64,000 nucleotides of DNA. Origin: an uncultured Bacteroidota bacterium (GTDB lineage: Bacteria; Bacteroidota; Bacteroidia; B-17B0; Aurantibacillaceae). The notes beneath the pieces were generated by a model, which was given only the letters and a program-made list of their open reading frames with translations, was not told the origin of the DNA and did no database searches. Numbering within the stretch: position 1 is the stretch's first letter; each line of letters opens with the position of its first letter. Shown piece after piece: positions 1 to 64,000 of this stretch. The stretch covers positions 124,001 to 188,000 of the forward strand of contig CAITNS010000043.1 of assembly GCA_903893815.1 (NCBI GenBank), written 5' to 3'. A program made the position numbers and the translations under genes.

Positions 1-45
1 TCTGACGAGAAAGGCTTTTTTTATTCCAAAAACATTAGTAATTTA
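1..45 (+). terminator. Possible 3' half of a terminator or attenuator upstream of ilvE
   Basis: The window opens with an arm-like stretch (ctgacgagaaaggc) followed by seven T residues, about 40 bases before ilvE. This is what the 3' half of an intrinsic terminator looks like. The matching 5' arm would lie outside the window, so neither pairing nor a leader peptide can be checked. Amino-acid operons are often controlled by such attenuators, but that role here is a guess. Confidence 0.25.
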
Positions 46-68
46 AATAATACCAAAAACAATAGAAA

Positions 69-959
69 ATGTATTACAACGACAACACTGTAGTCTTCTT
101 TAATGGAGAATGGGTAAAAGCAAAAGATTTAATGGTTAGTCCATATGTGCAAGTGATGCATTATGGAAGCGGAGTTTTTGAAGGCATACGTTCATATGCG
201 ACGCCTGATGGAACTAGAGTTTTTAAATCAGATGAGCACTATAAACGTTTATTGTATTCTGCTGAAAAAATGTATTTGAAAGTAAATTATACAGCTGAAG
301 ACTTTACTCAATTAACCTATCAATTATTAGAAAAAAATAATTTAAGTAATGCGTATATCCGTCCCCTTATTTTTGCAGGAGCAAATATGTCTTTAACACC
401 AACAGACGAGGTACATGTGATGTTATGTGCTTGGGAATGGGGAAAATATTTGGGAGATAAATTATTGGATGTTACCATATCTTCTTATGAACGCCCTAAT
501 CCTAAATCCTGTCATGTTGATGCAAAAGTAACAGGACATTACGTTAATTCCATTTTAGCAACTACTGAGGCTAAACAAAAAGGATTTGACGAAGCTTTAT
601 TGTTAGATGCAAATGGGAATGTTGCAGAAGGACCAGGGGCGAATTTCTTTTTCGAAAAAGATGAAGTATTATATACATCTCCATTAGGAAATATATTGCC
701 TGGCATCACTCGTGCTACGATGTTTGAATTGTGTGATGAATTAGGGTTTAAACTAGTCGAAAAATATTTTACGCCTGAAGAAGTTAAAGGAGCTGATAGT
801 GCTTTCTTTACCGGAACTGCTGCAGAAGTAGCAGGTATAGCTTCATTGGATAAAGTACCATTTAAATTAAATTGGGAAGACTCCATGGGCGCAGTTCTTC
901 AAGCTAAATATGCGCGTCGTGTTGCTTTTAACGAATACGGAAATTTCTCATTAGTATAA
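69..959 (+). CDS. ilvE: Branched-chain amino acid aminotransferase
   Basis: A PLP enzyme that moves the amino group from glutamate to the 2-keto acids of valine, leucine and isoleucine, the last step of the pathway. The 296-residue length is normal for class IV aminotransferases. The N-terminal GSGVFEGIR stretch is at residues 33-41, the PLP lysine is probably Lys153 in DAKVTGHY, the EGPGANFF motif is around residue 187, and PGITR, which contacts the PLP phosphate, is at 211-215. It is the first gene of the ilv cluster and is followed by ilvD after 10 bases. The ATG start has no strong Shine-Dalgarno sequence, as is usual in Bacteroidota. Confidence 0.95.
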   Translation: MYYNDNTVVFFNGEWVKAKDLMVSPYVQVMHYGSGVFEGIRSYATPDGTRVFKSDEHYKRLLYSAEKMYLKVNYTAEDFTQLTYQLLEKNNLSNAYIRPLIFAGANMSLTPTDEVHVMLCAWEWGKYLGDKLLDVTISSYERPNPKSCHVDAKVTGHYVNSILATTEAKQKGFDEALLLDANGNVAEGPGANFFFEKDEVLYTSPLGNILPGITRATMFELCDELGFKLVEKYFTPEEVKGADSAFFTGTAAEVAGIASLDKVPFKLNWEDSMGAVLQAKYARRVAFNEYGNFSLV

Positions 960-969
960 AATATAAATC

Positions 970-2643
970 ATGGAATTAAATCGCTATAGTAAAACAGTTA
1001 CTCAAGATGAGTCTCAACCAGCCTCTCAAGCAATGCTTTATGGCATAGGCTTAACGGAAGAAGATATGAAAAAACCACAAGTTGGTATTGCTTCAACTTG
1101 GTATGAAGGGAATACTTGCAATATGCACTTAAACGGATTGTCGATTTTTGTAAAAGATGGCGTTCGTAAAAACGGAATGGTTGGGCTGCAATTTAATACA
1201 ATCGGTATAAGCGACGGTATTACAAACGGAACTGAAGGCATGAGGTATTCATTAGTGTCTCGTGAAATTATTGCTGATTCAGTTGAAGCTGTTACTGCTG
1301 CTCATTATTATGATGGGTTAATAACAATTGCAGGATGCGATAAAAATATGCCTGGAGTGGTAATGGCAATGATAAGAGTAAATCGTCCGTCAATTATGGT
1401 ATATGGCGGAACTATTGCTTCTGGAAATTATAAAGGAAAAAAACTAAACATTGTTTCTGCATTTGAAGCCTTAGGCGAAAAATATGCGGGCACAATAAGT
1501 GATGAAGATTTTAAAGGAGTTATAAAAAACGCTTGTCCTGGCGCTGGAGCTTGCGGAGGAATGTACACAGCAAATACCATGTCGTCAGCTACCGAAGCAT
1601 TAGGTTTAAGTTTACCTTATAGTTCTTCTAATCCGGCATTAAGCGATGATAAAAAAGAGGAATGTTTAAAAGCTGGTGAATTTTTAAAAGTATTACTTGA
1701 AAAAAATATTAAACCATCCGATATATTAACAAAACTTTCGTTTGAAAACGCATTTACTTTAGTTGTAGCTTTAGGCGGATCTACCAATGCCGTATTGCAT
1801 TTACTAGCAATGGCTAAAACAGCTAATATAGATTTTACATTGGATGATATAACACGTATTAATGAACGCACACCAGTTTTAGCAAATCTTAAGCCAAGTG
1901 GGAAGTATTTAATGGAAGATGTTTTTGCAATTGGAGGTGTACCTGCAGTTATGAAATATCTTTTAGAAAAAGGATTATTGCACGGTGATTGCCTAACCGT
2001 AACTGGAAAAACAATTAAAGAAAATTTAGATAAAGTTGTTGCGTTGCCATTAGAACAAGATGTGATATTACCAATTGAAAATCCTTTAAAAACAACAGGT
2101 CATTTAAGAATTTTGTTTGGAAACCTTGCGCCTGAAGGGTCTGTAGCTAAAATAACTGGCAATGAAGGAGAACTATTTACTGGTTCGGCTATTGTTTTTG
2201 AAAATGAATTTGAATGTATAAAAGGAATTCGTGAAGGAAAAGTGAAACCAGGTCAAGTAATTGTTATTAGAAACGAAGGACCAAAAGGTGGACCAGGAAT
2301 GCCCGAAATGTTAAAACCTACCTCCGCTTTAATTGGAGCAGGATTAGGTAATAGCGTTGCCTTAATAACAGATGGTCGCTTTTCTGGAGGCACACATGGT
2401 TTTGTTGTTGGGCATGTAAGTCCGGAAGCTTTTGATGGTGGACCAATAGCTTTAGTAAAAGATGGTGATGTGATTACAATTGATGCAGTAAATAATAAAA
2501 TCGACATTCAGTTATCAGAAAAGGAATTATCCGAAAGAAAAAAACAATGGCAACAACCTGAATTAAAAGTAAAATTTGGGGTTCTTTATAAATACACTAA
2601 ACAAGTAAGCTCAGCAAGTTTAGGCTGCTTAACAGATTTGTAG
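970..2643 (+). CDS. ilvD: Dihydroxy-acid dehydratase
   Basis: Dehydrates 2,3-dihydroxy-isovalerate and 2,3-dihydroxy-3-methylvalerate to the keto acids used by IlvE. The 557-residue protein belongs to the shorter class. Three cysteines are placed as expected for iron-sulfur ligands: Cys50 (GNTC), Cys123 (GCDKNMPG) and Cys195 (GAGACGG). The three-cysteine pattern suggests a [2Fe-2S] cluster, inferred from family knowledge. The C-terminal [14 protein letters not shown] block carries the likely catalytic serine. It sits 10 bases after ilvE and about 80 bases before the likely ilvB start, in one transcription direction. Confidence 0.96.
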
Positions 2644-2676
2644 TTATTACCCTTTAATTATTTTTGAGAAAAATAG

Positions 2677-2711
2677 GTTGTTTCATTGAGCGCAGTCGAA
2701 ATGTAAACAAC
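2677..2711. repeat. Short inverted repeat carrying a TTGAGCGCAGTCGAA core
   Basis: Between ilvD and ilvB, GTTGTTTCAT and an imperfect complement ending in AAACAAC flank the core ttgagcgcagtcgaa. The core resembles one arm of the cttcgactccgctcag element at 57263-57318, so this looks like a dispersed-repeat half-site. It lies between the annotatable TTG at 2664 and the likely ilvB start and should not be translated. Confidence 0.5.
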
Positions 2712-2726
2712 AGAGAATTAAGAAAA

Positions 2727-4442
2727 ATGAAAATGAACACACATAAAAAATATAATACAGAAGTAACAGGTGCCGAAGCCGTTATATTAGCTTTACTTGA
2801 TGAACAAGTAACCGATATATTTGGTTATCCCGGAGGCGCCATCATGCCCGTTTACGATGCACTTTATGATTACATGGATCAATTAAATCATTATTTGGTT
2901 CGTCATGAGCAAGGCGCAACGCATGCTGCTCAAGGCTATTCAAGAGTTTCCGGGAAAACAGGTGTTGTGTTGGCAACCTCTGGGCCTGGCGCTACAAATT
3001 TAATTACTGGTATTGCAGATGCTCAAATAGATTCCACACCAATGGTTTGTATCACTGGTCAGGTGCATTCTCATTTATTGGGAACTGATGCGTTTCAAGA
3101 AACTGATGTAGTAGGTATATCAATGCCCGTTACTAAATGGAACATACAGGTTACCAAGGCAGAAGACATAGCACCCGCATTAGCAAAAGCTTTTTATATT
3201 GCCTGCTCTGGCCGTCCGGGACCTGTGTTGGTTGACATTACAAAAGATGCGCAATTTGGAAAGACCGCTTATAAATATCAAAAATGCGAAAGTATAAGAA
3301 GCTATTTTCCTTGCCCAAAAGTTAAAGATGACGATATTTCAAAGGCTGCTGAATTAATTAATAACGCTCAGCGACCTTATATTTTATGCGGCCATGGTGT
3401 TTTGCTTTCAGGAGCCGAAAAGCAATTATTAGCTTTTGCAGAAAAAGCAGATATTCCGGTGGCGTCAACCTTACTTGGTTTATCAGCCTTTCCTCCTAAA
3501 CATCCTTTATATGTTGGTTATTTAGGAATGCATGGAAATTATGGACCAAATTTATTGACAAATGAATGTGATCTTTTAATTGCTATTGGAATGCGTTTTG
3601 ATGACAGAGTAACTGGCAACGTAAATAAGTATGCTAAACAAGCTAAGGTTATTCATTTTGAAATTGACCCTTCCGAAGTAAATAAAATAATACACGCTGA
3701 TGTGGCAGTTTTAGGTGATGCTAAAGAAGCATTAGAGTTATTGCTTCCTAAAGTGAAAACACAAAAACATACTGAATGGTTGAAGCGTTTTGAAGATTGC
3801 ACAAAAATAGAATTTGAAAAAGTTATAAAAGACGCTATTGACCCACAAACTGAAAAATTACGCATGGCTGAAGTCATTGATAAATTTCATAAGTTAAGTG
3901 AAGGGAATGCTATCGTTGTAACGGATGTTGGTCAACATCAAATGATAACGTCTCGCTACTATACGCCTAACATTCCAAATTACTTTGTAACCTCTGGTGG
4001 TTTAGGAACTATGGGATTTGGCTTGCCGGCTGCTATTGGAGCCAAAGTAGCTTTGCCAAATACACAGGTGGTTGCTGTTTTAGGTGATGGCGGTTTTCAA
4101 ATGACAATACAAGAATTAGGAACAATTATGCAAAGTGATATTGCTGTTAAAATAATTGTACTTAATAATAATTTTTTAGGAATGGTTCGCCAGTGGCAGC
4201 AATTATTTTTTGACAGACGTTATTCTTTTACTGAAATGAAAAATCCAGACTTTATTGCTATTGGTTATGGTTATGGAATTAAAGGAAGAAAGATAACAGA
4301 ACGTAAAGATTTACAAGCAGCACTTGAGGAAATGTATGCGTCCAAAGAAGCATATCTACTAGAAGTAGTAGTTGAAAACGAAGAAAACGTTTTCCCTATG
4401 ATTAAAACTGGCGCAAGTGTAGCGGAAATAATATTAGAATAA
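2727..4442 (+). CDS. ilvB: Acetolactate synthase, large catalytic subunit
   Basis: ThDP- and FAD-dependent enzyme that condenses pyruvate with pyruvate or 2-ketobutyrate, the committed step of valine, leucine and isoleucine synthesis. It shows the HEQGATHAAQGY segment with the ThDP-activating glutamate near the N-terminus and the GDGGF...NNNFLGM ThDP-Mg site near the C-terminus. The frame is open back to a TTG at 2664, but that extension would translate a repeat element. The ATG at 2727, or the one at 2733, gives a normal start and a product of about 571 residues. The regulatory subunit IlvN follows after 11 bases. Confidence 0.95.
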   Translation: MKMNTHKKYNTEVTGAEAVILALLDEQVTDIFGYPGGAIMPVYDALYDYMDQLNHYLVRHEQGATHAAQGYSRVSGKTGVVLATSGPGATNLITGIADAQIDSTPMVCITGQVHSHLLGTDAFQETDVVGISMPVTKWNIQVTKAEDIAPALAKAFYIACSGRPGPVLVDITKDAQFGKTAYKYQKCESIRSYFPCPKVKDDDISKAAELINNAQRPYILCGHGVLLSGAEKQLLAFAEKADIPVASTLLGLSAFPPKHPLYVGYLGMHGNYGPNLLTNECDLLIAIGMRFDDRVTGNVNKYAKQAKVIHFEIDPSEVNKIIHADVAVLGDAKEALELLLPKVKTQKHTEWLKRFEDCTKIEFEKVIKDAIDPQTEKLRMAEVIDKFHKLSEGNAIVVTDVGQHQMITSRYYTPNIPNYFVTSGGLGTMGFGLPAAIGAKVALPNTQVVAVLGDGGFQMTIQELGTIMQSDIAVKIIVLNNNFLGMVRQWQQLFFDRRYSFTEMKNPDFIAIGYGYGIKGRKITERKDLQAALEEMYASKEAYLLEVVVENEENVFPMIKTGASVAEIILE

Positions 4443-4453
4443 AAATAAATAAA

Positions 4454-5008
4454 ATGGATAATACATATACACTGTCTGTTTTTACAGAAGATAAAATAGG
4501 ATTACTAAATCGGGTAACAATTATTTTTACTCGCCGACATATAAACATTGAAAGCATCACTGCCAGCGAAAGTGAAGTGAAAGGAATTTATCGCTACACT
4601 ATTGTAATAACTGTTTCGCAAGAGCAAGTAGAAAAATTAGTTGGTCAAATAGAAAAACAAGTGGAAGTTTTAAAAGCATTTTATCATATTAATAATGACA
4701 TTTTATCCCGAGAAATAGCACTTTACAAAGTATCTGCAGAGGCCTTAAAAGAAAATGAATTATTTACACGTATTGTAAATGAAAATCATGCAAAAATATT
4801 AAGCATTGCTCCTGAATATATTGTGATAGAAAAAACTGGAGATGAAAGAGAAATTCTACATTTATTTAATGATTTAGAAAAATTTGGGATTTTAGAGTTT
4901 GTAAGAAGTGGAAGAGTAGCGATTACCAAGCCAATGAAAACATTAAATACGTTTTTAAAAGAAGTAGAAAATAACAGTAAAACAGTAATTAAACATTTTA
5001 GTAAATAA
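4454..5008 (+). CDS. ilvN: Acetolactate synthase, small regulatory subunit
   Basis: Regulatory partner of IlvB that confers valine feedback inhibition. The first roughly 75 residues form an ACT domain (LSVFTEDKIGLLNRVTIIFTRR, then NIESITASES). A C-terminal domain typical of the longer, roughly 160-185-residue small subunits follows. Its position directly behind ilvB is the usual arrangement. The gene ends just before the hairpin array that precedes ilvC. Confidence 0.93.
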   Translation: MDNTYTLSVFTEDKIGLLNRVTIIFTRRHINIESITASESEVKGIYRYTIVITVSQEQVEKLVGQIEKQVEVLKAFYHINNDILSREIALYKVSAEALKENELFTRIVNENHAKILSIAPEYIVIEKTGDEREILHLFNDLEKFGILEFVRSGRVAITKPMKTLNTFLKEVENNSKTVIKHFSK

Positions 5009-5012
5009 AAAA

Positions 5013-5100
5013 ATATGAAATAACCATGTTGCCGTTAGTGATAGTATTAATAGATATAACATGGTTATCGCATATGACAATTAAAAATAATAAAATAAAC
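5013..5100 (+). repeat. Hairpin leader element, copy 1 (ilvN-ilvC gap)
   Basis: The left arm atatgaaataaccatgtt (5013-5030) pairs with aacatggttatcgcatat (5058-5075) with two mismatches over 18 bases. A conserved tail, catatgacaattaaaa, follows. The left arm contains ATG-AAA-TAA, a two-codon start-stop frame, at 5015-5023. The unit is about 88 bases and abuts copy 2. Being between two co-directional operon genes, it would be transcribed with them. Confidence 0.75.
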
Positions 5101-5190
5101 ATATGAAATAGCCATGTGCCTGAACGCACAAACACAAATGAAGATACATGGCGTATACCATATGACAATTAAAAAAATAAATATCTACAT
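5101..5190 (+). repeat. Hairpin leader element, copy 2 (directly before ilvC)
   Basis: The arm atatgaaatagccatgt (5101-5117) pairs with acatggcgtataccatat (5146-5163). The left arm again contains a start-stop frame, ATG-AAA-TAG, at 5103. The loop includes acacaaatgaagata, shared with the copy at 13983. The tail catatgacaattaaaaaaat runs into ctacat, so the ilvC start (ATGAAA) falls where the next unit would begin. Confidence 0.75.
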
Positions 5191-6660
5191 ATGAAAAACT
5201 ATTTCAACACGCTACCACTTAGATTGCAGTTAGAACAATTAGGTGTTTGCGAATTTATGGATCAATCCGAATTTGCTGACGGAATTGCTGCGCTTAAAGA
5301 AAAAAAAATTGTGATTGTTGGCTGTGGCGCTCAAGGTTTAAATCAGGGTTTAAACATGCGTGACTCTGGTTTAGATATTTCTTATGCACTTCGCGCCGAA
5401 GCCATTCAACAAAAAAGAGTTTCTTATACAAATGCTTTTGATAATGGTTTTAAAGTAGGAACTTATGAAGAATTAATTCCTACAGCTGATTTAGTTTGCA
5501 ACCTAACACCAGATAAACAACACACATCTGTTGTAAAAGTAATCATGCCTTTAATGAAAAAAGGTTCTACCTTATCGTATTCTCATGGCTTTAATATTGT
5601 AGAAGAAGGAATGCAAATTCGAAAAGATATCACTGTAATTATGTGCGCTCCAAAATGCCCGGGTTCTGAAGTTCGCGAAGAGTTTAAAAGAGGATTTGGT
5701 GTGCCAACTCTTATAGCAGTTCATCCGGAAAATGATCCTAATGCGCAAGGTTTTATTCAAGCAAAAGCTTATGCTGTAGCAACTGGTGGTCATAAAGCGG
5801 GGGTTTTAAATTCTTCATTTGTTGCAGAAGTAAAATCAGATTTAATGGGCGAACAAACTATACTTTGTGGAATGCTTCAAACAGGTTCAATTTTATGTTT
5901 TGATAAAATGGTTGAAAAGGGAATTGAACCAGAATACGCTTCAAAATTAGTTCAATATGGTTGGGAAACTATTACTGAAGCCTTGAAACATGGGGGAATT
6001 ACAAATATGATGGATCGTTTATCGAACCCGTCAAAAATAAAAGCGTATGAATTAGCAGAAGAATTAAAGAACATTATGCGCCCATTATTTCAAAAACATA
6101 TGGACGATATTCTTTCAGGAGAATTTTCAAAAAACATGATGGCTGATTGGGCTAATGATGATATTAATTTATTGACTTGGAGAGCTGCAACTGCTGAAAC
6201 TATTTTTGAAAAAACTCCCGCAACTAACGATTCAATTTCTGAACAAGAATATTTTGATAATGGTGTTTTGATGATTGCAATGGTGAAAGCAGGCGTTGAA
6301 TTAGCTTTTGAAACCATGACTGAATCAGGTATTATTGAAGAATCTGCCTACTATGAATCACTACATGAATTGCCATTAATAGCTAATACTGTAGCACGTA
6401 AAAAGTTATATGAAATGAATCGAATTATTTCTGATACGGCAGAATATGGTTGCTATTTATTTGATCATGCATGCAAACCTTTATTAAAGGACTTTATGAA
6501 AACTGTGGATTCTAATGTTATTGGAAAGTCTTTTGCAACTTCCAATGCGGTTGATAATAAATTATTGATTTCTGTGAATCAAAGTATCCGAAATCATCCT
6601 ATTGAAGAAGTAGGTAAATGGTTAAGAGAATCCATGACTGAAATGAAAAAGATAGGGTAA
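5191..6660 (+). CDS. ilvC: Ketol-acid reductoisomerase, long (class II) form
   Basis: NADPH-dependent isomeroreductase converting acetolactate and acetohydroxybutyrate to the dihydroxy acids used by IlvD. The 489-residue length marks the class II form with a duplicated C-terminal knotted domain. The Rossmann site is [17 protein letters not shown] near residue 45. NLTPDKQH and the [14 protein letters not shown] block follow, with the metal-binding acidic residues in the helical half. It starts at the boundary of the hairpin repeats, is separated by 182 bases from ilvN, and may be regulated apart from the upstream genes. Confidence 0.96.
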
Positions 6661-6680
6661 TAGATTATAAAAAAGACAAC

Positions 6681-7922
6681 ATGGTATCATTAGATAACAT
6701 AATTAAAGCTGCTCAAAATTTGCAAGGCGTATCAATGCATACACCTTTGCAATATAATTTGCAATTAAGTGAGGAATTTGGTTGTAACGTTTATTTAAAA
6801 CGAGAAGACCTACAAGTTGTTCGTTCTTATAAAATTAGAGGAGCCTATAATAAAATTAGTTCTTTATCTGATTTTGAAAAACAAAATGGCGTTGTTTGCG
6901 CAAGCGCTGGTAATCATGCACAAGGCGTGGCTTATTCATGTCGCAAATTAAATATTAAGGGTACAATATTTATGCCTGCAACCACTCCTTCACAAAAAAT
7001 CAACCAAGTAAAATTATTTGGCAAGGAGCATATTAATGTTGTTTTAGTAGGTGACACTTTTGACGATGCTTATAAGGCAGCTGTAGAATTTTGTACTTCA
7101 AAAAGCGCTGCTTTTGTGCATCCTTTTGATGATGAAAAAGTAATAGCTGGGCAAGGAACGGTTGCGAAAGAAATAGTGGAAGACGCTGATTTTGAAATTG
7201 ATTATATTTTAGTTCCAATTGGTGGTGGAGGATTAGCAGCTGGCTGTGTTAGCTATCTGTCACGAACCAAACCTAATATCAAAATTATTGGTGTTGAACC
7301 TGAAGGAGCTCCATCCATGAAAACTTCTATTGCAAATGGTTATAATACAGAATTGAAAGAAATTGACAAGTTTGTTGATGGCGCTGCTGTAAAAAAGGTT
7401 GGTGATATAACTTTTGAGATATGTAAGCAAAAATTAAGTAAGGTTGTTTTAGTTCCTGAAGGTAAAGTATGTACAACAATATTAAACCTGTATAATCAAC
7501 AAGCCATTGTGGTTGAGCCTGCAGGAGCATTAACTGTAGCATCTTTACATTATTTAAAAGATGAATTAAACGGTAAAAATGTGGTGTGTGTTGTAAGTGG
7601 CAGTAATAATGATATTATGCGCACAGAAGAAATTAGAGAACGTTCTTTGTTGTTTGAAGGGCTTAAACACTTCTTTGTTATCAGATTCCCCCAAAGAGCG
7701 GGCGCTTTAAAAGAATTTGTGGGAAATGTTTTGGGGCCAAATGATGATATTATTCATTTTGAGTATATGAAGAAAAACAATAGAGAAAATGGACCAGCAT
7801 TGGTTGGATTGGAGATTAAGGAATCACAAGATTTAGAGCTACTAAAAAACAACCTTTTAAAGTCAGGTTTTCAGTTCGAGTATCTTAATAAAAATGATAA
7901 TTTACTACAGTTTTTAATTTAA
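6681..7922 (+). CDS. ilvA: Threonine dehydratase (threonine ammonia-lyase), biosynthetic
   Basis: PLP enzyme converting threonine to 2-ketobutyrate, the entry step to isoleucine. The PLP lysine is Lys51 in SYKIRGAYNK, and the phosphate-binding glycine loop is PIGGGGLAAG around residues 179-188. From about residue 325 an ACT-like regulatory domain follows (FVIRFPQRAGALKEF), which should mediate isoleucine feedback. The 413-residue length fits the form with one regulatory domain. It is the last ilv gene, 20 bases after ilvC. The divided gap to the next gene has no obvious terminator. Confidence 0.93.
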   Translation: MVSLDNIIKAAQNLQGVSMHTPLQYNLQLSEEFGCNVYLKREDLQVVRSYKIRGAYNKISSLSDFEKQNGVVCASAGNHAQGVAYSCRKLNIKGTIFMPATTPSQKINQVKLFGKEHINVVLVGDTFDDAYKAAVEFCTSKSAAFVHPFDDEKVIAGQGTVAKEIVEDADFEIDYILVPIGGGGLAAGCVSYLSRTKPNIKIIGVEPEGAPSMKTSIANGYNTELKEIDKFVDGAAVKKVGDITFEICKQKLSKVVLVPEGKVCTTILNLYNQQAIVVEPAGALTVASLHYLKDELNGKNVVCVVSGSNNDIMRTEEIRERSLLFEGLKHFFVIRFPQRAGALKEFVGNVLGPNDDIIHFEYMKKNNRENGPALVGLEIKESQDLELLKNNLLKSGFQFEYLNKNDNLLQFLI

Positions 7923-8014
7923 TCAGACTTCCTATTTTTTTTCCATAAATATCAAAATTTAACATAAGGTTGATGTTTAATTTCATATTTTTAGAAATAT
8001 AATTACATAATATT

Positions 8015-11000
8015 ATGAATAAGTATTTTCTATCGTTTTTTGCCATTGTTTTTAGTATATCTGGCGTACTAGCAAAAAAAGTTTATGTGAACGATAATTC
8101 AACAACTGGAGATATTTACACTTCTGCAATTGGTGCCGCTGGTAATAATGGTACAACAACTGCTACTCCAAAATCATTGTTATTAGACGCAATTAGTGTT
8201 GCTGCTTTAGGCGATACAATATATATTGATGCAGGTTCCTACAATGAAGCAAATATAAATATTACATTGAATGGACTAAAAATATTTGGAGCAGGCTATA
8301 ATGCAACAGTTTTTGATCATTTATTTGCTGGACCCACCTCCGATTATTTTTTATATATTAATGCAAACAATGTAACTATTAAGGATCTAAAGGTAACTCG
8401 TTATAGCAATCAAGGTACTCAAGCGCCTGGTCATAGTGGTCAAGCAATTACAATTGGCGGAGGGGCAACTCCAATTACAGGAGTATTAATAGAAAATATA
8501 CAAGCAATATTAAATGGCCAATCAGGCGGAAATCCTGCAATTTCTGTTTTAGCTAGAACAACTGCTACAATTACAGGCGGCGGAAGTTTTTGTAATACAG
8601 CAGGAACAGCATATACTGGTGGAGTTGAAGCGTTTGGACAAAACATCAACTTATTAATTACTGATTATCTTTTAGGGAATAATTACAAGGTTGGATCATT
8701 TGATGGTGGTGGATTAAGAATAGAAGGTGATAATACAACATTAGTGACAGTTAAGAGAACGTTAATTTCAAAAAATATTGCATCTCAAGGTGGCGGTATT
8801 TCTGTTATTAATGGGGATTTAAAGATGTATGATTGTGTTATTGATGCTAATTCTGCAGGTCAGGTATCAACAAATATTTATGGCGGTGGTGTTTATATTA
8901 GTGCAGGAAATGTTTGGTTTTCAAGATGCTACTTTAAAAATAATTTTCAAGCAAATGGGACCTTAAGAGGTGGCGCTATTTCTGCTCGCTATTTTGCAAC
9001 TGGTAGTTTTTCTACAAATAAAACTATTAATGCTACAATTGATTCTTGTGTGTTTCAAAATAATTCACCAGGCGGAGCAGGTAGGGATATATACGGTGCA
9101 AGTGGATTTGGCAACGCTTGTAATATTACGGCAAGAGATTGCCAGTTTTTAACTGCTGGTAATTTTAATATTTTTAGTGATGGTGCTTCACCTGCTACTA
9201 GTATTAATGTCACTTATTTCGGAACACTTCCCACATCAAGTGGTTCAAATGTTACACGTACTTTAAGTACAAATACATTATACACACCACCTTCATTAGT
9301 TCCAGAGTATTCGGGTAATTGTCCTAACATTTTTATTGGACCATGTACACCCACAGTTTCAATTTTATCTGTAAGTAGTCCTACGTTGTGTATTGGAAAT
9401 AGTTCCGTAATAACACCAACAGCAATCCCACAATCAGCTTCATCTTATACATTAGCAAGTGCAACAGAAACATTAACATCTTTCCCTTTTACTGTTAACC
9501 CAACTGTAACAACTACTTATAGTTTAACAGGAACTAGTGCAGCTGGTTGTATAAGTAGTAATACTGCTACAACGACAATAGTTGTAAATTCTTTGCCTAC
9601 GGTTTCAATATCTTCTTCTTCTTCAACATTAACTTGTAGTTCTCCTTCTTTATCGCTTAACGCTTCGGGAGGCGGCACTTATGTGTGGTCAGGAGCAGGG
9701 ATAACATCAGGTAGCACAACAGCAAGCCCAACCGTAAATTTACCAGGAACTTATAACGTAACAGTAACGGCACCTAACGGATGTACAGCAACAGCAAGTA
9801 CTGCTATTACGCAAAACACAACTGCACCGACAGCAGACGCATCAAATACAAGTACTTTAACATGTACCACAACGACAGCGCAATTAACTGGCACAGGTGG
9901 CGGAACTTATTCCTGGTCAGGAACAGGAATCACATCAGGTAGTACCGCAGCAAACCCAATCGTAAATTTACCAGGAACTTATAACGTAACGGTTACTGCT
10001 TCTAATGGATGTACAGCAACAGCAAGTACTGCTATTACGCAAAACATAACTGCGCCAACAGCAGGCGCATCGAATACGAGCACCCTAACATGTACTACAA
10101 CGGCAGCAGTTTTAACAGGAACAGGCGGTGGAACCTATTTGTGGTCAGGAGCAGGTATAACATCAGGTAGCACAACAGCAACACCAACCGTAAACTTACC
10201 AGGAACTTATAACGTAACGGTTACTGCAGCGAATGGATGTACAGCAACAGCAAGTACTGCTATTACGCAAAACACAACTGCACCGACAGCAGGCGCATCA
10301 AATACAAGTACCCTAACATGTACTACAACGGCAGCAGTTTTAACAGGAACAGGCGGTGGAACTTATTCCTGGTCAGGAGTAGGAATAACATCAGGTAGCA
10401 CAACAGCAACACCAACCGTAAACTTACCAGGAACTTATAACGTAACAGTAACGGCAGCCAATGGTTGTTCAGCAACAGCAAATACAACCATCACACAAAA
10501 CACAACAGCACCAACAGCTAACGCTTCAAATACTAGCACATTAAACTGTACAACATTAACAGCTAACTTAACAGGAACAGGTGGAGGAACGTATAATTGG
10601 TCAGGCCCAGGCATTACAGCAGGAGGAGCAACAGCAATACCAACGGTTAATTTACCTGGAACTTATAACTTAACCGTAACAGCAGCTAACGGTTGTACCG
10701 CAACAGCTAACACCACTATTACACAAAATACAATTACGCCATCTGTATCAACAGCTACTAGTGGTGTATTAAATTGTACCTTAACATCAGTTAATGCGAG
10801 CGCAACGACGACAACAAGCCCAGTAAGTTACAATTGGACAGGAGCAGGTATCACAGCAGGAGGCACCACATCAACACCAACGATTAATGTAGGAGGAACG
10901 TATAATTATACTGTAACTAATACAACAAACGGTTGTCAAACAACAGGAAGTGTAGCAGTATCCCAAAACACAACAGCCCCATCAGCGTCGGCAGCAGGCG

Positions 11001-13891
11001 GAACGTTAACCTGTGCAAATACTTCTACAACATTAGTAGGAGGACCAGCATCAGGAGTTACTTATTCTTGGTCTGGAGCAGGATTATCAGGAGCAACAAA
11101 CTTAGCGAACGCGACGGCTACTATAACAGGAAGCTATACATTAGTAACAACAAGTACCACCAACGGCTGTACAAATACAGCAGTAGCAACAGTAACTAAT
11201 AATACAGTAATACCAACAGCCAATGCAGGATCGACACAAACTTTAGTGTGTGGTGTAAGTTCAGTTACTTTAACAGGAGCAGGAACACCATTAGGATCAA
11301 CAGCTAATTGGTTAGGAGGAGTAACTAGTCCAACAACGTTTACAACAACGGCGGGTGCACCAGGCACTTATACCTTGGTGGTAACACATCCAACATCAGG
11401 ATGTACAAGTACATCTACTGTCGCTGTGAGTTCATCAACCGATGTACCGCAAGCAACCGTAAACGCTATAACAAACTCTATTACGTGTACAAATAGTGTA
11501 GTCGCTATAGGAGTAACTTTAAGTAATACAGATCCAGTATCTTATACTTGGACAGGCCCAGGAATAGCAGGCACAAATAATACAGCAAGTACCACAGCAA
11601 CAGTTGCAGGAACGTATAGTGTCACAATTACAAACACCATATCTAACTGTCAGTCTGTATTTAATGTAGTTGTACCAACCAATACAAATAACCCAGTAAC
11701 AGCGGCAAACAGTTCAAATACGATTACCTGTTCAACAACAAACATAACAGTATCGGCAACACCAACAGGTACTAATTATGGTTATGCATGGTCTGGACCA
11801 GGAACAATTACTAATGGAACAACCGCAAACCCAGGAGTAAATGTAGGAGGAACTTATACCGTAACTATCACCGATAATATCAATGGATGTATAGGAACAG
11901 GCACCGTAAACGTTGCAACCAATACAGTAATTCCAACGATGACTTTAACACCAAGTAGTTTAACCACAACTTGCGCTAATCCAACAACCACTTTATTAGC
12001 AACGAGTAGTGCAGATCCAGATGTAAATTATGTATGGACAGCACCAGCAACAGGAAGCTTAAACAATACAACGATTAATAATCCGGTAGCTAATGGTAGC
12101 GGTGTATTTACAGTACAAGTGACTAATACAGTTAGTGGATGTGTATCAGCAACAGAAACGGTAACGATTACGGCAGATGCTAATGTACCAACCTTAAACG
12201 CAACTGCAAGTAATACAACCATCTGTTCCAATCAAACCACAACCTTATCAATTACTGGAGCAGACACGTATACATGGAGTACGTTAGAGACGGCTACGAC
12301 AATAACGGTTAGCCCATCAACAACAACGACTTATAGTGTGTCAGGAACCAATACCTTAACAGGTTGTTCAAACATTACGAACGTAACGGTGAATGTCACG
12401 CCAACACCAACGGTGAACGTATCAGCATCAGCTATTACAATCTGCGAAGGCAATACAACGACCTTAACGTTTACTGGCGCTACTAATTATACAGTAACGA
12501 ACCCAAGTCAAACTACAACAGGTACCATTGTATTAACACCAACAGTACAAACAACTTACACCATAGTAGGAGAATCATCCAACTGTGCAAGTACTACCCA
12601 AACCATCACGATTGATGTAAATGCTTTACCAATATTAGCGACATCTAATGCAACCACTTGTGCAGGAGTAGCAACTACACTATCAGCCACAGGAGCAGAT
12701 ACCTATAACTGGCAACCAACAGGAGCTACTACAAATACAACAAGTGTATCGCCAACAACCAACACAACATATACAGTAACAGGTACTAATACGGTAACAG
12801 GTTGTACATCTACTATAACAACAGCAGATATAACAGTTAACCAATTACCTAACATCACAGTAAGTGCTAATCCAAACACAACCTGTACAAATGGTACGGT
12901 TAATTTAAATGCTGCAACTACAGGCACAACTGCTATTACAAATTATACTTGGACATTAGGTAATGGAGTAGATAACACGAACCAAAATCAAGGAAGCATC
13001 ACGTTCCCAGCAAGCGGATTAACAACTGGAACGTATACCTATACAGTAGTAGCAACGGATGCAAATGGCTGTGTGTCGTTACAAGCAACCACGACTTTAG
13101 ATATAATAGATACACCAAACGCCAATTTTGATTTAAGTGATTTATCTATCTGTCAGAATGAAAACGGCACCATCAGCATCAACACCCCACAAACGGGAGT
13201 GACTTATGATTGGAACATTAACGGACAAGCCGTTACGAATACCAATCCATTAACGGTACCATCCACTATCACGAGTGCAGCAGGAACTTATACCGTAAAT
13301 GTGATAGCAGGTATAGGCACTTGTACTAACACGGCAGCAAATACACTAACCGTAAACGCCCTACCAACCGTAGCTTTAGTTAACTCAATTACATCAGCTT
13401 GTGTGAATACAGCTGCGCAATTAGATGTAGCAGGACCAAACAGCACATACACATACAACTGGACAAACGGCTCAAACACAGCAACGGGACCAAACTTAAA
13501 TGTGAACCCATTAACTCAAGCAACAGCAGGAAGCTACACTGTAACTGCTACAGATGTAAACGGCTGTGTCAACAGAACGATAGGAGCGATAGATGCACAA
13601 GAATGTATTACAGAAGTGCCAGAGATATTTACACCAAATGGTGATGGTAAGAATGATGGTTTTATGATCAAGAACATCGAGAACTTCCCAGACAACAAGT
13701 TAAAAATCTTTAACCGTTGGGGTAACTTGGTTTACCAAAAAAATGGTTACTTAAATGAGTTCGAAGGATTTGCGAACACAGGCGATCAAGTAGGAAAATC
13801 TAAATTACCATCAGGAACCTATTATGTGATCTTAGACTACGGAGACGAGAAAACAGAAACATATAACGGGATATTAGTATTGCAATATTAA
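8015..13891 (+). CDS. Giant secreted repeat adhesin-like protein, type IX type B sorting domain
   Basis: A 1958-residue exported protein. A signal peptide (about residues 1-20, ending VLAK) is followed by a right-handed beta-helix-like region (about 20-430) with NNVTIKDLKV-type rungs. A long array of Ser/Thr-rich immunoglobulin- or PKD-like modules comes next, and the C-terminus is a gliding-motility type sorting domain (EIFTPNGDGKNDGF, then FNRWGNLVYQ). Five units of exactly 76 residues start their NGC motif at DNA positions 9781, 10009, 10237, 10465 and 10693; each has two cysteines (LTC and NGC). Known type B cargos are exported by the type IX system with a PorP/SprF partner, which follows here. 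Its ligand is unknown; an adhesin or gliding-surface role is inferred. Confidence 0.85.
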   Translation: MNKYFLSFFAIVFSISGVLAKKVYVNDNSTTGDIYTSAIGAAGNNGTTTATPKSLLLDAISVAALGDTIYIDAGSYNEANINITLNGLKIFGAGYNATVFDHLFAGPTSDYFLYINANNVTIKDLKVTRYSNQGTQAPGHSGQAITIGGGATPITGVLIENIQAILNGQSGGNPAISVLARTTATITGGGSFCNTAGTAYTGGVEAFGQNINLLITDYLLGNNYKVGSFDGGGLRIEGDNTTLVTVKRTLISKNIASQGGGISVINGDLKMYDCVIDANSAGQVSTNIYGGGVYISAGNVWFSRCYFKNNFQANGTLRGGAISARYFATGSFSTNKTINATIDSCVFQNNSPGGAGRDIYGASGFGNACNITARDCQFLTAGNFNIFSDGASPATSINVTYFGTLPTSSGSNVTRTLSTNTLYTPPSLVPEYSGNCPNIFIGPCTPTVSILSVSSPTLCIGNSSVITPTAIPQSASSYTLASATETLTSFPFTVNPTVTTTYSLTGTSAAGCISSNTATTTIVVNSLPTVSISSSSSTLTCSSPSLSLNASGGGTYVWSGAGITSGSTTASPTVNLPGTYNVTVTAPNGCTATASTAITQNTTAPTADASNTSTLTCTTTTAQLTGTGGGTYSWSGTGITSGSTAANPIVNLPGTYNVTVTASNGCTATASTAITQNITAPTAGASNTSTLTCTTTAAVLTGTGGGTYLWSGAGITSGSTTATPTVNLPGTYNVTVTAANGCTATASTAITQNTTAPTAGASNTSTLTCTTTAAVLTGTGGGTYSWSGVGITSGSTTATPTVNLPGTYNVTVTAANGCSATANTTITQNTTAPTANASNTSTLNCTTLTANLTGTGGGTYNWSGPGITAGGATAIPTVNLPGTYNLTVTAANGCTATANTTITQNTITPSVSTATSGVLNCTLTSVNASATTTTSPVSYNWTGAGITAGGTTSTPTINVGGTYNYTVTNTTNGCQTTGSVAVSQNTTAPSASAAGGTLTCANTSTTLVGGPASGVTYSWSGAGLSGATNLANATATITGSYTLVTTSTTNGCTNTAVATVTNNTVIPTANAGSTQTLVCGVSSVTLTGAGTPLGSTANWLGGVTSPTTFTTTAGAPGTYTLVVTHPTSGCTSTSTVAVSSSTDVPQATVNAITNSITCTNSVVAIGVTLSNTDPVSYTWTGPGIAGTNNTASTTATVAGTYSVTITNTISNCQSVFNVVVPTNTNNPVTAANSSNTITCSTTNITVSATPTGTNYGYAWSGPGTITNGTTANPGVNVGGTYTVTITDNINGCIGTGTVNVATNTVIPTMTLTPSSLTTTCANPTTTLLATSSADPDVNYVWTAPATGSLNNTTINNPVANGSGVFTVQVTNTVSGCVSATETVTITADANVPTLNATASNTTICSNQTTTLSITGADTYTWSTLETATTITVSPSTTTTYSVSGTNTLTGCSNITNVTVNVTPTPTVNVSASAITICEGNTTTLTFTGATNYTVTNPSQTTTGTIVLTPTVQTTYTIVGESSNCASTTQTITIDVNALPILATSNATTCAGVATTLSATGADTYNWQPTGATTNTTSVSPTTNTTYTVTGTNTVTGCTSTITTADITVNQLPNITVSANPNTTCTNGTVNLNAATTGTTAITNYTWTLGNGVDNTNQNQGSITFPASGLTTGTYTYTVVATDANGCVSLQATTTLDIIDTPNANFDLSDLSICQNENGTISINTPQTGVTYDWNINGQAVTNTNPLTVPSTITSAAGTYTVNVIAGIGTCTNTAANTLTVNALPTVALVNSITSACVNTAAQLDVAGPNSTYTYNWTNGSNTATGPNLNVNPLTQATAGSYTVTATDVNGCVNRTIGAIDAQECITEVPEIFTPNGDGKNDGFMIKNIENFPDNKLKIFNRWGNLVYQKNGYLNEFEGFANTGDQVGKSKLPSGTYYVILDYGDEKTETYNGILVLQY
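9553..10700 (+). repeat. Tandem 228-bp repeats inside the adhesin gene
   Basis: The NGC codons recur at exactly 228-base intervals (9781, 10009, 10237, 10465, 10693). Long stretches between them are nearly identical, for example caacagcaagtactgct and taccaggaacttataacgt. Later modules have diverged. High identity in these units and not in the rest suggests recent duplication or gene conversion. Copy number could vary between strains or be collapsed in short-read assemblies. Confidence 0.85.
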
Positions 13892-13899
13892 AACATAGT

Positions 13900-13967
13900 T
13901 CCCGCAGATAACGCAGACAACGCAGATAAAAAAATATAATCAGCGCAAATCTCTGAGATCTGCGGGA
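13900..13967. repeat. Inverted-repeat element with TCCCGCAGAT ends
   Basis: Starts tcccgcagat and ends with its exact complement atctgcggga, with internal acgcagacaacgcagat repeats. It lies just after the adhesin stop codon. The form recalls small dispersed intergenic elements of Bacteroidetes (from memory). It might act as a hairpin stabilising the 3' end of the adhesin message. Confidence 0.65.
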
Positions 13968-13982
13968 GATAAATAAAAGAAG

Positions 13983-14073
13983 ATATGAAATAGCCATGTT
14001 TGCTAAAACACAAACACAAATGAAGATAAACTGGCTAAACCATATGACAACTAAAAAAAAATAATATCTACAT
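13983..14073 (+). repeat. Hairpin leader element, copy 3 (directly before porP)
   Basis: Same plan as the two ilvC copies. The arm atatgaaatagccatgttt (from 13983, with ATG-AAA-TAG) pairs with aaactggctaaaccatat. The loop shares acacaaacacaaatgaagata with copy 2. The tail is catatgacaactaaaa, ending tatctacat directly before the porP ATG. As at ilvC, the gene start ATGAAA falls at the unit boundary. Confidence 0.7.
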
Positions 14074-15000
14074 ATGAAAAAACAAATAGCCTTAACGTTA
14101 AGCTCACTGTTACTATTACTCATAGGAACGCTGAAAGCTCAACAAGAAACACAGCACAGTATGTATTTCTTTAATCCTATATTATTGAATCCAGCCTATG
14201 CAGGAAGTCAGGAAGCAGTGCAAATAACAGGAACGGTGCGTGACCAGTGGACCAATTTAAAAGGCGCGCCTAAAACGCAAGTATTGTCTATTCACTCGCC
14301 ATTAAAAACAGAAAACATTGGAATTGGTTTAACGGTGTTGAATGACCAATTAGGTGTGACTAAAAACACAGGCGTGTATGCAGATTTAGCCTATAGCGTT
14401 AAAGTGAATAAGAAAAACAACCGTTTAGCATTTGGTGTAAAAGCAGGCGTTGATTTTTTCAGACAAGACTTTTCTAACTTAAGAATTAACGATAATACGG
14501 ATGAAGTTTATTTAGAAGGATTTCAATACAAAAAGAATTTGTTTAATGTTGGTGCAGGCTTATATTATTATGGAAAAAGACATTACATCGGAATCTCCAC
14601 CCCACGCTTAGTAAAGAACAAAATTAATTTAGCAGCAGATCAATCCGCTTTACAAGAGAATCACTACTATGCTTTTGGAGGCATTGTTGTTAAATTAAAT
14701 CCTGCTATTAATATGCGCCCATCCTTTATTGTGAAATATGTAAACAATGCGCCTTTATCTATTGAAGGAAACTTATCCTTTTTGTTTTATGAAAAATTAT
14801 GGATAGGAGCGATGTACCGTCATAAAGCAGCAACTGGCTTAAACATCATGTACAACATTAGTCAGAATTTAAGAATAGGCTACGCTTACGATTATCAATT
14901 AACCTCTTTACAAAAATTTAGTGTAGGCTCTCATGAAATTATGATTAGCTATGATTTAAGAAGTAAAGCCAAAGGATTTAAATCGCCACGCTACTTTTAG
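14074..15000 (+). CDS. PorP/SprF family type IX secretion membrane protein
   Basis: Outer-membrane beta-barrel protein of 308 residues, with a signal peptide ending LKAQQ. The family hallmark FNPILLNPAYAGSQE is near the mature N-terminus, and GAMYRH and IGYAYDY strands are near the C-terminus. Family members such as SprF are needed for secretion or surface attachment of type B cargo and are often encoded right after it. The gene lies 182 bases downstream of the type B adhesin and upstream of an OmpA-like protein, so a dedicated partner role is likely. Confidence 0.9.
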   Translation: MKKQIALTLSSLLLLLIGTLKAQQETQHSMYFFNPILLNPAYAGSQEAVQITGTVRDQWTNLKGAPKTQVLSIHSPLKTENIGIGLTVLNDQLGVTKNTGVYADLAYSVKVNKKNNRLAFGVKAGVDFFRQDFSNLRINDNTDEVYLEGFQYKKNLFNVGAGLYYYGKRHYIGISTPRLVKNKINLAADQSALQENHYYAFGGIVVKLNPAINMRPSFIVKYVNNAPLSIEGNLSFLFYEKLWIGAMYRHKAATGLNIMYNISQNLRIGYAYDYQLTSLQKFSVGSHEIMISYDLRSKAKGFKSPRYF

Positions 15001-15099
15001 AGTTATGAGAGAAGAGTTATAAGTTATAAGAGCAAAGCCAAAAACCTCTTAAACTCTCAGTCTCTGTGTTGAAACAACAAGATCAAACAACCAATAACA

Positions 15100-17337
15100 A
15101 TGAACAAGAAACTATCTTTTATGAAGCAACTACTATTATTACTAACCCTAGCCTTATTTACCACTACCATCAAAGGACAATCTTTGTTTCAGAAGAAGGC
15201 AGACCAATTGTATAATGAATTGTCTTATTTAGCCGCTGTTGATTATTATAAGAGCTTAGTAAAAACAGATACGCCCACCGAAGAAAACATGCGTCGCTTA
15301 GCGACTTCATATTTTAAGATCTATGACTTTATAAAAGCAGAAGAAGCCTATAAAAACTTACAAGCCAAATTTGCAGCCACCACTACCGAAGCAGATTTGA
15401 TTAACTATTTACAATGCTTAAAGTACAATCAAAAATATACCGAAGCAGAAAACGCACTAAACTTAATCGAACAAAAACGTAAAGACAATCTGATCACAAA
15501 GAACCACTCTAAAAACAAGAACTACGTTAAGCAATTAAAAGAAGATTCAGCGGCTTATAAAGTCACCAACGTGGAAGCGATTAATACAGAGAATGCAGAA
15601 TTCTCACCTGTGTTCTTCAATAAAAACCAAGCGGTGTTATTTGCTTCCAACAGAAGAAACACCGCTGCCAGAAACAAAACCTTTGCATGGGACGATAGCT
15701 ACTTTATCGACATGTACACGTCCAACAAAAAAGATTCTTTAAAGTTTGAATCGACTGTTCCTATGGCAAAAACAATTTCTAGTACTTACCATGATGGCCC
15801 CGCTTCTTTATCAGCCGATGAAAAAACGGTTTACTTAACTAAGAGTAATATCATCGTTAAAAAGATAAAAGGGGTAGCCGTAAACGTAATTAATTTAAAA
15901 CTCTACATCTTAACGAAAGACGCCGAAGGCAAATTATCTAAACCAGAAAACTTTCCGTTTAACTCCAATGATTACTCTGTTGGACACGCAACGGTTACCA
16001 AAGATGGGAAGCGTATGTATTTCGTATCGGATATGCCAGGAGGTTACGGACAAACTGATTTATACCTATCAGAAAACGTCAATGGACAATGGCAAAAACC
16101 AGAGAACTTAGGACAGGCTATTAATACTGAAGGAAGAGAAATGTTCCCATACGTGCACGAAGATGGAACGTTATTTTTCTCAACGGATGGAAGAGCGGGT
16201 TTAGGAGGTTTGGATTTATACTTTACGGTTCCAGCCATGGATGCCTATTTTGAACCACAAAGTTTAGGTTATCCCATCAACTCCAACTTTGATGATTTTG
16301 GTTTTGCATTAAACGAAGACTTAAAAACAGGTTACTTCTCTTCTAATAGAACAGGCGGAAAAGGAAAAGATGATATTTATTTCTTCCGTTCTAGAGAACC
16401 ATTGATGGGTGTTACGTTGAGCGGTATTGTGTTTGATGAAAGTAACAAGGAAATCATCAATAACGCCTGGGTGTATTTATTAGACAATAATAAATTAGTA
16501 ATAGACTCGGTAAAAACCAACAACAAAGCCGAATACATGTTCACTATCAACGATCCAAGCAAAGAATATTTTGTTGGTGCTAAAGAGCGTGTAAAATATT
16601 ACGATCGTTTAGTACCAGTTGGCAAACTAGTAGTTGGCGATAACAGAAAAGATATTGGCTTGTTCCCTAAGTACAAGTTAATTTGTAATGTAAGCGATGC
16701 TAAAACCGCATCACCAATAGATGGCGTTAAAACCACCTTTACTGATAAGGCTACTAACTTACCAAAAACATACGCCACAGATGCTACAGGAACTTTTACG
16801 GACATTATTAAAGGAAAAAAAACTGGAGATAAATTACAGTTCTCCATCAAGTATGAAAAAGAAGGATACATCACGGTAGAGAAAAACTATGAGATTACCT
16901 TAGACGTGAACACTGTTATCGACTTAAAAGAAACGATGCAAAAATTAGAGATTGGTGCAGACATTGCAAAGATCATCCAAATCAATCCTATTTATTTTGA
17001 CTTAGCAAAATGGAACATCCGTGCTGATGCCGCAAAAGAACTTGACAAGATCGTTAAAGTGATGCAAGAAAACCCAACGATGACCATTGAGCTTGGTTCA
17101 CATACGGATTGTCGTTCATCAAAAGCTTACAATTTATCTTTATCTGACAAGCGTGCTAAATCATCAGCAGCATACATTGTATCAAAGGGCGTTGCTAAAA
17201 ACAGAATTGTTGGCAAAGGTTATGGCGAAAGCAAACTCATCAATGGTTGTGCTTGCGAAGGTAAAGTTGTTTCATCCTGCTCAGAAGACGAGCATCAAGC
17301 CAATCGTAGAACAGAGTTCTTGATTACGAAGTTTTAA
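15100..17337 (+). CDS. OmpA-family envelope protein with PD40 propeller and TPR-like region
   Basis: A 745-residue protein with a signal peptide (ending TIKGQS), a helical TPR-like segment (about 30-150), WD40-like PD40 repeats (about 150-420; FASNRR, FVSDMPGG, FFSTDGR and FSSNRTGG blades), a carboxypeptidase-regulatory-like fold (about 430-610), and an OmpA peptidoglycan-binding domain (about 620-745; ELGSHTDCRSS and NRRTEF). This architecture matches PorE-type proteins thought to tie the type IX machinery to peptidoglycan. A second ATG seven codons in is an equally good start. It forms a trio with the adhesin and PorP/SprF gene. Confidence 0.88.
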   Translation: MNKKLSFMKQLLLLLTLALFTTTIKGQSLFQKKADQLYNELSYLAAVDYYKSLVKTDTPTEENMRRLATSYFKIYDFIKAEEAYKNLQAKFAATTTEADLINYLQCLKYNQKYTEAENALNLIEQKRKDNLITKNHSKNKNYVKQLKEDSAAYKVTNVEAINTENAEFSPVFFNKNQAVLFASNRRNTAARNKTFAWDDSYFIDMYTSNKKDSLKFESTVPMAKTISSTYHDGPASLSADEKTVYLTKSNIIVKKIKGVAVNVINLKLYILTKDAEGKLSKPENFPFNSNDYSVGHATVTKDGKRMYFVSDMPGGYGQTDLYLSENVNGQWQKPENLGQAINTEGREMFPYVHEDGTLFFSTDGRAGLGGLDLYFTVPAMDAYFEPQSLGYPINSNFDDFGFALNEDLKTGYFSSNRTGGKGKDDIYFFRSREPLMGVTLSGIVFDESNKEIINNAWVYLLDNNKLVIDSVKTNNKAEYMFTINDPSKEYFVGAKERVKYYDRLVPVGKLVVGDNRKDIGLFPKYKLICNVSDAKTASPIDGVKTTFTDKATNLPKTYATDATGTFTDIIKGKKTGDKLQFSIKYEKEGYITVEKNYEITLDVNTVIDLKETMQKLEIGADIAKIIQINPIYFDLAKWNIRADAAKELDKIVKVMQENPTMTIELGSHTDCRSSKAYNLSLSDKRAKSSAAYIVSKGVAKNRIVGKGYGESKLINGCACEGKVVSSCSEDEHQANRRTEFLITKF

Positions 17338-17404
17338 TTTTAAAGTGTACGTCTAGGCCTGAAAAAAGTTGACACGGGTTAGATTGTAAAATACCATTAA
17401 ATTA

Positions 17405-17437
17405 AACCTCGGAAGTTAAAATTTTCGAGGTTTTTTT
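17405..17437 (+). terminator. Intrinsic terminator after the OmpA-family gene
   Basis: Stem aacctcg / cgaggtt (17405-17411 with 17426-17432) followed by a run of T. It ends the adhesin-PorP-OmpA cluster. Confidence 0.8.
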
Positions 17438-17470
17438 CTTCCATTTTTTAATAACATTAGCTAAAGTCAT

Positions 17471-17912
17471 TCAACTACAAAGTTTGAGTAATAATTTAAT
17501 GTTGGCTACTTTATCTGGCTGAGTAAATCCATTGAATGTAAAATTTCTGTTCGCTTTCGGAGATGGAATTAAAAAAACGCAATGCATCTGGTTCATCTTG
17601 CAAGCACATTAGCATTTCATCTGGAATTTTTAAAGGTTCGTTATCAGGATACAAAATCACATGTACATAAGCGCCTTCTTTTTTCTTGGTATGTTTTCTA
17701 ATTTCAGCTTTTACTGGTAAAAACAAAGTTCCATTTCCCATGGGCATTAAATGGTATTTTCTAATTTCATAACCATCGATGGTTCCTCGTACTTTTACCC
17801 AACCAAAATGGGCTTTTTTATCCTGCGGCATTTCGGGAATGCGAGTAAATGTTCAACCGCCTTTACTAGGAAATTTTTCTAAAAGAGAGAGTTTATCGAC
17901 TGGTGGTTTCAA
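17471..17912 (-). pseudogene. Degraded DUF1905 (YdeI/OmpD-associated) gene
   Basis: The intact part (17511-17831) gives 106 residues of a DUF1905 protein (FGWVKVRGTIDGYEI, LMPMGNGTLFLPVK). Upstream in the same frame the expected N-terminus is readable (KPPVDKLSLLEKFPSKGG, then TFTRIPEMPQ) from a TTG near 17912. It is broken by TGA at 17853-17855, where relatives have Trp in KGGW. After WIYSAR the frame stops; a +1 shift recovers DKVANIKLLLKL down to 17471, like the family's C-terminal helix. So there is one nonsense and one frameshift lesion. A truncated product from the internal ATG at 17831 remains possible. Confidence 0.75.
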
Positions 17913-17985
17913 TAGATGTTTAAATTAAGAATAGCCTAATTTAAAAATAAATTTCTTAGTTTTATGTGTATAAACTATCTGAACA

Positions 17986-18693
17986 ATGACAGTAAAAGAA
18001 ATTATGGCTGAATTAGAAGCCAAGGGAAATGCAGCTGTGAAAAACATATTTTTGAAACACGGCATTAAAGAACCGTTTTTCGGCGTGAAGATTGAATACC
18101 TAAAAGTGATTCAAAAAAAAGTGAAGAAAGATTATCAGCTGGCTAAAGATCTTTATGCTACTGGCAATGCTGATGCTATGTATTTAGCAGGATTGATTGC
18201 TGATGAAGATAAAATGACCAAAAAAGATTTATCGCTTTGGGTAAAACAAGCAGTGTCAACTAATATTAGTGAATATACCGTGCCATGGATTGCAGCAGAA
18301 AGTCATTATGGATATGAGTTAGCATTAGAGTGGATTGATTCTAAAACAGAACATGTTGCAACTGCTGGTTGGGCAACGTTATCAAGCGTGATGTCAATTA
18401 AGCCAGATAATGAATTAGATATTTCTGCATTAAAAAAATTAATCGCACGGGTTGAAAAAGAAATTCATAGTGTTAGCGACAGGGTACGCTCAAACATGAA
18501 TGGTTTTGTGATTGCAGCAGGATGTTTTGCGCCAGCTTTAACAGATGCAGCGATGAATGCTTCTAAAAAAATTGGCGCTGTAAAAGTTAATACCGATGGC
18601 ACAGCATGTAAAGTGCCAGATGCCGCCATTTATATTAATAAAGTAAAAGATAAAGGAACACTTGGTAAAAAGAAAAAAATGGCGAGGTGTTAG
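17986..18693 (+). CDS. DNA alkylation repair-like HEAT-repeat protein (AlkD family)
   Basis: A 235-residue all-helical protein resembling AlkD-like DNA glycosylase relatives. It has FLKHGIKEPFFGVKIEYLKVIQKKVKKD near the N-terminus, HEAT-like helices with WVKQAVSTNISEYTVPWIAAES, and a lysine-rich C-terminus (KDKGTLGKKKKMAR). In true AlkD enzymes a Trp, an Asp and an Arg line the alkyl-base site; I cannot confirm equivalents here, and many relatives may not be glycosylases. It stands alone between two decayed genes on the other strand, and its frame is intact. Confidence 0.75.
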   Translation: MTVKEIMAELEAKGNAAVKNIFLKHGIKEPFFGVKIEYLKVIQKKVKKDYQLAKDLYATGNADAMYLAGLIADEDKMTKKDLSLWVKQAVSTNISEYTVPWIAAESHYGYELALEWIDSKTEHVATAGWATLSSVMSIKPDNELDISALKKLIARVEKEIHSVSDRVRSNMNGFVIAAGCFAPALTDAAMNASKKIGAVKVNTDGTACKVPDAAIYINKVKDKGTLGKKKKMARC

Positions 18694-18749
18694 GCAGTGA
18701 GTGATATTTTTGATCATAGGTCTGAAACAACTAGCAGCGGAATTATTTT

Positions 18750-19165
18750 CTAGGACAATTTTTTATTAGTTAGTGCAATAACCAATCCCAAAACTCCAAC
18801 ACTAATGCTTGCCGCTAGTATATCCAGAAACATCACCGTGTAATTCGAATAAAAATGACTGGTTGCAAACCAATAGGAGTCGGTCATGATGGCTACCAAT
18901 ATACCAACGGTAGAACCTATCATAAAAGCCTTTATTAATGTTTGATGTTTAATAGATAAACGAGTATAAAACTTAAAAGACATGCATAAGCTGTGCACGA
19001 AACAATTAATAATGGCATACTGAATTGTTCTTCGGTTTTTTTAAAGCCAGTGAGTTGTGTGGTGTTCAAATTGATATAGTTTCCTAAAATAAAATCGAAT
19101 ACAAGCTACCCAAATAAATAGTAGGCAATCGTTCCAATCACTATGGTTATAAATATCTTTTTAAT
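18750..19165 (-). pseudogene. Degraded small membrane protein gene
   Basis: The open part (18750-18998) encodes the C-terminal half of a membrane protein, with helices at IGSTVGILVAIMT and LDILAASISVGVLGLVIAL. Upstream in another frame is its missing N-terminal half (KKIFITIVIGTIAYYLFG, LVFDFILGNYINL, FSMPLLIVSCTAY). TAG at 19106-19108 falls where Trp is plausible (FGWLVFDF). A frameshift lies near 18930-18955 (LLNIKH / TLIKAF). The start codon position reads ATT (19163-19165) instead of ATG. The rebuilt protein is about 140 residues with four helices. Three lesions make a functional full-length protein unlikely. Confidence 0.7.
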
Positions 19166-19177
19166 TATAAACGTTTT

Positions 19178-19546
19178 TTATTTTACATCGCAATAGGATT
19201 TCTTGTCGCGTGACATGTTTTGTTTCCCCCATTTAGACATACTATCAATGATTGGCAGTAGTGTGTTTCCATAAGGTGTAATTTTGTATTCAACTCTTGG
19301 TGGAATTTCCGCGTAAATAATTCTTTCTATGATACCATCACTTTCCAATTCTCTTAATTGATTGGTTAGCGTTTGTTTACTGATTTCGGTGATGTTTTTT
19401 AGTAACAAACTATGTCGGTTTTTATTTGTTCGTATCATATGAATAATACTTGGTTTCCATTTACCACCAATAATGTTCATGCAATACACAACAGGGCAAT
19501 TGCCCGGTGTAAAGTCTTTTGTCTTTCTAACTGCTGTATTTGCCAT
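19178..19546 (-). CDS. HxlR-family winged-helix transcriptional regulator
   Basis: A MarR-like DNA-binding protein, 122 residues from the ATG at 19546; the frame extends to a TTG at 19573, but the ATG gives the normal N-terminus (MANTAVRKTKDFTPGNCP). It shows the HxlR signature CPVVYCMNIIGGKWKPSIIHMI and the recognition-helix region ISKQTLTNQLRELESDGIIER. Many HxlR proteins sense redox or aldehyde signals through a conserved N-terminal cysteine, here in GNCP. It is divergent from the small gene at 19645, its probable target. Confidence 0.9.
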   Translation of the reverse strand: MANTAVRKTKDFTPGNCPVVYCMNIIGGKWKPSIIHMIRTNKNRHSLLLKNITEISKQTLTNQLRELESDGIIERIIYAEIPPRVEYKITPYGNTLLPIIDSMSKWGKQNMSRDKKSYCDVK

Positions 19547-19644
19547 TAGTCTAAAATTGTGGTCTATAACCAAAATAGGTGATTATACTTATTAGTTAGT
19601 CAAAGGTAATACTTTTGTTTCAAATCAATTAATCATAACCAATC

Positions 19645-19911
19645 ATGAATAGAATAGCAGTTATTTTTACAATTAATACAGATAATGTACCTGAAAATTT
19701 TCAAGACATATTAAAACACGAAAAAGAAGTTGTGGCGCAATGGAAAGATGAGGGTTATTTAGATCACATGTTTTTAAGACAAACCAAAAATGGAGCAGTA
19801 TTGGTGTTTAAAGATATGGATGAAGCTAAAGTAAATACGTTAATGGAAACGTTACCACTTTATCAATACAAGAAATCAATAGAGGTATTGTCATTGATTA
19901 AACAGTTTTAA
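19645..19911 (+). CDS. Small YCII/muconolactone-isomerase-like alpha+beta barrel protein
   Basis: An 88-residue protein with a ferredoxin-like dimeric-barrel pattern (beta strand AVIFTINTD, helix DILKHEKEVVAQWKDEGYLDHMF, strand GAVLVFKDMDEAKVNTLMETLP). It resembles YCII and muconolactone delta-isomerase-like proteins often placed divergent from HxlR regulators. No substrate can be named. The 100-base divergent gap with the HxlR gene should hold their shared operator. Confidence 0.7.
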   Translation: MNRIAVIFTINTDNVPENFQDILKHEKEVVAQWKDEGYLDHMFLRQTKNGAVLVFKDMDEAKVNTLMETLPLYQYKKSIEVLSLIKQF

Positions 19912-20016
19912 GAGAACCTATGCGAAAATAATTTTCGAATTATGCGTGTTATGTGCCATAAATGGTTAGTTTTTCTGATATTTAACCTCTAGAAAAACAA
20001 AACAATTAAAAATTAA

Positions 20017-21039
20017 ATGGACTCGTTATCGCATATAGTTATTGGCGCGGCCATAGGTGAAATTTTTCTTGGGAAGAAAATTGGTCGTTGGGGTATGTTG
20101 TTAGGAGCCATTGTTAAAAGCGCTCCTGATTTTGATTTGTTTGTAACTGGCTTAACCGACCCACGCGCTTATATGTGCGATCATAGAGCCCACACCCATT
20201 CCTTATTTATTGAAACATTGTATGCCATACCCATCGCTTGGTTGTTGGTGAAACTATTTAAGCAAAAAGTGTCCTTTAAACGCATGTTGGGTTTTTTACT
20301 AGCTTGTTTATGGGGTCACTCTTTGTTGGATTGGTGTACGAATTTCGGCACTCAATTATTACTTCCTTTTACGAATGAAAATTATTCTTTAAACACGCTG
20401 GCTATTGTTGATTTACTATTTACGTTACCGATGTTAGTGTTGCTTGTGGTTGCTGTTTTTTATAAAAAAAATGAGGTAAGAAGATACAAGTTATCACGAG
20501 CCGCTTTAATCTATTGCTTTGCGTATTTGGGATTGACCTTTGTAAACAAAATGCAAGCAAATAGTTTGGTTGAGGAGTCAATTGCAAAAAATAATATTCC
20601 CGTTACCAATTATATGACCAATCCAACGATGTTGAATAATGTATTATGGTATACGGTTGGCAGTAACGATAGCACTGTTTTTATAGGCGAGTTTAGTTTG
20701 TTACACAAGCAAAATCCTATCACTTGGCATAGCTATCCGCGTAACCAATATTTAATGCAACAATGCAAAAGCAAAAAGGATGTGGAGATATTAAGATGGT
20801 TTAGCGATCCCTACACGATTGCACAAAGCAATGGCGATACATTGAATATGTATGCTGTAAAGTTTGGCCGAACAAACATGCAAGAAAGCGAATTGCAAAA
20901 AACATTTGTATTTCATTATAAACTCTATCAAAAAAACGACGTCGAAACAATGGGCATGTTAGAAGCCAACAATAAAAACATGAACATGAAGGAAAGTTTT
21001 AATGACTTGTGGGAACGAATTTGTGGAAGGAGATATTGA
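20017..21039 (+). CDS. YdjM-like membrane-bound metal-dependent hydrolase
   Basis: A 340-residue integral membrane protein of the LexA-binding, inner membrane-bound hydrolase (YdjM) family. The N-terminus MDSLSHIVIGAAIGE carries His and Asp-type metal ligands, followed by APDFDLFV, HRAHTHSLF and GHSLLDWCTNFGTQ, the family's histidine and aspartate sites. Transmembrane helices occupy about residues 55-175, and a soluble C-terminal part of about 165 residues follows. The physiological substrate is not known. It appears to be transcribed alone. Confidence 0.85.
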   Translation: MDSLSHIVIGAAIGEIFLGKKIGRWGMLLGAIVKSAPDFDLFVTGLTDPRAYMCDHRAHTHSLFIETLYAIPIAWLLVKLFKQKVSFKRMLGFLLACLWGHSLLDWCTNFGTQLLLPFTNENYSLNTLAIVDLLFTLPMLVLLVVAVFYKKNEVRRYKLSRAALIYCFAYLGLTFVNKMQANSLVEESIAKNNIPVTNYMTNPTMLNNVLWYTVGSNDSTVFIGEFSLLHKQNPITWHSYPRNQYLMQQCKSKKDVEILRWFSDPYTIAQSNGDTLNMYAVKFGRTNMQESELQKTFVFHYKLYQKNDVETMGMLEANNKNMNMKESFNDLWERICGRRY

Positions 21040-21235
21040 ATTACAAAAGCCAATAACGCTATCAGGGCTCTGCTTTTTTTGTTTTTCTAAACTGAAAATT
21101 TTTTTATAGCGCCGGATTGCTGCTAAAGCAGCGGACCATTTTGTGTCGTCTTGAAAATGAAAAAGTAAAATTCTGCAGATTTTCTTTTTTGTTTCCATTC
21201 CTCCATTCAAGCAAAGCTTGATGTCTGGCTGAAAA

Positions 21236-21270
21236 CAAAAAAGGGTCAAAGCAAAGTTTTAACCCTTTCT
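21236..21270 (-). terminator. Intrinsic terminator after tRNA-Leu
   Basis: Read on the minus strand, AAAGGGTTaaaactttgctttgACCCTTT is followed by TTTTGTTTTC. It lies about 12 bases after the tRNA 3' end. Confidence 0.8.
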
Positions 21271-21281
21271 TATTTATCTCG

Positions 21282-21360
21282 TACCCAGCGCCGGACTCGA
21301 ACCGGCACGGTTTCCCACAGGTGTTTGAGACCAGCGCGTCTACCATTCCGCCAGCTGGGC
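21282..21360 (-). tRNA. tRNA-Leu, anticodon CAA
   Basis: The minus strand reads GCCCAGC...GCTGGGTA with a seven-pair acceptor stem (one G-T). The D arm contains GGCGGAATGGTAGACGCG, typical of leucine tRNAs. The anticodon loop is CTCAAAC, giving CAA (reads UUG). There is a short variable arm (class II tRNA), and the T arm has GGTTCGAGTCC. CCA is not encoded. One anticodon-stem pair (T-T) looks mismatched. Confidence 0.92.
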
Positions 21361-21392
21361 ATTTAGTTTTTTTTATTGCTTAACTCTGCAAT

Positions 21393-21437
21393 CTGGGCGC
21401 GTCTACCTCCCGATAGCTATCGGGACCGCCCTGGGCA
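21393..21437 (-). pseudogene. tRNA-like 5' fragment interrupted by an 18-bp palindrome
   Basis: The minus strand reads GCCCAGGGCGG, then TCCCGATAGCTATCGGGA, then GGTAGACGCGCCCAG. The outer pieces match the 5' half of the adjacent tRNA-Leu (GCCCAG, GGCGG, GGTAGACGCGC), and the palindrome sits where GAAT should be. No anticodon arm follows. It looks like a partial tRNA copy, 33 bases upstream of the intact gene, with a palindrome inserted in its D arm. Confidence 0.6.
21408..21425. repeat. 18-bp perfect palindrome TCCCGATAGCTATCGGGA
   Basis: A perfect palindrome. The same 18 bases occur at 63485-63502, just downstream of the histidine kinase gene. It is probably a dispersed REP-like unit. Confidence 0.8.
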
Positions 21438-21547
21438 TTTTAGACTCCTTTTTGTCAGTTTCCCAACAATAAGGGCTGCAAATGTAATAGAATTTTGTGG
21501 AATAGAAAAAAACAGGCAAAAATAGTATGGAAAACCGCTAAAAATGC

Positions 21548-21555
21548 TATATTTG
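21548..21555 (+). promoter_or_regulatory. Probable -7 promoter box for prs (TATATTTG)
   Basis: An exact match to the Bacteroidetes -7 consensus TAnnTTTG, 17 bases before the ATG at 21573. A clear -33 TTTG is not seen. It supports the 21573 start, because the open frame extends upstream of this box. Confidence 0.5.
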
Positions 21556-21572
21556 CGTCGCTTAAAAACAAA

Positions 21573-22505
21573 ATGGAAACAGACGTTAGATTATTTTCAG
21601 GTAGTGCCACAAACACTTTAGCCGAACAAATTGCAAAATTTTATGGCAAAGATTTGGGTAAAATGTCTCACTATCGCTTTAGCGATGGAGAAATTCAGGT
21701 TTCTTACGATGAAAGTATTCGTGGACAAAGCGTGTTTGCTATTCAGTCAACCATGCCTCCTGCTGATAATTTAATGGAATTATTATTGATGTTAGATGCT
21801 GCTAAACGTGCGTCTGCCAAAGAAGTAATTGCTGTATTGCCTTATTTTGGATATGCTCGTCAAGATAGAAAAGATCAACCTCGTGTAGCTATTGGTGCTA
21901 AATTAGTAGCCGATATGTTAGCATTAGCTGGTGCAACTCGTGTGATGACCATGGATTTACACGCCGATCAAATTCAAGGTTTTTTTGATATTCCAGTAGA
22001 TCATTTATACGCTTCTTCTATATTTTTACCATATATCCAAGGTTTAAATTTGCCGAACTTAACTATTGCAGCGCCTGATATGGGCGGCAGTAAACGAGCA
22101 AATGCCTATTCAAAACACTTGAAAGCAGAAATAGTTATTTGCTACAAGCAACGAACAAAAGCAAATGTAGTAGATCACATGACTGCTATTGGAGATATTG
22201 AAGGAAGAAATATTGTATTAGTAGATGATTTAGTAGATACGGGTGGCACTTTATGTAAAGCAGCTGACATGATGATGGAACGTGGCGCATTAAGTGTAAG
22301 AGCAGTTTGTACCCATGCTATTTTATCAGGAAAAGCCTACGACAATATTGCTAACTCGAAATTAACGGAATTGATTGTAACAGATACAGTGCCATTAAGA
22401 CAAGAGAGTGAGAAAATTAAAGTATTATCAGTAGCCGAATTATTTGCTAAAGTAATTCATAGTGTACAAAACTATGAGTCTATCAGTAGCAATTTTATTA
22501 TGTAA
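21573..22505 (+). CDS. prs: Ribose-phosphate pyrophosphokinase
   Basis: Makes phosphoribosyl pyrophosphate from ribose 5-phosphate and ATP for purine, pyrimidine, His, Trp and NAD synthesis. Motifs: RLFSGSATNTL at the N-terminus, QDRKDQPRVAIGAKL (ATP site), DLHADQIQGFFDIPVDHL (catalytic flexible region) and VLVDDLVDTGGTL (PRPP loop). The frame is open from a GTG at 21495, but the family N-terminus and a promoter box at 21548 point to the ATG at 21573 and 310 residues. rplY follows after 84 bases and may be co-transcribed. Confidence 0.95.
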   Translation: METDVRLFSGSATNTLAEQIAKFYGKDLGKMSHYRFSDGEIQVSYDESIRGQSVFAIQSTMPPADNLMELLLMLDAAKRASAKEVIAVLPYFGYARQDRKDQPRVAIGAKLVADMLALAGATRVMTMDLHADQIQGFFDIPVDHLYASSIFLPYIQGLNLPNLTIAAPDMGGSKRANAYSKHLKAEIVICYKQRTKANVVDHMTAIGDIEGRNIVLVDDLVDTGGTLCKAADMMMERGALSVRAVCTHAILSGKAYDNIANSKLTELIVTDTVPLRQESEKIKVLSVAELFAKVIHSVQNYESISSNFIM

Positions 22506-22589
22506 TTACACTCGCATTAAATAAATAAAAATAACAGATGTAAAAAAATGAAGCGAGCATTTTAAACACATCACAAAAAACAAAATAAA

Positions 22590-23171
22590 ATGAAATCAGT
22601 ACAATTGAGCGGTTCGTTGCGTGCGAACGTAGGAAAAGTAAACGCTAAGGCGGTTAGAGAAAAAGGAAATGTGCCATGTGTAATTTATGGTGGAAAAGAA
22701 CAAATTCACTTTGAAGCAGATATTCGTGCTTTCAAACCAGTGATCTTCACTCCAAATGCACACATCGTTGAAATTGACTTAGATGGTAAAGTTTACAAAA
22801 CTGTATTACAAGAAGCACAATATCACAAAATCAATGATAAATTAATTCATGCTGATTTTTTAGAAATTCAAGATGGTAAACCAGTAACAGCAAATATTCC
22901 AATCGTTATTACAGGTCAATCTGATGGTGTTAAAAAAGGTGGTAAATTGGTATTGAAAATGCGTAAATTAAAAGTACGTGGTATTGCAGCTACATTACCT
23001 GATACTATCGCTATTGACATTACAAAATTAGATATCGGTGATTCAATTGCAGTAGGTGATATCGTAGTAGAAGGTGCTACTTTATTAAATGCTAAAAACG
23101 TATCAGTTGTTTCTGTAACTACAACTCGTGCAGTTGCTGCTGAAACAAATGCTGCTCCAGCTAAAAAATAA
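22590..23171 (+). CDS. rplY: 50S ribosomal protein bL25, CTC-type
   Basis: Binds 5S rRNA in the large ribosomal subunit. The 193-residue protein has the N-terminal L25 domain (LRANVGKVNAKAVREKGNVPCVIYGG) and the extra TL5/CTC beta domain (about 95-180; IPIVITGQSDGVKKGGKL, IAIDITKLDIGDSI), ending in an Ala-rich tail. It follows prs, a common neighbour in Bacteroidota, and is closed by an intrinsic terminator. Confidence 0.95.
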   Translation: MKSVQLSGSLRANVGKVNAKAVREKGNVPCVIYGGKEQIHFEADIRAFKPVIFTPNAHIVEIDLDGKVYKTVLQEAQYHKINDKLIHADFLEIQDGKPVTANIPIVITGQSDGVKKGGKLVLKMRKLKVRGIAATLPDTIAIDITKLDIGDSIAVGDIVVEGATLLNAKNVSVVSVTTTRAVAAETNAAPAKK

Positions 23172-23191
23172 TTTAAGATTATGTAAAAACT

Positions 23192-23226
23192 AAAAGCCTC
23201 TTTCGGAAACGAGAGAGGTTTTTTTG
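23192..23226 (+). terminator. Intrinsic terminator after rplY
   Basis: Stem GCCTCT / AGAGG around ttcggaaacgag, followed by seven T. Confidence 0.85.
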
Positions 23227-23231
23227 TGGTA

Positions 23232-23308
23232 GTCACCCTGAACTTGTTTCAGGGCTCTGAGAAGTTGATTTTATTTTCTATGAGATACTGAAACTAGTTC
23301 AGCATGAC
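23232..23308. repeat. Inverted-repeat element (GTCACCCTGAACTTGTTTCAG family)
   Basis: The left arm gtcaccctgaacttgtttca (from 23232) and right arm tgaaactagttcagcatgac (to 23308) are imperfect complements, making a 21-bp stem with a loop of about 35 bases. It resembles a dispersed intergenic element I recall from many Bacteroidetes genomes. It is placed between convergent genes. Confidence 0.7.
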
Positions 23309-23353
23309 GTATTGTAATCTGTTTAATCAGCGTTATCCGAGTTTCAATAAAAA

Positions 23354-23956
23354 TTAGTTTAGAACAAACTTCGATTTCAATTCATTCTCTGTTTTAATCA
23401 AATGAATAAATAACTTAATTTTTGGCTTTAAGTATTCTTCTTTGTTAATAGCAGATTTTGCTTTAATGAGTTCATACTTTTCGGGCGCCGATAAATCCAA
23501 CAATCTTGCAATACCATAAACGTTTGTATTATCAAAAGCATCTATAGGAATAATGTTTTCTTGTGATACCCACATGTATTCTTTCGTTAATTCTTGAAGC
23601 AGGTGAGAAGGTTTTTCAGTAATTTCTTCTTCAAATTGTATAACACCAGCACCATATAATTTTGGCATTAATACTTTCGAAAATTTAATGATTTTAAAAA
23701 CTCTAATAGCCTCAATAGCAATATCCAATTCGCCGTTTTCGTATAACTTAATCACATTGCTAATTTTTACTTCAATACCATAATCACCCATCGCTTTTTG
23801 ATGCATGAATGGAATACCAAAATGGGCTTCATTATCTAAACAGTCGGCCACTAGTTGCTTATAACGCTCTTCAAATATGTGAAGGGTTTTTATTTCGCCT
23901 GGTAACAATACCATATTTAGCGGAAACATAGGGATGGTGAGTTGTTGTGTTGCCAT
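23354..23956 (-). CDS. Lon N-terminal (LON substrate-binding) domain protein
   Basis: A 200-residue protein made only of the Lon N-terminal PUA-like domain, with IPMFPLNMVLLPGEIKTLHIFEERYKQL at the N-terminus and an FGIPFM strand. The AAA+ and protease domains of Lon are absent, so it is one of the stand-alone LON-domain proteins common in Bacteroidota. The role is unknown; substrate recognition or stress signalling is a guess. It is transcribed alone, converging with rplY. Confidence 0.85.
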   Translation of the reverse strand: MATQQLTIPMFPLNMVLLPGEIKTLHIFEERYKQLVADCLDNEAHFGIPFMHQKAMGDYGIEVKISNVIKLYENGELDIAIEAIRVFKIIKFSKVLMPKLYGAGVIQFEEEITEKPSHLLQELTKEYMWVSQENIIPIDAFDNTNVYGIARLLDLSAPEKYELIKAKSAINKEEYLKPKIKLFIHLIKTENELKSKFVLN

Positions 23957-24198
23957 TGTTTTATCTTTTAATGGGTTTACATAAATTAACTCGGGGATTC
24001 TGAAACAAAGTTAATAAAAAACCGTGCCATTAACTTAACAGATGGGTGAAACCCGACATTGACTTAGTAAAGCAGCTAGTTTACTAAACAAGCCGTTCAC
24101 ATATTTGTTGTATAAAAAACGCTAATTGCTAAATTTTAATCCATTTTTTACAGTATTTTTATGTATCCCTATGTTTAATTGATACTTATATCACTATT
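23957..24198. other. Divergent intergenic region with an 8-bp inverted repeat
   Basis: The gap between the divergent Lon-N and S41 protease genes holds ttagtaaa / tttactaa (24064-24071 and 24080-24087), an inverted repeat with an 8-base centre that could be an operator. No small gene is seen. Promoters for both genes should lie here. Confidence 0.4.
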
Positions 24199-25869
24199 AT
24201 GAAGAAATATATCATCATCGGCTGTTTATGCATCGCTTCTGTGTTTGCATTTAATTTTTCTCAAGATTATTTTGAGGTTTCTAAAAACTTAGATGTATTT
24301 AATACGCTTTATCGCGAATTGAATATTGCTTATGTAGATGAAACAAAGCCCGGGCAATTAATGAAAACAGGTATCGAAGCTATGTTAGCGTCTTTAGATC
24401 CCTACACAAATTATTATACCGAAAATGACATTGAAGATTATCGCTTTATGACTACTGGCGAGTATGGTGGAATTGGTGCATTAATACAAGATGTTAATAA
24501 TAAGATTACGGTAACTGAGCCCTACGAAATTTTTGCAGCTTATAAAGCAGGCTTAAGAGCAGGCGATGAAATTATAGAAGTAAACGGCGTAAATGTTTCT
24601 GGTAAAAAAACAGAAGAAATTACTAATATGTTAAAGGGCCAAGCCGGCACACCAATTAAATTAAAAATTATTCGTTTAGGTCAAACCACTTCTTCTGAAG
24701 TTAGCTTGGTACGTGAAGAAATAAAAGTAAAAGCGGTACCTTATGCTGATATGCTAAACGCAGAAGTTGGATATATTAAGTTAATCAGCTTTACAGATAA
24801 TTGTTCGGGCGAAGTAAAAGACGCTTTATTAAAATTAAAAGAAAAAAATTGCAAGTCTTTAATTTTAGATTTACGCGGTAACCCCGGTGGATTACTTCAC
24901 GAAGCTGTAAATATTGTGAACTTATTTGTAGAAAAAAACAACGAAGTAGTTTCTACAAGAGGAAAAGTAAAAGATTGGAACAAACAATATTTTTCGTTGT
25001 ATGCGCCAATTGATACACAAATTCCATTAGTAGTTTTAGTGGATAATAATTCGGCTTCCGCATCAGAAATTGTTTCAGGTGCTTTGCAAGATTTAGATAG
25101 AGCCGTAGTTATGGGTCAACGTTCTTTTGGAAAAGGATTAGTACAACAAACACGTCCGTTAACTTATAACGCGCAATTAAAAGTAACGGTGGCTAAGTAT
25201 TACATCCCGAGCGGTCGTTGTATTCAAGCATTAGATTACACGCATAAAGATGAAGATGGTAGAGTAGAGAAAGTTCCAGATTCTTTAATCACTGCTTTTA
25301 AAACTAAAAACGGACGTATTATTTATGATGGAGCTGGTATATTGCCAGATGTAAAAACAACTCCTATCAAATACAGTAATATTTTAGCGACTTTATTAAA
25401 TAGAAATCATGTATTTACTTATGTGAATTCTTATATATTAAAACATCCCCAATTTAATGCAACTTCAACTTTTTCAGATAATGATTATAATGATTTCATT
25501 AGCTATTTAAAAGATAAAGACTATAAGTATAAAACCCAAAGCGATTTTGCTTTAGAAGACTTAAAATTAGATGCATCTAACGAACAATATTACGAAAGTA
25601 TTAAGACGGAATATGAGGCATTGTTAAACAAAATGGAGTCGAATAAAAAAGATGACTTAATGCGTTTTAAACCCGAGATTAAACAGTTTATTGAAGAGGA
25701 ATTAGCATCACGTTTTACATTTCAAAAAGGAAGAATTGAAACGGCATTGAAGTATGATACTGATGTGAATGAAGCGAAAAAATTATTGAGTGATAAACAA
25801 AAAATGACCTCGATATTAACTACTATTGAGAAGCCGACTAAACCTTTTAACCCTAATAAACGTTTTTAG
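24199..25869 (+). CDS. S41 family C-terminal processing protease
   Basis: Periplasmic CtpA/Tsp-like serine protease of 556 residues. An N-terminal signal peptide or anchor (MKKYIIIGCLCIASVFAF) is followed by the S41 N-terminal helices, a PDZ domain (about 88-165; GIGALIQ, AGLRAGDEIIEVNGVNV) and the catalytic domain. The Ser-Lys dyad is Ser287 in SASASEI and Lys312 in RSFGKGLVQQ, spaced 25 residues apart as in Tsp. The C-terminal 150 residues are helical. The substrate is not predictable. It is preceded by a 242-base region and transcribed alone. Confidence 0.93.
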   Translation: MKKYIIIGCLCIASVFAFNFSQDYFEVSKNLDVFNTLYRELNIAYVDETKPGQLMKTGIEAMLASLDPYTNYYTENDIEDYRFMTTGEYGGIGALIQDVNNKITVTEPYEIFAAYKAGLRAGDEIIEVNGVNVSGKKTEEITNMLKGQAGTPIKLKIIRLGQTTSSEVSLVREEIKVKAVPYADMLNAEVGYIKLISFTDNCSGEVKDALLKLKEKNCKSLILDLRGNPGGLLHEAVNIVNLFVEKNNEVVSTRGKVKDWNKQYFSLYAPIDTQIPLVVLVDNNSASASEIVSGALQDLDRAVVMGQRSFGKGLVQQTRPLTYNAQLKVTVAKYYIPSGRCIQALDYTHKDEDGRVEKVPDSLITAFKTKNGRIIYDGAGILPDVKTTPIKYSNILATLLNRNHVFTYVNSYILKHPQFNATSTFSDNDYNDFISYLKDKDYKYKTQSDFALEDLKLDASNEQYYESIKTEYEALLNKMESNKKDDLMRFKPEIKQFIEEELASRFTFQKGRIETALKYDTDVNEAKKLLSDKQKMTSILTTIEKPTKPFNPNKRF

Positions 25870-25949
25870 TAACAAGACTTCAAATTTATGTTTGAAAATA
25901 CCATTAAATAAGCTATTTTTGAGTCAATTAATTTAAAACACATTTCATC

Positions 25950-26120
25950 ATGGGAAAAGGCGATCAAAAAACAAGACGTGGAAAAATTCAAGTAGGTTCA
26001 TTTGGAAAAGTTCGTCCACGTAAAAAAGCAACAGCAGTTACGGCAGAGCAAATAGCAGCAGGCTTAGCAGCTAAAAAAGCAGCACCAAAAAAAGCATCAG
26101 CTAAAAAAGCAGCTAAATAA
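25950..26120 (+). CDS. 30S ribosomal protein bTHX with Lys/Ala-rich tail
   Basis: A 56-residue gene too short for many gene finders. The N-terminus MGKGDQKTRRGKI and VRPRKK match the Thx family, a small basic peptide that sits in the head of the 30S subunit. Residues 27-56 add a tail with AAKKAAPKKASAKKAAK, similar to the 58-residue protein at 43574. It has its own terminator. Confidence 0.85.
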   Translation: MGKGDQKTRRGKIQVGSFGKVRPRKKATAVTAEQIAAGLAAKKAAPKKASAKKAAK

Positions 26121-26126
26121 ATTAGG

Positions 26127-26152
26127 AAAACCGCTCTAGTAGCGGTTTTTTT
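26127..26152 (+). terminator. Intrinsic terminator after bTHX gene
   Basis: ACCGCT ctagt AGCGGT followed by T residues. Confidence 0.85.
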
Positions 26153-26170
26153 ATGCGTTAAATAATCTTT

Positions 26171-26271
26171 TGGGCGTGTCGGCGCAGAGAGGCAGCGCCG
26201 TCGGGCTGTCGCTTCAATCTTTTACTTCACTTCGTTACGTAAAAGGATTTCCGCTTGCATCCCTCACGCGG
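26171..26271. repeat. GC-rich structured intergenic element
   Basis: About 100 bases far richer in G and C than the surroundings. Two hairpins are visible: ggcgc / gcgcc (26181-26199) and cttttac / gtaaaag (26219-26244). The motifs gggcgtgtcggc, tcgggctgtcgcttcaatc and ggatttccgcttgcatccctcacgcgg recall an intergenic sequence frequent in Bacteroidetes genomes (from memory). No coding potential. Confidence 0.55.
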
Positions 26272-26325
26272 AATTTAGATATAGGCCATAGTATAAGTTT
26301 CATACTTAAATTACTAAAAAATATT

Positions 26326-26333
26326 TACCTTTA
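26326..26333 (+). promoter_or_regulatory. Possible -7 box for purK (TACCTTTA)
   Basis: Matches TAnnTTTG except for the last base. It ends only four bases before the GTG start, so the message might be leaderless. Confidence 0.35.
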
Positions 26334-26337
26334 ATCC

Positions 26338-27480
26338 GTGAACTATTTTCAACCCGATAAAATTAAAATAGGCGTTTTAGGCGGCGGTCAGCTTGGCCGA
26401 ATGATGATACAAAGCGCCATCAATTACAACTTATACATTTGTTGTTTAGATCCTGATGCTAATGCTCCTTGTAAAGCCATTGCTAACGAATTTACCAAAG
26501 GTAGTTTAACCGATTACGATACTGTTTACAAATTTGGTGAGGATAAAGACATCATCACCATTGAAATTGAAAATGTAAACGTTGAAGCCTTAAAAGATTT
26601 ACAAAAGCTTGGAAAAAAAGTATTTCCTCAACCAGAAGTCATTGAAATTATCAAAGACAAAGGATTGCAGAAAATGTTTTACCAACGTAATGATATTCCA
26701 AGCCCTGATTTCTTTTTAGTAGAAAATAAAGCACAAATAGAAAAGTATAAAGACTTTTTCCCTTTCTTTCAAAAAATGCGTACTGGCGGTTACGATGGAA
26801 AAGGTGTTGTGAAATTAGGACATCCAAATAAAATTGAACATGCTTTTGAAGTACCAAGCGTGTTAGAACGCTTAGTGGATTTTGATAAAGAAATTTCGGT
26901 GATTGTTGCTCGCAACGAAAGCGGCGAAACCAAATGTTTTCCTGCAGTTGAGTGTGAGTTTAACCCAGAAGCTAACTTGGTTGAGTTTTTATTTTCGCCA
27001 GCTAACATTAAAAAAAGCATTGATAAACAAGCCACAGAAATTGCAATTAAGATTGCAGAAAAATTAAATATTGTTGGAATTTTAGCCGTTGAGTTATTTG
27101 TCACTAAAGATGGTAAAGTATTAGTAAACGAAGTCGCACCTCGTCCACACAATAGCGGACATCAAACGATTGAAGGCAATATCACTTCGCAATTTGAACA
27201 ACATTTGCGAGCTATTTTAAATTTACCTTTAGGCGATACAAGTATTATTAAGCCAGCAGTGATGATTAATTTATTAGGCGAAAAAAATCATGAAGGTGCA
27301 GCAAAATATGAAGGCTTAACTGATGCCATCAAATACAAAGGTGTGTACATTCATTTGTATGGAAAAACTACAACAAAACCTTTCCGTAAAATGGGACACA
27401 TAACCGTGATAGATGATGATTTGAATTTAGCGAAGAAGAAAGCAATCACAGTTAAGGACTTGGTTAAAATAGTTAGTTAA
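26338..27480 (+). CDS. purK: N5-carboxyaminoimidazole ribonucleotide synthase
   Basis: ATP-grasp enzyme that carboxylates 5-aminoimidazole ribonucleotide to N5-CAIR in purine synthesis. The 380-residue protein starts with IGVLGGGQLGRMM and has the ATP-grasp segment QKMRTGGYDGKGVV and the metal-binding VNEVAPRPHNSGHQTIEG motif. The GTG at 26338 is chosen because the family N-terminus begins right there. purE, the next enzyme, follows after a 112-base gap holding a long hairpin. Confidence 0.95.
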   Translation: MNYFQPDKIKIGVLGGGQLGRMMIQSAINYNLYICCLDPDANAPCKAIANEFTKGSLTDYDTVYKFGEDKDIITIEIENVNVEALKDLQKLGKKVFPQPEVIEIIKDKGLQKMFYQRNDIPSPDFFLVENKAQIEKYKDFFPFFQKMRTGGYDGKGVVKLGHPNKIEHAFEVPSVLERLVDFDKEISVIVARNESGETKCFPAVECEFNPEANLVEFLFSPANIKKSIDKQATEIAIKIAEKLNIVGILAVELFVTKDGKVLVNEVAPRPHNSGHQTIEGNITSQFEQHLRAILNLPLGDTSIIKPAVMINLLGEKNHEGAAKYEGLTDAIKYKGVYIHLYGKTTTKPFRKMGHITVIDDDLNLAKKKAITVKDLVKIVS

Positions 27481-27488
27481 AAAAGATA

Positions 27489-27562
27489 ATTACGAATTTT
27501 GTACGAATATACGAATCTGGGTTTACTAAGTTTCGATTCGTATATTCGTATTGATTCGTAAT
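27489..27562. repeat. Long inverted repeat between purK and purE
   Basis: The left arm (27489-27517) has three ACGAAT motifs; the right arm gattcgtatattcgtattga (27535-27562) is complementary over about 28 bases with a few mismatches. The loop is about 17 bases. It would form a stable hairpin in the purK-purE transcript, without a T run, so it is more likely a dispersed repeat or an mRNA-processing/stability element than a terminator. Confidence 0.75.
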
Positions 27563-27592
27563 CAAAAAGATAAAACATTAAATAGTAAAGAT

Positions 27593-28072
27593 ATGGTAGG
27601 TATTATAATGGGAAGCATTAGTGATTTAAAAATCATGAATGATGCAGCAGATTTTTTAAAGAAAATGGGTATTCCTCACGAGGTAACGATTGTATCTGCT
27701 CATCGTACTCCAGAGCGTATGTTTGATTACGCAAAGAATGCTCACTCAAAAGGCTTTAAAGTTATTATTGCTGGAGCGGGTGGAGCAGCACATTTACCAG
27801 GCATGGTAGCTTCTTTAACGCCATTACCAGTTATTGGTGTTCCTGTAAAATCAAGTAACTCAATTGATGGTTGGGATTCATTATTATCTATTGTACAAAT
27901 GCCAAATGGCGTTCCTGTTGCAACAGTGGCAGTAAATGCTGCTCAAAATGCAGGAATATTAGCGGCTCAAATTTTAGGTTGCCAAGACAAAGCTATTTTT
28001 GATAAACTTGTTTTATTTAAAGAAGAGCTAAAAGAAAAGGTAATGAAGAGCTTGGACGAGATTGGGAAATAA
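27593..28072 (+). CDS. purE: N5-carboxyaminoimidazole ribonucleotide mutase
   Basis: Converts N5-CAIR from PurK to CAIR. Motifs: [18 protein letters not shown] with the active-site His, and [11 protein letters not shown], all class I PurE. The frame is open from a TTG at 27551 inside the inverted repeat, but the ATG at 27593 gives [11 protein letters not shown] and 159 residues, the usual form. The downstream gene starts three bases after the stop. Confidence 0.95.
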
Positions 28073-28074
28073 AA

Positions 28075-28530
28075 ATGAAGCGTAAATATATCATTAGAGT
28101 ACTGATTTTAATATTGTTGGTAGTCTTGATAGATTTCTCCCCTGTAATTTATTACAAAATATTTCCAGCTCAAGGCTCCTGGCCAAATTTTTATAATTAC
28201 GGCAACACAACGGCTAAAGAATTGATCGCAGAATTGGATAGAATCAAAAGCGATAAACTCAAAATAACTTATCTTCCTGACACAGCGAGAAATTCTCATT
28301 ACACTCAAGTTATCTTTTTTGATAAAAGCGACTTGAATTATTACCATACCTGGATCTTGGTTGATACAATTGAATGTAAAAATTATACCAAAATTGTTTT
28401 TGGGTACATCGGTAAATCAGATGATTATAAGTTAGGCAAATCAATTAATTTAGATTATGATCTTCTTACAAATTACTTTAAAACGAAGGCATTTGAAGAA
28501 TTAGTCATTGATAAACTTTACGTAAACTAG
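28075..28530 (+). CDS. Hypothetical membrane-anchored protein
   Basis: A 151-residue protein of unknown function. One N-terminal transmembrane segment (about residues 6-25, IIRVLILILLVVLIDFSPVIYY) is followed by a soluble domain with alternating beta strands (KLKITYLPDT, TQVIFFDKSD, TKIVFGYIG). No cysteine motif or catalytic pattern is recognised. It lies two bases behind purE and so is probably co-transcribed, but a role in purine synthesis is not implied. Confidence 0.6.
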   Translation: MKRKYIIRVLILILLVVLIDFSPVIYYKIFPAQGSWPNFYNYGNTTAKELIAELDRIKSDKLKITYLPDTARNSHYTQVIFFDKSDLNYYHTWILVDTIECKNYTKIVFGYIGKSDDYKLGKSINLDYDLLTNYFKTKAFEELVIDKLYVN

Positions 28531-28540
28531 TCTTGGGTGT

Positions 28541-28930
28541 TTATTTCCCTTCTGCCAAAAACTCCATTTTCCCTAAAGTCTCCATTAATTGAAGCATACT
28601 TTTTTCGATGGTAGCGTATTCTAATTCTTCATTACTCAAACAAATAAACATAATGTCTAGCTTTTGAGTTTTTAGGGCTTCATATAATGTATGCTTGTTG
28701 AGGCGGTACACTTCGCGCATGCGGCGCTTTATGTCATTTCGTTTGTTGGCCCGTTTATGTTTCTTTTTAGGAACTACAAACATCGCTCTTACAGGAAATG
28801 GGCTTTCAAACACTGCTTTCTTATAAATTAATTTAAAAGGAAATTGATTTTTTGATTTACCATTGGCAAATAAATCGTCGATAGCTTTTTTGCTACACAA
28901 ACGTTCTATTTTAGTAAAGGTAAAATCCAT
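28541..28930 (-). CDS. rnpA: Ribonuclease P protein component
   Basis: Protein subunit of RNase P that helps the RNA subunit remove 5' leaders of pre-tRNAs. The 129 residues include the family RNA-binding segment KRANKRNDIKRRMREVYRL and the F-KLIYKK N-terminal strand. The frame extends to 28966, but the ATG at 28930 (MDFTFTKIERL) gives the usual start. rpmH and yidC are not adjacent. It converges with the gene at 28075, with ten bases between stop codons. Confidence 0.9.
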   Translation of the reverse strand: MDFTFTKIERLCSKKAIDDLFANGKSKNQFPFKLIYKKAVFESPFPVRAMFVVPKKKHKRANKRNDIKRRMREVYRLNKHTLYEALKTQKLDIMFICLSNEELEYATIEKSMLQLMETLGKMEFLAEGK

Positions 28931-28960
28931 GAATTGATAGGTTAAAAGTAAGGTATTTTT

Positions 28961-29100
28961 AACCACATAGATACATAGAAATGGAGAACAAAAAAGTTCA
29001 ATATAGAAAACTTTGTTTTAACATAGAGTCCTATGCAACAGCTACGCTGTCTATTTTATCCTTTAGCTTATCTTGAATAAACCTATGTTTCTATGTGGTT
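28961..29100. repeat. MITE-like inverted-repeat element, copy A
   Basis: 140 bases. It starts aaccacatagatacatagaa and ends acctatgtttctatgtggtt, its near complement. No coding sequence inside. Same family as the elements at 29143 and 58189. Confidence 0.75.
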
Positions 29101-29142
29101 ATTTTTTTATTTCATTTTTATCCTTGTTTGCCTTAAGTCGGG

Positions 29143-29281
29143 CACATAGGCACATAGTTTTTTTAATTTGAGAAATGTAATAATGTCTAGTTAAAGCTTT
29201 GCTTCAAACATAGTAACTATGTGAAAAACGTCGTTTCTTGAAACTCCTTTTGCTGTTATGATTATCTATGTATCTATGTGG
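29143..29281. repeat. MITE-like inverted-repeat element, copy B
   Basis: 139 bases between cacataggcacatag and ctatgtatctatgtg. The interior contains tctagttaaagctttgcttc, partly like copy C at 58189. It is only 42 bases from copy A. Confidence 0.7.
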
Positions 29282-29314
29282 CTAAATTAACCTAACAATA
29301 GAAAATAAAACATA

Positions 29315-30589
29315 CTAACGTTTGTTTGCTTCCTTGATGTACTCATCCAAAGCACCCGACATACTTGGGTTTTTAGGATTAGGCGCATAAATATCTAAAC
29401 GGTAACCGTGTTTTTTTAATGTATTTGCCGCAGCAGCGCCAAAACATGCAATACGCGTATTACCTTGTTTAAAGTTAGGGAAATTTTGCTTTAACGAATT
29501 AATACCTGCAGGAGTAAAAAATGCTAATACATCATAGTCGTTTAAATTTTTAATATCCGATAAATCAGCACTCACAGTTCTGTACAATACAGCTTTTGTG
29601 TACTTAATATTGATAGCATCTAAAAATTCACATATTTGTTCTTTGTGAACATCAGCTGCAGGTAATAAAAATTTCTCTTCTCTGTTTTTTCTAATGACAT
29701 CTACTAAATCTTGAATTGTTTGATGTCCGAAGAAAATTTTACGTTTACGGTATTGAATATATTTTTGCAGATAGTAAGCTGTTGCCTCGTTAATACAGAA
29801 GTATTTCATTGATTCGGGAACAGTTACACGCATTTCGTTACACATTCTAAAATAATGGTCAACTGCCATACGGCTAGTTAAAATTACCGCTTTATGTTCT
29901 AAAATATCAATACGTTGCGATCTAAAATCTTTTACAGGAATACCTTCTATTTTAATAAACTGACGAAACGTTTCAATTAAATTATATTTTTTTGAAAGTT
30001 CGTAATAAGGATTTTTATCATTCTCAGGTTTAGGTTGAGAAATTAATATAGTTTTAACTTTATGTTTAGGGTAATTAGATACTTCAATAACAGGTTGAGG
30101 TGTTACGACTACTAATTGTTTTTTTGTTTTAACCCCAACTTTTACAAATTTTTCGGTACTTGTACTTGGTAATTCTGCTTTTGGCGCAGTATTTTTTGCA
30201 GCCACAGGAGCTTTTACAATAACTGGAGCACTTTCTTTTTTTGCTTTTTTAGCAACAGGAGTAGGTTTTTTAGCAACAGATGCTTTAGCTACTACTTTTT
30301 TAACCACTATCTTTTTCTTAGCAGGAACTTTAACGGTTGCTTTTTTTGCTACTGGCTTCAAAGCTTTTTTTGCTTTGGTAGCTGGAGCTTTTGCCACTGC
30401 CTTTTTAATGATTTTTTTTGCTTCGGTAGCTGTTTTTTTTGTCAAGACTGGTTTTGACACAGTTTTTTTCACGCTAGTTTTTGCTTTTTTTGAAGAAGCT
30501 GCAACTGGGCGCGCTGCCTTTTTGCTTTTGCTTGACGAAGCTACCTTTTTTGAAGACGCTTTAATAGATTTTTTTTTCTTTGTAGGCAT
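29315..30589 (-). CDS. hemD: Uroporphyrinogen-III synthase with long histone-like N-terminal tail
   Basis: Cyclises hydroxymethylbilane to uroporphyrinogen III in heme and cobalamin synthesis. Residues from about 175 to 424 are the HemD fold (KVKTILISQPKP, FIKIEGIP, AVILTSRMAVDHYF, DVLAFFTPAGINSL, IACFGAAAANTLKKHGYRLDIYAP). Residues 1 to about 150 form a low-complexity Lys/Ala/Pro/Val tail with KKA and PAKK repeats, like histone H1 tails. No in-frame ATG lies between the tail and the enzyme domain, so the tail is probably translated. HemD is normally about 250 residues. The DUF4271 gene lies just upstream, as in other Bacteroidota. Confidence 0.85.
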   Translation of the reverse strand: MPTKKKKSIKASSKKVASSSKSKKAARPVAASSKKAKTSVKKTVSKPVLTKKTATEAKKIIKKAVAKAPATKAKKALKPVAKKATVKVPAKKKIVVKKVVAKASVAKKPTPVAKKAKKESAPVIVKAPVAAKNTAPKAELPSTSTEKFVKVGVKTKKQLVVVTPQPVIEVSNYPKHKVKTILISQPKPENDKNPYYELSKKYNLIETFRQFIKIEGIPVKDFRSQRIDILEHKAVILTSRMAVDHYFRMCNEMRVTVPESMKYFCINEATAYYLQKYIQYRKRKIFFGHQTIQDLVDVIRKNREEKFLLPAADVHKEQICEFLDAINIKYTKAVLYRTVSADLSDIKNLNDYDVLAFFTPAGINSLKQNFPNFKQGNTRIACFGAAAANTLKKHGYRLDIYAPNPKNPSMSGALDEYIKEANKR

Positions 30590-30603
30590 ATAAAAATCGA
30601 CGC

Positions 30604-31386
30604 TTAAAAATTAACTAAAAGAAATTTTATCAATACTAACATTGGTAAAATTTCCAAGGCACAAAGGTACAAAAAAATATAGAGAATTCCTATGCTTTGT
30701 TCGGTGGTTGAGATAATAAAGCCTCTAAACATTCTTAAACCGTAAAATCCAGCACAAATAATCAACGCTGGGTATAGAAACCACTCGGCTGGGTATTTTG
30801 TAAATTGCAGGCAAATAATTAAGGGAAAGATAACAATGCCTATGGTTTGAGCAAAAACAAACACATTAAACAAATATTCCCTCGATAATTCGTTGTTGGA
30901 TGAAACAAAGGCTAAAACAAAATTGGCTAAAAATTTAACCAAATAAACAAGGCTTACAACCATTACAAAAAAGCCATATTGTTGTAAGTGAGAGTAATCA
31001 TAGAGTATAAGTCCAAAGTATTGATTAGTGAATTGGATTAAAAAGGCTACAACCAATATAAAACCAATTCCTAATAAAATAGACAACCTTTTGGTGAGTT
31101 TAAATTCCTCTCTAAACAGTTGTTTAGATTCTTGAAGACTAAATACAGAAGTAAAAACTTTCAATATTTTTCTGGGTTCAGAAACTCGTATTAAAACATA
31201 GATTGAAAAAATAACAAACAAAACAACGCCTTGCCAATATGTTGACTCAGTAATTTTGAGCATGGGAGTTGAGTGAACAATTTTAAGGGAATGTCCTGAA
31301 AACACAGATGGATAATATTCTGTGTGTATCCCTTTTAATTTTAAAGAGTCGTTTTCTGTATGTAAAATAGAATCCTGTTTGCTCAC
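30604..31386 (-). CDS. DUF4271 integral membrane protein
   Basis: A 260-residue membrane protein with an N-terminal soluble segment (about 1-50) and six or so hydrophobic helices (GVVLFVIFSIYVLI, SILLGIGFILVVAFLI, FFVMVVSLVYLV, LLIFPLIICL-type, LYIFLYLCALEILPMLVLI). It matches DUF4271, which in many Bacteroidota precedes hemD; 14 bases separate them here. Function unknown; the stable pairing hints at a link with heme synthesis or membrane placement. The start is a GTG. Confidence 0.8.
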   Translation of the reverse strand: MSKQDSILHTENDSLKLKGIHTEYYPSVFSGHSLKIVHSTPMLKITESTYWQGVVLFVIFSIYVLIRVSEPRKILKVFTSVFSLQESKQLFREEFKLTKRLSILLGIGFILVVAFLIQFTNQYFGLILYDYSHLQQYGFFVMVVSLVYLVKFLANFVLAFVSSNNELSREYLFNVFVFAQTIGIVIFPLIICLQFTKYPAEWFLYPALIICAGFYGLRMFRGFIISTTEQSIGILYIFLYLCALEILPMLVLIKFLLVNF

Positions 31387-31536
31387 AAAAGTTACATTTA
31401 GTTGTAAAATCTGATTATAAACTAAAGTTTAAGTATTGATTTTTCAACTGTCAAATATAAAAAATTTTAACGCAGACCAATAGGACTGTTGACAGATGTT
31501 TTAAGCAGTTATTCCCAATTTAGCAGGATTTTGCGA

Positions 31537-32571
31537 CTATTGATTTAAGTATTTAGTGATGAGTTGAGGTAAGCCAAAGTTGTTTAAATCTACCCGTTTT
31601 ATCTTCGATAAGGTTTTATTTGTGAGTTCTGTCTTTATATCTAGTTCATAAAACGTAGCATACAAATGCTGATGCGATAATATGTGTTTTTTGGCTGGAA
31701 TAACAGATTTTATTTTAAATTTTGAAACTAATTTTTTAAGTGCTTTATCTTTAAATACTACCTCTGCTGTCTGTGGCGCATCTGTTTCAATTAAATAAAA
31801 CTCGTATAGATTTTGCCAAATATCTTTTTCGGTTCGTTTTTGAATGTAAACGTAATTTTTGTAATTGAAGATGAAGTAATGTAAGTATCTGTTTTTTATT
31901 TTTATTTTTTTATCCTTTACAGGTAGTTGTGCAACTGTTTTATTTTGAAAGGCCAAGCATTGTGCTTGCAATGGACATTCTTCACATTTTGGATTTTGTG
32001 GTCGGCACCATAAAGCTCCAAATTCCATGATGGCGCTATTGTGCAAGGCGGGTTGCTTTTTATTTAACAACTCATCTGCCAGTAATTGAAAATCTTTTTT
32101 GCCTTGAGTAGAGTTAATAGGTGTGTCTATATTAAATAAACGAGAAAGTACTCTATAAACATTTCCATCAACCACGGCATGAGGCAAGTTATACGCAAAA
32201 GAGGATACCGCTGCTGCTGTATAATCACCAACACCTTTTAATGCTTTAATCGATTCGTAAGTGTTTGGAAACTTTCCTTTATGATTTGATTTAATAGCTT
32301 TTGCCGCTGCATGCAAATTTCTGGCTCTTGAATAATAGCCTAAACCTTGCCAAAGTCGCATCACTTTATCTTCTGGTGCGTTTGCTAAATCAACAACTGT
32401 TGGAAACGTTTCTGTAAACTTTAAATAATAATTTAAACCTTGAACAACTTGTGTTTGCTGTAAAATAATTTCTGATAACCAAATTTTATAAGGATCGCTA
32501 ATATTTCGCCAAGGCAAATCGCGTTTGTTTTTTTTGTACCAGGAAATTAGTTTATCAGATATTGGGTGCAT
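31537..32571 (-). CDS. mutY: A/G-specific adenine DNA glycosylase
   Basis: Removes adenine mispaired with 8-oxoguanine. 344 residues. Catalytic Glu34 lies in WLSEIILQQTQV. The helix-hairpin-helix is LKGVGDYTAAAV (about 111-122). Asp135 is in VVDGNVYRVLSR. Cys189, Cys196, Cys199 and Cys205 form the [4Fe-4S] loop. The C-terminal NUDIX-like domain (about 225-344) should read 8-oxoG. It is six bases downstream of the acyl-CoA ligase gene, in the same direction. Confidence 0.96.
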   Translation of the reverse strand: MHPISDKLISWYKKNKRDLPWRNISDPYKIWLSEIILQQTQVVQGLNYYLKFTETFPTVVDLANAPEDKVMRLWQGLGYYSRARNLHAAAKAIKSNHKGKFPNTYESIKALKGVGDYTAAAVSSFAYNLPHAVVDGNVYRVLSRLFNIDTPINSTQGKKDFQLLADELLNKKQPALHNSAIMEFGALWCRPQNPKCEECPLQAQCLAFQNKTVAQLPVKDKKIKIKNRYLHYFIFNYKNYVYIQKRTEKDIWQNLYEFYLIETDAPQTAEVVFKDKALKKLVSKFKIKSVIPAKKHILSHQHLYATFYELDIKTELTNKTLSKIKRVDLNNFGLPQLITKYLNQ

Positions 32572-32577
32572 TAATGA

Positions 32578-34353
32578 TTAGCTCTCTACAGCAAAAATTT
32601 TATTAATAGCGTCTATATTTTTTTCTTTAATGATTTTACGCTTTAAACTCATTTTTGGCGTTAATTCTCCTCCTTCAATGCTCCATTCTTTACTTAAAAT
32701 CCCTACACGTTTTAATTGTTCATATGGCGCTAACGTTTTATTCATCACTTTAACGTGATCGTTAATGATTTTTTTTAATTCTTCGTGAGCACTCATTTCT
32801 TCGTTGTTAGTCCAAGTAATATTATGGTCTTTGCAATACTCTTTAAAGTTAACAAATGAAGGAACGATAATAGCGGAGGCAAATTTTTGATTTTCGCCAA
32901 CCACCATACTTTGTTCTACAAAACGGCATTCTTTAATTTTGTTTTCAATCATTAAAGGAGCAATGTACTTTCCGGAACTTGTTTTAAAAATCTCTTTTTT
33001 TCTATCTGTAATTTTCAAGAAACGCCCTTCTATAAAAGTACCAACATCTCCTGTGTGAAACCAACCTTCGCTGTCCATTACTTCTGCAGTAGCTTCTGGA
33101 TTCTTGAAGTAGCCCAACATTAAATTAGGTCCTTTCACTAATATCTCACCATCTTCTTCAGCAATTTTTACATCTACACCGCTAATTACAGGGCCACAAG
33201 TTCCAATACGGATATTATCTTCTCCGTATCTATTTACACTTACAACCACACAGGTTTCTGTTAAGCCATAACCTTGTAAGCATACAATATTGGCACATAA
33301 AAAAATACGTTCTAATTTTGGATTTAATGCTGCCCCACCTGAGGCTATACAAACTAAATTGCCGCCAACTGCTTCGCGCCATTTACTAAACACGAGTTTA
33401 TCAGCAATTTTATGTTGAATTTTATACCACAAACTGTTTTTATTATTAAGTTCGTAAGTATTAGCAATGCGCATACTCCAATCAAAAATTTTACGTTTAA
33501 AGCCTGTCAATTTTTCGCCAGTAGCGGTAATTTTTTCATATACGCGTTCAATTAAACGAGGTACTGAAACAAATATTTGAGGTTTTATTTCTTTTAAATT
33601 ATCACCAATCGTTTCTAAGCCTTCGGCATAATAAATAGAAATTCCTTTATATAAATATAAAGTGCTCACCATTCTTTCGTACACATGATTTAGCGGCAAA
33701 AAGCTCAAGGCTTTCCAGGTGCTTTGAAATGGAGCAAATCCTTGGCAAGCAGTCACATTCGACACTAAATTATGATGCGTAATCATTACTCCCTTTGGTG
33801 TTCCTGTTGTTCCTGATGTATAAAGGATAGTTAAAAGGTTGCTTGGTAAGATTGCTTTTTTTGTTTCAGCTAATTTTTGAGGGTTGGCGTTTTGTTCCCC
33901 TAATTTTATAAAATCAGCAAAAGACATGACGCCATCAATAGGATTAAAACTAATAATGTGTTTTACATTCGGAATTTCTTTTTCAATCGCAACTAATTTC
34001 GCATAAATGGATTTATCAGAAATAAAAATGGTGGTTACTTCACCATGATTTAGTATAAACGTTAAGTCAGTATTACTAATTGTTGGAAAAACTGGAACTG
34101 TTACAAGATTAGCTTGCTGGGAACCGTAGTCGCAAAAGTTCCACTCAGGACGGTTGTTTGAAATAATGGCAACTTTATCTTTTTCGGTTAGTCCAAGCGA
34201 CATTAAGCCATAACTTACAGAGTTAGTTTTGGTAATTAAATCGTCGCTACTATATTTTTTCCATTGTTTGTTTTCTTTGGCAGATAAAACGTCTTCTTTT
34301 TTATAAGTTGTTTTATATAGTTCTAAAATGTCAAATACACGAGTAATTTCCAT
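32578..34353 (-). CDS. Long-chain fatty acid-CoA ligase
   Basis: A 591-residue AMP-forming acyl-CoA synthetase. The phosphate loop LLTILYTSGTTGTPKGVM lies near residue 180. Further motifs are GYGLTETCVVVS, the adenylation motif GWFHTGDVG and the hinge DRKKEIFKTSSGKYIAP. It activates fatty acids for beta-oxidation or lipid synthesis; chain preference cannot be told. It resembles the FadD15 type that lacks membrane segments. It is followed by mutY. Confidence 0.93.
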   Translation of the reverse strand: MEITRVFDILELYKTTYKKEDVLSAKENKQWKKYSSDDLITKTNSVSYGLMSLGLTEKDKVAIISNNRPEWNFCDYGSQQANLVTVPVFPTISNTDLTFILNHGEVTTIFISDKSIYAKLVAIEKEIPNVKHIISFNPIDGVMSFADFIKLGEQNANPQKLAETKKAILPSNLLTILYTSGTTGTPKGVMITHHNLVSNVTACQGFAPFQSTWKALSFLPLNHVYERMVSTLYLYKGISIYYAEGLETIGDNLKEIKPQIFVSVPRLIERVYEKITATGEKLTGFKRKIFDWSMRIANTYELNNKNSLWYKIQHKIADKLVFSKWREAVGGNLVCIASGGAALNPKLERIFLCANIVCLQGYGLTETCVVVSVNRYGEDNIRIGTCGPVISGVDVKIAEEDGEILVKGPNLMLGYFKNPEATAEVMDSEGWFHTGDVGTFIEGRFLKITDRKKEIFKTSSGKYIAPLMIENKIKECRFVEQSMVVGENQKFASAIIVPSFVNFKEYCKDHNITWTNNEEMSAHEELKKIINDHVKVMNKTLAPYEQLKRVGILSKEWSIEGGELTPKMSLKRKIIKEKNIDAINKIFAVES

Positions 34354-34440
34354 ATAATAGTTTAGTTTTTAGAAAGTAAAAATTAGTTGTTATTCAAAGA
34401 TTATCAAATTAAAATGAATATACAAATATGAGGCTAAAAA

Positions 34441-34917
34441 TTATTGCTCCATCAATTTAAGAATTTGATTTAAATACAATTCATCTGTTTTATTAAAGGT
34501 GCCATATTCACCACTGTCAACATCCAATACACCTATAATTTCATTTTTAGAATTATAGATTGGCAATACAATTTCTGATTTTGATAATGAGCTACAAGCA
34601 ATGTGTCCTGGAAATTTGTCTACATCGTCCACAATAATCACTTCATTGTTTTTCCATGCTGTTCCACAAACACCTTTTCCTAAATGGATGCGCGTACAAG
34701 CTACTGGCCCTTGAAATGGAGCTAACACTAATTGATTATCTTTTACTAAATAAAACCCAACCCAAAAAAAATTGAATCCATATTTTAAGGCAGCACAAAT
34801 ATTTGCCATATTGGCTATAGTGTCTGTTTCCCCATCTATTAAAGCTTTTATTTGCGGAATAATTGACTGATATTTTTCCTCCTTAGTGTTTCCTTTAATT
34901 TGAAGATCTTCTGCCAT
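34441..34917 (-). CDS. Free methionine-(R)-sulfoxide reductase (GAF domain)
   Basis: Reduces free methionine-R-sulfoxide. The 158-residue GAF-fold protein carries three cysteines, Cys74, Cys84 and Cys108, whose 10- and 24-residue spacings match those of the catalytic and resolving cysteines of E. coli fRMsr (84, 94, 118). The core motif is LVLAPFQGPVACTRIHLGKGVCG. It is divergent from the phosphatase gene at 35015, with a 97-base gap. Confidence 0.92.
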   Translation of the reverse strand: MAEDLQIKGNTKEEKYQSIIPQIKALIDGETDTIANMANICAALKYGFNFFWVGFYLVKDNQLVLAPFQGPVACTRIHLGKGVCGTAWKNNEVIIVDDVDKFPGHIACSSLSKSEIVLPIYNSKNEIIGVLDVDSGEYGTFNKTDELYLNQILKLMEQ

Positions 34918-35014
34918 TGATAATGTATTGTTTGTGGTTAAGTAAATTTGATTATTTTTATATACAAATATAGTAGTAAATAGTTTGCTACATTTCTTAA
35001 TTTTTTACTGATTG

Positions 35015-36010
35015 ATGCTTTTAAAATTTGTACAATTAAATATTGCTGTCTCATACGAGATAGGTATTACAGAAATATTAATATTTTTTGCATTGATAGC
35101 TTTTGTATTATTTAAACTAAGAGACAAACGTTTAAAAAAAGCAAAAAACGAGTTAGAGAGAGTTGTTGAAGAACGCACGGCTGCTTTAAAACACAAGGAG
35201 CAAGAAGTGATGGATAGTATTAGGTATGCATTAAGAATTCAACTATCTATAATTCCTACTCAGCAACATGTAAAGTCTCTTTTGCCAAAAAGTATGATTT
35301 ATTATTGTCCAAAAGATATTGTGAGTGGTGATTTTTATTGGGTAGATGAATCGGAAGATAAAGTGTTTTTTGCAGCGGTAGATTGTACAGGGCACGGTGT
35401 GCCAGGAGCCATGATGAGTGTAATAGGTTTAAAATTATTAAATCAAGCGGTTCAGGATAAAAAGTTAGTCATACCGGCTGATATATTACAGTATATTGAT
35501 ACGGGAGTAAATGATACGTTGAGACAGTCTTATGACCCAAATGCGGTGAAAGATGGAATGGATTTAGCGTTGTGCAGTTTGGATTATAAAACGTTAACAC
35601 TAAAGTATGCTGGAGTATTTAATTCGTTATGGATTTTAAGAAAAAATGTATTATCAAGCTATAAGGTAACTTCTGACAGAGAGGTTTTTTATGGAACGGA
35701 TTTATTAGAAATTAAACCTGATAAATGTTATATAGGAAATAATAAAAATGGTGTTGCCGATATATTTACAAATCATACGATTCAATTGCAAAAAGATGAT
35801 TGTGTTTATATTTTTACAGACGGCTACGCGGATCAATTTGGAGGACCAAAAGGTAAAAAGTTTAAATACAATAAATTTAAAGATATTTTAATTCAGTCGG
35901 CACATTTGCCTATCGATGATCAGTATAATGCTCTTAACAAAGCATTTTTAGATTGGAAAGGTAATCAGGAACAAGTGGATGATGTATTAGTAATTGGCGT
36001 GAAGATTTAA
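35015..36010 (+). CDS. Membrane-anchored SpoIIE-type (PP2C) phosphatase
   Basis: A 331-residue protein with one N-terminal transmembrane helix (about 10-32, GITEILIFFALIAFVLF), a short basic coiled coil (KLRDKRLKKAKNELERVVEERTAALKHKEQEV), and a SpoIIE/RsbU Ser/Thr phosphatase domain. The metal-binding motifs are SGDFYWVDE, AAVDCTGHGVPGAMMS, and IFTDGYADQFGG at the end. These enzymes act on anti-sigma antagonist or partner-switching systems; no partner gene is next to it. The ATG at 35015 follows an in-frame TTG at 35012. The next gene overlaps its stop by one base (TAATG). Confidence 0.9.
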   Translation: MLLKFVQLNIAVSYEIGITEILIFFALIAFVLFKLRDKRLKKAKNELERVVEERTAALKHKEQEVMDSIRYALRIQLSIIPTQQHVKSLLPKSMIYYCPKDIVSGDFYWVDESEDKVFFAAVDCTGHGVPGAMMSVIGLKLLNQAVQDKKLVIPADILQYIDTGVNDTLRQSYDPNAVKDGMDLALCSLDYKTLTLKYAGVFNSLWILRKNVLSSYKVTSDREVFYGTDLLEIKPDKCYIGNNKNGVADIFTNHTIQLQKDDCVYIFTDGYADQFGGPKGKKFKYNKFKDILIQSAHLPIDDQYNALNKAFLDWKGNQEQVDDVLVIGVKI

Positions 36011-36552
36011 TGTTACAAAAATATTTCATTGCCATAGTTCCTCCCGAACCCTTATTGTCTGAGATTCAAAACATCAAGCAATCTATTTCTGATAATTACC
36101 AGTCAAAAGGAGCCCTGCGTTCTCCGGGACATATTACTCTTCACATGCCTTTTTCTTTTGATGAAAGTAAAGAGAATAAATTAATTGACTGCTTGAGTGA
36201 TTTTAAATTTAAAACACAATTTCCAATTTCCTTAAATAACTACGATTGTTTTGAGCCTCGCGTTATTTTTATTAATGTTGAAGAACAAACTGAATTGTTT
36301 GATTTGCAAAGGCAATTGGTGAGTCATGTAAAACGTCATTTGAATATTTTTAACCAATCAGATGATATGCGTGGCTTTCATCCACATATTACTATTGCTT
36401 TTAGAGATTTGAAAAAAGGTGTGTTTTATAAAATATGGGAAACTTTTAAGGGTAAATTGTACTACAAATCTTTTTCTTGTCATTCCTTCTGTTTATTAAA
36501 GTATAATGATGAGAGATGGGAAGTGCATAAAGAGTTTCTTTTTAAAACATAA
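36010..36552 (+). CDS. 2H phosphoesterase / 2'-5' RNA ligase-like protein
   Basis: A 180-residue 2H-superfamily protein. Both His motifs are present: GHITLHMPF (about residue 43) and PHITIAF (about residue 127), the HxT pairs that form the active site. Family members hydrolyse or ligate 2',5'- or cyclic phosphates in RNA; the actual substrate is unknown. Translation is probably coupled to the phosphatase gene through the ATG-TAA overlap. Confidence 0.85.
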   Translation: MLQKYFIAIVPPEPLLSEIQNIKQSISDNYQSKGALRSPGHITLHMPFSFDESKENKLIDCLSDFKFKTQFPISLNNYDCFEPRVIFINVEEQTELFDLQRQLVSHVKRHLNIFNQSDDMRGFHPHITIAFRDLKKGVFYKIWETFKGKLYYKSFSCHSFCLLKYNDERWEVHKEFLFKT

Positions 36553-36622
36553 TAGTTATATCTTAGCATTTGGCGATAAACTTTTCAAATAGTTATCTAT
36601 TTATTAATTTTTAGTTTTTGTT

Positions 36623-37390
36623 GTGAAAAAAAAATTACGCTTTATATTATATCAAACCTCAGCGATATCGGCCTTACTTTTTGGCAGGAAGAGGAGGTTT
36701 ATGAATTTAGGTTATGATACAGAAGACAATACAATCATTAATATAACTGATCAAAAAGATTATCATCATATTTCATTATATATGAAGTTGCTAAATATGG
36801 TGCCAGGCATTAATGATGTCGGGAAAAATTGGAGTGCACTTGAGTTTGGTTGTGGTAGAGGAGGAGGATGCTATGTTATGGAAAATTACTATGGCATTTC
36901 AAAAATTACAGGCATCGATTTGAGTTCAGCAAATATTAAATTTGCATCTAAATTTTTACCAAAAATTCGTTTTATAACTAGTGACGCAACAACATTTAAT
37001 GCCGAAGAAAAATTCGATTTAATTTTAAATTTAGAATCTTCACATGCTTATTCGTCTAGACTAGAGTTTTTTAAAAAAGTAAAGTTATCTATGCATAATA
37101 CTTCTTTTTTTGCATTTGGCGATATTATTAAAAAAGAAAACCTTGAAGAAGTTGAATTGATGTTTAAAGACCTCGGTTTTGTAATCATTAAAAAAGAAAC
37201 AATTAATGAGCGTGTTGTTAAGTCAATTAAGAAAAACAGTATTAAGCAATATTTTTTGCCAACAAAATTTCCTTTTTTGTTTCCAAGGAAACTACATAGT
37301 TTTTTTGTTACGGTACATTCTAGAGCATTTTATAAATTAACTGCAAAAGATGTTTTGTATCAGTTGTATTTAATTCAAAAGAAAATTTAG
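36623..37390 (+). CDS. SAM-dependent methyltransferase
   Basis: A 255-residue class I methyltransferase. Motif I reads SALEFGCGRGGGCYVM (about 72-87), then ITGIDLSSANIKFA (acidic loop binding the ribose) and FDLILNLESSHAY (motif IV-like). An N-terminal segment of about 40 residues and a basic C-terminal third (about 190-255, FLFPRKLHSFFVTVHSRAFYKL) may bind a lipid or phenol-like acceptor. The start is GTG. It is 70 bases after the 2H gene, possibly in the same unit. Substrate unknown. Confidence 0.8.
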   Translation: MKKKLRFILYQTSAISALLFGRKRRFMNLGYDTEDNTIINITDQKDYHHISLYMKLLNMVPGINDVGKNWSALEFGCGRGGGCYVMENYYGISKITGIDLSSANIKFASKFLPKIRFITSDATTFNAEEKFDLILNLESSHAYSSRLEFFKKVKLSMHNTSFFAFGDIIKKENLEEVELMFKDLGFVIIKKETINERVVKSIKKNSIKQYFLPTKFPFLFPRKLHSFFVTVHSRAFYKLTAKDVLYQLYLIQKKI

Positions 37391-37500
37391 AAGTTTTAGC
37401 GGTTAAAGTTATTTTGATATTCCGTAGCATTTAAAACTTTGTTTATTTGAAAATCCATATAAACTGCTATTTTTACAATACAATTCTAAATTTATTTTTT

Positions 37501-38068
37501 ATGTAAAAACTATCTTTCAGTGAAAAAACGCGCTATTATTTTGAAAATACAATTGCCTCAGGACCGATGGGAGTTATTAAGTGGCTTGCCATTTTTTCCT
37601 TATTCTTGGTGTTGAGTTTAGGTGCTATTATATTAATTTTTGGAATCACAAGTTCGGATGAACCAGGCGCAGAAGGTTTAGGCTTTATAGAAGGCTCTTG
37701 GCAAATACTAATGTCAACCATAGATCCTGGTGCAATGGTTGGCGATGGGCCAGTGTGGGCATTTCGTGCGGTTCGTTTAATTACTACATTAGGAAGTTTA
37801 TTTTTAATCTCTATTTTAATTGGTACCATTTCTTCTGGCATTGATGGAAAGTTAGAAGAATTAAAAAAGGTCGTTCGCGTGTTTTAGAAACAAATCACAC
37901 TTTAATATTGGGTTGGTCAGAAAAAGTATTTTCTATTATTTTAGAAATTATCGAAGCTAATTCTAATCAAAAAAATCCAAGCATTTTGGAGTGGCATTAA
38001 ATCCTCATAAAGCTAACACAGTAAAATTTAGTGAAGAAGATTTTATCATTGATGTAGCAGAAGATTAG
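37501..38068 (+). pseudogene. Remnant of a Castor/Pollux-type ion channel
   Basis: In one frame from 37507 the text reads KLSFSEKTRYYFENTIASGPMG, then a channel-like core (IKWLAIFSLFLVLSLGAIILIFG, IDPGAM, LLISILIGTISSGIDGKLEELKK). The expected ATG at 37501 is followed directly by TAA. At the A6 run 37863-37868 the frame breaks; one more A restores RSRVLETNHTLILGWSEK through NPSI. The text then jumps to GVALNPHKANTVKFSEEDFIIDVAED and TAG, which fits the C-terminal end of such proteins. I estimate that some 450 residues between are deleted. Three lesions; not functional. Confidence 0.8.
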
Positions 38069-38082
38069 GTTCTCATTTTAAT

Positions 38083-38192
38083 AGGAACGCCGATGAAACG
38101 GATTTGACAAATTTACACAGATTGAAAAATTCATGCAGATTGACTATTAAAAAATCTGTGTAAATCAGCTTTATCCGTCCGATCCGTGTTCC
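38083..38192. repeat. Inverted-repeat element with AGGAACGCCGAT / ATCCGTGTTCCT ends
   Basis: 110 bases. It starts aggaacgccgatgaaacgga and ends with a partial complement tccgtccgatccgtgttcct. Internal acacagatt and aatctgtgt also pair. Related to the 133-bp duplicated units at 61735. Confidence 0.65.
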
Positions 38193-38255
38193 TGTTTTCT
38201 AATCATAATTTATCATAATCATTTTTGTTATCAGTGTTCTATTAACTAAAAAACA

Positions 38256-38290
38256 AAAAGGCCCGCTTATCTTTCGATAGCGGGCCTTTT
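38256..38290 (-). terminator. Intrinsic terminator after clpP
   Basis: aaaaggcccgct / agcgggcctttt, a 12-bp stem. On the minus strand it is followed by a T-rich stretch. It may act in both directions. Confidence 0.85.
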
Positions 38291-38305
38291 CATTTATTGC
38301 GAAAA

Positions 38306-38986
38306 TTATTTTTTCATTAATACTTCGTCAATCATACCGTAGTCTTTTGCTTCTTGAGCAATCATCCAGTAATCACGATCACTATCAGCCCAAACTTTCT
38401 CATAAGTTTGTCCGCTGTGTAAAGCAATAATCTCATACAACTCTTTTTTCAATTTTTGAATCTCACGAGCAGTAATTTCAATATCAGAAGCTTGTCCTTC
38501 AGCCCCACCTAATGGTTGGTGAATCATCACACGTGCATGTTTTAAAGCTGTACGTTTTCCTTTAGCACCAGCGCATTGTAATACAGCACCCATACTTGCA
38601 GCCATACCTGTACAAATAGTAGCTACATCTGGTTTAATAATTTGCATAGTATCATAAATACCTAAACCAGCATACACGGATCCGCCTGGAGAATTTAAGT
38701 AAATTTGAATGTCTTTTTTAGGATCTACTGATTCTAAAAATAATAATTGAGCTTGAACGATATTAGCAACTTGGTCGTTGATACCAGTTCCTAAGAAAAT
38801 AATGCGGTCCATCATTAATCGGGAGAATACATCGAGAACCGAAACGTTCAATTGTCTTTCTTCAATAATATTTGGAGTTAAGTTTCTAATTCCAGGAGTA
38901 ATAGCAGATACATAACTATCGTAAGTTATGCTATTGATGCCAACATGTTTAGTGGCGTATTTTTTAAATTCATTTTGATCAAACAT
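38306..38986 (-). CDS. clpP: ATP-dependent Clp protease proteolytic subunit
   Basis: Forms the 14-mer proteolytic chamber used by ClpX or ClpA/C. From the ATG at 38986 it has 226 residues. The catalytic Ser lies in TGMAASMGAVLQ, His in ARVMIHQPLGG, and a conserved D follows in QASDIEITARE. The frame is open to 39067, but MFDQNEFKKYATK gives a normal start with a short N-terminal extension. clpX and tig are not adjacent. A strong terminator follows. Confidence 0.95.
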   Translation of the reverse strand: MFDQNEFKKYATKHVGINSITYDSYVSAITPGIRNLTPNIIEERQLNVSVLDVFSRLMMDRIIFLGTGINDQVANIVQAQLLFLESVDPKKDIQIYLNSPGGSVYAGLGIYDTMQIIKPDVATICTGMAASMGAVLQCAGAKGKRTALKHARVMIHQPLGGAEGQASDIEITAREIQKLKKELYEIIALHSGQTYEKVWADSDRDYWMIAQEAKDYGMIDEVLMKK

Positions 38987-39105
38987 AGGATTAGGTTTAT
39001 TTGTTAAACAAATATACTTGTTGGATTGGGTAAAGCCAAATGAATGCCAAAAAGTTTTTAACGTCAATTCGTCAGTAAAGATTATAAAATGTAAAGGATT
39101 AATTT

Positions 39106-41469
39106 CTAATCTCTAAAAAGACTTAAAAAACCTTTTTCGGTTTTCGTTTCATTTTCATTATTAGTATAGTTGACAATGAAAAAATAGGTGCTATCTGGCG
39201 CTAGACCTGTTTTTGTTTTTCCATCCCAATAACCATTGATATCATCCCATTCATATAACTTCATTCCCCAACGGTTATATATTTCGCAATGCAATGTTTT
39301 TAGCCCCTTACTTGTAATTTTAAATACATCATTTGCTTGGTCGCCATTAGGCGTAAATACATTGGGAATTAAAAGTTCAAATTCAGAAATTACCTTTACA
39401 CATTTTGTAGTTGTATCTGTACATATATTATTGTAGGCAATTAACGAAATACAACAATCGCCAATTGTAGTTAGTGGTAAAGTTAAAATACTATTGGTTG
39501 AGATAGCATTGTCACAGCTCACCCATTTAAAAGAAGTGGCATTAGTACTCAAATTACTTAACTGCAAAATGGTGCCCGTAGTTAAATTTAAATCTGTAAT
39601 GCCATTAAAATCGGCAATTGGAATAGCAATATCTACAATAATGGTTTGGGTATTTGTAAATGAACAAATGCCATTTGTACTTTGTATGGTATAAATTGTA
39701 TTACTTGTTGGAGTTGCAATAACAAGTGTTCCTGTGCTTGTGTTTAAAGTATTGGAGGGTGACCATGAATGAGTTCCTAATGCGCTTGCATTAAAAATGA
39801 CAGAACTACCAAGACAAATAGAATTAGTAGTACTAGTAATAATTGGTTTTTCAATAACGGTAACGGTAGACGTATTTAAGCCAGCGCAAGCATTACTGCT
39901 AGTTCCAGTAATGGTATAAATGGTTGTAACCGAAGGATTTGCCACAACCGAATATCCAGAAGCTGAATTAAGTGTTGACGCATTTGACCATGAATAATTT
40001 ACGGCACCATTTGCTGTAATGATGGTGTTTGTCCCAGCACAAATAGTTGGACTATTGACTGTAATGGTTGGTGATGACCCACTTCCTGTGTTTACCAAAC
40101 AAGTTACAGTTGTAACGCAAGCATTATTATCTGTAATGGTTACAGTGTAGTTGCCGGCAGTTAATCCTGTAAACGTATTACTACTTTGGTTGCCACTACC
40201 TATGTTATAAGTATAGGGTGCTTGTCCTCCAGATAGAGATACGACAACACTACCATCATTAACATTGCAAGCAGGAGTTGTATTTGCTAAAGCAGATGAA
40301 ACACTACAAGCTCCAGCAACGAGTGCGGGGTTTACTAATGTAAAAGTGTCTCTTATTTCATCAAACAAATTTAACCAAATGGAACCTCCGTTGCTACCTC
40401 CCGAGCACCATAAGGTACCATCAGCTTTTACTAAATAGGAAAAAAATTCACCAGCCATAATATCAATCACATTAGTTGCTACTAAAGAAGGAGTAGAAGT
40501 AGTAACACTTGATGGAACTCCAAGTTGTCCGAAATTGGAAGCGCCCCATGCGTAACAATTTTTATTTGCATCTAACGCCATAAAATGATAACCATCATCG
40601 CAACCAGAAATAGCCACAATATTACTAAGAGTCGTTATTTTTTTTGGGCTATACTCATCGCTATTATCACCATCTCCAATGCCATTGCCCAGCCCCCAGG
40701 TATAAACATCACCATTAACATCCAAGGCAATAACATTTTGTGTGGTGGCTTTTATATCAATGATGTTAGAAAGTAACGGGATAACCGAAGGAGATAATGT
40801 TTGAAAAATTGAAGTGTTTCCAACACCTAAATTGCCAAAGTTGTTTGAGCCAACGGATTTTAGGGTTCCATCTGCCAATAAAATAGTAGTGGAGTAATAA
40901 CTATTAGCAACCCTAACGGCATTGGTAATATTTTGCATTTGAATAGGCGTAGTATAGTTATCTGTTGTGGTACCATCCCCAAAATTTCCATTACTGTTAC
41001 TGCCAATACTCCAAATGGTGCCATCATGTTTTACAAAACTAATGGTAGCTGAACTGGCATCTAAAAATTTAGCATTTGTAATGGCTTGCGAGGGAATTGC
41101 ACCAACGCCAGAGCCCCACACCCAACCCGAATTATCATTTTTAATAGCCCCAATAATATAACCAGTACTATAATACTTTACATTGGTCATGTTTGGTATA
41201 GGAGTAGGAGTAGTTACACCTACCATAATACTATTACTATAGCCTAGTTGTTCAGTGTTGTTAGATCCCCAACCATATAATTGATTAGCTCCATTACTAC
41301 AAGGTCCCGTATAACAAATACTGTATGCAGAGTATGAACCAACTGTATAATTTGTAGGTTGATACCATAAACGTCCACCAAAGCCATCGCCCACCATACT
41401 GTTTTGAGTAAACAGTAAATGAGAAAATAATAGAAGGCTTAATTGTAATGTGTATTTTGTTTTTTTCAA
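39106..41469 (-). CDS. Secreted RCC1-repeat protein with type IX type B sorting domain
   Basis: A 787-residue exported protein. A signal peptide (LQLSLLLFSHLLFTQN) is followed by RCC1-like propeller repeats from about residue 60 to 360 (GWGSNNTEQLGY, SIGSNSNGNFGDGTTT, TWGLGNGIGDGDNS, AWGASNFGQLGV). PKD/Ig-like modules span about 385-690 (LTAGNYTVTITDNNAC). A gliding-motility-type sorting domain closes it (LLIPNVFTPNGDQANDVF, YNRWGMKLYEW). RCC1 propellers usually bind proteins; the partner is unknown. It may be an extracellular or surface protein. It has no PorP gene next to it, unlike the 8-kb adhesin. Confidence 0.88.
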   Translation of the reverse strand: MKKTKYTLQLSLLLFSHLLFTQNSMVGDGFGGRLWYQPTNYTVGSYSAYSICYTGPCSNGANQLYGWGSNNTEQLGYSNSIMVGVTTPTPIPNMTNVKYYSTGYIIGAIKNDNSGWVWGSGVGAIPSQAITNAKFLDASSATISFVKHDGTIWSIGSNSNGNFGDGTTTDNYTTPIQMQNITNAVRVANSYYSTTILLADGTLKSVGSNNFGNLGVGNTSIFQTLSPSVIPLLSNIIDIKATTQNVIALDVNGDVYTWGLGNGIGDGDNSDEYSPKKITTLSNIVAISGCDDGYHFMALDANKNCYAWGASNFGQLGVPSSVTTSTPSLVATNVIDIMAGEFFSYLVKADGTLWCSGGSNGGSIWLNLFDEIRDTFTLVNPALVAGACSVSSALANTTPACNVNDGSVVVSLSGGQAPYTYNIGSGNQSSNTFTGLTAGNYTVTITDNNACVTTVTCLVNTGSGSSPTITVNSPTICAGTNTIITANGAVNYSWSNASTLNSASGYSVVANPSVTTIYTITGTSSNACAGLNTSTVTVIEKPIITSTTNSICLGSSVIFNASALGTHSWSPSNTLNTSTGTLVIATPTSNTIYTIQSTNGICSFTNTQTIIVDIAIPIADFNGITDLNLTTGTILQLSNLSTNATSFKWVSCDNAISTNSILTLPLTTIGDCCISLIAYNNICTDTTTKCVKVISEFELLIPNVFTPNGDQANDVFKITSKGLKTLHCEIYNRWGMKLYEWDDINGYWDGKTKTGLAPDSTYFFIVNYTNNENETKTEKGFLSLFRD

Positions 41470-41540
41470 AACTGTCTTTATTAATAAGCTATATAATAAA
41501 GATATAAAAAAATACGTAAGTATTTTAAAAATTTGGTTTA

Positions 41541-43247
41541 ATGCGCTGGATTCCTTTTATCATTATTTGGTATTTTGGTTTTGTTATCAAAACAAAAAAA
41601 TCGCTTTCTTTGTATAAAAAATTGCAAAAATTACTCATATATATATGTATCGTTTTTTTGTGCGCGCAATGTGCTCAAGTAACGCCTTTAACAGGAGGTA
41701 AAAAAGACGACACGCCGCCTAAGGTTTTAACTTATAAACCAGAAAACGCTTCTTTAAATTTTAACACCAAGGTTATTGAAGTTCAGTTTAACGAATACAT
41801 TGTGTTAAAGGATGTGGCTAATCAATTTATTATTACACCACAAACTAAAGAGATGCCAGATATTCAAGCATCAGGTAAAAAATTGAAAATTGCATTTAAT
41901 GAAGAACTTTTGCCAAATACAACCTATAAAATGGCATTTGGAAATTCAGTAATAGATTTAAACGAAGCTAATGTGTTACAAAACTTCGAATACATATTTA
42001 GTACAGGCTCAACCATTGATAGTTTAAAGTTATCGGGACAAATTTTAAACGCTACAGATAAGAAACCTGCTTCACAAATTTTAATTGGCTTATATAAAGC
42101 AGATGCTAATGATAGTATTATATATAAGGACAAACCATTATATATTAGTAAAACAGATGGCGCTGGAAATTTTAGTTTCAATTATTTACCCGATTCTAAA
42201 TTTAAGATAGTGGGGATTAAGGATCAAAATAAAAATTTATTGTATGATGGCTCCGAAGAACTAATTGCATTTACAAAAGAATTAATAAGTGCAAGGGACA
42301 GCCAACGTATTGAATTAACTCTATTTAAAGAAATTCCAAATAAGAGCTTTATTAAAAAGTCATTTTCACCAGAATATGGTAAAGCTTATATAATTTATAA
42401 CAAACCACAAACGAGTATTAAAGAAATTACAGCTAAAGGATTAGTATACCATAAGTTAAATAACTTAAAAGACACACTTACTCTTTATTACAGAAATAAG
42501 TTTGACACCTTAGAAGCCCATATAAGGTATGAATCTCAAAAAACAGATACACTTTATATAAAGTTAGTGTCTGCTGTTGGGCTAGATAGGGCAAATAAAA
42601 ACAAAGGGGTTAAGTATGAACTTAAAACTAATATAAGTTCAATTTTACCGTACTATAGCAATCCGTTTTTTGAATTATCTTTTCCAGTGGATCATAAAAA
42701 TTTGAATAAGGATAAAATTAAGTTAATTGAAAAAACCGATACTATTATTAAGAATGTACCTATTAATTTATCTGTTCGTCAAGAATTAACTACTTTGATT
42801 GGAATAGAAGCTGAATTGAAACCAGAAACAAGTTATAGCTTAACTATTGATAAGGCAGCGTTTACAGATAATGCAGAAAGAAACAATGATTCTATCACGT
42901 ATAAATTTAAAACAACTGCAATAGATGATTATGCTCAGTTAAATATGAAATTGTTCTTTCCAAAAAAAGAAAACTATATAATTATTCTATTAAATGAAAA
43001 AGAGCAATTAGTGAACGAAAGTTTCGTAGAATTCTCTTTAAACTCTACTTCAGAGAAAATAATCACGTATAAAAATTTAGTTCCAGGAAATTATTTTATT
43101 AAGATCGTTGAAGATGCCAATAAAAATAAGCTTTTCGACATGGGTGATTATTTTTTAAACAAACAACCTGAAACTATTTTTGTAAATGCAACCGCTATAA
43201 AATTATTAGCAGGTTGGGAAATTGAAAACGAATGGATTGTAAAATAA
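41541..43247 (+). CDS. Ig-like domain lipoprotein
   Basis: A 568-residue lipoprotein-like protein. After a long, hydrophobic N-terminus comes a lipobox-like LCAQC (about residues 40-44) and PLTGGKKDDTPPKVL, the beginning of a SbsA-type Ig-like domain (FNTKVIEVQFNEYI). Further beta domains follow (TTYKMAFGNSVID; LTLYYRNKFDTL; KPETSYSLTIDKAAFTDNA). The ATG at 41541 gives an unusually long pre-peptide; a TTG near 41611 may be the real start. Function unknown; surface or periplasmic. Confidence 0.7.
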   Translation: MRWIPFIIIWYFGFVIKTKKSLSLYKKLQKLLIYICIVFLCAQCAQVTPLTGGKKDDTPPKVLTYKPENASLNFNTKVIEVQFNEYIVLKDVANQFIITPQTKEMPDIQASGKKLKIAFNEELLPNTTYKMAFGNSVIDLNEANVLQNFEYIFSTGSTIDSLKLSGQILNATDKKPASQILIGLYKADANDSIIYKDKPLYISKTDGAGNFSFNYLPDSKFKIVGIKDQNKNLLYDGSEELIAFTKELISARDSQRIELTLFKEIPNKSFIKKSFSPEYGKAYIIYNKPQTSIKEITAKGLVYHKLNNLKDTLTLYYRNKFDTLEAHIRYESQKTDTLYIKLVSAVGLDRANKNKGVKYELKTNISSILPYYSNPFFELSFPVDHKNLNKDKIKLIEKTDTIIKNVPINLSVRQELTTLIGIEAELKPETSYSLTIDKAAFTDNAERNNDSITYKFKTTAIDDYAQLNMKLFFPKKENYIIILLNEKEQLVNESFVEFSLNSTSEKIITYKNLVPGNYFIKIVEDANKNKLFDMGDYFLNKQPETIFVNATAIKLLAGWEIENEWIVK

Positions 43248-43573
43248 GAGTTGATTCTTTTTTTTTAAATAATAATTAATTTTTTTTCATCTCATTTTTT
43301 CATCTCATTTTCCGTTTTAAATAAAATTTATTTTTGTGAATGATGTTTTATAAAAATACGACCTCTTGAAACACCTTTAAAATCAATGCATACAGAGTGT
43401 TTGTTTTTTGTATGATGTTTTGTTTTTTCATATTGTTAATTTTAGTTGAGGTATTGTAAAACGGTATTAACAATTTCAACAATTTTATGTTAATAAATTA
43501 ACTCCTTGGAAATTAGTTAGCGTTAATAAATTTATTTACTTCGTAGTAACAAAAATCTTAAAAACAAAAAACC
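43248..43573. other. AT-rich intergenic region before the histone-like gene
   Basis: 326 bases, very AT-rich, with ttcatctcattt twice near its start. No gene or strong hairpin seen. It should hold the promoter of the gene at 43574. Confidence 0.5.
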
Positions 43574-43750
43574 ATGGCAACAACTAAAAAAGCAGCTCCT
43601 AAAAAAGCAGTAAAAAAAGCAGCTCCAAAAAAAGCAGCAGCTAAAAAAGCAGTTAAAAAAGCAGCTCCTAAAAAAGCAGTTAAAAAAGCAGCTCCTAAAA
43701 AAGCAGTTAAAAAAGCAGCTCCTAAAAAAGCAGCAGCTAAGAAAAAGTAA
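43574..43750 (+). CDS. Small Lys/Ala/Pro histone-like protein
   Basis: A 58-residue protein built almost wholly from K, A and P with a few V and T: MATTKKAAPKKAVKKAAPKK and repeats of the same units. It resembles the tails of histone H1 and bacterial Hc1-like proteins and very probably binds nucleic acid through charge. It has its own terminator. No enzymatic motif. The opposite-strand open frame over the same bases is an artefact of the repeat. Some Bacteroidota carry similar short genes; I cannot name a characterised one. Confidence 0.75.
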   Translation: MATTKKAAPKKAVKKAAPKKAAAKKAVKKAAPKKAVKKAAPKKAVKKAAPKKAAAKKK

Positions 43751-43753
43751 TAA

Positions 43754-43780
43754 AAGCCCCGCATTAGCGGGGTTTTTTGT
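43754..43780 (+). terminator. Intrinsic terminator after the histone-like gene
   Basis: AGCCCCGC att AGCGGGGT followed by T6. Confidence 0.9.
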
Positions 43781-43823
43781 TTAAAGGCTTTTCCTTAATT
43801 CAATTAAACAATCAACGAACACA

Positions 43824-43851
43824 AATGCCACTATCTAAAATAGTGGCATTT
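43824..43851. repeat. 12-bp stem hairpin (AAATGCCACTAT)
   Basis: aaatgccactat ctaa aatagtggcattt, a near-perfect palindrome, just upstream of the promoter at 43857. It could be a second terminator or an operator. Confidence 0.5.
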
Positions 43852-43856
43852 ATATT

Positions 43857-43886
43857 TTTGTAACACGTGTGTTTACATTATATTTG
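43857..43886 (+). promoter_or_regulatory. Bacteroidetes promoter for the lipoprotein at 43909
   Basis: The -33 element TTTG (43857-43860), an 18-base spacer and TATATTTG (43879-43886) match the Bacteroidetes primary-sigma consensus. It precedes the ATG by 22 bases. Confidence 0.7.
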
Positions 43887-43908
43887 TTCAACAAAAAAAC
43901 AAACAGAC

Positions 43909-44427
43909 ATGAAAAAATTATTTACAGTATTATTAGCTTTATCGTTAGCAATTAGTTCTTGTGGTGATAAAGGCACAAAACAAAATATAGAAGCACCTAC
44001 AGGAATGGTTGCTCTAGACTTAAGTAAATTTGGAAAACAGTTTTCTATTTTTGTTCCAGATACAACAGCAGCAAAATTAGAAGTAGTTGAACAAAGCTGG
44101 GGAGCATTAGAAATAAAAGTTGGAAAAAACTTCCATATCTCAGTTACTGAAGATCCAGGAGATATTGAATTGAGAAAAAGTGACATTAAATCAAACGATG
44201 TAAACATTTTTAAATCCTTTGTTGTAGAGGAGCCATTAACCATAATGTGGGAAAGCGCTATCACAAAACCTGAATATCACTTTTATTCAATTAAAAAAAT
44301 TGGAAATAATAATTATGTTTTTGAAGATGTTGTTCCAACAGATGGCGAGCCGTTAGGAAAAGAAGCTATACAAAAAATGTATGATTCAGCTAAAAACATT
44401 ATTGAGAAAGCTGCACCAGACGCTTAA
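43909..44427 (+). CDS. Lipoprotein of unknown function
   Basis: A 172-residue lipoprotein from the ATG at 43909. The signal peptide MKKLFTVLLALSLAISSCG has a lipobox ending ISSC at residue 18. The mature part is mostly beta strand (MVALDLSKFGKQFSIFVPD; ALEIKVGKNFHISVTEDPG; YHFYSIKKIGNNNYVFEDV). Family not recognised. The frame extends upstream to a start at 43867, but the promoter at 43857-43886 argues against it. It ends at a bidirectional terminator shared with the TonB gene. Confidence 0.7.
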   Translation: MKKLFTVLLALSLAISSCGDKGTKQNIEAPTGMVALDLSKFGKQFSIFVPDTTAAKLEVVEQSWGALEIKVGKNFHISVTEDPGDIELRKSDIKSNDVNIFKSFVVEEPLTIMWESAITKPEYHFYSIKKIGNNNYVFEDVVPTDGEPLGKEAIQKMYDSAKNIIEKAAPDA

Positions 44428-44444
44428 CTAATTTTTTAAATATA

Positions 44445-44482
44445 AAAAACCCCATTCACTAAACAGTGAATGGGGTTTTCTT
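44445..44482. terminator. Bidirectional terminator between convergent genes
   Basis: aaccccattcact aaac agtgaatggggtt, a 13-bp stem with A and T runs on both sides. Confidence 0.9.
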
Positions 44483-44493
44483 TTTAAATGAGC

Positions 44494-45306
44494 TTACTGT
44501 AATCTAAATGCCACTGGTATATTAAATCTAACTTTAACAGGATGACCTGCATTTTTACCTACTTTTTTCCAACGAGGCATTTTATTTACAACTCTAATAA
44601 CTTCTTCGTCGCAACCATAGCCAATACCTTTTAACACTTTAGCGCTTTCTACATTCCCAAATTCATTTACTATAAACGACACATAAACTGTACCTTCTAT
44701 ACCAATTTCTCTTGCAACAGTTGGATAAACAATATTTTGTCCTACATATCTCATTAAACCAGTTGCCCCTCCATCAAATTCAGGCATTTCATCAGCAAAG
44801 GGAGCTGCTTCTGTTGGAGTAGTGTAAGGCAGGTTAGTAACAGAAGGATTAATGGTTGTTAAAGTTCCGGTTCCTTCTGTAGAAATACCCGTTGCTGTTT
44901 CAGTTCCAACTCCAGTAATAGGACTAGTTAAATTTGTAGTTGTAGTTGGTTCGGTAGCATCATCGATAATAGTTGTAGCAGTAGTAACGCCTGCTGGCGC
45001 AGCGGCTGCAGCAGTATTTTCAACTGGTTTTGTAATTGGAGTTAAATCAACTTTAGTTGTATACTCAATTGGGTCTAGTGCTGGATCGCTGAAAATGGTT
45101 AACTTTTCTTTTGAAGGCGTTTTAGTTGCTTTGTTGTAGGCAAAAGCAGATCCAAATACTAAGACAATGATGCTGCTTAAACAAATGATAGATTTCATAA
45201 GTGAATCATTATAACTTTGTCTGATAGCATAAGCACCGTAATTTTTGTTTCTGTTTTCAAAAATTACTTCATTTAATTTGCTGGAGTTGTTTCCTAAGAT
45301 ATTCAT
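44494..45306 (-). CDS. Energy transducer TonB-like protein
   Basis: Links the proton-motive force to outer-membrane receptors. From the ATG at 45306 it has 270 residues: a short cytoplasmic N-terminus with SKLNEVIFENRNKNYGAYAIR (a Bacteroidetes TonB motif), one transmembrane helix (SIICLSSIIVLVFGSAFAY), an Ala/Pro/Thr-rich periplasmic linker (about 70-170), and a TonB C-terminal domain (YPTVAREIGIEGTVYVSFIVNEFG...VKVRFNIPVAFRLQ). The frame is open to 45417, but that extension is basic and non-family. ExbB/D are not adjacent. Confidence 0.88.
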   Translation of the reverse strand: MNILGNNSSKLNEVIFENRNKNYGAYAIRQSYNDSLMKSIICLSSIIVLVFGSAFAYNKATKTPSKEKLTIFSDPALDPIEYTTKVDLTPITKPVENTAAAAAPAGVTTATTIIDDATEPTTTTNLTSPITGVGTETATGISTEGTGTLTTINPSVTNLPYTTPTEAAPFADEMPEFDGGATGLMRYVGQNIVYPTVAREIGIEGTVYVSFIVNEFGNVESAKVLKGIGYGCDEEVIRVVNKMPRWKKVGKNAGHPVKVRFNIPVAFRLQ

Positions 45307-45409
45307 AACTTTAATTTTATAAGGTTTATACTTCTTTTTGCTTTCAAACTTTTCTTTTTCGCGATTAAGATGGTTTGCTGATATAAAAGTATATCGACTT
45401 AAAACAAGA

Positions 45410-45434
45410 AACCACATCCGTTTTGGATGTGGTT
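45410..45434 (-). terminator. Probable terminator after the lipoprotein at 45477
   Basis: AACCACATCC gtttt GGATGTGGTT, a 10-bp stem. On the minus strand it is followed by tcttgtttt. Confidence 0.6.
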
Positions 45435-45476
45435 AGTATGACTTGGTAAGTGGTTAAATTTGACTCAAAAATGGCA

Positions 45477-45905
45477 TTATTGTTTTGTGAAAACTGCCGT
45501 ACAATTATCTGCCGCTGTAGCGCCTATTGTATTTGTGTAGGTTAAGGAAATAGTATTAGCATTAGTTAATGTTCCTGACCCTTGTGTAAACCCAACAGTT
45601 CCAATTTGCTGGTAAGGTATGGTAATATTATTATTACTCACAGATGCTCTTGCTGAAATAGAAAGACCTGAGAAATTATTAAGAATTATTTCATTTGAAT
45701 TTGTAGTAGATTTTGTAATATTTACTACAAATGAATTTGTTCCACCAATTGTGGAACTATTTTCAATAACATTCCAAAAAGCAATAAAATTATCTCTTAT
45801 ATCAGAAGATGGCTGTTGAGAATTAGGATCGTCGTTTTTATTTGAGGCACAAGAAGCAAAAAAAATTGCTACAGTAATAAATGAAATTTTAAGTAATGGT
45901 TTCAT
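45477..45905 (-). CDS. Small lipoprotein of unknown function
   Basis: A 142-residue lipoprotein. The signal peptide MKPLLKISFITVAIFFASCAS carries a lipobox ending FASC. The mature part has an Asp/Gln-rich linker and a beta-rich C-terminal domain (GSGTLTNANTISLTYTNTIG; ADNCTAVF) with one cysteine. No family recognised. Monocistronic by its flanking hairpin. Confidence 0.65.
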   Translation of the reverse strand: MKPLLKISFITVAIFFASCASNKNDDPNSQQPSSDIRDNFIAFWNVIENSSTIGGTNSFVVNITKSTTNSNEIILNNFSGLSISARASVSNNNITIPYQQIGTVGFTQGSGTLTNANTISLTYTNTIGATAADNCTAVFTKQ

Positions 45906-45989
45906 AATAAGAATTTTTATTAGTTATTGCATAATATGGTTATTTGTTATTAATTAGTGAATCCCAAAAATAAAGCAAAAAGTGTTCCG

Positions 45990-46916
45990 TTATTTTTCTC
46001 TTAACGTATTTTGAGAGTAATAGGCAATTTTTTTATCAAATTTGGTTTTTGCTAATAAAGGAGTTAAACGAGAAAGAATGGTAATAATAGGTGATAATAA
46101 TAAAATAGCTGTTGGTAAAACAATTCCAAAAACACGAACTCGTGTTCTACGTTGCTCGCTTCCTTGTGTCCCTTTTTTAGAAATGTAATTAGCATATAAT
46201 GGAAATAAGGCTCTTCCTCTTCCTTCCATTAATAAAATATTTCCTCTAATATCTAATGCGCCTTGTTGGTTTAACTGAGGCTGGATATTTTGCAATTGAT
46301 TATTTTCAAAATTATCCAGAATTATTTTTCCAAATACTGGCGCATGAGCTAAATCTTTATCAGTTACTCCATATTTTGGAAAAATACCCATAAAGTTTTC
46401 TTTTTTTCCTTTTAAAACAAAAGCTAATACAGTTACCAAACTTACTAAGTTAGATGATTTGTCTACAAAAGTTATATTACCAACTAAGTTTGCTTTTACA
46501 TCTAATAAACGTTTTTTCATTTTCTCTTGAGCTCCCAACCACATATTGCGACAATTAATTATGGTAATCACAGGTTTGTTAGCTAATAGTAGTTTAGCTT
46601 CAGGAGTTTGTAAAAAACTACTAATAGGCACACAGATGCTTAAAAACCAAGGTTGATAAACAATCACCACCAAATCATAATTCACTGAAGTGTCTATAGA
46701 TAATTGTTCTAGCTCACATGGAATGCCATGCACCGTTTCTGGAAAGGCGTCAAAAAATTGAGTATAACTCCAAGGGTAAGGAAATGCATTTTTTGGTTTT
46801 ACCAATAAATAATCTAATTGATAATTTTTATTATCCTCAAATGGTTTTAAAGTAGCATCTAAAGCTTGTTTTGCTTGGCCTGTTTGAGTGTAATAAACAA
46901 TGAGTACTTTCTTCAT
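45990..46916 (-). CDS. DarA-like flavodoxin-fold protein
   Basis: A 308-residue protein with an N-terminal flavodoxin-like domain (MKKVLIVYYTQTGQAKQALD, a P-loop-like FMN site) and a hydrophobic C-terminal helix (FGIVLPTAILLLSPIITIL). The segment AFPYPWSYTQFFDAFPETVHGIPCELE strongly recalls proteins annotated DarA in dialkylresorcinol and flexirubin-type pigment clusters of Bacteroidota (from memory). No DarB ketosynthase or other pigment gene is in this window. A role in such a pathway is inferred and uncertain; a generic flavoprotein is the alternative. Confidence 0.6.
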   Translation of the reverse strand: MKKVLIVYYTQTGQAKQALDATLKPFEDNKNYQLDYLLVKPKNAFPYPWSYTQFFDAFPETVHGIPCELEQLSIDTSVNYDLVVIVYQPWFLSICVPISSFLQTPEAKLLLANKPVITIINCRNMWLGAQEKMKKRLLDVKANLVGNITFVDKSSNLVSLVTVLAFVLKGKKENFMGIFPKYGVTDKDLAHAPVFGKIILDNFENNQLQNIQPQLNQQGALDIRGNILLMEGRGRALFPLYANYISKKGTQGSEQRRTRVRVFGIVLPTAILLLSPIITILSRLTPLLAKTKFDKKIAYYSQNTLREK

Positions 46917-46985
46917 GATTTTTAGTTACTCAAATATAGCTTTTATCAATCTAATCAATTCTTTTTTATCAGATTTTATTTATTG

Positions 46986-46993
46986 TACCTTTA
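46986..46993 (+). promoter_or_regulatory. Possible -7 box for the DUF3109 gene (TACCTTTA)
   Basis: Matches TAnnTTTG except for the last base and ends four bases before the ATG at 46998, as at purK. A leaderless message is possible. Confidence 0.35.
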
Positions 46994-46997
46994 CTGT

Positions 46998-47579
46998 ATG
47001 ATAGCGATTAACCACACTCTTATTTCGGAAGACATCTTTGACAAAAAATTTGTATGCGACTTAAATGCCTGCAAAGGGGAGTGTTGTGTGTCTGGGGATA
47101 GTGGTGCTCCATTAGATAAAAAGGAATTGAAAATTTTAGACAAGATATATCCAACAGTTAAGCCTTATATGAACGAAAAAGGAATTGCTGCGGTTGAAAA
47201 AACCGGAACTTATACTTTAGATAGTGATGGAGATTATACAACTACCTTAGTAAGTGATGGAGCAGAATGTGCCTTTGTGTTTTTTGATGATAAGAATATT
47301 GCGAAGTGCGCTATTGAGCAAGCTTATTTGGATGGGAAGATTGATTGGAAAAAACCAATATCTTGTCATTTATATCCAATACGTATTAAAGAATATAAAG
47401 AATACGAGGCCGTAAATTATCATTCGTGGCATATTTGCAAACCAGCTTGCGAATGCGGGCAACAATTAAATGTTCCGGTGTTTAAATTTTTAAAGGAACC
47501 TTTGATTAGAAAATATGGCGATGCTTGGTATGAAGAGTTAGATGCCGTTTATCAAGCGTATATTAGTAAAAAGAAATAA
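46998..47579 (+). CDS. DUF3109 family cysteine-rich protein
   Basis: A 193-residue protein from the ATG at 46998 (the frame runs back to a TTG at 46983). It carries CDLNACKGECCVSGD near residues 20-34 and further Cys in GAECAFVF, AKCAIEQ, PISCHLYPIRI and HICKPACECGQQ. The arrangement matches DUF3109, probably a metal or iron-sulfur-binding YkgJ-like fold. Function unknown. It converges on glmS through a shared terminator. Confidence 0.85.
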   Translation: MIAINHTLISEDIFDKKFVCDLNACKGECCVSGDSGAPLDKKELKILDKIYPTVKPYMNEKGIAAVEKTGTYTLDSDGDYTTTLVSDGAECAFVFFDDKNIAKCAIEQAYLDGKIDWKKPISCHLYPIRIKEYKEYEAVNYHSWHICKPACECGQQLNVPVFKFLKEPLIRKYGDAWYEELDAVYQAYISKKK

Positions 47580-47613
47580 AAAAATCCCCACCAATTTAGG
47601 CGGGGATTTTTAA
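47580..47613. terminator. Bidirectional terminator between the DUF3109 gene and glmS
   Basis: aaaatcccc accaatttaggc ggggattttt. Confidence 0.85.
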
Positions 47614-47622
47614 TTTTATTGG

Positions 47623-49470
47623 TTATTCAACAGTTACACTCTTAGCTAAGTTTCTAGGCTGATCAACATTACAACCACGCATTACTGCAATATGATATGA
47701 TAATAATTGCCAAGGCACAACAGAAACTAATGGAACCAATGATTCATCCGTTTCAGGAATTTCAATCACATGTTCTGCCATTTTTTTTACATCAACATCT
47801 CCTTCGGTAACTATTGCAATAATTCTTCCTTTTCGAGCTTTTACTTCCTGAATATTACTTACAACTTTTTCGTAGTTAGGCCCTTTTGTTGCAATAACAA
47901 ATACCGGCATTGCTTCGTCAATTAAAGCAATTGGTCCGTGTTTCATTTCGGCAGCAGGATATCCTTCTGCATGGATATAAGAAATCTCTTTTAATTTTAA
48001 AGCGCCCTCTAATGCCACAGGGAAAGAATAACCTCTTCCTAAGTATAATGCATTTGCAGCATCTTTATATTCAGCAGCAATTAACTTAATAGAATCATTT
48101 AGTTTTAAAACTTCCTCTACTTTAGCAGGAATTGCCTCCATTTCATAAAGTAACTGACGGTAACGACTTTCGGCAATAGCTCCTTTTACTTTAGCTACAT
48201 GCAATGCCATTAAAGTTAAAACCGTTACTTGTGCAGTAAATGCTTTCGTGGACGCAACGCCAATTTCAGGCCCGGCATGTGTATAAGAACCTGCATGTGT
48301 AGCGCGTGCTATAGAAGATCCAACCACATTACATACTCCAAAAATAGTAGCGCCTTTTGTTTTAGCTAATTCAATTGCTGCTAAAGTATCAGCTGTTTCT
48401 CCACTTTGAGAAATAGCTATAACTATATCGTCTGGATAAATAATTGGATTACGGTATCTGAATTCAGATGCGTATTCTACTTCAACAGGGATGCGAGCAT
48501 ATTCTTCAAATAAATATTCTGCTACCATGCCAGCATGCCATGAAGTGCCACAAGCAATTATTAAAATACGCTTGGCATTTTTAAATTTACCCTCGTGTTC
48601 CTCAATCCCACCCATTTTTAAATGGCCCGTTTCCGAATTTAATCGACCACGCATACTATCAAAAATAGAACGCGGCTGCTCATAAATTTCTTTTAACATG
48701 AAATGTTCGTAGCCACCTTTTTCAATAGCTTCTAATTCCATTTCTAATTGCTGAACATAAGGCGTAATTTCTTTATCGCGAATGGTTCTGATTTTTAATT
48801 CTTCGCCTCTGCGAATAATCGCCACGTGCTCATCTTCAATATAAACTACATTTTTGGTATACTCTACAATTGGCGAAGCATCTGATGCTATGAAGTATTC
48901 ATCTTTACCAACACCAATTACCATCGGACTACCTTTTTTAGCAGCGATTAAAGTATCAGGATCATTTTTATTCAAAATAACAATGGCATAGGCGCCATTT
49001 ACTTGTTTTAGTGCAGCCATAACAGCATGCCCTAATTTCATGCCTTGTTCATGTTGACGAATATCTTCAATTAAATGAATTAAAACTTCAGTGTCAGTTT
49101 GAGACATAAATACATGACCTCGTTTTTCTAGGCCTTCTTTTATAGAAGCATAATTTTCGATAATACCATTATGTATTATTACTAAATCTTTTGATTGAGA
49201 GTAATGAGGATGAGAATTTACATCATTGGGTTCTCCGTGAGTTGCCCAGCGAGTATGGCCAATTCCAATGTTTCCTGATTTATCTTTATCTTTGCTAAAC
49301 TCTAATAAATCAGAAACTTTCCCTTTTTTCTTAAAGACATTTAATTTTCCTGTAGGAGAAATCATTGCTACACCCGCGCTATCATAACCACGGTATTCTA
49401 AACGTTGCAAACCTTTAATTAAAATAGGAAACGCATCACGATTCCCAATATATCCTACAATTCCACACAT
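47623..49470 (-). CDS. glmS: Glutamine-fructose-6-phosphate aminotransferase (isomerizing)
   Basis: Makes glucosamine 6-phosphate, first step to UDP-GlcNAc for peptidoglycan and LPS. The N-terminal nucleophile Cys2 (MCGIVGYIG) starts a class II glutaminase domain (about 1-240) with the HTRWATHG motif. Two SIS domains follow (ISQSGETADTLAA; VALEGALKLKEISYIHAEGYPAAEMKHGPIAL), ending in the conserved ...NLAKSVTVE. The 615-residue length is normal. No glmS ribozyme is expected in this phylum and none was seen. Confidence 0.97.
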   Translation of the reverse strand: MCGIVGYIGNRDAFPILIKGLQRLEYRGYDSAGVAMISPTGKLNVFKKKGKVSDLLEFSKDKDKSGNIGIGHTRWATHGEPNDVNSHPHYSQSKDLVIIHNGIIENYASIKEGLEKRGHVFMSQTDTEVLIHLIEDIRQHEQGMKLGHAVMAALKQVNGAYAIVILNKNDPDTLIAAKKGSPMVIGVGKDEYFIASDASPIVEYTKNVVYIEDEHVAIIRRGEELKIRTIRDKEITPYVQQLEMELEAIEKGGYEHFMLKEIYEQPRSIFDSMRGRLNSETGHLKMGGIEEHEGKFKNAKRILIIACGTSWHAGMVAEYLFEEYARIPVEVEYASEFRYRNPIIYPDDIVIAISQSGETADTLAAIELAKTKGATIFGVCNVVGSSIARATHAGSYTHAGPEIGVASTKAFTAQVTVLTLMALHVAKVKGAIAESRYRQLLYEMEAIPAKVEEVLKLNDSIKLIAAEYKDAANALYLGRGYSFPVALEGALKLKEISYIHAEGYPAAEMKHGPIALIDEAMPVFVIATKGPNYEKVVSNIQEVKARKGRIIAIVTEGDVDVKKMAEHVIEIPETDESLVPLVSVVPWQLLSYHIAVMRGCNVDQPRNLAKSVTVE

Positions 49471-49549
49471 AATTTTTTTATAAAAAGACTAAGCTAATGT
49501 AACTCTTTTTTCGCGAAAATATTGCCTGAAATCACAATAAAATCAAGAA

Positions 49550-50461
49550 TTATTTTTTAGCAACTATTTCTTGTAAAGCTTCTGAAATAGTAGGGTATTT
49601 GAGCTGAAAACCTGCATGGATAAGCTTTTGGTTGCTGATTGGGGAACCTTCTAATAATACATTGGCCATTTCGCCAAACAGTAATTTAAGGACAAAAGCA
49701 GGAACTCGTGGTAAGAAAAATGGTTTTGAAAGGCTTTTAGCTAGCTGTTTTGAAAAAGAGTCGCTGGTTGTTTTTTCACTAGAAACAGCATTATAAATTC
49801 CATTGTAATTTGAATTAAAAAGCGCTTCATGGAAAACAGACACTAAATCTTCTATATGAATCCAAGGCATATATTGTTTTCCAGATCCAACAGCGGAGCC
49901 TAATCCTAATTGAAATAATGGCAATAATTTTTTTAAAGCACCGCCATCTTTACTCAATACAACTCCAATTCGAATGATGCAATTTTTTGAGGAAAGCGTT
50001 TGAATTTGCTGATAGGAGTTTTCCCATTTGGTGCAAGATTGTGTTAAAAAATCATCCGTCCCGTTATCTATTTCTGAAAATATTTTTTCGGAAGTTGTCA
50101 TGCCATAAATGCCAATAGCGCTGGCTCCAACAAAAGATTTTAGTTTTATGTTCTTCTTTTTTACAACATCTGTAATTAGCTTCATACTATTTACTCTCGA
50201 ATCAATAATGTCTTGTTTTCGAGCATTAGTCCAGCGTTTATCAGCAATACCACTACCGGCTAAATGTACAATGTGTTCCACTCCCTCAAATGCTTTTTCA
50301 TCAATTTCATTTTTTTCTACATTCCAATAAAAAGATTTTAGTTGAGACGATGATTGAGGATTTCTTGACAAGATTCTTATATCATGTCCTTCAATAATTA
50401 AACGTTTTGTTAAAGCTTTTCCAACTAAACCTGTTCCGCCTGATATTAATATAACTGCCAT
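49550..50461 (-). CDS. TIGR01777 family NAD(P)-binding epimerase
   Basis: A 303-residue short-chain dehydrogenase-like protein of the TIGR01777 (YfcH-like) family. It has the Rossmann motif ILISGGTGLVGKALTKRLI, GVEHIVHLAGSGIADKRW, SAIGIYG and the C-terminal DUF1731 (LPRVPAFVLKLLFGEMANVLLEG). Substrate unknown; some relatives affect cell division or act on nucleotide sugars. It is divergent from the ferredoxin-like gene across a 50-base gap with overlapping promoter boxes. Confidence 0.9.
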   Translation of the reverse strand: MAVILISGGTGLVGKALTKRLIIEGHDIRILSRNPQSSSQLKSFYWNVEKNEIDEKAFEGVEHIVHLAGSGIADKRWTNARKQDIIDSRVNSMKLITDVVKKKNIKLKSFVGASAIGIYGMTTSEKIFSEIDNGTDDFLTQSCTKWENSYQQIQTLSSKNCIIRIGVVLSKDGGALKKLLPLFQLGLGSAVGSGKQYMPWIHIEDLVSVFHEALFNSNYNGIYNAVSSEKTTSDSFSKQLAKSLSKPFFLPRVPAFVLKLLFGEMANVLLEGSPISNQKLIHAGFQLKYPTISEALQEIVAKK

Positions 50462-50485
50462 GATGTATAAATTACAATTTAGCTG

Positions 50486-50503
50486 TAACTTTGTTTAAAG
50501 TTA
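50486..50503. promoter_or_regulatory. Symmetric divergent promoter box (TAACTTTGTTTAAAGTTA)
   Basis: On the plus strand TAACTTTG (50486-50493) fits TAnnTTTG and lies 18 bases before the ATG at 50512. On the minus strand the same palindrome reads TAACTTTA, a TAnnTTTA box 34 bases before the epimerase start. One inverted repeat may serve both genes. Confidence 0.45.
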
Positions 50504-50511
50504 ATACAACT

Positions 50512-50826
50512 ATGGCTTTAATATTTGATATACATATTTTTGTTTGCACAAACCAACGAACTGGTTCCGAAAAACTAAGCTGTGGTGAAGTTCACGGATT
50601 AGAGCTAGTTGCCGAATTTAAAAAACAGTTGAAAGATTTAAACGTTGGCTTAAAAACTCGCGCTAATAAAAGTGGCTGCCTGGGTATTTGTGATTTTGGT
50701 CCTACTATTGCAATTTATCCTGAAGGTATTTTTTACGTGGGAGTAAAAAAAGAAGATGTTACTGAAATTGTGCAATCGCACATCGTTAATAAAAAGCCAG
50801 TAGAAAGGTTATTATTAAAACCTTAA
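50512..50826 (+). CDS. Thioredoxin-like [2Fe-2S] ferredoxin
   Basis: A 104-residue thioredoxin-fold ferredoxin. Four cysteines match the family: Cys in IFVCTNQR, LSCGEVHG, SGCLGICDFGP (two). It ends with PTIAIYPEGIFYVGVKKEDVTEIV. It is probably a soluble electron carrier. The frame extends to a TTG at 50491, but that lies inside the -7 box, so the ATG at 50512 is right. The partner oxidoreductase is unknown; cobalamin pathway and hydrogenase links are known for relatives. Confidence 0.88.
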   Translation: MALIFDIHIFVCTNQRTGSEKLSCGEVHGLELVAEFKKQLKDLNVGLKTRANKSGCLGICDFGPTIAIYPEGIFYVGVKKEDVTEIVQSHIVNKKPVERLLLKP

Positions 50827-50877
50827 ACTAAATTTAGTTTAATTATCAAAAAAATGTTTTACTTTTAAGAAAAAATC

Positions 50878-51828
50878 ATGAAAAATAATTACATATTACT
50901 TGTTTTATTTATTTTAATAATCTCAGGAGGACTTAAATCTCAAACAAATTTATTAGCGTCTTATAATTTTAATGGCGGATCTGCCACCGATAATAGTGGC
51001 AATGGTAATACAGGCACTTTTTTTGGATCTGCAGCAATTATGGATACATTAACTGTTGGCTACAATACAACCGATTATTTTTCAGTACCAGCTTCTGTTC
51101 TTAATTCACGTGTTCAGTTTAGCGCAGTATTCAAAATTAAGTTCACTGCATTTAATACAACGGGTGCATATCCTACAAATACAATTTTTTCCGCTGATAA
51201 TAGTTCAACCTCAGGTGTTTTTGCTTTATCTTATCAAAAGGATGTTACCAAATGGAGAGTTGGAAATAACGTAGTTGCCTTTGATTTTGCGGATAACTCT
51301 ATTGTTACCGGTAAATGGTATTGTGTGACTTTAACCAGAGATAATATAGGTAATATGAAATTATATGTTGACGGAACACAAAACCCTACAGTAAATACAT
51401 ACGCGACACCTATCAGTATCACTAGTTTTTTAGTGGGACAAGAAACAGATTGTTTTGCGAGTTGCTTTGCCGCTAACCAGTGTGGTTATGCAAAGTATGA
51501 CGATATCAAATTTTATGATAATGCCCTAACGTCCTCTGAAATTAACTCAAATTGTGCAGTATTAATTGGCGTAAATGAATATCAAAAGCCACAAATGTCA
51601 ATTTATCCTAATCCATTAAATGGTGATATCTTAAGAATTAAAAATACAAGTAGCATCAGTAATTTTAATATTGAGATGCTGTCGATTGACGGCAAGAAAT
51701 TAAAAGAGTTTACTTTTACTAACGAAACAGAATTTAATATTGATATGTCAGGCATTAAACCTGGAATTTATTTCATTAAAACGACACAAAACTCTCAAAG
51801 TTCAGTTATCAAGATTATTAAAGATTAA
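50878..51828 (+). CDS. Secreted LamG-domain protein, type IX type A sorting domain
   Basis: A 316-residue exported protein. A signal peptide (MKNNYILLVLFILIISGGLKSQ) leads to a concanavalin-like LamG domain (about 25-220; LASYNFNGGSATDNSGNGNTGTFFG, GKWYCVTLTRDNIGNMKLYVDGT), then a type A sorting domain (about 235-316; MSIYPNPLNGDILRIKNTS, FNIDMSGIKPGIYFIKTTQ). Such modules often bind carbohydrates. Released or surface-linked by the type IX system. It starts 51 bases after the ferredoxin gene. Confidence 0.85.
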   Translation: MKNNYILLVLFILIISGGLKSQTNLLASYNFNGGSATDNSGNGNTGTFFGSAAIMDTLTVGYNTTDYFSVPASVLNSRVQFSAVFKIKFTAFNTTGAYPTNTIFSADNSSTSGVFALSYQKDVTKWRVGNNVVAFDFADNSIVTGKWYCVTLTRDNIGNMKLYVDGTQNPTVNTYATPISITSFLVGQETDCFASCFAANQCGYAKYDDIKFYDNALTSSEINSNCAVLIGVNEYQKPQMSIYPNPLNGDILRIKNTSSISNFNIEMLSIDGKKLKEFTFTNETEFNIDMSGIKPGIYFIKTTQNSQSSVIKIIKD

Positions 51829-51839
51829 ACTTCTAATTT

Positions 51840-52190
51840 TTGGCGGATATTGACATAATTAATAGCTTACAAAAAGTAGGTTTATTTGAGAAGTTTAAAA
51901 TTCAATTATATCGTGATTTTGAATTGTGTGGCTTTTCAGAGGTAGCTCCAAAATTAGGTTCAAATAATTTAGAACATGTTTTAAATGAAGTATTGAAATC
52001 AGTTATGATTATTGAAAAAAAAGATTCTTCTTCTATTCAAAACCTATTGTACAGAATTGATATAACTGAGCTACAAATAAAAAAAGAAGCGTCAAGTCAT
52101 CCTGAAAAAAACTTCCAACAAATTTTAGCGGAATTAATCATCAAACGAATTTTACAAAAAGTAATTTTAAAACAACAGTATTCTAAATAG
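51840..52190 (+). CDS. Hypothetical protein, helical
   Basis: A 116-residue protein of unknown family. The predicted start is TTG, 12 bases after the LamG gene, and there is no nearby ATG. The sequence looks helical and charged, with ADIDIINSLQKVGLFEKFKIQLYRDFELCGF at the N-terminus and an EKNFQQILAELIIKRILQKVI C-terminal helix. One base separates it from the GNAT gene, so both are probably translated from one message. No function suggested. Confidence 0.5.
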   Translation: MADIDIINSLQKVGLFEKFKIQLYRDFELCGFSEVAPKLGSNNLEHVLNEVLKSVMIIEKKDSSSIQNLLYRIDITELQIKKEASSHPEKNFQQILAELIIKRILQKVILKQQYSK

Positions 52191-52191
52191 C

Positions 52192-52659
52192 ATGACTATA
52201 GAAATCAGAATCGGAACGAAAATAGATATTCCATTTGCATTAAATTTAGTGAAGGAATTAGCTGCTTATGAAAAAGCACCAAACGAAGTAGAAGTAACCA
52301 TTGAAGAAATGACAGAGTGGGGTTTTGGTAGCGATAAACAATTTGATTTTTTTGTAGCAGCTGAAAATAACGTTGTAGTTGGATTGGCTTTGTATTATTA
52401 TAAATATAGTACCTGGAAAGGTAAATGTTTATTTTTAGAAGATATTATTGTAACTGAATCGCAACGTGGAAAAGGACTTGGTAAATTATTATTTGACAAA
52501 GTAGTTCAAGTTAGTAAAGAACAAAAAGTTCGTCGTATGGAATGGCAAGTATTAGATTGGAATACCCCAGCTATTGAGTTTTACAAAAAATATGACTCCA
52601 CTTTAGATGGAGAATGGGTAAATTGCAAATTAACGAATTGTCAATTGGAGAAGATGTAA
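52192..52659 (+). CDS. GNAT family N-acetyltransferase
   Basis: A 155-residue GNAT resembling the diamine (spermidine/spermine) acetyltransferase group. It starts EIRIGTKIDIPFALNLVKELAAYEKAPNEVE, has the acetyl-CoA motif LEDIIVTESQRGKGLGKLLFD with R-G-K-G-L-G, and ends in MEWQVLDWNTPAIEFYKKY. The substrate may be a diamine or a small thia-lysine, by analogy. It forms an apparent unit with the unknown gene upstream. Confidence 0.85.
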   Translation: MTIEIRIGTKIDIPFALNLVKELAAYEKAPNEVEVTIEEMTEWGFGSDKQFDFFVAAENNVVVGLALYYYKYSTWKGKCLFLEDIIVTESQRGKGLGKLLFDKVVQVSKEQKVRRMEWQVLDWNTPAIEFYKKYDSTLDGEWVNCKLTNCQLEKM

Positions 52660-52697
52660 ATTAAAAAGGCCTATAAATTTAGTAAGCCTTCTTTGTT

Positions 52698-53717
52698 TTA
52701 TAGTCCCTTTACGCAATCAATAAAAAACTTTACTTTGTTTTTATCTAAATCTGGGTATAAACCGTGCCCTAAATTGGCAATATAACGTTGTTTGCCAAAT
52801 GCATTTACCATTTTACGAGCAGTTGCCTCAATGCTTTTTTCATCTGCATAAAGCATGCACGGGTCGGCATTACCTTGTAATGTTTTTTCGTGTCCAATAA
52901 TAATCCGAGCATCTTGCGGATTAATGGTCCAATCTAAACCAATGGTGTTACAATTTAATTTAGCCATATCAGCTAATGCAAAATGCGCATCTTTTGCAAA
53001 TACAGTTACTGGGACAAGAGGCTCAATTGCATCACAAATTTTTGAAATGTATTTTAGTGAAAATTCTAAATATTGTTCATGCCCTAAAACGCCTGCCCAA
53101 CTATCAAAAATTTGTATCATATCTGCTCCGGCAGCTACTTGTGCTTTTAAATAGTTGATGGTGCTTTGTGTAATTTTCTCAAGTAATTGATGTGCTAATT
53201 CTGGTTCTTGATAAAAGAATTTTTTAGCCTGACTAAACGTTTTACTTCCGCTACCTTCAACCATATATGCCATTAGCGTCCATGGAGCACCGGCAAAACC
53301 AATTAAAGGCACGCGATTATTTAATCCTTCTTTTGCTAATTTAATTGCTTGGATTACATAATCTAAATCACCAGCATCAGCAATTCTTAAATCGTTAATA
53401 TCATTTTGTGATTTAATCGTTTTTTCAAAATTAGGACCTTTCGCTTCAATCATTTGATAAGGCAAACCCATTGCTTCAGGAATTACCAAAATATCCGAAA
53501 AAATAATGGCAGCATCAACACCTAAAATATCAACAGGTTGAATAGTGACTTCGGCTGCTAACTCAGGATTTTTTACAAATTCAATAAAATTTTTAGCGCG
53601 TGCACGTGTTGCTTTATATTCGGGTAATATACGTCCTGCTTGACGCATTAACCAAATGGGAACTCTTTCTACGTGTTCTCCTTTTGCTGCTCTAAGTATT
53701 AAATCGTTTTGATACAT
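52698..53717 (-). CDS. hemE: Uroporphyrinogen decarboxylase
   Basis: Converts uroporphyrinogen III to coproporphyrinogen III in heme synthesis. 339 residues, with the signature [17 protein letters not shown] near the N-terminus, [36 protein letters not shown], and the C-terminal LGHGLYP motif. The nearby bestrophin gene ends one base upstream of its start, so the two probably share a transcript. hemD is 23 kb away. Confidence 0.96.
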
Positions 53718-53718
53718 A

Positions 53719-54582
53719 TTAATTTAAAATTTCGTTAAGATTCGTTTTTATTCTTCCGCAAATATCGTCTAAAGGTAAATCGTTATCATCTTCACCAAAA
53801 GGATCCTCAATTTCTTCTGCAATTAATTCAATGCTGGCAAATACATATAACACAATGATAGTAATGGCAACTGTTGTATAACCAAATTCACTTCCAAAAA
53901 ATATTGGTAAACTCATGCAATATAAAAAAATCATTTTCTTTAAAAAGATATTATAAGAGTATGGGATCGGAGTGTTTTTTATGCGCTCGCAGGCACCACA
54001 ATTATCAGTAAATGATTTTAACTCTTCGTTTACAATAATTAATTGGTCGCCGGTTAATTCTTTATTTTTATAAAGACTATTAATTTTAGCATATAATTCT
54101 TTTGCAATTAAATTCGGTTTATGGTTTGCATCGGCAAATGCAGCGAGAGTAATAGTATCAGTTGGCGTAAATTCTTCTTGAATATACTTACCTCTTAAAT
54201 GATTTTTAAAACAAAATATATAGTTTGTAATAAGGTGTTTAATTTCTTGCTTATCCTTTTCGTGAATTAAAATAACCGACAATTTTAATGATAGATTTCT
54301 TGAATTATTAACCACGCTTCCCCAAATCTTTCTGCCTTCCCACCATCTGTCGTAAGCTGAGTTGGTTCTAAATACCAATAACATGGATAACACAAAACCT
54401 AAAATGGAATGCATTACAGTTGGGTTTTTTGTATTTAAATGAAAAAAATTAACTTCAAAATAAACGATAGCAGCGGCATAAAGTCCGATACTCACTAAAG
54501 ACCAAAATAATCTTCTAAACGTATCACTTTTGTGAAACTGTATAATTAATGTAAACCAGTCTTTTGGATTATATGTTACCAT
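53719..54582 (-). CDS. Bestrophin/UPF0187 family ion channel
   Basis: A 287-residue bestrophin homologue with an [25 protein letters not shown] helix, a [36 protein letters not shown] core (the conserved neck) and the C-terminal [24 protein letters not shown] Ca-clasp-like acidic motif. Bacterial members are pentameric cation-selective or anion channels. It is immediately upstream of hemE. Cargo and gating unknown. Confidence 0.88.
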
Positions 54583-54619
54583 AATTGCAGTGCAAAGTTA
54601 ATAGGTTTCGGGAATTTAG

Positions 54620-55044
54620 CACTTTAAAATGTGCCCAAATCTGGCAATAAATTGCCTGTTTTTTTAAATTGTTGAAGGTTTGAGCCTTTAAAGACTTTTC
54701 AAACGCATTAATTAAGTTATCATTTGAAATAGGTTGTCCACATATTTTCCCTTTTTAAATACAACAGCAGTCAATTCTCCAGTGGCATTTATTTCTATGT
54801 AAATATCTGCATAATAAATCCCGCAATTTTTGCAATTTAGTTTTTTAATTTTTTTGTTTTTGTTTCAATTCAGTGTATTCAACATAGTTCCAATTATTTT
54901 CAAATGCTGTCCATTCAGCTTTTTCTAAGTTTGAAAAAGAAGAATAAGTTTGATACAAATGCAATGTAACAGCTTACCCTAAAGCTCTTTGCATATTATG
55001 AACTTGGGAGAAAGAAAACACTAAAAAATCCAGAAATATTTCAT
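54620..55044 (-). pseudogene. Decaying gene for a small exported protein
   Basis: Reading the minus strand from ATG at 55044 gives a signal-like MKYFWIFLVFSFSQVHNMQR, then TAA (54974-54976), then AVTLHLYQTYSSFSNLEKAEW and FENNWNYVEYTELKQKQK. At the T7 run 54849-54855 (A7 on the minus strand) the frame is lost; removing one A continues IKKLNCKNCGIYYADIYIEINATG and LTAVVFKKGKYVDNL. A further shift near 54722 gives NDNLINAFEKSLKAQTFNNLKKQ. So one nonsense and two frameshifts. The family is unknown; it has CKNCG, and the C-terminal part is faintly TonB-C-terminal-like. Confidence 0.6.
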
Positions 55045-55194
55045 AATTGAACAATGGTTAAACAAAGTTATATATAAATATTACCGTTTATATATTTTTC
55101 GACTAAATATAGTGTGTTTAACATTTATATAGTTTAGCTTAGATATTCAATAATTTATAGTCAAAAAATATCACGAACTAAAACCACTGTATCT

Positions 55195-57198
55195 ATGAAA
55201 AAATTATTTACTTTTTCTTTAGCATTTTTTTCGGTGCTAAACTCATTTTCTCAAACCCACTATTGTGCTGATCATAAAGCGCAACGTTTTAATAAGCAAA
55301 TAGCTATTAATGCTGCTGTGGCAAAAACAGCTCAATCAGCTGTTGCACCTAAAGAAAACATGTATGATTTGAAATTTTACCACCTAAATATTAATATTGA
55401 AAGAAACACTAGATATATTAGTGGTAATGTAAAAAGCAAAGCAAAAGTATTGGCTGCAAGTTTAGATTCTTTTGCATTTGTTCTTCATGAAAATCATACG
55501 ATTGATTCGGTTTATGTAAATGGCATTAAACGTAATTTTGTGCGAAGAGATAGTTTAGTATTGGCAACTGCGGGAACACCAATAGTGCAAAATCAACTAT
55601 TTGATGCTATTGTTTATTATAAAGGAACAGCTCCAACTGGAAATGCAGCAGCTATTGGCGATGGATATAATATGGGAACATCTGGTTCTTGGGGCAATCA
55701 AGTAACTTGGAGTTTAAGTGAGAGTTTATGTGCATACCATTGGTTTCCTTGTAAGCAAGATTTGCGCGACAAAATTGATTCGTCGTGGGTATATGCAACA
55801 ACAGACTCAGCGAACATGGTTGGCTCTAATGGCTTATTGAAAAATATTGTCACTATTGGTAACAAAAAACGTTACGAATGGAAATCAAAATACCCTATTG
55901 ATTATTATTTAATTTCGGTAGCAACAGCAAAGTATAAACCTTATATTTTGTATGCTAAGCCACAGTATTTAGTAAATGATTCTATCTACATTCAAAATTT
56001 TATTTATGATAATGCTATAAATAATACAGCTTGGGCTACTCAAAAAACGGCTCTAAATAAAATTGTACCTACTATAAATTTTATGTCAAATATATTTGGT
56101 ATGTATCCTTTTTATAAAGAAAAATACGGACATTGTATGGCGCCATTTGGTGGTGGAATGGAACATCAAACCATGACAAGTTTAGGCTTTTTTGATTTTG
56201 AATTAGATGCGCATGAATTAGGACATCAATGGTGGGGAGATAATGTAACTTGTGCCTCTTGGAAAGATATTTTTATTAATGAAGGTTGGGCTAGTTATTC
56301 TGAGTATTTATGTCACCAATATATGACAGGTACAGGAACAACTGCTACACAAAAAATGCTAGATGTACACACAAGTGTGATGTCACAACTAGGTGGGAGC
56401 TGCTATTTTACAAATGCAGATACCATGAATGCTACTAGAATATTTAGTTCACGTTTAACTTATGATAAAGGAAGTGCAGTTTGTCATTCGTTACGTTACG
56501 AAATTAATAACGACTCTGTGTTTTTTCCTGCCATCAGAGCTTTTCAAGCTACGTATGGTGACAATACTGCAACTGTTATAGAGTTTAAAAACTTTATGGA
56601 AGCACAAAGTGGCCTTAATTTCACCCAATTTTTTAATCAATGGTATTACGGACAAGGATATCCTACTTTTTCTGTTTCATGGAATCAAGGTGGCGGAGTG
56701 TTTTATTTAAAATCTACACAAACACAATCTTTTCCTTCTTCTGTGCCATTATTTATGACTCATGTAGATTACAGAATTAGTAGAACGGCTAAACCAGATA
56801 CGATTGTAAGATTATATCATGGTCAAACCATTGAAAATTATTCGATACCATTAACAGGTTCAGTAACAAGTATAGGGGTTGATCCTAACAACTGGATATT
56901 AAATAAAGTTGGAACTAATACAAAAGATATCACATTAAATACATCTGCATTAATTGATGATATGACTGAAATATTCGTAGGACCAAATCCAACATCTGAT
57001 GTATTAAATATATACATGAATACTAATGACAAATCATCTGTTGAGATTTTTGATGTTACTGGAAAGTTAATGTTAACTCAATCTTTTTATGCCCATGTAG
57101 AATTTGATATTTCAAAATACGCTAATGGTATTTATACAGTGTCTATTAAAAACAAACAAGGCGATGTACTTAAAACAAGTAAAGTAGTTAAGAATTAA
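55195..57198 (+). CDS. Secreted M1 family metallopeptidase, type IX type A sorting domain
   Basis: A 667-residue exported aminopeptidase-like protein. A signal peptide (about 1-20) is followed by an N-terminal beta domain (about 55-245) and the M1 catalytic domain. Zinc is bound by H340 and H344 of HELGH with Glu363 in NEGWA; Glu341 is catalytic. The exopeptidase GAMEN motif is present as GGGMEH (319-324). The C-terminal type A sorting domain (about 595-667; FVGPNPTSDVLNIYMN, GIYTVSIKNKQGDVL) sends it through the type IX system. Extracellular peptide hydrolysis is likely. A terminator follows. Confidence 0.9.
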   Translation: MKKLFTFSLAFFSVLNSFSQTHYCADHKAQRFNKQIAINAAVAKTAQSAVAPKENMYDLKFYHLNINIERNTRYISGNVKSKAKVLAASLDSFAFVLHENHTIDSVYVNGIKRNFVRRDSLVLATAGTPIVQNQLFDAIVYYKGTAPTGNAAAIGDGYNMGTSGSWGNQVTWSLSESLCAYHWFPCKQDLRDKIDSSWVYATTDSANMVGSNGLLKNIVTIGNKKRYEWKSKYPIDYYLISVATAKYKPYILYAKPQYLVNDSIYIQNFIYDNAINNTAWATQKTALNKIVPTINFMSNIFGMYPFYKEKYGHCMAPFGGGMEHQTMTSLGFFDFELDAHELGHQWWGDNVTCASWKDIFINEGWASYSEYLCHQYMTGTGTTATQKMLDVHTSVMSQLGGSCYFTNADTMNATRIFSSRLTYDKGSAVCHSLRYEINNDSVFFPAIRAFQATYGDNTATVIEFKNFMEAQSGLNFTQFFNQWYYGQGYPTFSVSWNQGGGVFYLKSTQTQSFPSSVPLFMTHVDYRISRTAKPDTIVRLYHGQTIENYSIPLTGSVTSIGVDPNNWILNKVGTNTKDITLNTSALIDDMTEIFVGPNPTSDVLNIYMNTNDKSSVEIFDVTGKLMLTQSFYAHVEFDISKYANGIYTVSIKNKQGDVLKTSKVVKN

Positions 57199-57217
57199 TT
57201 CTGTTATTATTATTTAA

Positions 57218-57250
57218 GAAGCCTCAGCAATATTTGTTGAGGCTTTTTTG
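57218..57250 (+). terminator. Intrinsic terminator after the M1 peptidase gene
   Basis: AAGCCTCA gcaatatttgt TGAGGCTT followed by T5. Confidence 0.85.
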
Positions 57251-57262
57251 TTTTAATTTGTG

Positions 57263-57318
57263 ACTTCGACTCCGCTCAGCCACTAGTTTAGATTTCGGAT
57301 ACTGAGCGGAGCCGAAGT
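57263..57318. repeat. Inverted-repeat element (ACTTCGACTCCGCTCAG family)
   Basis: acttcgactccgctcag (57263-57279) and ctgagcggagccgaagt (57302-57318), 17-bp arms with one mismatch. It is between convergent genes. The core resembles the half-site at 2677-2711. Confidence 0.7.
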
Positions 57319-57325
57319 ATCCGAT

Positions 57326-58144
57326 TTACTTCATCTTCCCAATCCAATGAGGAAATTGAGTTAAGTGTTTTATATCAGGCTCTTTTTCAAATAACCCAAA
57401 CACTGCACTGCCACTACCACTCATACAAGCATAGGCTGCACCAAGTTCATATAAATCATGTTTTGTTTGTTTTACAATAGGGTATAAACTAAAAATAGAT
57501 TTTTCGAAATCATTTACTAAATCCGTTTTCCAAGTGGCAATAGGTTGTTGAATAACATCCAATAATGATTTATTAGGCTGTTGAGGTTTTACTAAACTAT
57601 ATGCCTCTTTTGTATTACTGTGAACGTTAGGATAAATAATGACAATGTATAAATGACTTAAATCTAATTTGATGTCGTTAAAGACATCGCCTTTTTGTGT
57701 GGCATATACGGGTGTGTTTTTTATGAAGAAAGCGCAGTCGCTTCCTAATTGTCGCGCAATGTCAATGCGCTCCGCTTCTGTAAAATTTAGTTGAAATTGG
57801 TCATTTAGCAAATTAATAAAAAATGCCGCATCTGCACTTCCACCTCCAAGGCCTGCGCCCATAGGTAATGTTTTGTGCAAGTATACATCAATGTGAGGTA
57901 ATGCTTTTGTTTGATTAATAATTTGATAGGCTTTGTAGAGTAAGTTATCTTCTATGTTTCCTGAAATAGATAAGCCACTTAAATGTAAATTAAATTCTTG
58001 TTTTGATTCTTGATTTACAATCACCTCCAAAGCATCATTCCAACCAATTGGATAAAATACAGTTTCTATATTATGAAAACCATCTGTACGTTTTTCAGTA
58101 ATATTTAATCCAAGGTTTATTTTAGCATTAGGGAAACATATCAT
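57326..58144 (-). CDS. ispE: 4-diphosphocytidyl-2-C-methyl-D-erythritol kinase
   Basis: GHMP kinase of the non-mevalonate isoprenoid pathway. 272 residues with the N-terminal ICFPNAKINLGLNITEKRTDGFHNIETVFYPI block and the ATP-binding PMGAGLGGGSADAAFF (about 90-105), then GSDCAFF and a C-terminal MSGSGSAVFGLF. It is transcribed toward the M1 peptidase gene. The upstream 300 bases hold a MITE-like element. Confidence 0.95.
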   Translation of the reverse strand: MICFPNAKINLGLNITEKRTDGFHNIETVFYPIGWNDALEVIVNQESKQEFNLHLSGLSISGNIEDNLLYKAYQIINQTKALPHIDVYLHKTLPMGAGLGGGSADAAFFINLLNDQFQLNFTEAERIDIARQLGSDCAFFIKNTPVYATQKGDVFNDIKLDLSHLYIVIIYPNVHSNTKEAYSLVKPQQPNKSLLDVIQQPIATWKTDLVNDFEKSIFSLYPIVKQTKHDLYELGAAYACMSGSGSAVFGLFEKEPDIKHLTQFPHWIGKMK

Positions 58145-58188
58145 GTTGTAAAACTATACATTTTAATGAAATTTTTTTGTTTTTAAAA

Positions 58189-58323
58189 CACATAGGCACA
58201 TAGTTTAAAAAATGTGTAATCTAATAGTCGCATCTAGTTAATTGAAGCAAGGCTTTAATTCTATGGGTTCTTTACCGACCTCCTTTGTATTTATTTGACT
58301 ATCATTTCTATGTGTCTATGTGG
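58189..58323. repeat. MITE-like inverted-repeat element, copy C
   Basis: 135 bases between cacataggcacatag and ctatgtgtctatgtgg, the same ends as copies A (28961) and B (29143). Inside, tctagttaattgaagcaaggcttt partly matches copy B. It lies between the divergent ispE and accA genes, so their promoters must flank or use it. Confidence 0.7.
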
Positions 58324-58440
58324 TTTAAATTAACTGTAACATCTAGCATCTTCATTATTTGATATTGAAAATCAAGCACTTACAAGTGGCGTTTTTTCAA
58401 ATTTTTAGTATCTTTACCTCCTAACTAATTACACTACACA

Positions 58441-59403
58441 ATGATTTATCTTGATTTTGAAAAGCCAATTCAGGAGTTAGAAGAAGAATTAGAAAAATTG
58501 AAAAGCGTTGCTGAAAAAAGCAAAGTGGATATGAGCAAAGCTGTTAAAGAAGTTGAAGCCAAAATCCATTCAAAACGTGTTGAGATTTTTTCGAACCTAA
58601 CACCTTGGCAAAGAGTGCAAGTAAGTCGTCACCCCGAAAGACCATATACTTTAGCATATATCGACGCAGTTTCTAATAGTTCATTTATTGAATTACATGG
58701 AGATAGAACTGTAGGCGATGATAAAGCCATGGTTGGTGGATTTGGTGACGTTGATGGACAAACCGTTATGTTTATAGGACAACAAAAAGGAATTAATACG
58801 AAGATGCGTCAAATACGTCGTTTTGGTATGGCTAATCCCGAAGGTTATCGCAAAGCATTACGTTTAATGAAGATGGCTGAAAAATTCAATAAACCAATTG
58901 TTACTTTTATTGACACTCCAGGAGCTTATCCAGGATTAGAAGCGGAAGAACGTGGCCAAGGTGAAGCTATTGCAAGAAACTTATTAGAGATGACTCAATT
59001 AAAAGTTCCTGTAATTTGTATCATCATTGGCGAAGGTGCTAGTGGTGGAGCTTTAGGAATTGGTATTGGCGATAAAGTATTAATGTTAGAAAACACATGG
59101 TACTCTGTTATTTCTCCTGAATCATGTTCATCTATTTTATGGCGTAGCTGGAGCTTTAAAGAAACTGCTGCCGAAGCATTGAAATTAACAGCTGATGATA
59201 TGAGTAAAAATGGATTAATTGATGGCATCATCAACGAACCTTTAGGCGGCGCTCATAACGACCAAGCTGCAATATTTGCAACTGTGAAAGCAGAAATTTT
59301 AAAACACTTAGCAACCTTAAAACAACAAACACCAGAAGAACGCATCAATGCTCGAATTGAAAAATTCAGTAATATGGGTGTGGTTCATGAATTAGAAAAT
59401 TAA
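58441..59403 (+). CDS. accA: Acetyl-CoA carboxylase, carboxyltransferase subunit alpha
   Basis: Transfers CO2 from carboxybiotin to acetyl-CoA, first step of fatty-acid synthesis, as a complex with AccD. The 320-residue protein begins [18 protein letters not shown], has [17 protein letters not shown], the oxyanion-type [26 protein letters not shown] and [17 protein letters not shown] segments. A possible -7 box TATCTTTA lies about 25 bases before the ATG. accD is not adjacent. It is followed by efp after 27 bases. Confidence 0.96.
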
Positions 59404-59430
59404 ATTATAACACAATAAAATTTAGAACAA

Positions 59431-59994
59431 ATGGCAGATACAGGGGATATAAACGTAGGCTCGATTATTAGATTTAATAATGAATTAGTAGTGATTACTG
59501 ATTGGCAACACCGCACACCAGGAAACTTACGTGCGTTTTACCAAGCTAAAATGCGTAACTTAATTAACGGTAAACAAACCGAAAACCGTTTTAGAAGTGG
59601 TGAAGGTGTTGATGTGGTTCGTGTTGACTTTAAACAAATGCAATACATTTATCAAGAAGGTGATTTTGCTGTTTGCATGGACAAAGAATCCTTTGAACAA
59701 ATATATGTGCCCGTAAAATTATTTGGAGACAGTTTCCAATTCTTAAAAGAAGAAATGGAAGTAAAAATTTCCTTTGAAGGTGATACCGTAATTTTAGCAG
59801 AAGCACCAACGTTTGTAGTTTGCGAAATTACGTATGCAGAGCCAGGAATTAAAGGTGATACAGCAACCAACACATTGAAGCCAGCGACTTTAGATTCAGG
59901 AGCAACAGTAAGTGTTCCTTTATTTTGTAACGAAGGCGATTTAGTAAAAGTTGATACTCGCACCGCTACTTATGTAGAGCGAGTTAAGAAATAA
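59431..59994 (+). CDS. efp: Elongation factor P, variant decoding loop
   Basis: Relieves ribosome stalling at proline runs. 187 residues with the KOW-like N-terminal domain, the OB domains and the C-terminal FVVCEITYAEPGIKGDTATNTLKPATLDSGA signature. The loop reads TPGNLRAFYQAKMRN (residues 29-43): N32-L33-R34 stand where E. coli has PGKGQAF, so the modified lysine of E. coli (Lys34) is Asn here. This form is known to me from some Bacteroidota. No EpmA/B/C or EarP gene is in the window. Whether it is modified is open. Same direction as accA. Confidence 0.92.
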   Translation: MADTGDINVGSIIRFNNELVVITDWQHRTPGNLRAFYQAKMRNLINGKQTENRFRSGEGVDVVRVDFKQMQYIYQEGDFAVCMDKESFEQIYVPVKLFGDSFQFLKEEMEVKISFEGDTVILAEAPTFVVCEITYAEPGIKGDTATNTLKPATLDSGATVSVPLFCNEGDLVKVDTRTATYVERVKK

Positions 59995-60045
59995 AATTTT
60001 CTTTTTAAACATAAAATGTTCCACTCGGTTTCGGTTGTGACTTTT

Positions 60046-60720
60046 TTATTTTACTTCTAATGAGTTATTTTCCGCCATTGTAACCGAACGATTAATATAA
60101 GGTTTCATCAACTCCAAATCATGAGAAGAAACAATAATGAGTTTACCTTTTTCAGCGCAGAGTTTTTTAAGAATAGAAAATAATTGATGTTTGGAAGTAT
60201 GGTCTAAAAAAGCCGTTGGTTCGTCAAGCACAATAATAGGTGTTTGTTGCGCTAAAGATTTTGCAATCATCACCTTTTGGCGTTGCCCGTCGCTGAGCTC
60301 ATCAATCAATTTATCTTTTAAAGGCAATAGGTTTAATTGCTCTAGCGCTTTTGTTACAATCGTTTCATCTTCTGTGCTTAGTTTCCCGAAAATGTTAATG
60401 TAAGGCGTACGGCCTGTGGCCACTACATCCCAAACGGTTAAATTAAATCCGCCAATTTTTTCGGTAACAACAATGGATAATAATTGCGCTAATTGCTGAG
60501 CCGTAAACTTAGAACTAGGTGTGTTATTAATTTTTATTTCTCCTGCTAAAGGAACTAAATTCCCCGTCATGCTTTTTAAGAGCGTTGATTTACCAATACC
60601 ATTATCTCCAATTAATCCAACTAAATCGCAAGCATTCAAAGTTAGGTTAATACCTTTAAACACGCTGTTGTGTTTGCCTTTGCTTTTGTAGCCAATTTCT
60701 AAATTCGTAATCTCTATCAT
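60046..60720 (-). CDS. ABC transporter ATP-binding protein, BtuD/FecE-like
   Basis: A 224-residue ATPase. Walker A GLIGDNGIGKSTLLKSM (about 36-52), signature LSDGQRQKVMIAKSLAQQ, Walker B IIVLDEPTAFLDH, switch His in VSSHD. It belongs to the FecE/BtuD class that powers iron-chelate or cobalamin import. It overlaps the permease gene by four bases (ATGA), so the two are translationally coupled. The riboswitch upstream of the binding protein gene points to cobalamin. Confidence 0.88.
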   Translation of the reverse strand: MIEITNLEIGYKSKGKHNSVFKGINLTLNACDLVGLIGDNGIGKSTLLKSMTGNLVPLAGEIKINNTPSSKFTAQQLAQLLSIVVTEKIGGFNLTVWDVVATGRTPYINIFGKLSTEDETIVTKALEQLNLLPLKDKLIDELSDGQRQKVMIAKSLAQQTPIIVLDEPTAFLDHTSKHQLFSILKKLCAEKGKLIIVSSHDLELMKPYINRSVTMAENNSLEVK

Positions 60721-61715
60721 CCTATATTTAATTTAGATTTGAATAATAAATAAATCACAATCGGGGAACCAATCAACGTGGTTACTGTATTAATTGGTAA
60801 CATAAATTGGCTACTAAATACCTGGCAAATCACATCTGCGGTTAACACCACGCAAGCACCCAATAATAAACAAAAAGTCATTTGATGCAAATGATGCGAT
60901 GTTTTAAAAAACAAACGCGAAGCAATGGGTACTGAAATTCCTACAAAGGCAATTGGCCCGCAAAAGGCAGTGATAACTCCTACTAGCACTGCCGAGATAA
61001 TAATGACGGATAAACGCAAGGCATTGACATTAACGCCTAAATTTTGTGCGTATTGCTCATTTAATAAAATAGCATTCAGTGGTTTTATGAGAAAGAAACC
61101 CGCCACAATGGTGATGGCATAAATAGGAATTACAAAATATAAATCTTGTAAGGTGGTGCTCCCCACACTTCCCATGCCCCACATCACAAAAGTTTTTAAA
61201 TTGTCGGCATTACTCATGTATTCTATTAATCCTTGAAATGCACTTAATATTTGTCCAAGCATTAAACCCACTAATAAAACGGTAACATTACTTTTGTTTT
61301 TTTTGGAGATTAATAAAATAATAAGCGTCACAAAAAAAGCACCCATAATAGAAAATAAAGTCACGATACTTTTTCCCATAATAAAAAACCCCGAAACATG
61401 AATAGAAGAAATCATCATGGTGGCAATCGCTACAAATAAACTAGAGCCACTACTTACACCTAACACATAAGGTCCAGCCAAAGGATTGCGAAATAAGCTT
61501 TGCATTAATAAACCACATAAAGCTAAACCAGAGCCCGCAATAATAGAGGTGAGTGTTTTTGGTAATCTTATGTCGTATAAAATAGACGAGAACATGGGAT
61601 TAGATGTCTCGATGGAAAATAGATTGGTGCTTCCAAAACATAAATCACAAATAGCAAGTACAGCTAAAACTAGCAGTAGCATCAGGGTTGTGAATATGAA
61701 TTTAGATTTTGGCAT
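60717..61715 (-). CDS. FecCD/BtuC-type ABC transporter permease
   Basis: A 332-residue inner-membrane permease of about ten helices. Typical motifs are RLPKTLTSIIAGSGLALCGLLMQSLFRNPLAGPYVLGVSSG and CGPIAFVGISVPIASRLF, with the coupling-helix Gly. It forms the channel for a periplasmic binding protein-delivered corrinoid or siderophore. It is coupled to the ATPase; the binding-protein gene lies upstream behind a 284-base gap with duplicated repeats. Confidence 0.9.
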   Translation of the reverse strand: MPKSKFIFTTLMLLLVLAVLAICDLCFGSTNLFSIETSNPMFSSILYDIRLPKTLTSIIAGSGLALCGLLMQSLFRNPLAGPYVLGVSSGSSLFVAIATMMISSIHVSGFFIMGKSIVTLFSIMGAFFVTLIILLISKKNKSNVTVLLVGLMLGQILSAFQGLIEYMSNADNLKTFVMWGMGSVGSTTLQDLYFVIPIYAITIVAGFFLIKPLNAILLNEQYAQNLGVNVNALRLSVIIISAVLVGVITAFCGPIAFVGISVPIASRLFFKTSHHLHQMTFCLLLGACVVLTADVICQVFSSQFMLPINTVTTLIGSPIVIYLLFKSKLNIG

Positions 61716-61734
61716 CTTTCAAATTTACACTTCT

Positions 61735-62000
61735 TTTTTAATATTTATGTTTAGTAATAGGAACACAGATTTGGCGAATTAAGCAGATTAGCACGGATTA
61801 ATTTTGTATGACTTTAAATAAATAATCAGTGTAAATCAGTTGTGTCTGTTGGATCCGCGTTCCAATTTTTTTAATATTTATGTTTAGTAATAGGAACACA
61901 GATTTGGCGAATTAAGCAGATTAGCACGGATTAATTTTGTATGACTTTAGATAAATATTCAGTGTAAATCAGGTCCATCTGTTAAATCCGCGTTCCAATT
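61735..62000. repeat. Tandem duplication of a 133-bp inverted-repeat unit
   Basis: The unit beginning tttaatatttatgtttagtaatagg occurs twice with a period of exactly 133 bases (taggaacac at 61758 and 61891), differing at a few positions. Each unit has taggaacacagatttggcg at one end and ggatccgcgttcc or aaatccgcgttcc at the other, near complements. Related to the element at 38083. It separates the btuF- and btuC-like genes. Confidence 0.85.
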
Positions 62001-63133
62001 TATTGTAATTTTTTATAAAATGTAAACTCATGATTTGGTAATAGAGTAGGTGAGAAGATAGCTATTAAATCTGCTAATACTTCATCTGGATTGGTAATAC
62101 CCGTTTCCCAATAGTTGCTATAGCCCAAGGCATTTTGTGTTTTATTGTTATTATATAATTGATTGCTTTTGCAGGCTTTAAATAAACCATAACGTTCATC
62201 ATAACTCAGTAATTCTTTTTTAGAGTTGAGGTTATATAAGTTAATCCAAATGTTGCAATCTTTTGCTTTCGCATAAACCGTTTCAAAAGATTGAGCAGAG
62301 CTTCCTGTTTTAGCATCTTCTTTCCAAAAGTAATCCCCACCAGCATCTTCAATTAAATTCGCAATAAAACTTTTACCTGCTGGAATATACCAAGCATCAC
62401 CATATTTGATTTCGGTTAGCACACTAGGTTTATTAAGGTTTGTTTTTGCAAGGTTTTTTAAATGCTTGTATTTTTTTTCAGTGATTTGAAATAGAGAATC
62501 CGCTAAACTTTCTTTATTAAAAAAGCATGCAAAAAATTTAATCCATTCGGCGCGTGCTAAGGGTGTTTCTTCTAAATGGTCAATACTAACGGCTATAGGC
62601 ATAGAAGATTGTACTAGCTTTTTATCTACATCATCTTTCGGACTTCCCATACCAAAGGTTAAAAATAAATCAGGTTTTAGAGCGATGGTTTTTTCAATAT
62701 CAACTTGTGGACCTTTTGATAGTTCGATGATAGAGCCTTTTTTTACTTGCTCTTGAATAAATGGATTATTATAATAATCTACATTATCAATGGCTATGAT
62801 TTTATCTTCGCATTTTAATTGCGCGATCATAGTTGTATATATTGAACTCATGGATGCTACGCGACTAATAGGTGTTTTAATGTAGTAAGCCTCTTTTGAG
62901 TAATCAGGTTTTTGATGCTTGTATAACACAAAAGAAGCAGTAATAGCGCTATCATTTTTATTACCATGTAATTCGAGCACTGTAAAATCAACGGAAGTTT
63001 TAATAGTGAAACGTTTAGCGTAAGAAAGCGGAACGGTTGTCAATGTGCTTTTTGCTTGTTGATTTTCATTTGTTGACGAGCAAGAAAGCAGCAACAAAAG
63101 CGGTATAAAGAGAATTATTTTTTTTAGCATCAT
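62000..63133 (-). CDS. Cobalamin ABC transporter substrate-binding lipoprotein (BtuF-like)
   Basis: A 377-residue lipoprotein. The signal peptide ends in LLLLLSCSS with Cys near residue 18. The rest is a periplasmic binding protein fold (class III) typical of vitamin B12 and iron-siderophore carriers: SRVASMSSIYTTMIAQLKCEDKIIAIDNVDYY, IALKPDLFLTFGMGSP and KYGDAWYIPAGKSFIANLIEDAGGDYFW. The B12 riboswitch just upstream makes cobalamin or a corrinoid the likely ligand; siderophore is the alternative. Same direction as btuC- and btuD-like genes, 284 bases apart from them. Confidence 0.85.
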   Translation of the reverse strand: MMLKKIILFIPLLLLLSCSSTNENQQAKSTLTTVPLSYAKRFTIKTSVDFTVLELHGNKNDSAITASFVLYKHQKPDYSKEAYYIKTPISRVASMSSIYTTMIAQLKCEDKIIAIDNVDYYNNPFIQEQVKKGSIIELSKGPQVDIEKTIALKPDLFLTFGMGSPKDDVDKKLVQSSMPIAVSIDHLEETPLARAEWIKFFACFFNKESLADSLFQITEKKYKHLKNLAKTNLNKPSVLTEIKYGDAWYIPAGKSFIANLIEDAGGDYFWKEDAKTGSSAQSFETVYAKAKDCNIWINLYNLNSKKELLSYDERYGLFKACKSNQLYNNNKTQNALGYSNYWETGITNPDEVLADLIAIFSPTLLPNHEFTFYKKLQ

Positions 63134-63274
63134 AAGCGTATGTATGTTGTTGGCGCTTTGCTTTATTTCGCAATGCTAAAAAATAAAAATAAAAGGAAGG
63201 AGAACGTGTTATAACAGAATGTTAATTCTTGTAGTTTAACACATCAGGCCTGACTTGAGCTTCATTTCGCGAAA

Positions 63275-63400
63275 GCATTGTCAATTCGAAATAGGTAGGT
63301 TTCTGACTTGTAACATTTATTGTTACTTACAGTTGCGCGACAGTTCGTGATTTAAACACGATTCCCTTTTAATTTACAGCTAAGTAAAGCCATTTTCGGT
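63275..63400 (-). ncRNA. Cobalamin riboswitch
   Basis: On the minus strand the core reads AAAAGGGAAT (63370-63361), a hairpin CGTG..CACG (63360-63346), then CTGTCGCGCAACTGTAAGT (63343-63325) and the B12 box AAGTCAGAAACCTACC (63309-63294). These match the conserved cobalamin-aptamer motifs. The btuF-like start lies 160 bases downstream. A pair GTGTTA...TAACAC (about 63207-63243) may be part of the expression platform, but how it is switched I cannot show. The riboswitch fixes the transport cluster as corrinoid-linked. Confidence 0.88.
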
Positions 63401-63484
63401 TGATGAAGAAATATAGTAAAGAACTTTTTCGGTGACAAATATATCAATAAATTCTAAGACTGTGTTTTTGTTTAATTCGCTTCG

Positions 63485-63502
63485 TCCCGATAGCTATCGG
63501 GA
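63485..63502. repeat. 18-bp palindrome TCCCGATAGCTATCGGGA, second copy
   Basis: Same 18 bases as 21408-21425. It lies 17 bases beyond the stop codon of the histidine kinase and before the riboswitch; it may help end the kinase message. Confidence 0.75.
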
Positions 63503-63519
63503 CTCTCAGCTTGATATTG

Positions 63520-64000
63520 TTAAAACTGAATTTGAAAAACACTTCCTTTTGGTTGGTTATTACTGATTTTAATAGAGATTTGATGTAAATCACAAATGCT
63601 TTTTACAATAAATAAACCAATGCCTGTGCCTTTGGTTTTACGTGTGTTTTCGCTACCACTTCTAAAAAACTTTTGAAATACCTGTTCTTTTTCGTTATCA
63701 GAAATTCCACAACCTTGGTCTTTTATTTCTAATAGTGGTTTACTATTTATTGTTTTCAATATCACCTCAATTGCTATTGTGTCGAAAGAATATTTAATCG
63801 CATTTTCAATGAGGTTAATAATAATGGATGGGAGCAATTCTTTGTCGCCTTCATAGCTTATATTTTTTTCAATGTGTAATTGAATGATGTTGTTTTCAAG
63901 TTGGGTCGCAAAATAACGTTTCACCGTTGTTTTAACTAACTCGCTTAAATTCAAGTTTTCTTTTTGAATGCTCAAGTTGTTGTTTTCAATTTGATTGGCC
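63520..64000 (-). CDS. Histidine kinase, C-terminal part (cut by the window edge)
   Basis: The visible C-terminal 160 residues are the ATP-binding half of a sensor kinase. The N box is LLPSIIINLIENAIKYSF, G1 DQGCGISD, F box VFQKFFRSG and G2 KGTGIGLFIVKSICDLH. The frame stays open to the end of the window, so the sensor and phosphoacceptor parts lie outside. A Met or TTG inside is not needed. The response regulator is not seen. It is followed by the B12 riboswitch on the same strand. Confidence 0.88.
   Translation of the reverse strand, partial: ANQIENNNLSIQKENLNLSELVKTTVKRYFATQLENNIIQLHIEKNISYEGDKELLPSIIINLIENAIKYSFDTIAIEVILKTINSKPLLEIKDQGCGISDNEKEQVFQKFFRSGSENTRKTKGTGIGLFIVKSICDLHQISIKISNNQPKGSVFQIQF

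Follow-up and report, generated by a model that had tools for sequence, protein, structure and literature searches.

The two 88-nt repeats between ilvN and ilvC in an uncultured Bacteroidota bacterium belong to a family whose members are very probably small, non-autonomous mobile leaders that insert at start codons. Each element is ~85-95 nt long (104 nt in a G014 unit with a nested palindrome) and has two parts, an imperfect hairpin and, after it, a tail that is A/T-rich and unstructured. A literature search found no description of the ~88-nt repeat, and a dispersed repeat family with units ahead of starts in many Bacteroidia is apparently undescribed. The window, by which I mean the whole 64,000-nt stretch of DNA that was analysed, holds the ilvC pair and a third unit.

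The ilv cluster of the window runs ilvE-ilvD-ilvB-ilvN-ilvC-ilvA. Its gaps are 10-20 nt except that between ilvN and ilvC, which is 182 nt because two 88-nt units sit inside; without both units, the ilvN stop would lie 6 nt from the start ATG. An earlier note on this DNA had described two hairpin units in the gap, the second ending at the ilvC ATG, and both the sequence and the folds bear this out, save that the units, put there at 88-90 bases, are each exactly 88 nt (Table 1). The sequence CATATGAAA recurs at the boundary between the units and again where ilvC starts. The ATG-AAA-TAA that opens unit 1 is the presumed displaced start position of ilvC, and the A-rich tail of unit 2 would be the gene's present context for the initiation of translation. 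Bacteroidota mostly initiate without Shine-Dalgarno sequences. Since the units part ilvN from ilvC, which would almost touch if the gap were empty, a change in the translational coupling of the two genes is predicted.

Table 1. Positions, within the window, of the units, their parts and the neighbouring genes.
Feature	Position	Strand	Basis
ilvN, acetolactate synthase small subunit	4454..5008	+	Pfam ALS_ss_C; stop-to-first-unit-ATG 6 nt
Hairpin of unit 1: ATATG...CATAT base, internal loop, ATAACCATGTT/AACATGGTTAT stem	5013..5075	+	fold, family covariation
Unit 1 (older copy), ATGAAATAACC...AAACAT, hairpin and A/T-rich tail	5015..5102	+	sequence, fold
ATG-AAA-TAA of unit 1, joined to old ilvC upstream flank	5015..5023	+	empty sites in relatives
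Hairpin of unit 2: CATATG...CATATG base, TAGCCATGT/ACATGGCgTA stem	5100..5164	+	fold
Unit 2 (young, canonical), ATGAAATAGCC...ATATCTACAT, right end abuts ilvC ATG	5103..5190	+	sequence
ATG-AAA-TAG, unit 1/unit 2 junction	5103..5111	+	sequence
A-rich tail of unit 2, ACAATTAAAAAAATAAATATCTACAT, unpaired	5165..5190	+	sequence; unpaired in predicted fold
ilvC, ketol-acid reductoisomerase, ATG at 5191	5191..6660	+	Pfam KARI_N 6.1e-53, KARI_C 1.4e-47
Third unit (89 nt), ahead of PorP/SprF-family gene at 14074	13985..14073	+	

Other repeats occur in the window. Immediately before the third unit and its PorP/SprF gene comes a frame of 1958 aa (8015-13891), which contains five copies of a 228-nt tandem repeat (9668-10790). 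Two adjoining 133-nt copies, 94% identical, lie at 61734-61999, and short tandem repeats at 43543-43744 fall in an apparent lysine/alanine-rich (KKAA-type) coding sequence.

A whole-genome DNA-similarity search gave 34 matches, the ilvC pair and 33 further places, the best of these at 85-98% identity, and a profile-model search of the same genome (G000) found 49 units at 37 loci. Among its relatives, units are found in 26 of 60 genomes, with 51 in G010, 45 in G014 and none in others. A second model, with an explicit stem, found units in 30 of the 296 genomes of a class-wide sample, spread over many families; a phylum-wide sample gave 13 of 296, every one of them in the class Bacteroidia. An exact-pattern scan of named genomes matched solely metagenome-assembled genomes (MAGs) of Bacteroidota, and the canonical unit had zero matches in phages, plasmids and viral contigs. 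Copies can be strikingly uniform: in G014, a 104-nt unit with an identical nested TCCCGATAGCTATCGGGA palindrome precedes several unrelated genes, and a second set, of identical 85-nt units, likewise stands ahead of unrelated genes. Several contigs end inside or beside unit arrays (C72 of G000 and C44 of G015 at their starts; C21 of G014 and C5 and C73 of G066 at their ends), so the real arrays may exceed their assembled length. The CAMAPT01 records (L282 and others; apparently G010) were deposited as a 'Chitinophaga pinensis' MAG, possibly mislabelled, and in the present analysis that genome apparently groups with the window's genus.

For position, I examined 130 distinct arrays, one of which runs off its contig. 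A start was taken to be the ATG of a frame that either has 50 aa or more or runs off the stretch. By this measure, 112 of the remaining 129 arrays (~87%) terminate at a start codon, nearly all at offset zero, and one more lies ahead of a 43-aa lipoprotein-like frame. About 13% have no recognisable start at their end, and most of the copies away from starts also end in ATGAA. The random scatter with respect to gene starts that the earlier note had named as fatal to its reading is thus not what the arrays present. As a control, the window has 43 ATGAA sites in non-coding sequence, of which 15 are gene starts, a random expectation of ~35%. The excess over this share has a p of about 3e-34, and still about 2e-11 if the share is set at 60%, rough values in that arrays are taken as independent and starts are called simply. 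The motif itself is found at 104 of the 112 element-bearing starts; of the window's 57 starts, 15 have it. Nearly all copies lie in sense orientation ahead of genes; at L020, an inverted unit sits on a CATATG at which the gene on the other side starts. As judged by these counts, there is a target preference for ATGAA and, beyond it, a bias to start codons that sequence does not explain. A preference for sequence being insufficient, the bias calls for selection or for a mechanism specific to starts. As a rule, small mobile repeats settle where harm is slight.

Then there is the evidence of filled and empty sites. For 22 loci, I looked in four relatives for the corresponding gene start and read each one that turned up. 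Most of the loci are empty there, the upstream flank running straight to the ATG. In G003, for example, C65, the site of the window's third copy (C43b) and gapA (C79b) are all empty, and the genome reads TTTTAATTATT joined directly to ATGAAAAAAATAACC at a site where G000 carries a unit. Since unit-free relatives have an intact start and match upstream up to the ATG, insertion at such sites appears to have been precise. The ilvC site is more complicated. There are no units ahead of ilvC in G015, G014, G011, G004, G017 and G019, one in G003 (91% identical to unit 1) and two in G000, and the coding sequence of ilvC pairs G000 with G015 while unit 1 pairs it with G003. These groupings conflict, so insertion and precise loss are inseparable at ilvC, and for the same reason I make no claim of precise excision in G015.

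The dispersed copies and the 112 arrays at starts strongly uphold the idea, also in the earlier note, of a repeat that spread with gene starts, though not by duplicating them: the comparisons favour a mobile element that inserts at start codons over copying of a gene's own start. I propose that the element inserts, sense-oriented, at ATGAA, nearly always at the start codon of a gene. After insertion, the old upstream flank would be joined to the ATGAA at the left of the element, and its A-rich right end would come just before the ATG of the gene, so that the protein is unchanged and an 88-nt structured leader is gained. The sequence ATGAA is found at both ends of the unit, at the left end even where the gene starts with ATGAC (gcvP, sufE), so some of its letters may be the element's own rather than a target duplication. 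A trans-acting enzyme would recognise the folded sense strand, starts would put up with insertion because the tail already offers ribosomes a place to land, and some copies might turn into useful leaders and be retained by selection. It is possible, though I hold it only tentatively, that the machinery of insertion targets translation start codons as such, installing a structured 5' leader and leaving the protein intact. It might do so where the start region is held open by transcription or by ribosomes, or by way of an RNA copy.

The hairpin that such an enzyme would recognise is well marked. The predicted RNA folds have energies of -20.5 kcal/mol for unit 1 of ilvC (z -4.65) and -18.1 kcal/mol for unit 2 (z -3.75), a stability that none of the shuffles equalled, and the joint fold gives two separate hairpins, then the unpaired A-rich tail, then the ilvC ATG. 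When 106 matches are aligned under the explicit stem, 82 cells are compensated, a count attained by none of 500 shuffles, and 92.7% of cells are paired. These matches were not selected for pairing, but their alignment was fitted to the model, and the 23-sequence seed alignment was mostly selected for unbulged stems, so both lean towards structure. Distant genomes present alternative stems that are again complementary: TCCCCATGC/GCATGGGGA, TCGCCAT/ATGGCGA and CATCCAT/ATGGATG. The hairpin is evidently conserved through compensatory changes. Read on the sense strand, the alignment has 39 G-U cells against 9 A-C cells, 15 of the former in a single column where they may be one inherited change; the difference suggests that it is the sense strand that folds. 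Because the two main subtypes have their stems offset from one another, RNAalifold found nothing in the first alignment but an alternative CATATG/CATATG pairing, and the explicit structure took its place.

In the strongest of the rival explanations, the repeat is a mobile cis-regulatory RNA, in which the leader binds a protein, a small RNA or a ligand, the copies constitute a regulon and persist for the sake of regulation, and mobility is secondary. The strong covariation of the stem, the excess of G-U cells with the sense strand folding, and the sense orientation of nearly all copies ahead of genes are what it would lead one to expect. So are three shared sites at which conservation is higher in the leader than in the adjoining coding sequence: a gene in G228 and G437 (98% versus 83%), sufE (94% versus 82%) and unit 1 of ilvC (91% versus 83%). 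At the rimK and lytTR sites, the leader is not consistently the more conserved. These comparisons suggest that selection acts at some shared sites, with some copies possibly functional leaders, and recent insertion of similar units at those sites is also possible. Against a regulon, the genes downstream of units (ilvC, gapA, gcvP, sufE, rimK and those of secreted proteins) have no obvious function in common. Close relatives are empty at most sites, identity within a genome can reflect the youth of copies rather than constraint, and an Rfam covariance-model search over the ilvC units returned nothing at E up to 5. The full Bacteroidetes-type promoter, TTG-N17-23-TAnnTTTG, is found in none of 109 arrays. 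The leader may in itself have a regulatory effect; that regulation is what the copies are for, with mobility secondary, I regard as rather unlikely.

Each ilvC unit does open with ATG-AAA-stop, as the earlier note had it (TAA in one, TAG in the other), and on that frame it had hung the ideas that look-alike starts tune the translation of ilvC or bring about peptidyl-tRNA drop-off. In such a model, output of ilvC would be set by mini-ORFs on which ribosomes are trapped or lose their peptidyl-tRNA. Either ATGAAATAG or ATGAAATAA heads 105 of 145 distinct units, and the left ATG lies behind the old upstream flank and would therefore be usable. But divergent members of the family drop the stop yet keep the hairpin (ATGAACTAT, ATGAAATAT, ATGAAATGG, ATGAAATCC, ATGAAATCG, ATGAAACAT), their third codon being TAT, TAC, TGG, TCC, TCG or CAT. 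Tuning through a frame that is not conserved is highly improbable. On the sequences at hand, the simplest account makes the frame a by-product, in which the left ATGAA meets the old upstream flank and the TAG belongs to the stem.

Still less probable is a bypassing element like that of T4 gene 60 or the yeast mitochondrial byp, by which ribosomes would start at the left ATG-AAA, hop the TAG and the hairpin, and land on the AAA after the gene's ATG. The AAA codons do match on both sides, a stop and a hairpin come immediately after the first, and the protein product would be identical. However, the landing side has an ATG of its own, making the hop unnecessary, and in some genes the second codon after the right ATG begins with AC or GA and mismatches AAA. 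A byp element lies inside coding sequence, whereas the units examined lie at starts or between genes, with an ATG at the 3' end, a second codon that varies and a stop that is not conserved.

Insertion of a mobile leader at start codons would also account for how the units come to stand side by side. The pair at ilvC is a head-to-tail array, as first described, but not a simple tandem duplication: its members differ in age and are 76% alike, unit 1 being at most 78% identical to any copy elsewhere in its genome and unit 2 99% identical to one on another contig. Ordinary replication slippage at the start of ilvC would give equal-length units head-to-tail, and is hardly credible given that divergence, the near-identical copy on another contig, relatives that carry 0 or 1 units, and the dispersed copies that contradict it. 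Within arrays generally, neighbours are often less alike than either is to distant copies, and the younger unit is proximal to the gene in 20 arrays and distal in 5, with 17 ties (two-sided p 0.004). Arrays therefore seem to grow by repeated insertion, each time at the working start codon.

Some units (at L003, L005, L073, L212-L227, L251, L259 and L278) enclose another palindromic repeat, TCCCGATAGCTATCGGGA or a variant of it, which in G014 was duplicated together with its host units. The sufE unit of G003 (L144) has an extra insert in its 3' part that contains the G+C-rich palindrome CCGCGTAACGCGG. A half-element search for an autonomous relative yielded solely a unit with nested palindromes.

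As for the mobilising enzyme, the searches turned up none, and two candidates were rejected, since they do not co-occur with the units. Y1 transposases (PF01797) number four in G000, but there are none in the copy-rich genomes G010 (99% complete, 51 units), G015 and G019; reverse transcriptases (PF00078) are absent from G010 and G015. Tyrosine recombinases are found in all 20 genomes of the genus, at 3-11 matches per genome, and so do not discriminate. The mobiliser could be a host recombinase or a member of another enzyme family.

Landing on a start codon and replacing the region of initiation gives a direct route to the rewiring of expression with the protein untouched, and filled and empty alleles of one gene in relatives are natural experiments on its effect. 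The compact hairpin offers a defined bait for the mobilising enzyme, and models of transcript leaders in Bacteroidia should include the units.

How do the units compare with known systems? Elements of the IS200/IS605 type, like the units, have a short target and no terminal inverted repeats. Their transposition involves recognition of secondary structures in single-stranded DNA (PMC6006769). The units differ from them in encoding no transposase, and the Y1 family is absent from copy-rich genomes. TAACTGA heptamer repeats, of unknown function, are found in Beggiatoaceae, Cyanobacteria and Bacteroidetes, and as direct repeats in Maribeggiatoa lie mostly a few nucleotides upstream of start codons (PMC4679880), but a 7-nt repeat is unrelated in sequence to an 88-nt hairpin unit. 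Mobile promoters, in the account of Matus-Garcia et al. (2012) as cited in PMC8049555, are near-identical DNA upstream of unrelated genes. That description would fit the units, except that these are hairpin leaders ending at ATG, free of a Bacteroidetes-type promoter.

REP sequences and REPINs are short, non-coding, dispersed hairpins, mobilised by the Y1 enzyme RAYT (TnpA-REP) (PMC8049555, PMC3116915). The units are likewise short, non-coding, hairpin-forming, dispersed and non-autonomous, with many similar copies per genome and a conserved stem. They differ in their length of ~88 nt, in having an A-rich tail of their own, in being joined in sense to start codons, and in flourishing where G010, G015 and G019 have no Y1 transposase. 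The REP palindrome carries a GTAG or CGTC tag at one end (PMC3733652); the units lack this tag, and their conserved hairpin foot is ATGAAA/ACCAT. The MITEs (Correia/NEMIS, RUP, ERIC, RPE) are ~100-bp structured, non-autonomous repeats near genes, some of which affect mRNA (PMC2229807). The units too are small, structured, non-autonomous and near genes. However, they begin with ATGAAATAG and end with CTACAT, with no terminal inverted repeat seen: in the alignments, neither of the two ends, ATGAAATAGCC and ATATCTACAT, is the inverted repeat of the other. What the two ends share instead is ATGAA, the start codon itself, and with it goes an extreme bias towards start codons that sets the units apart from MITEs.
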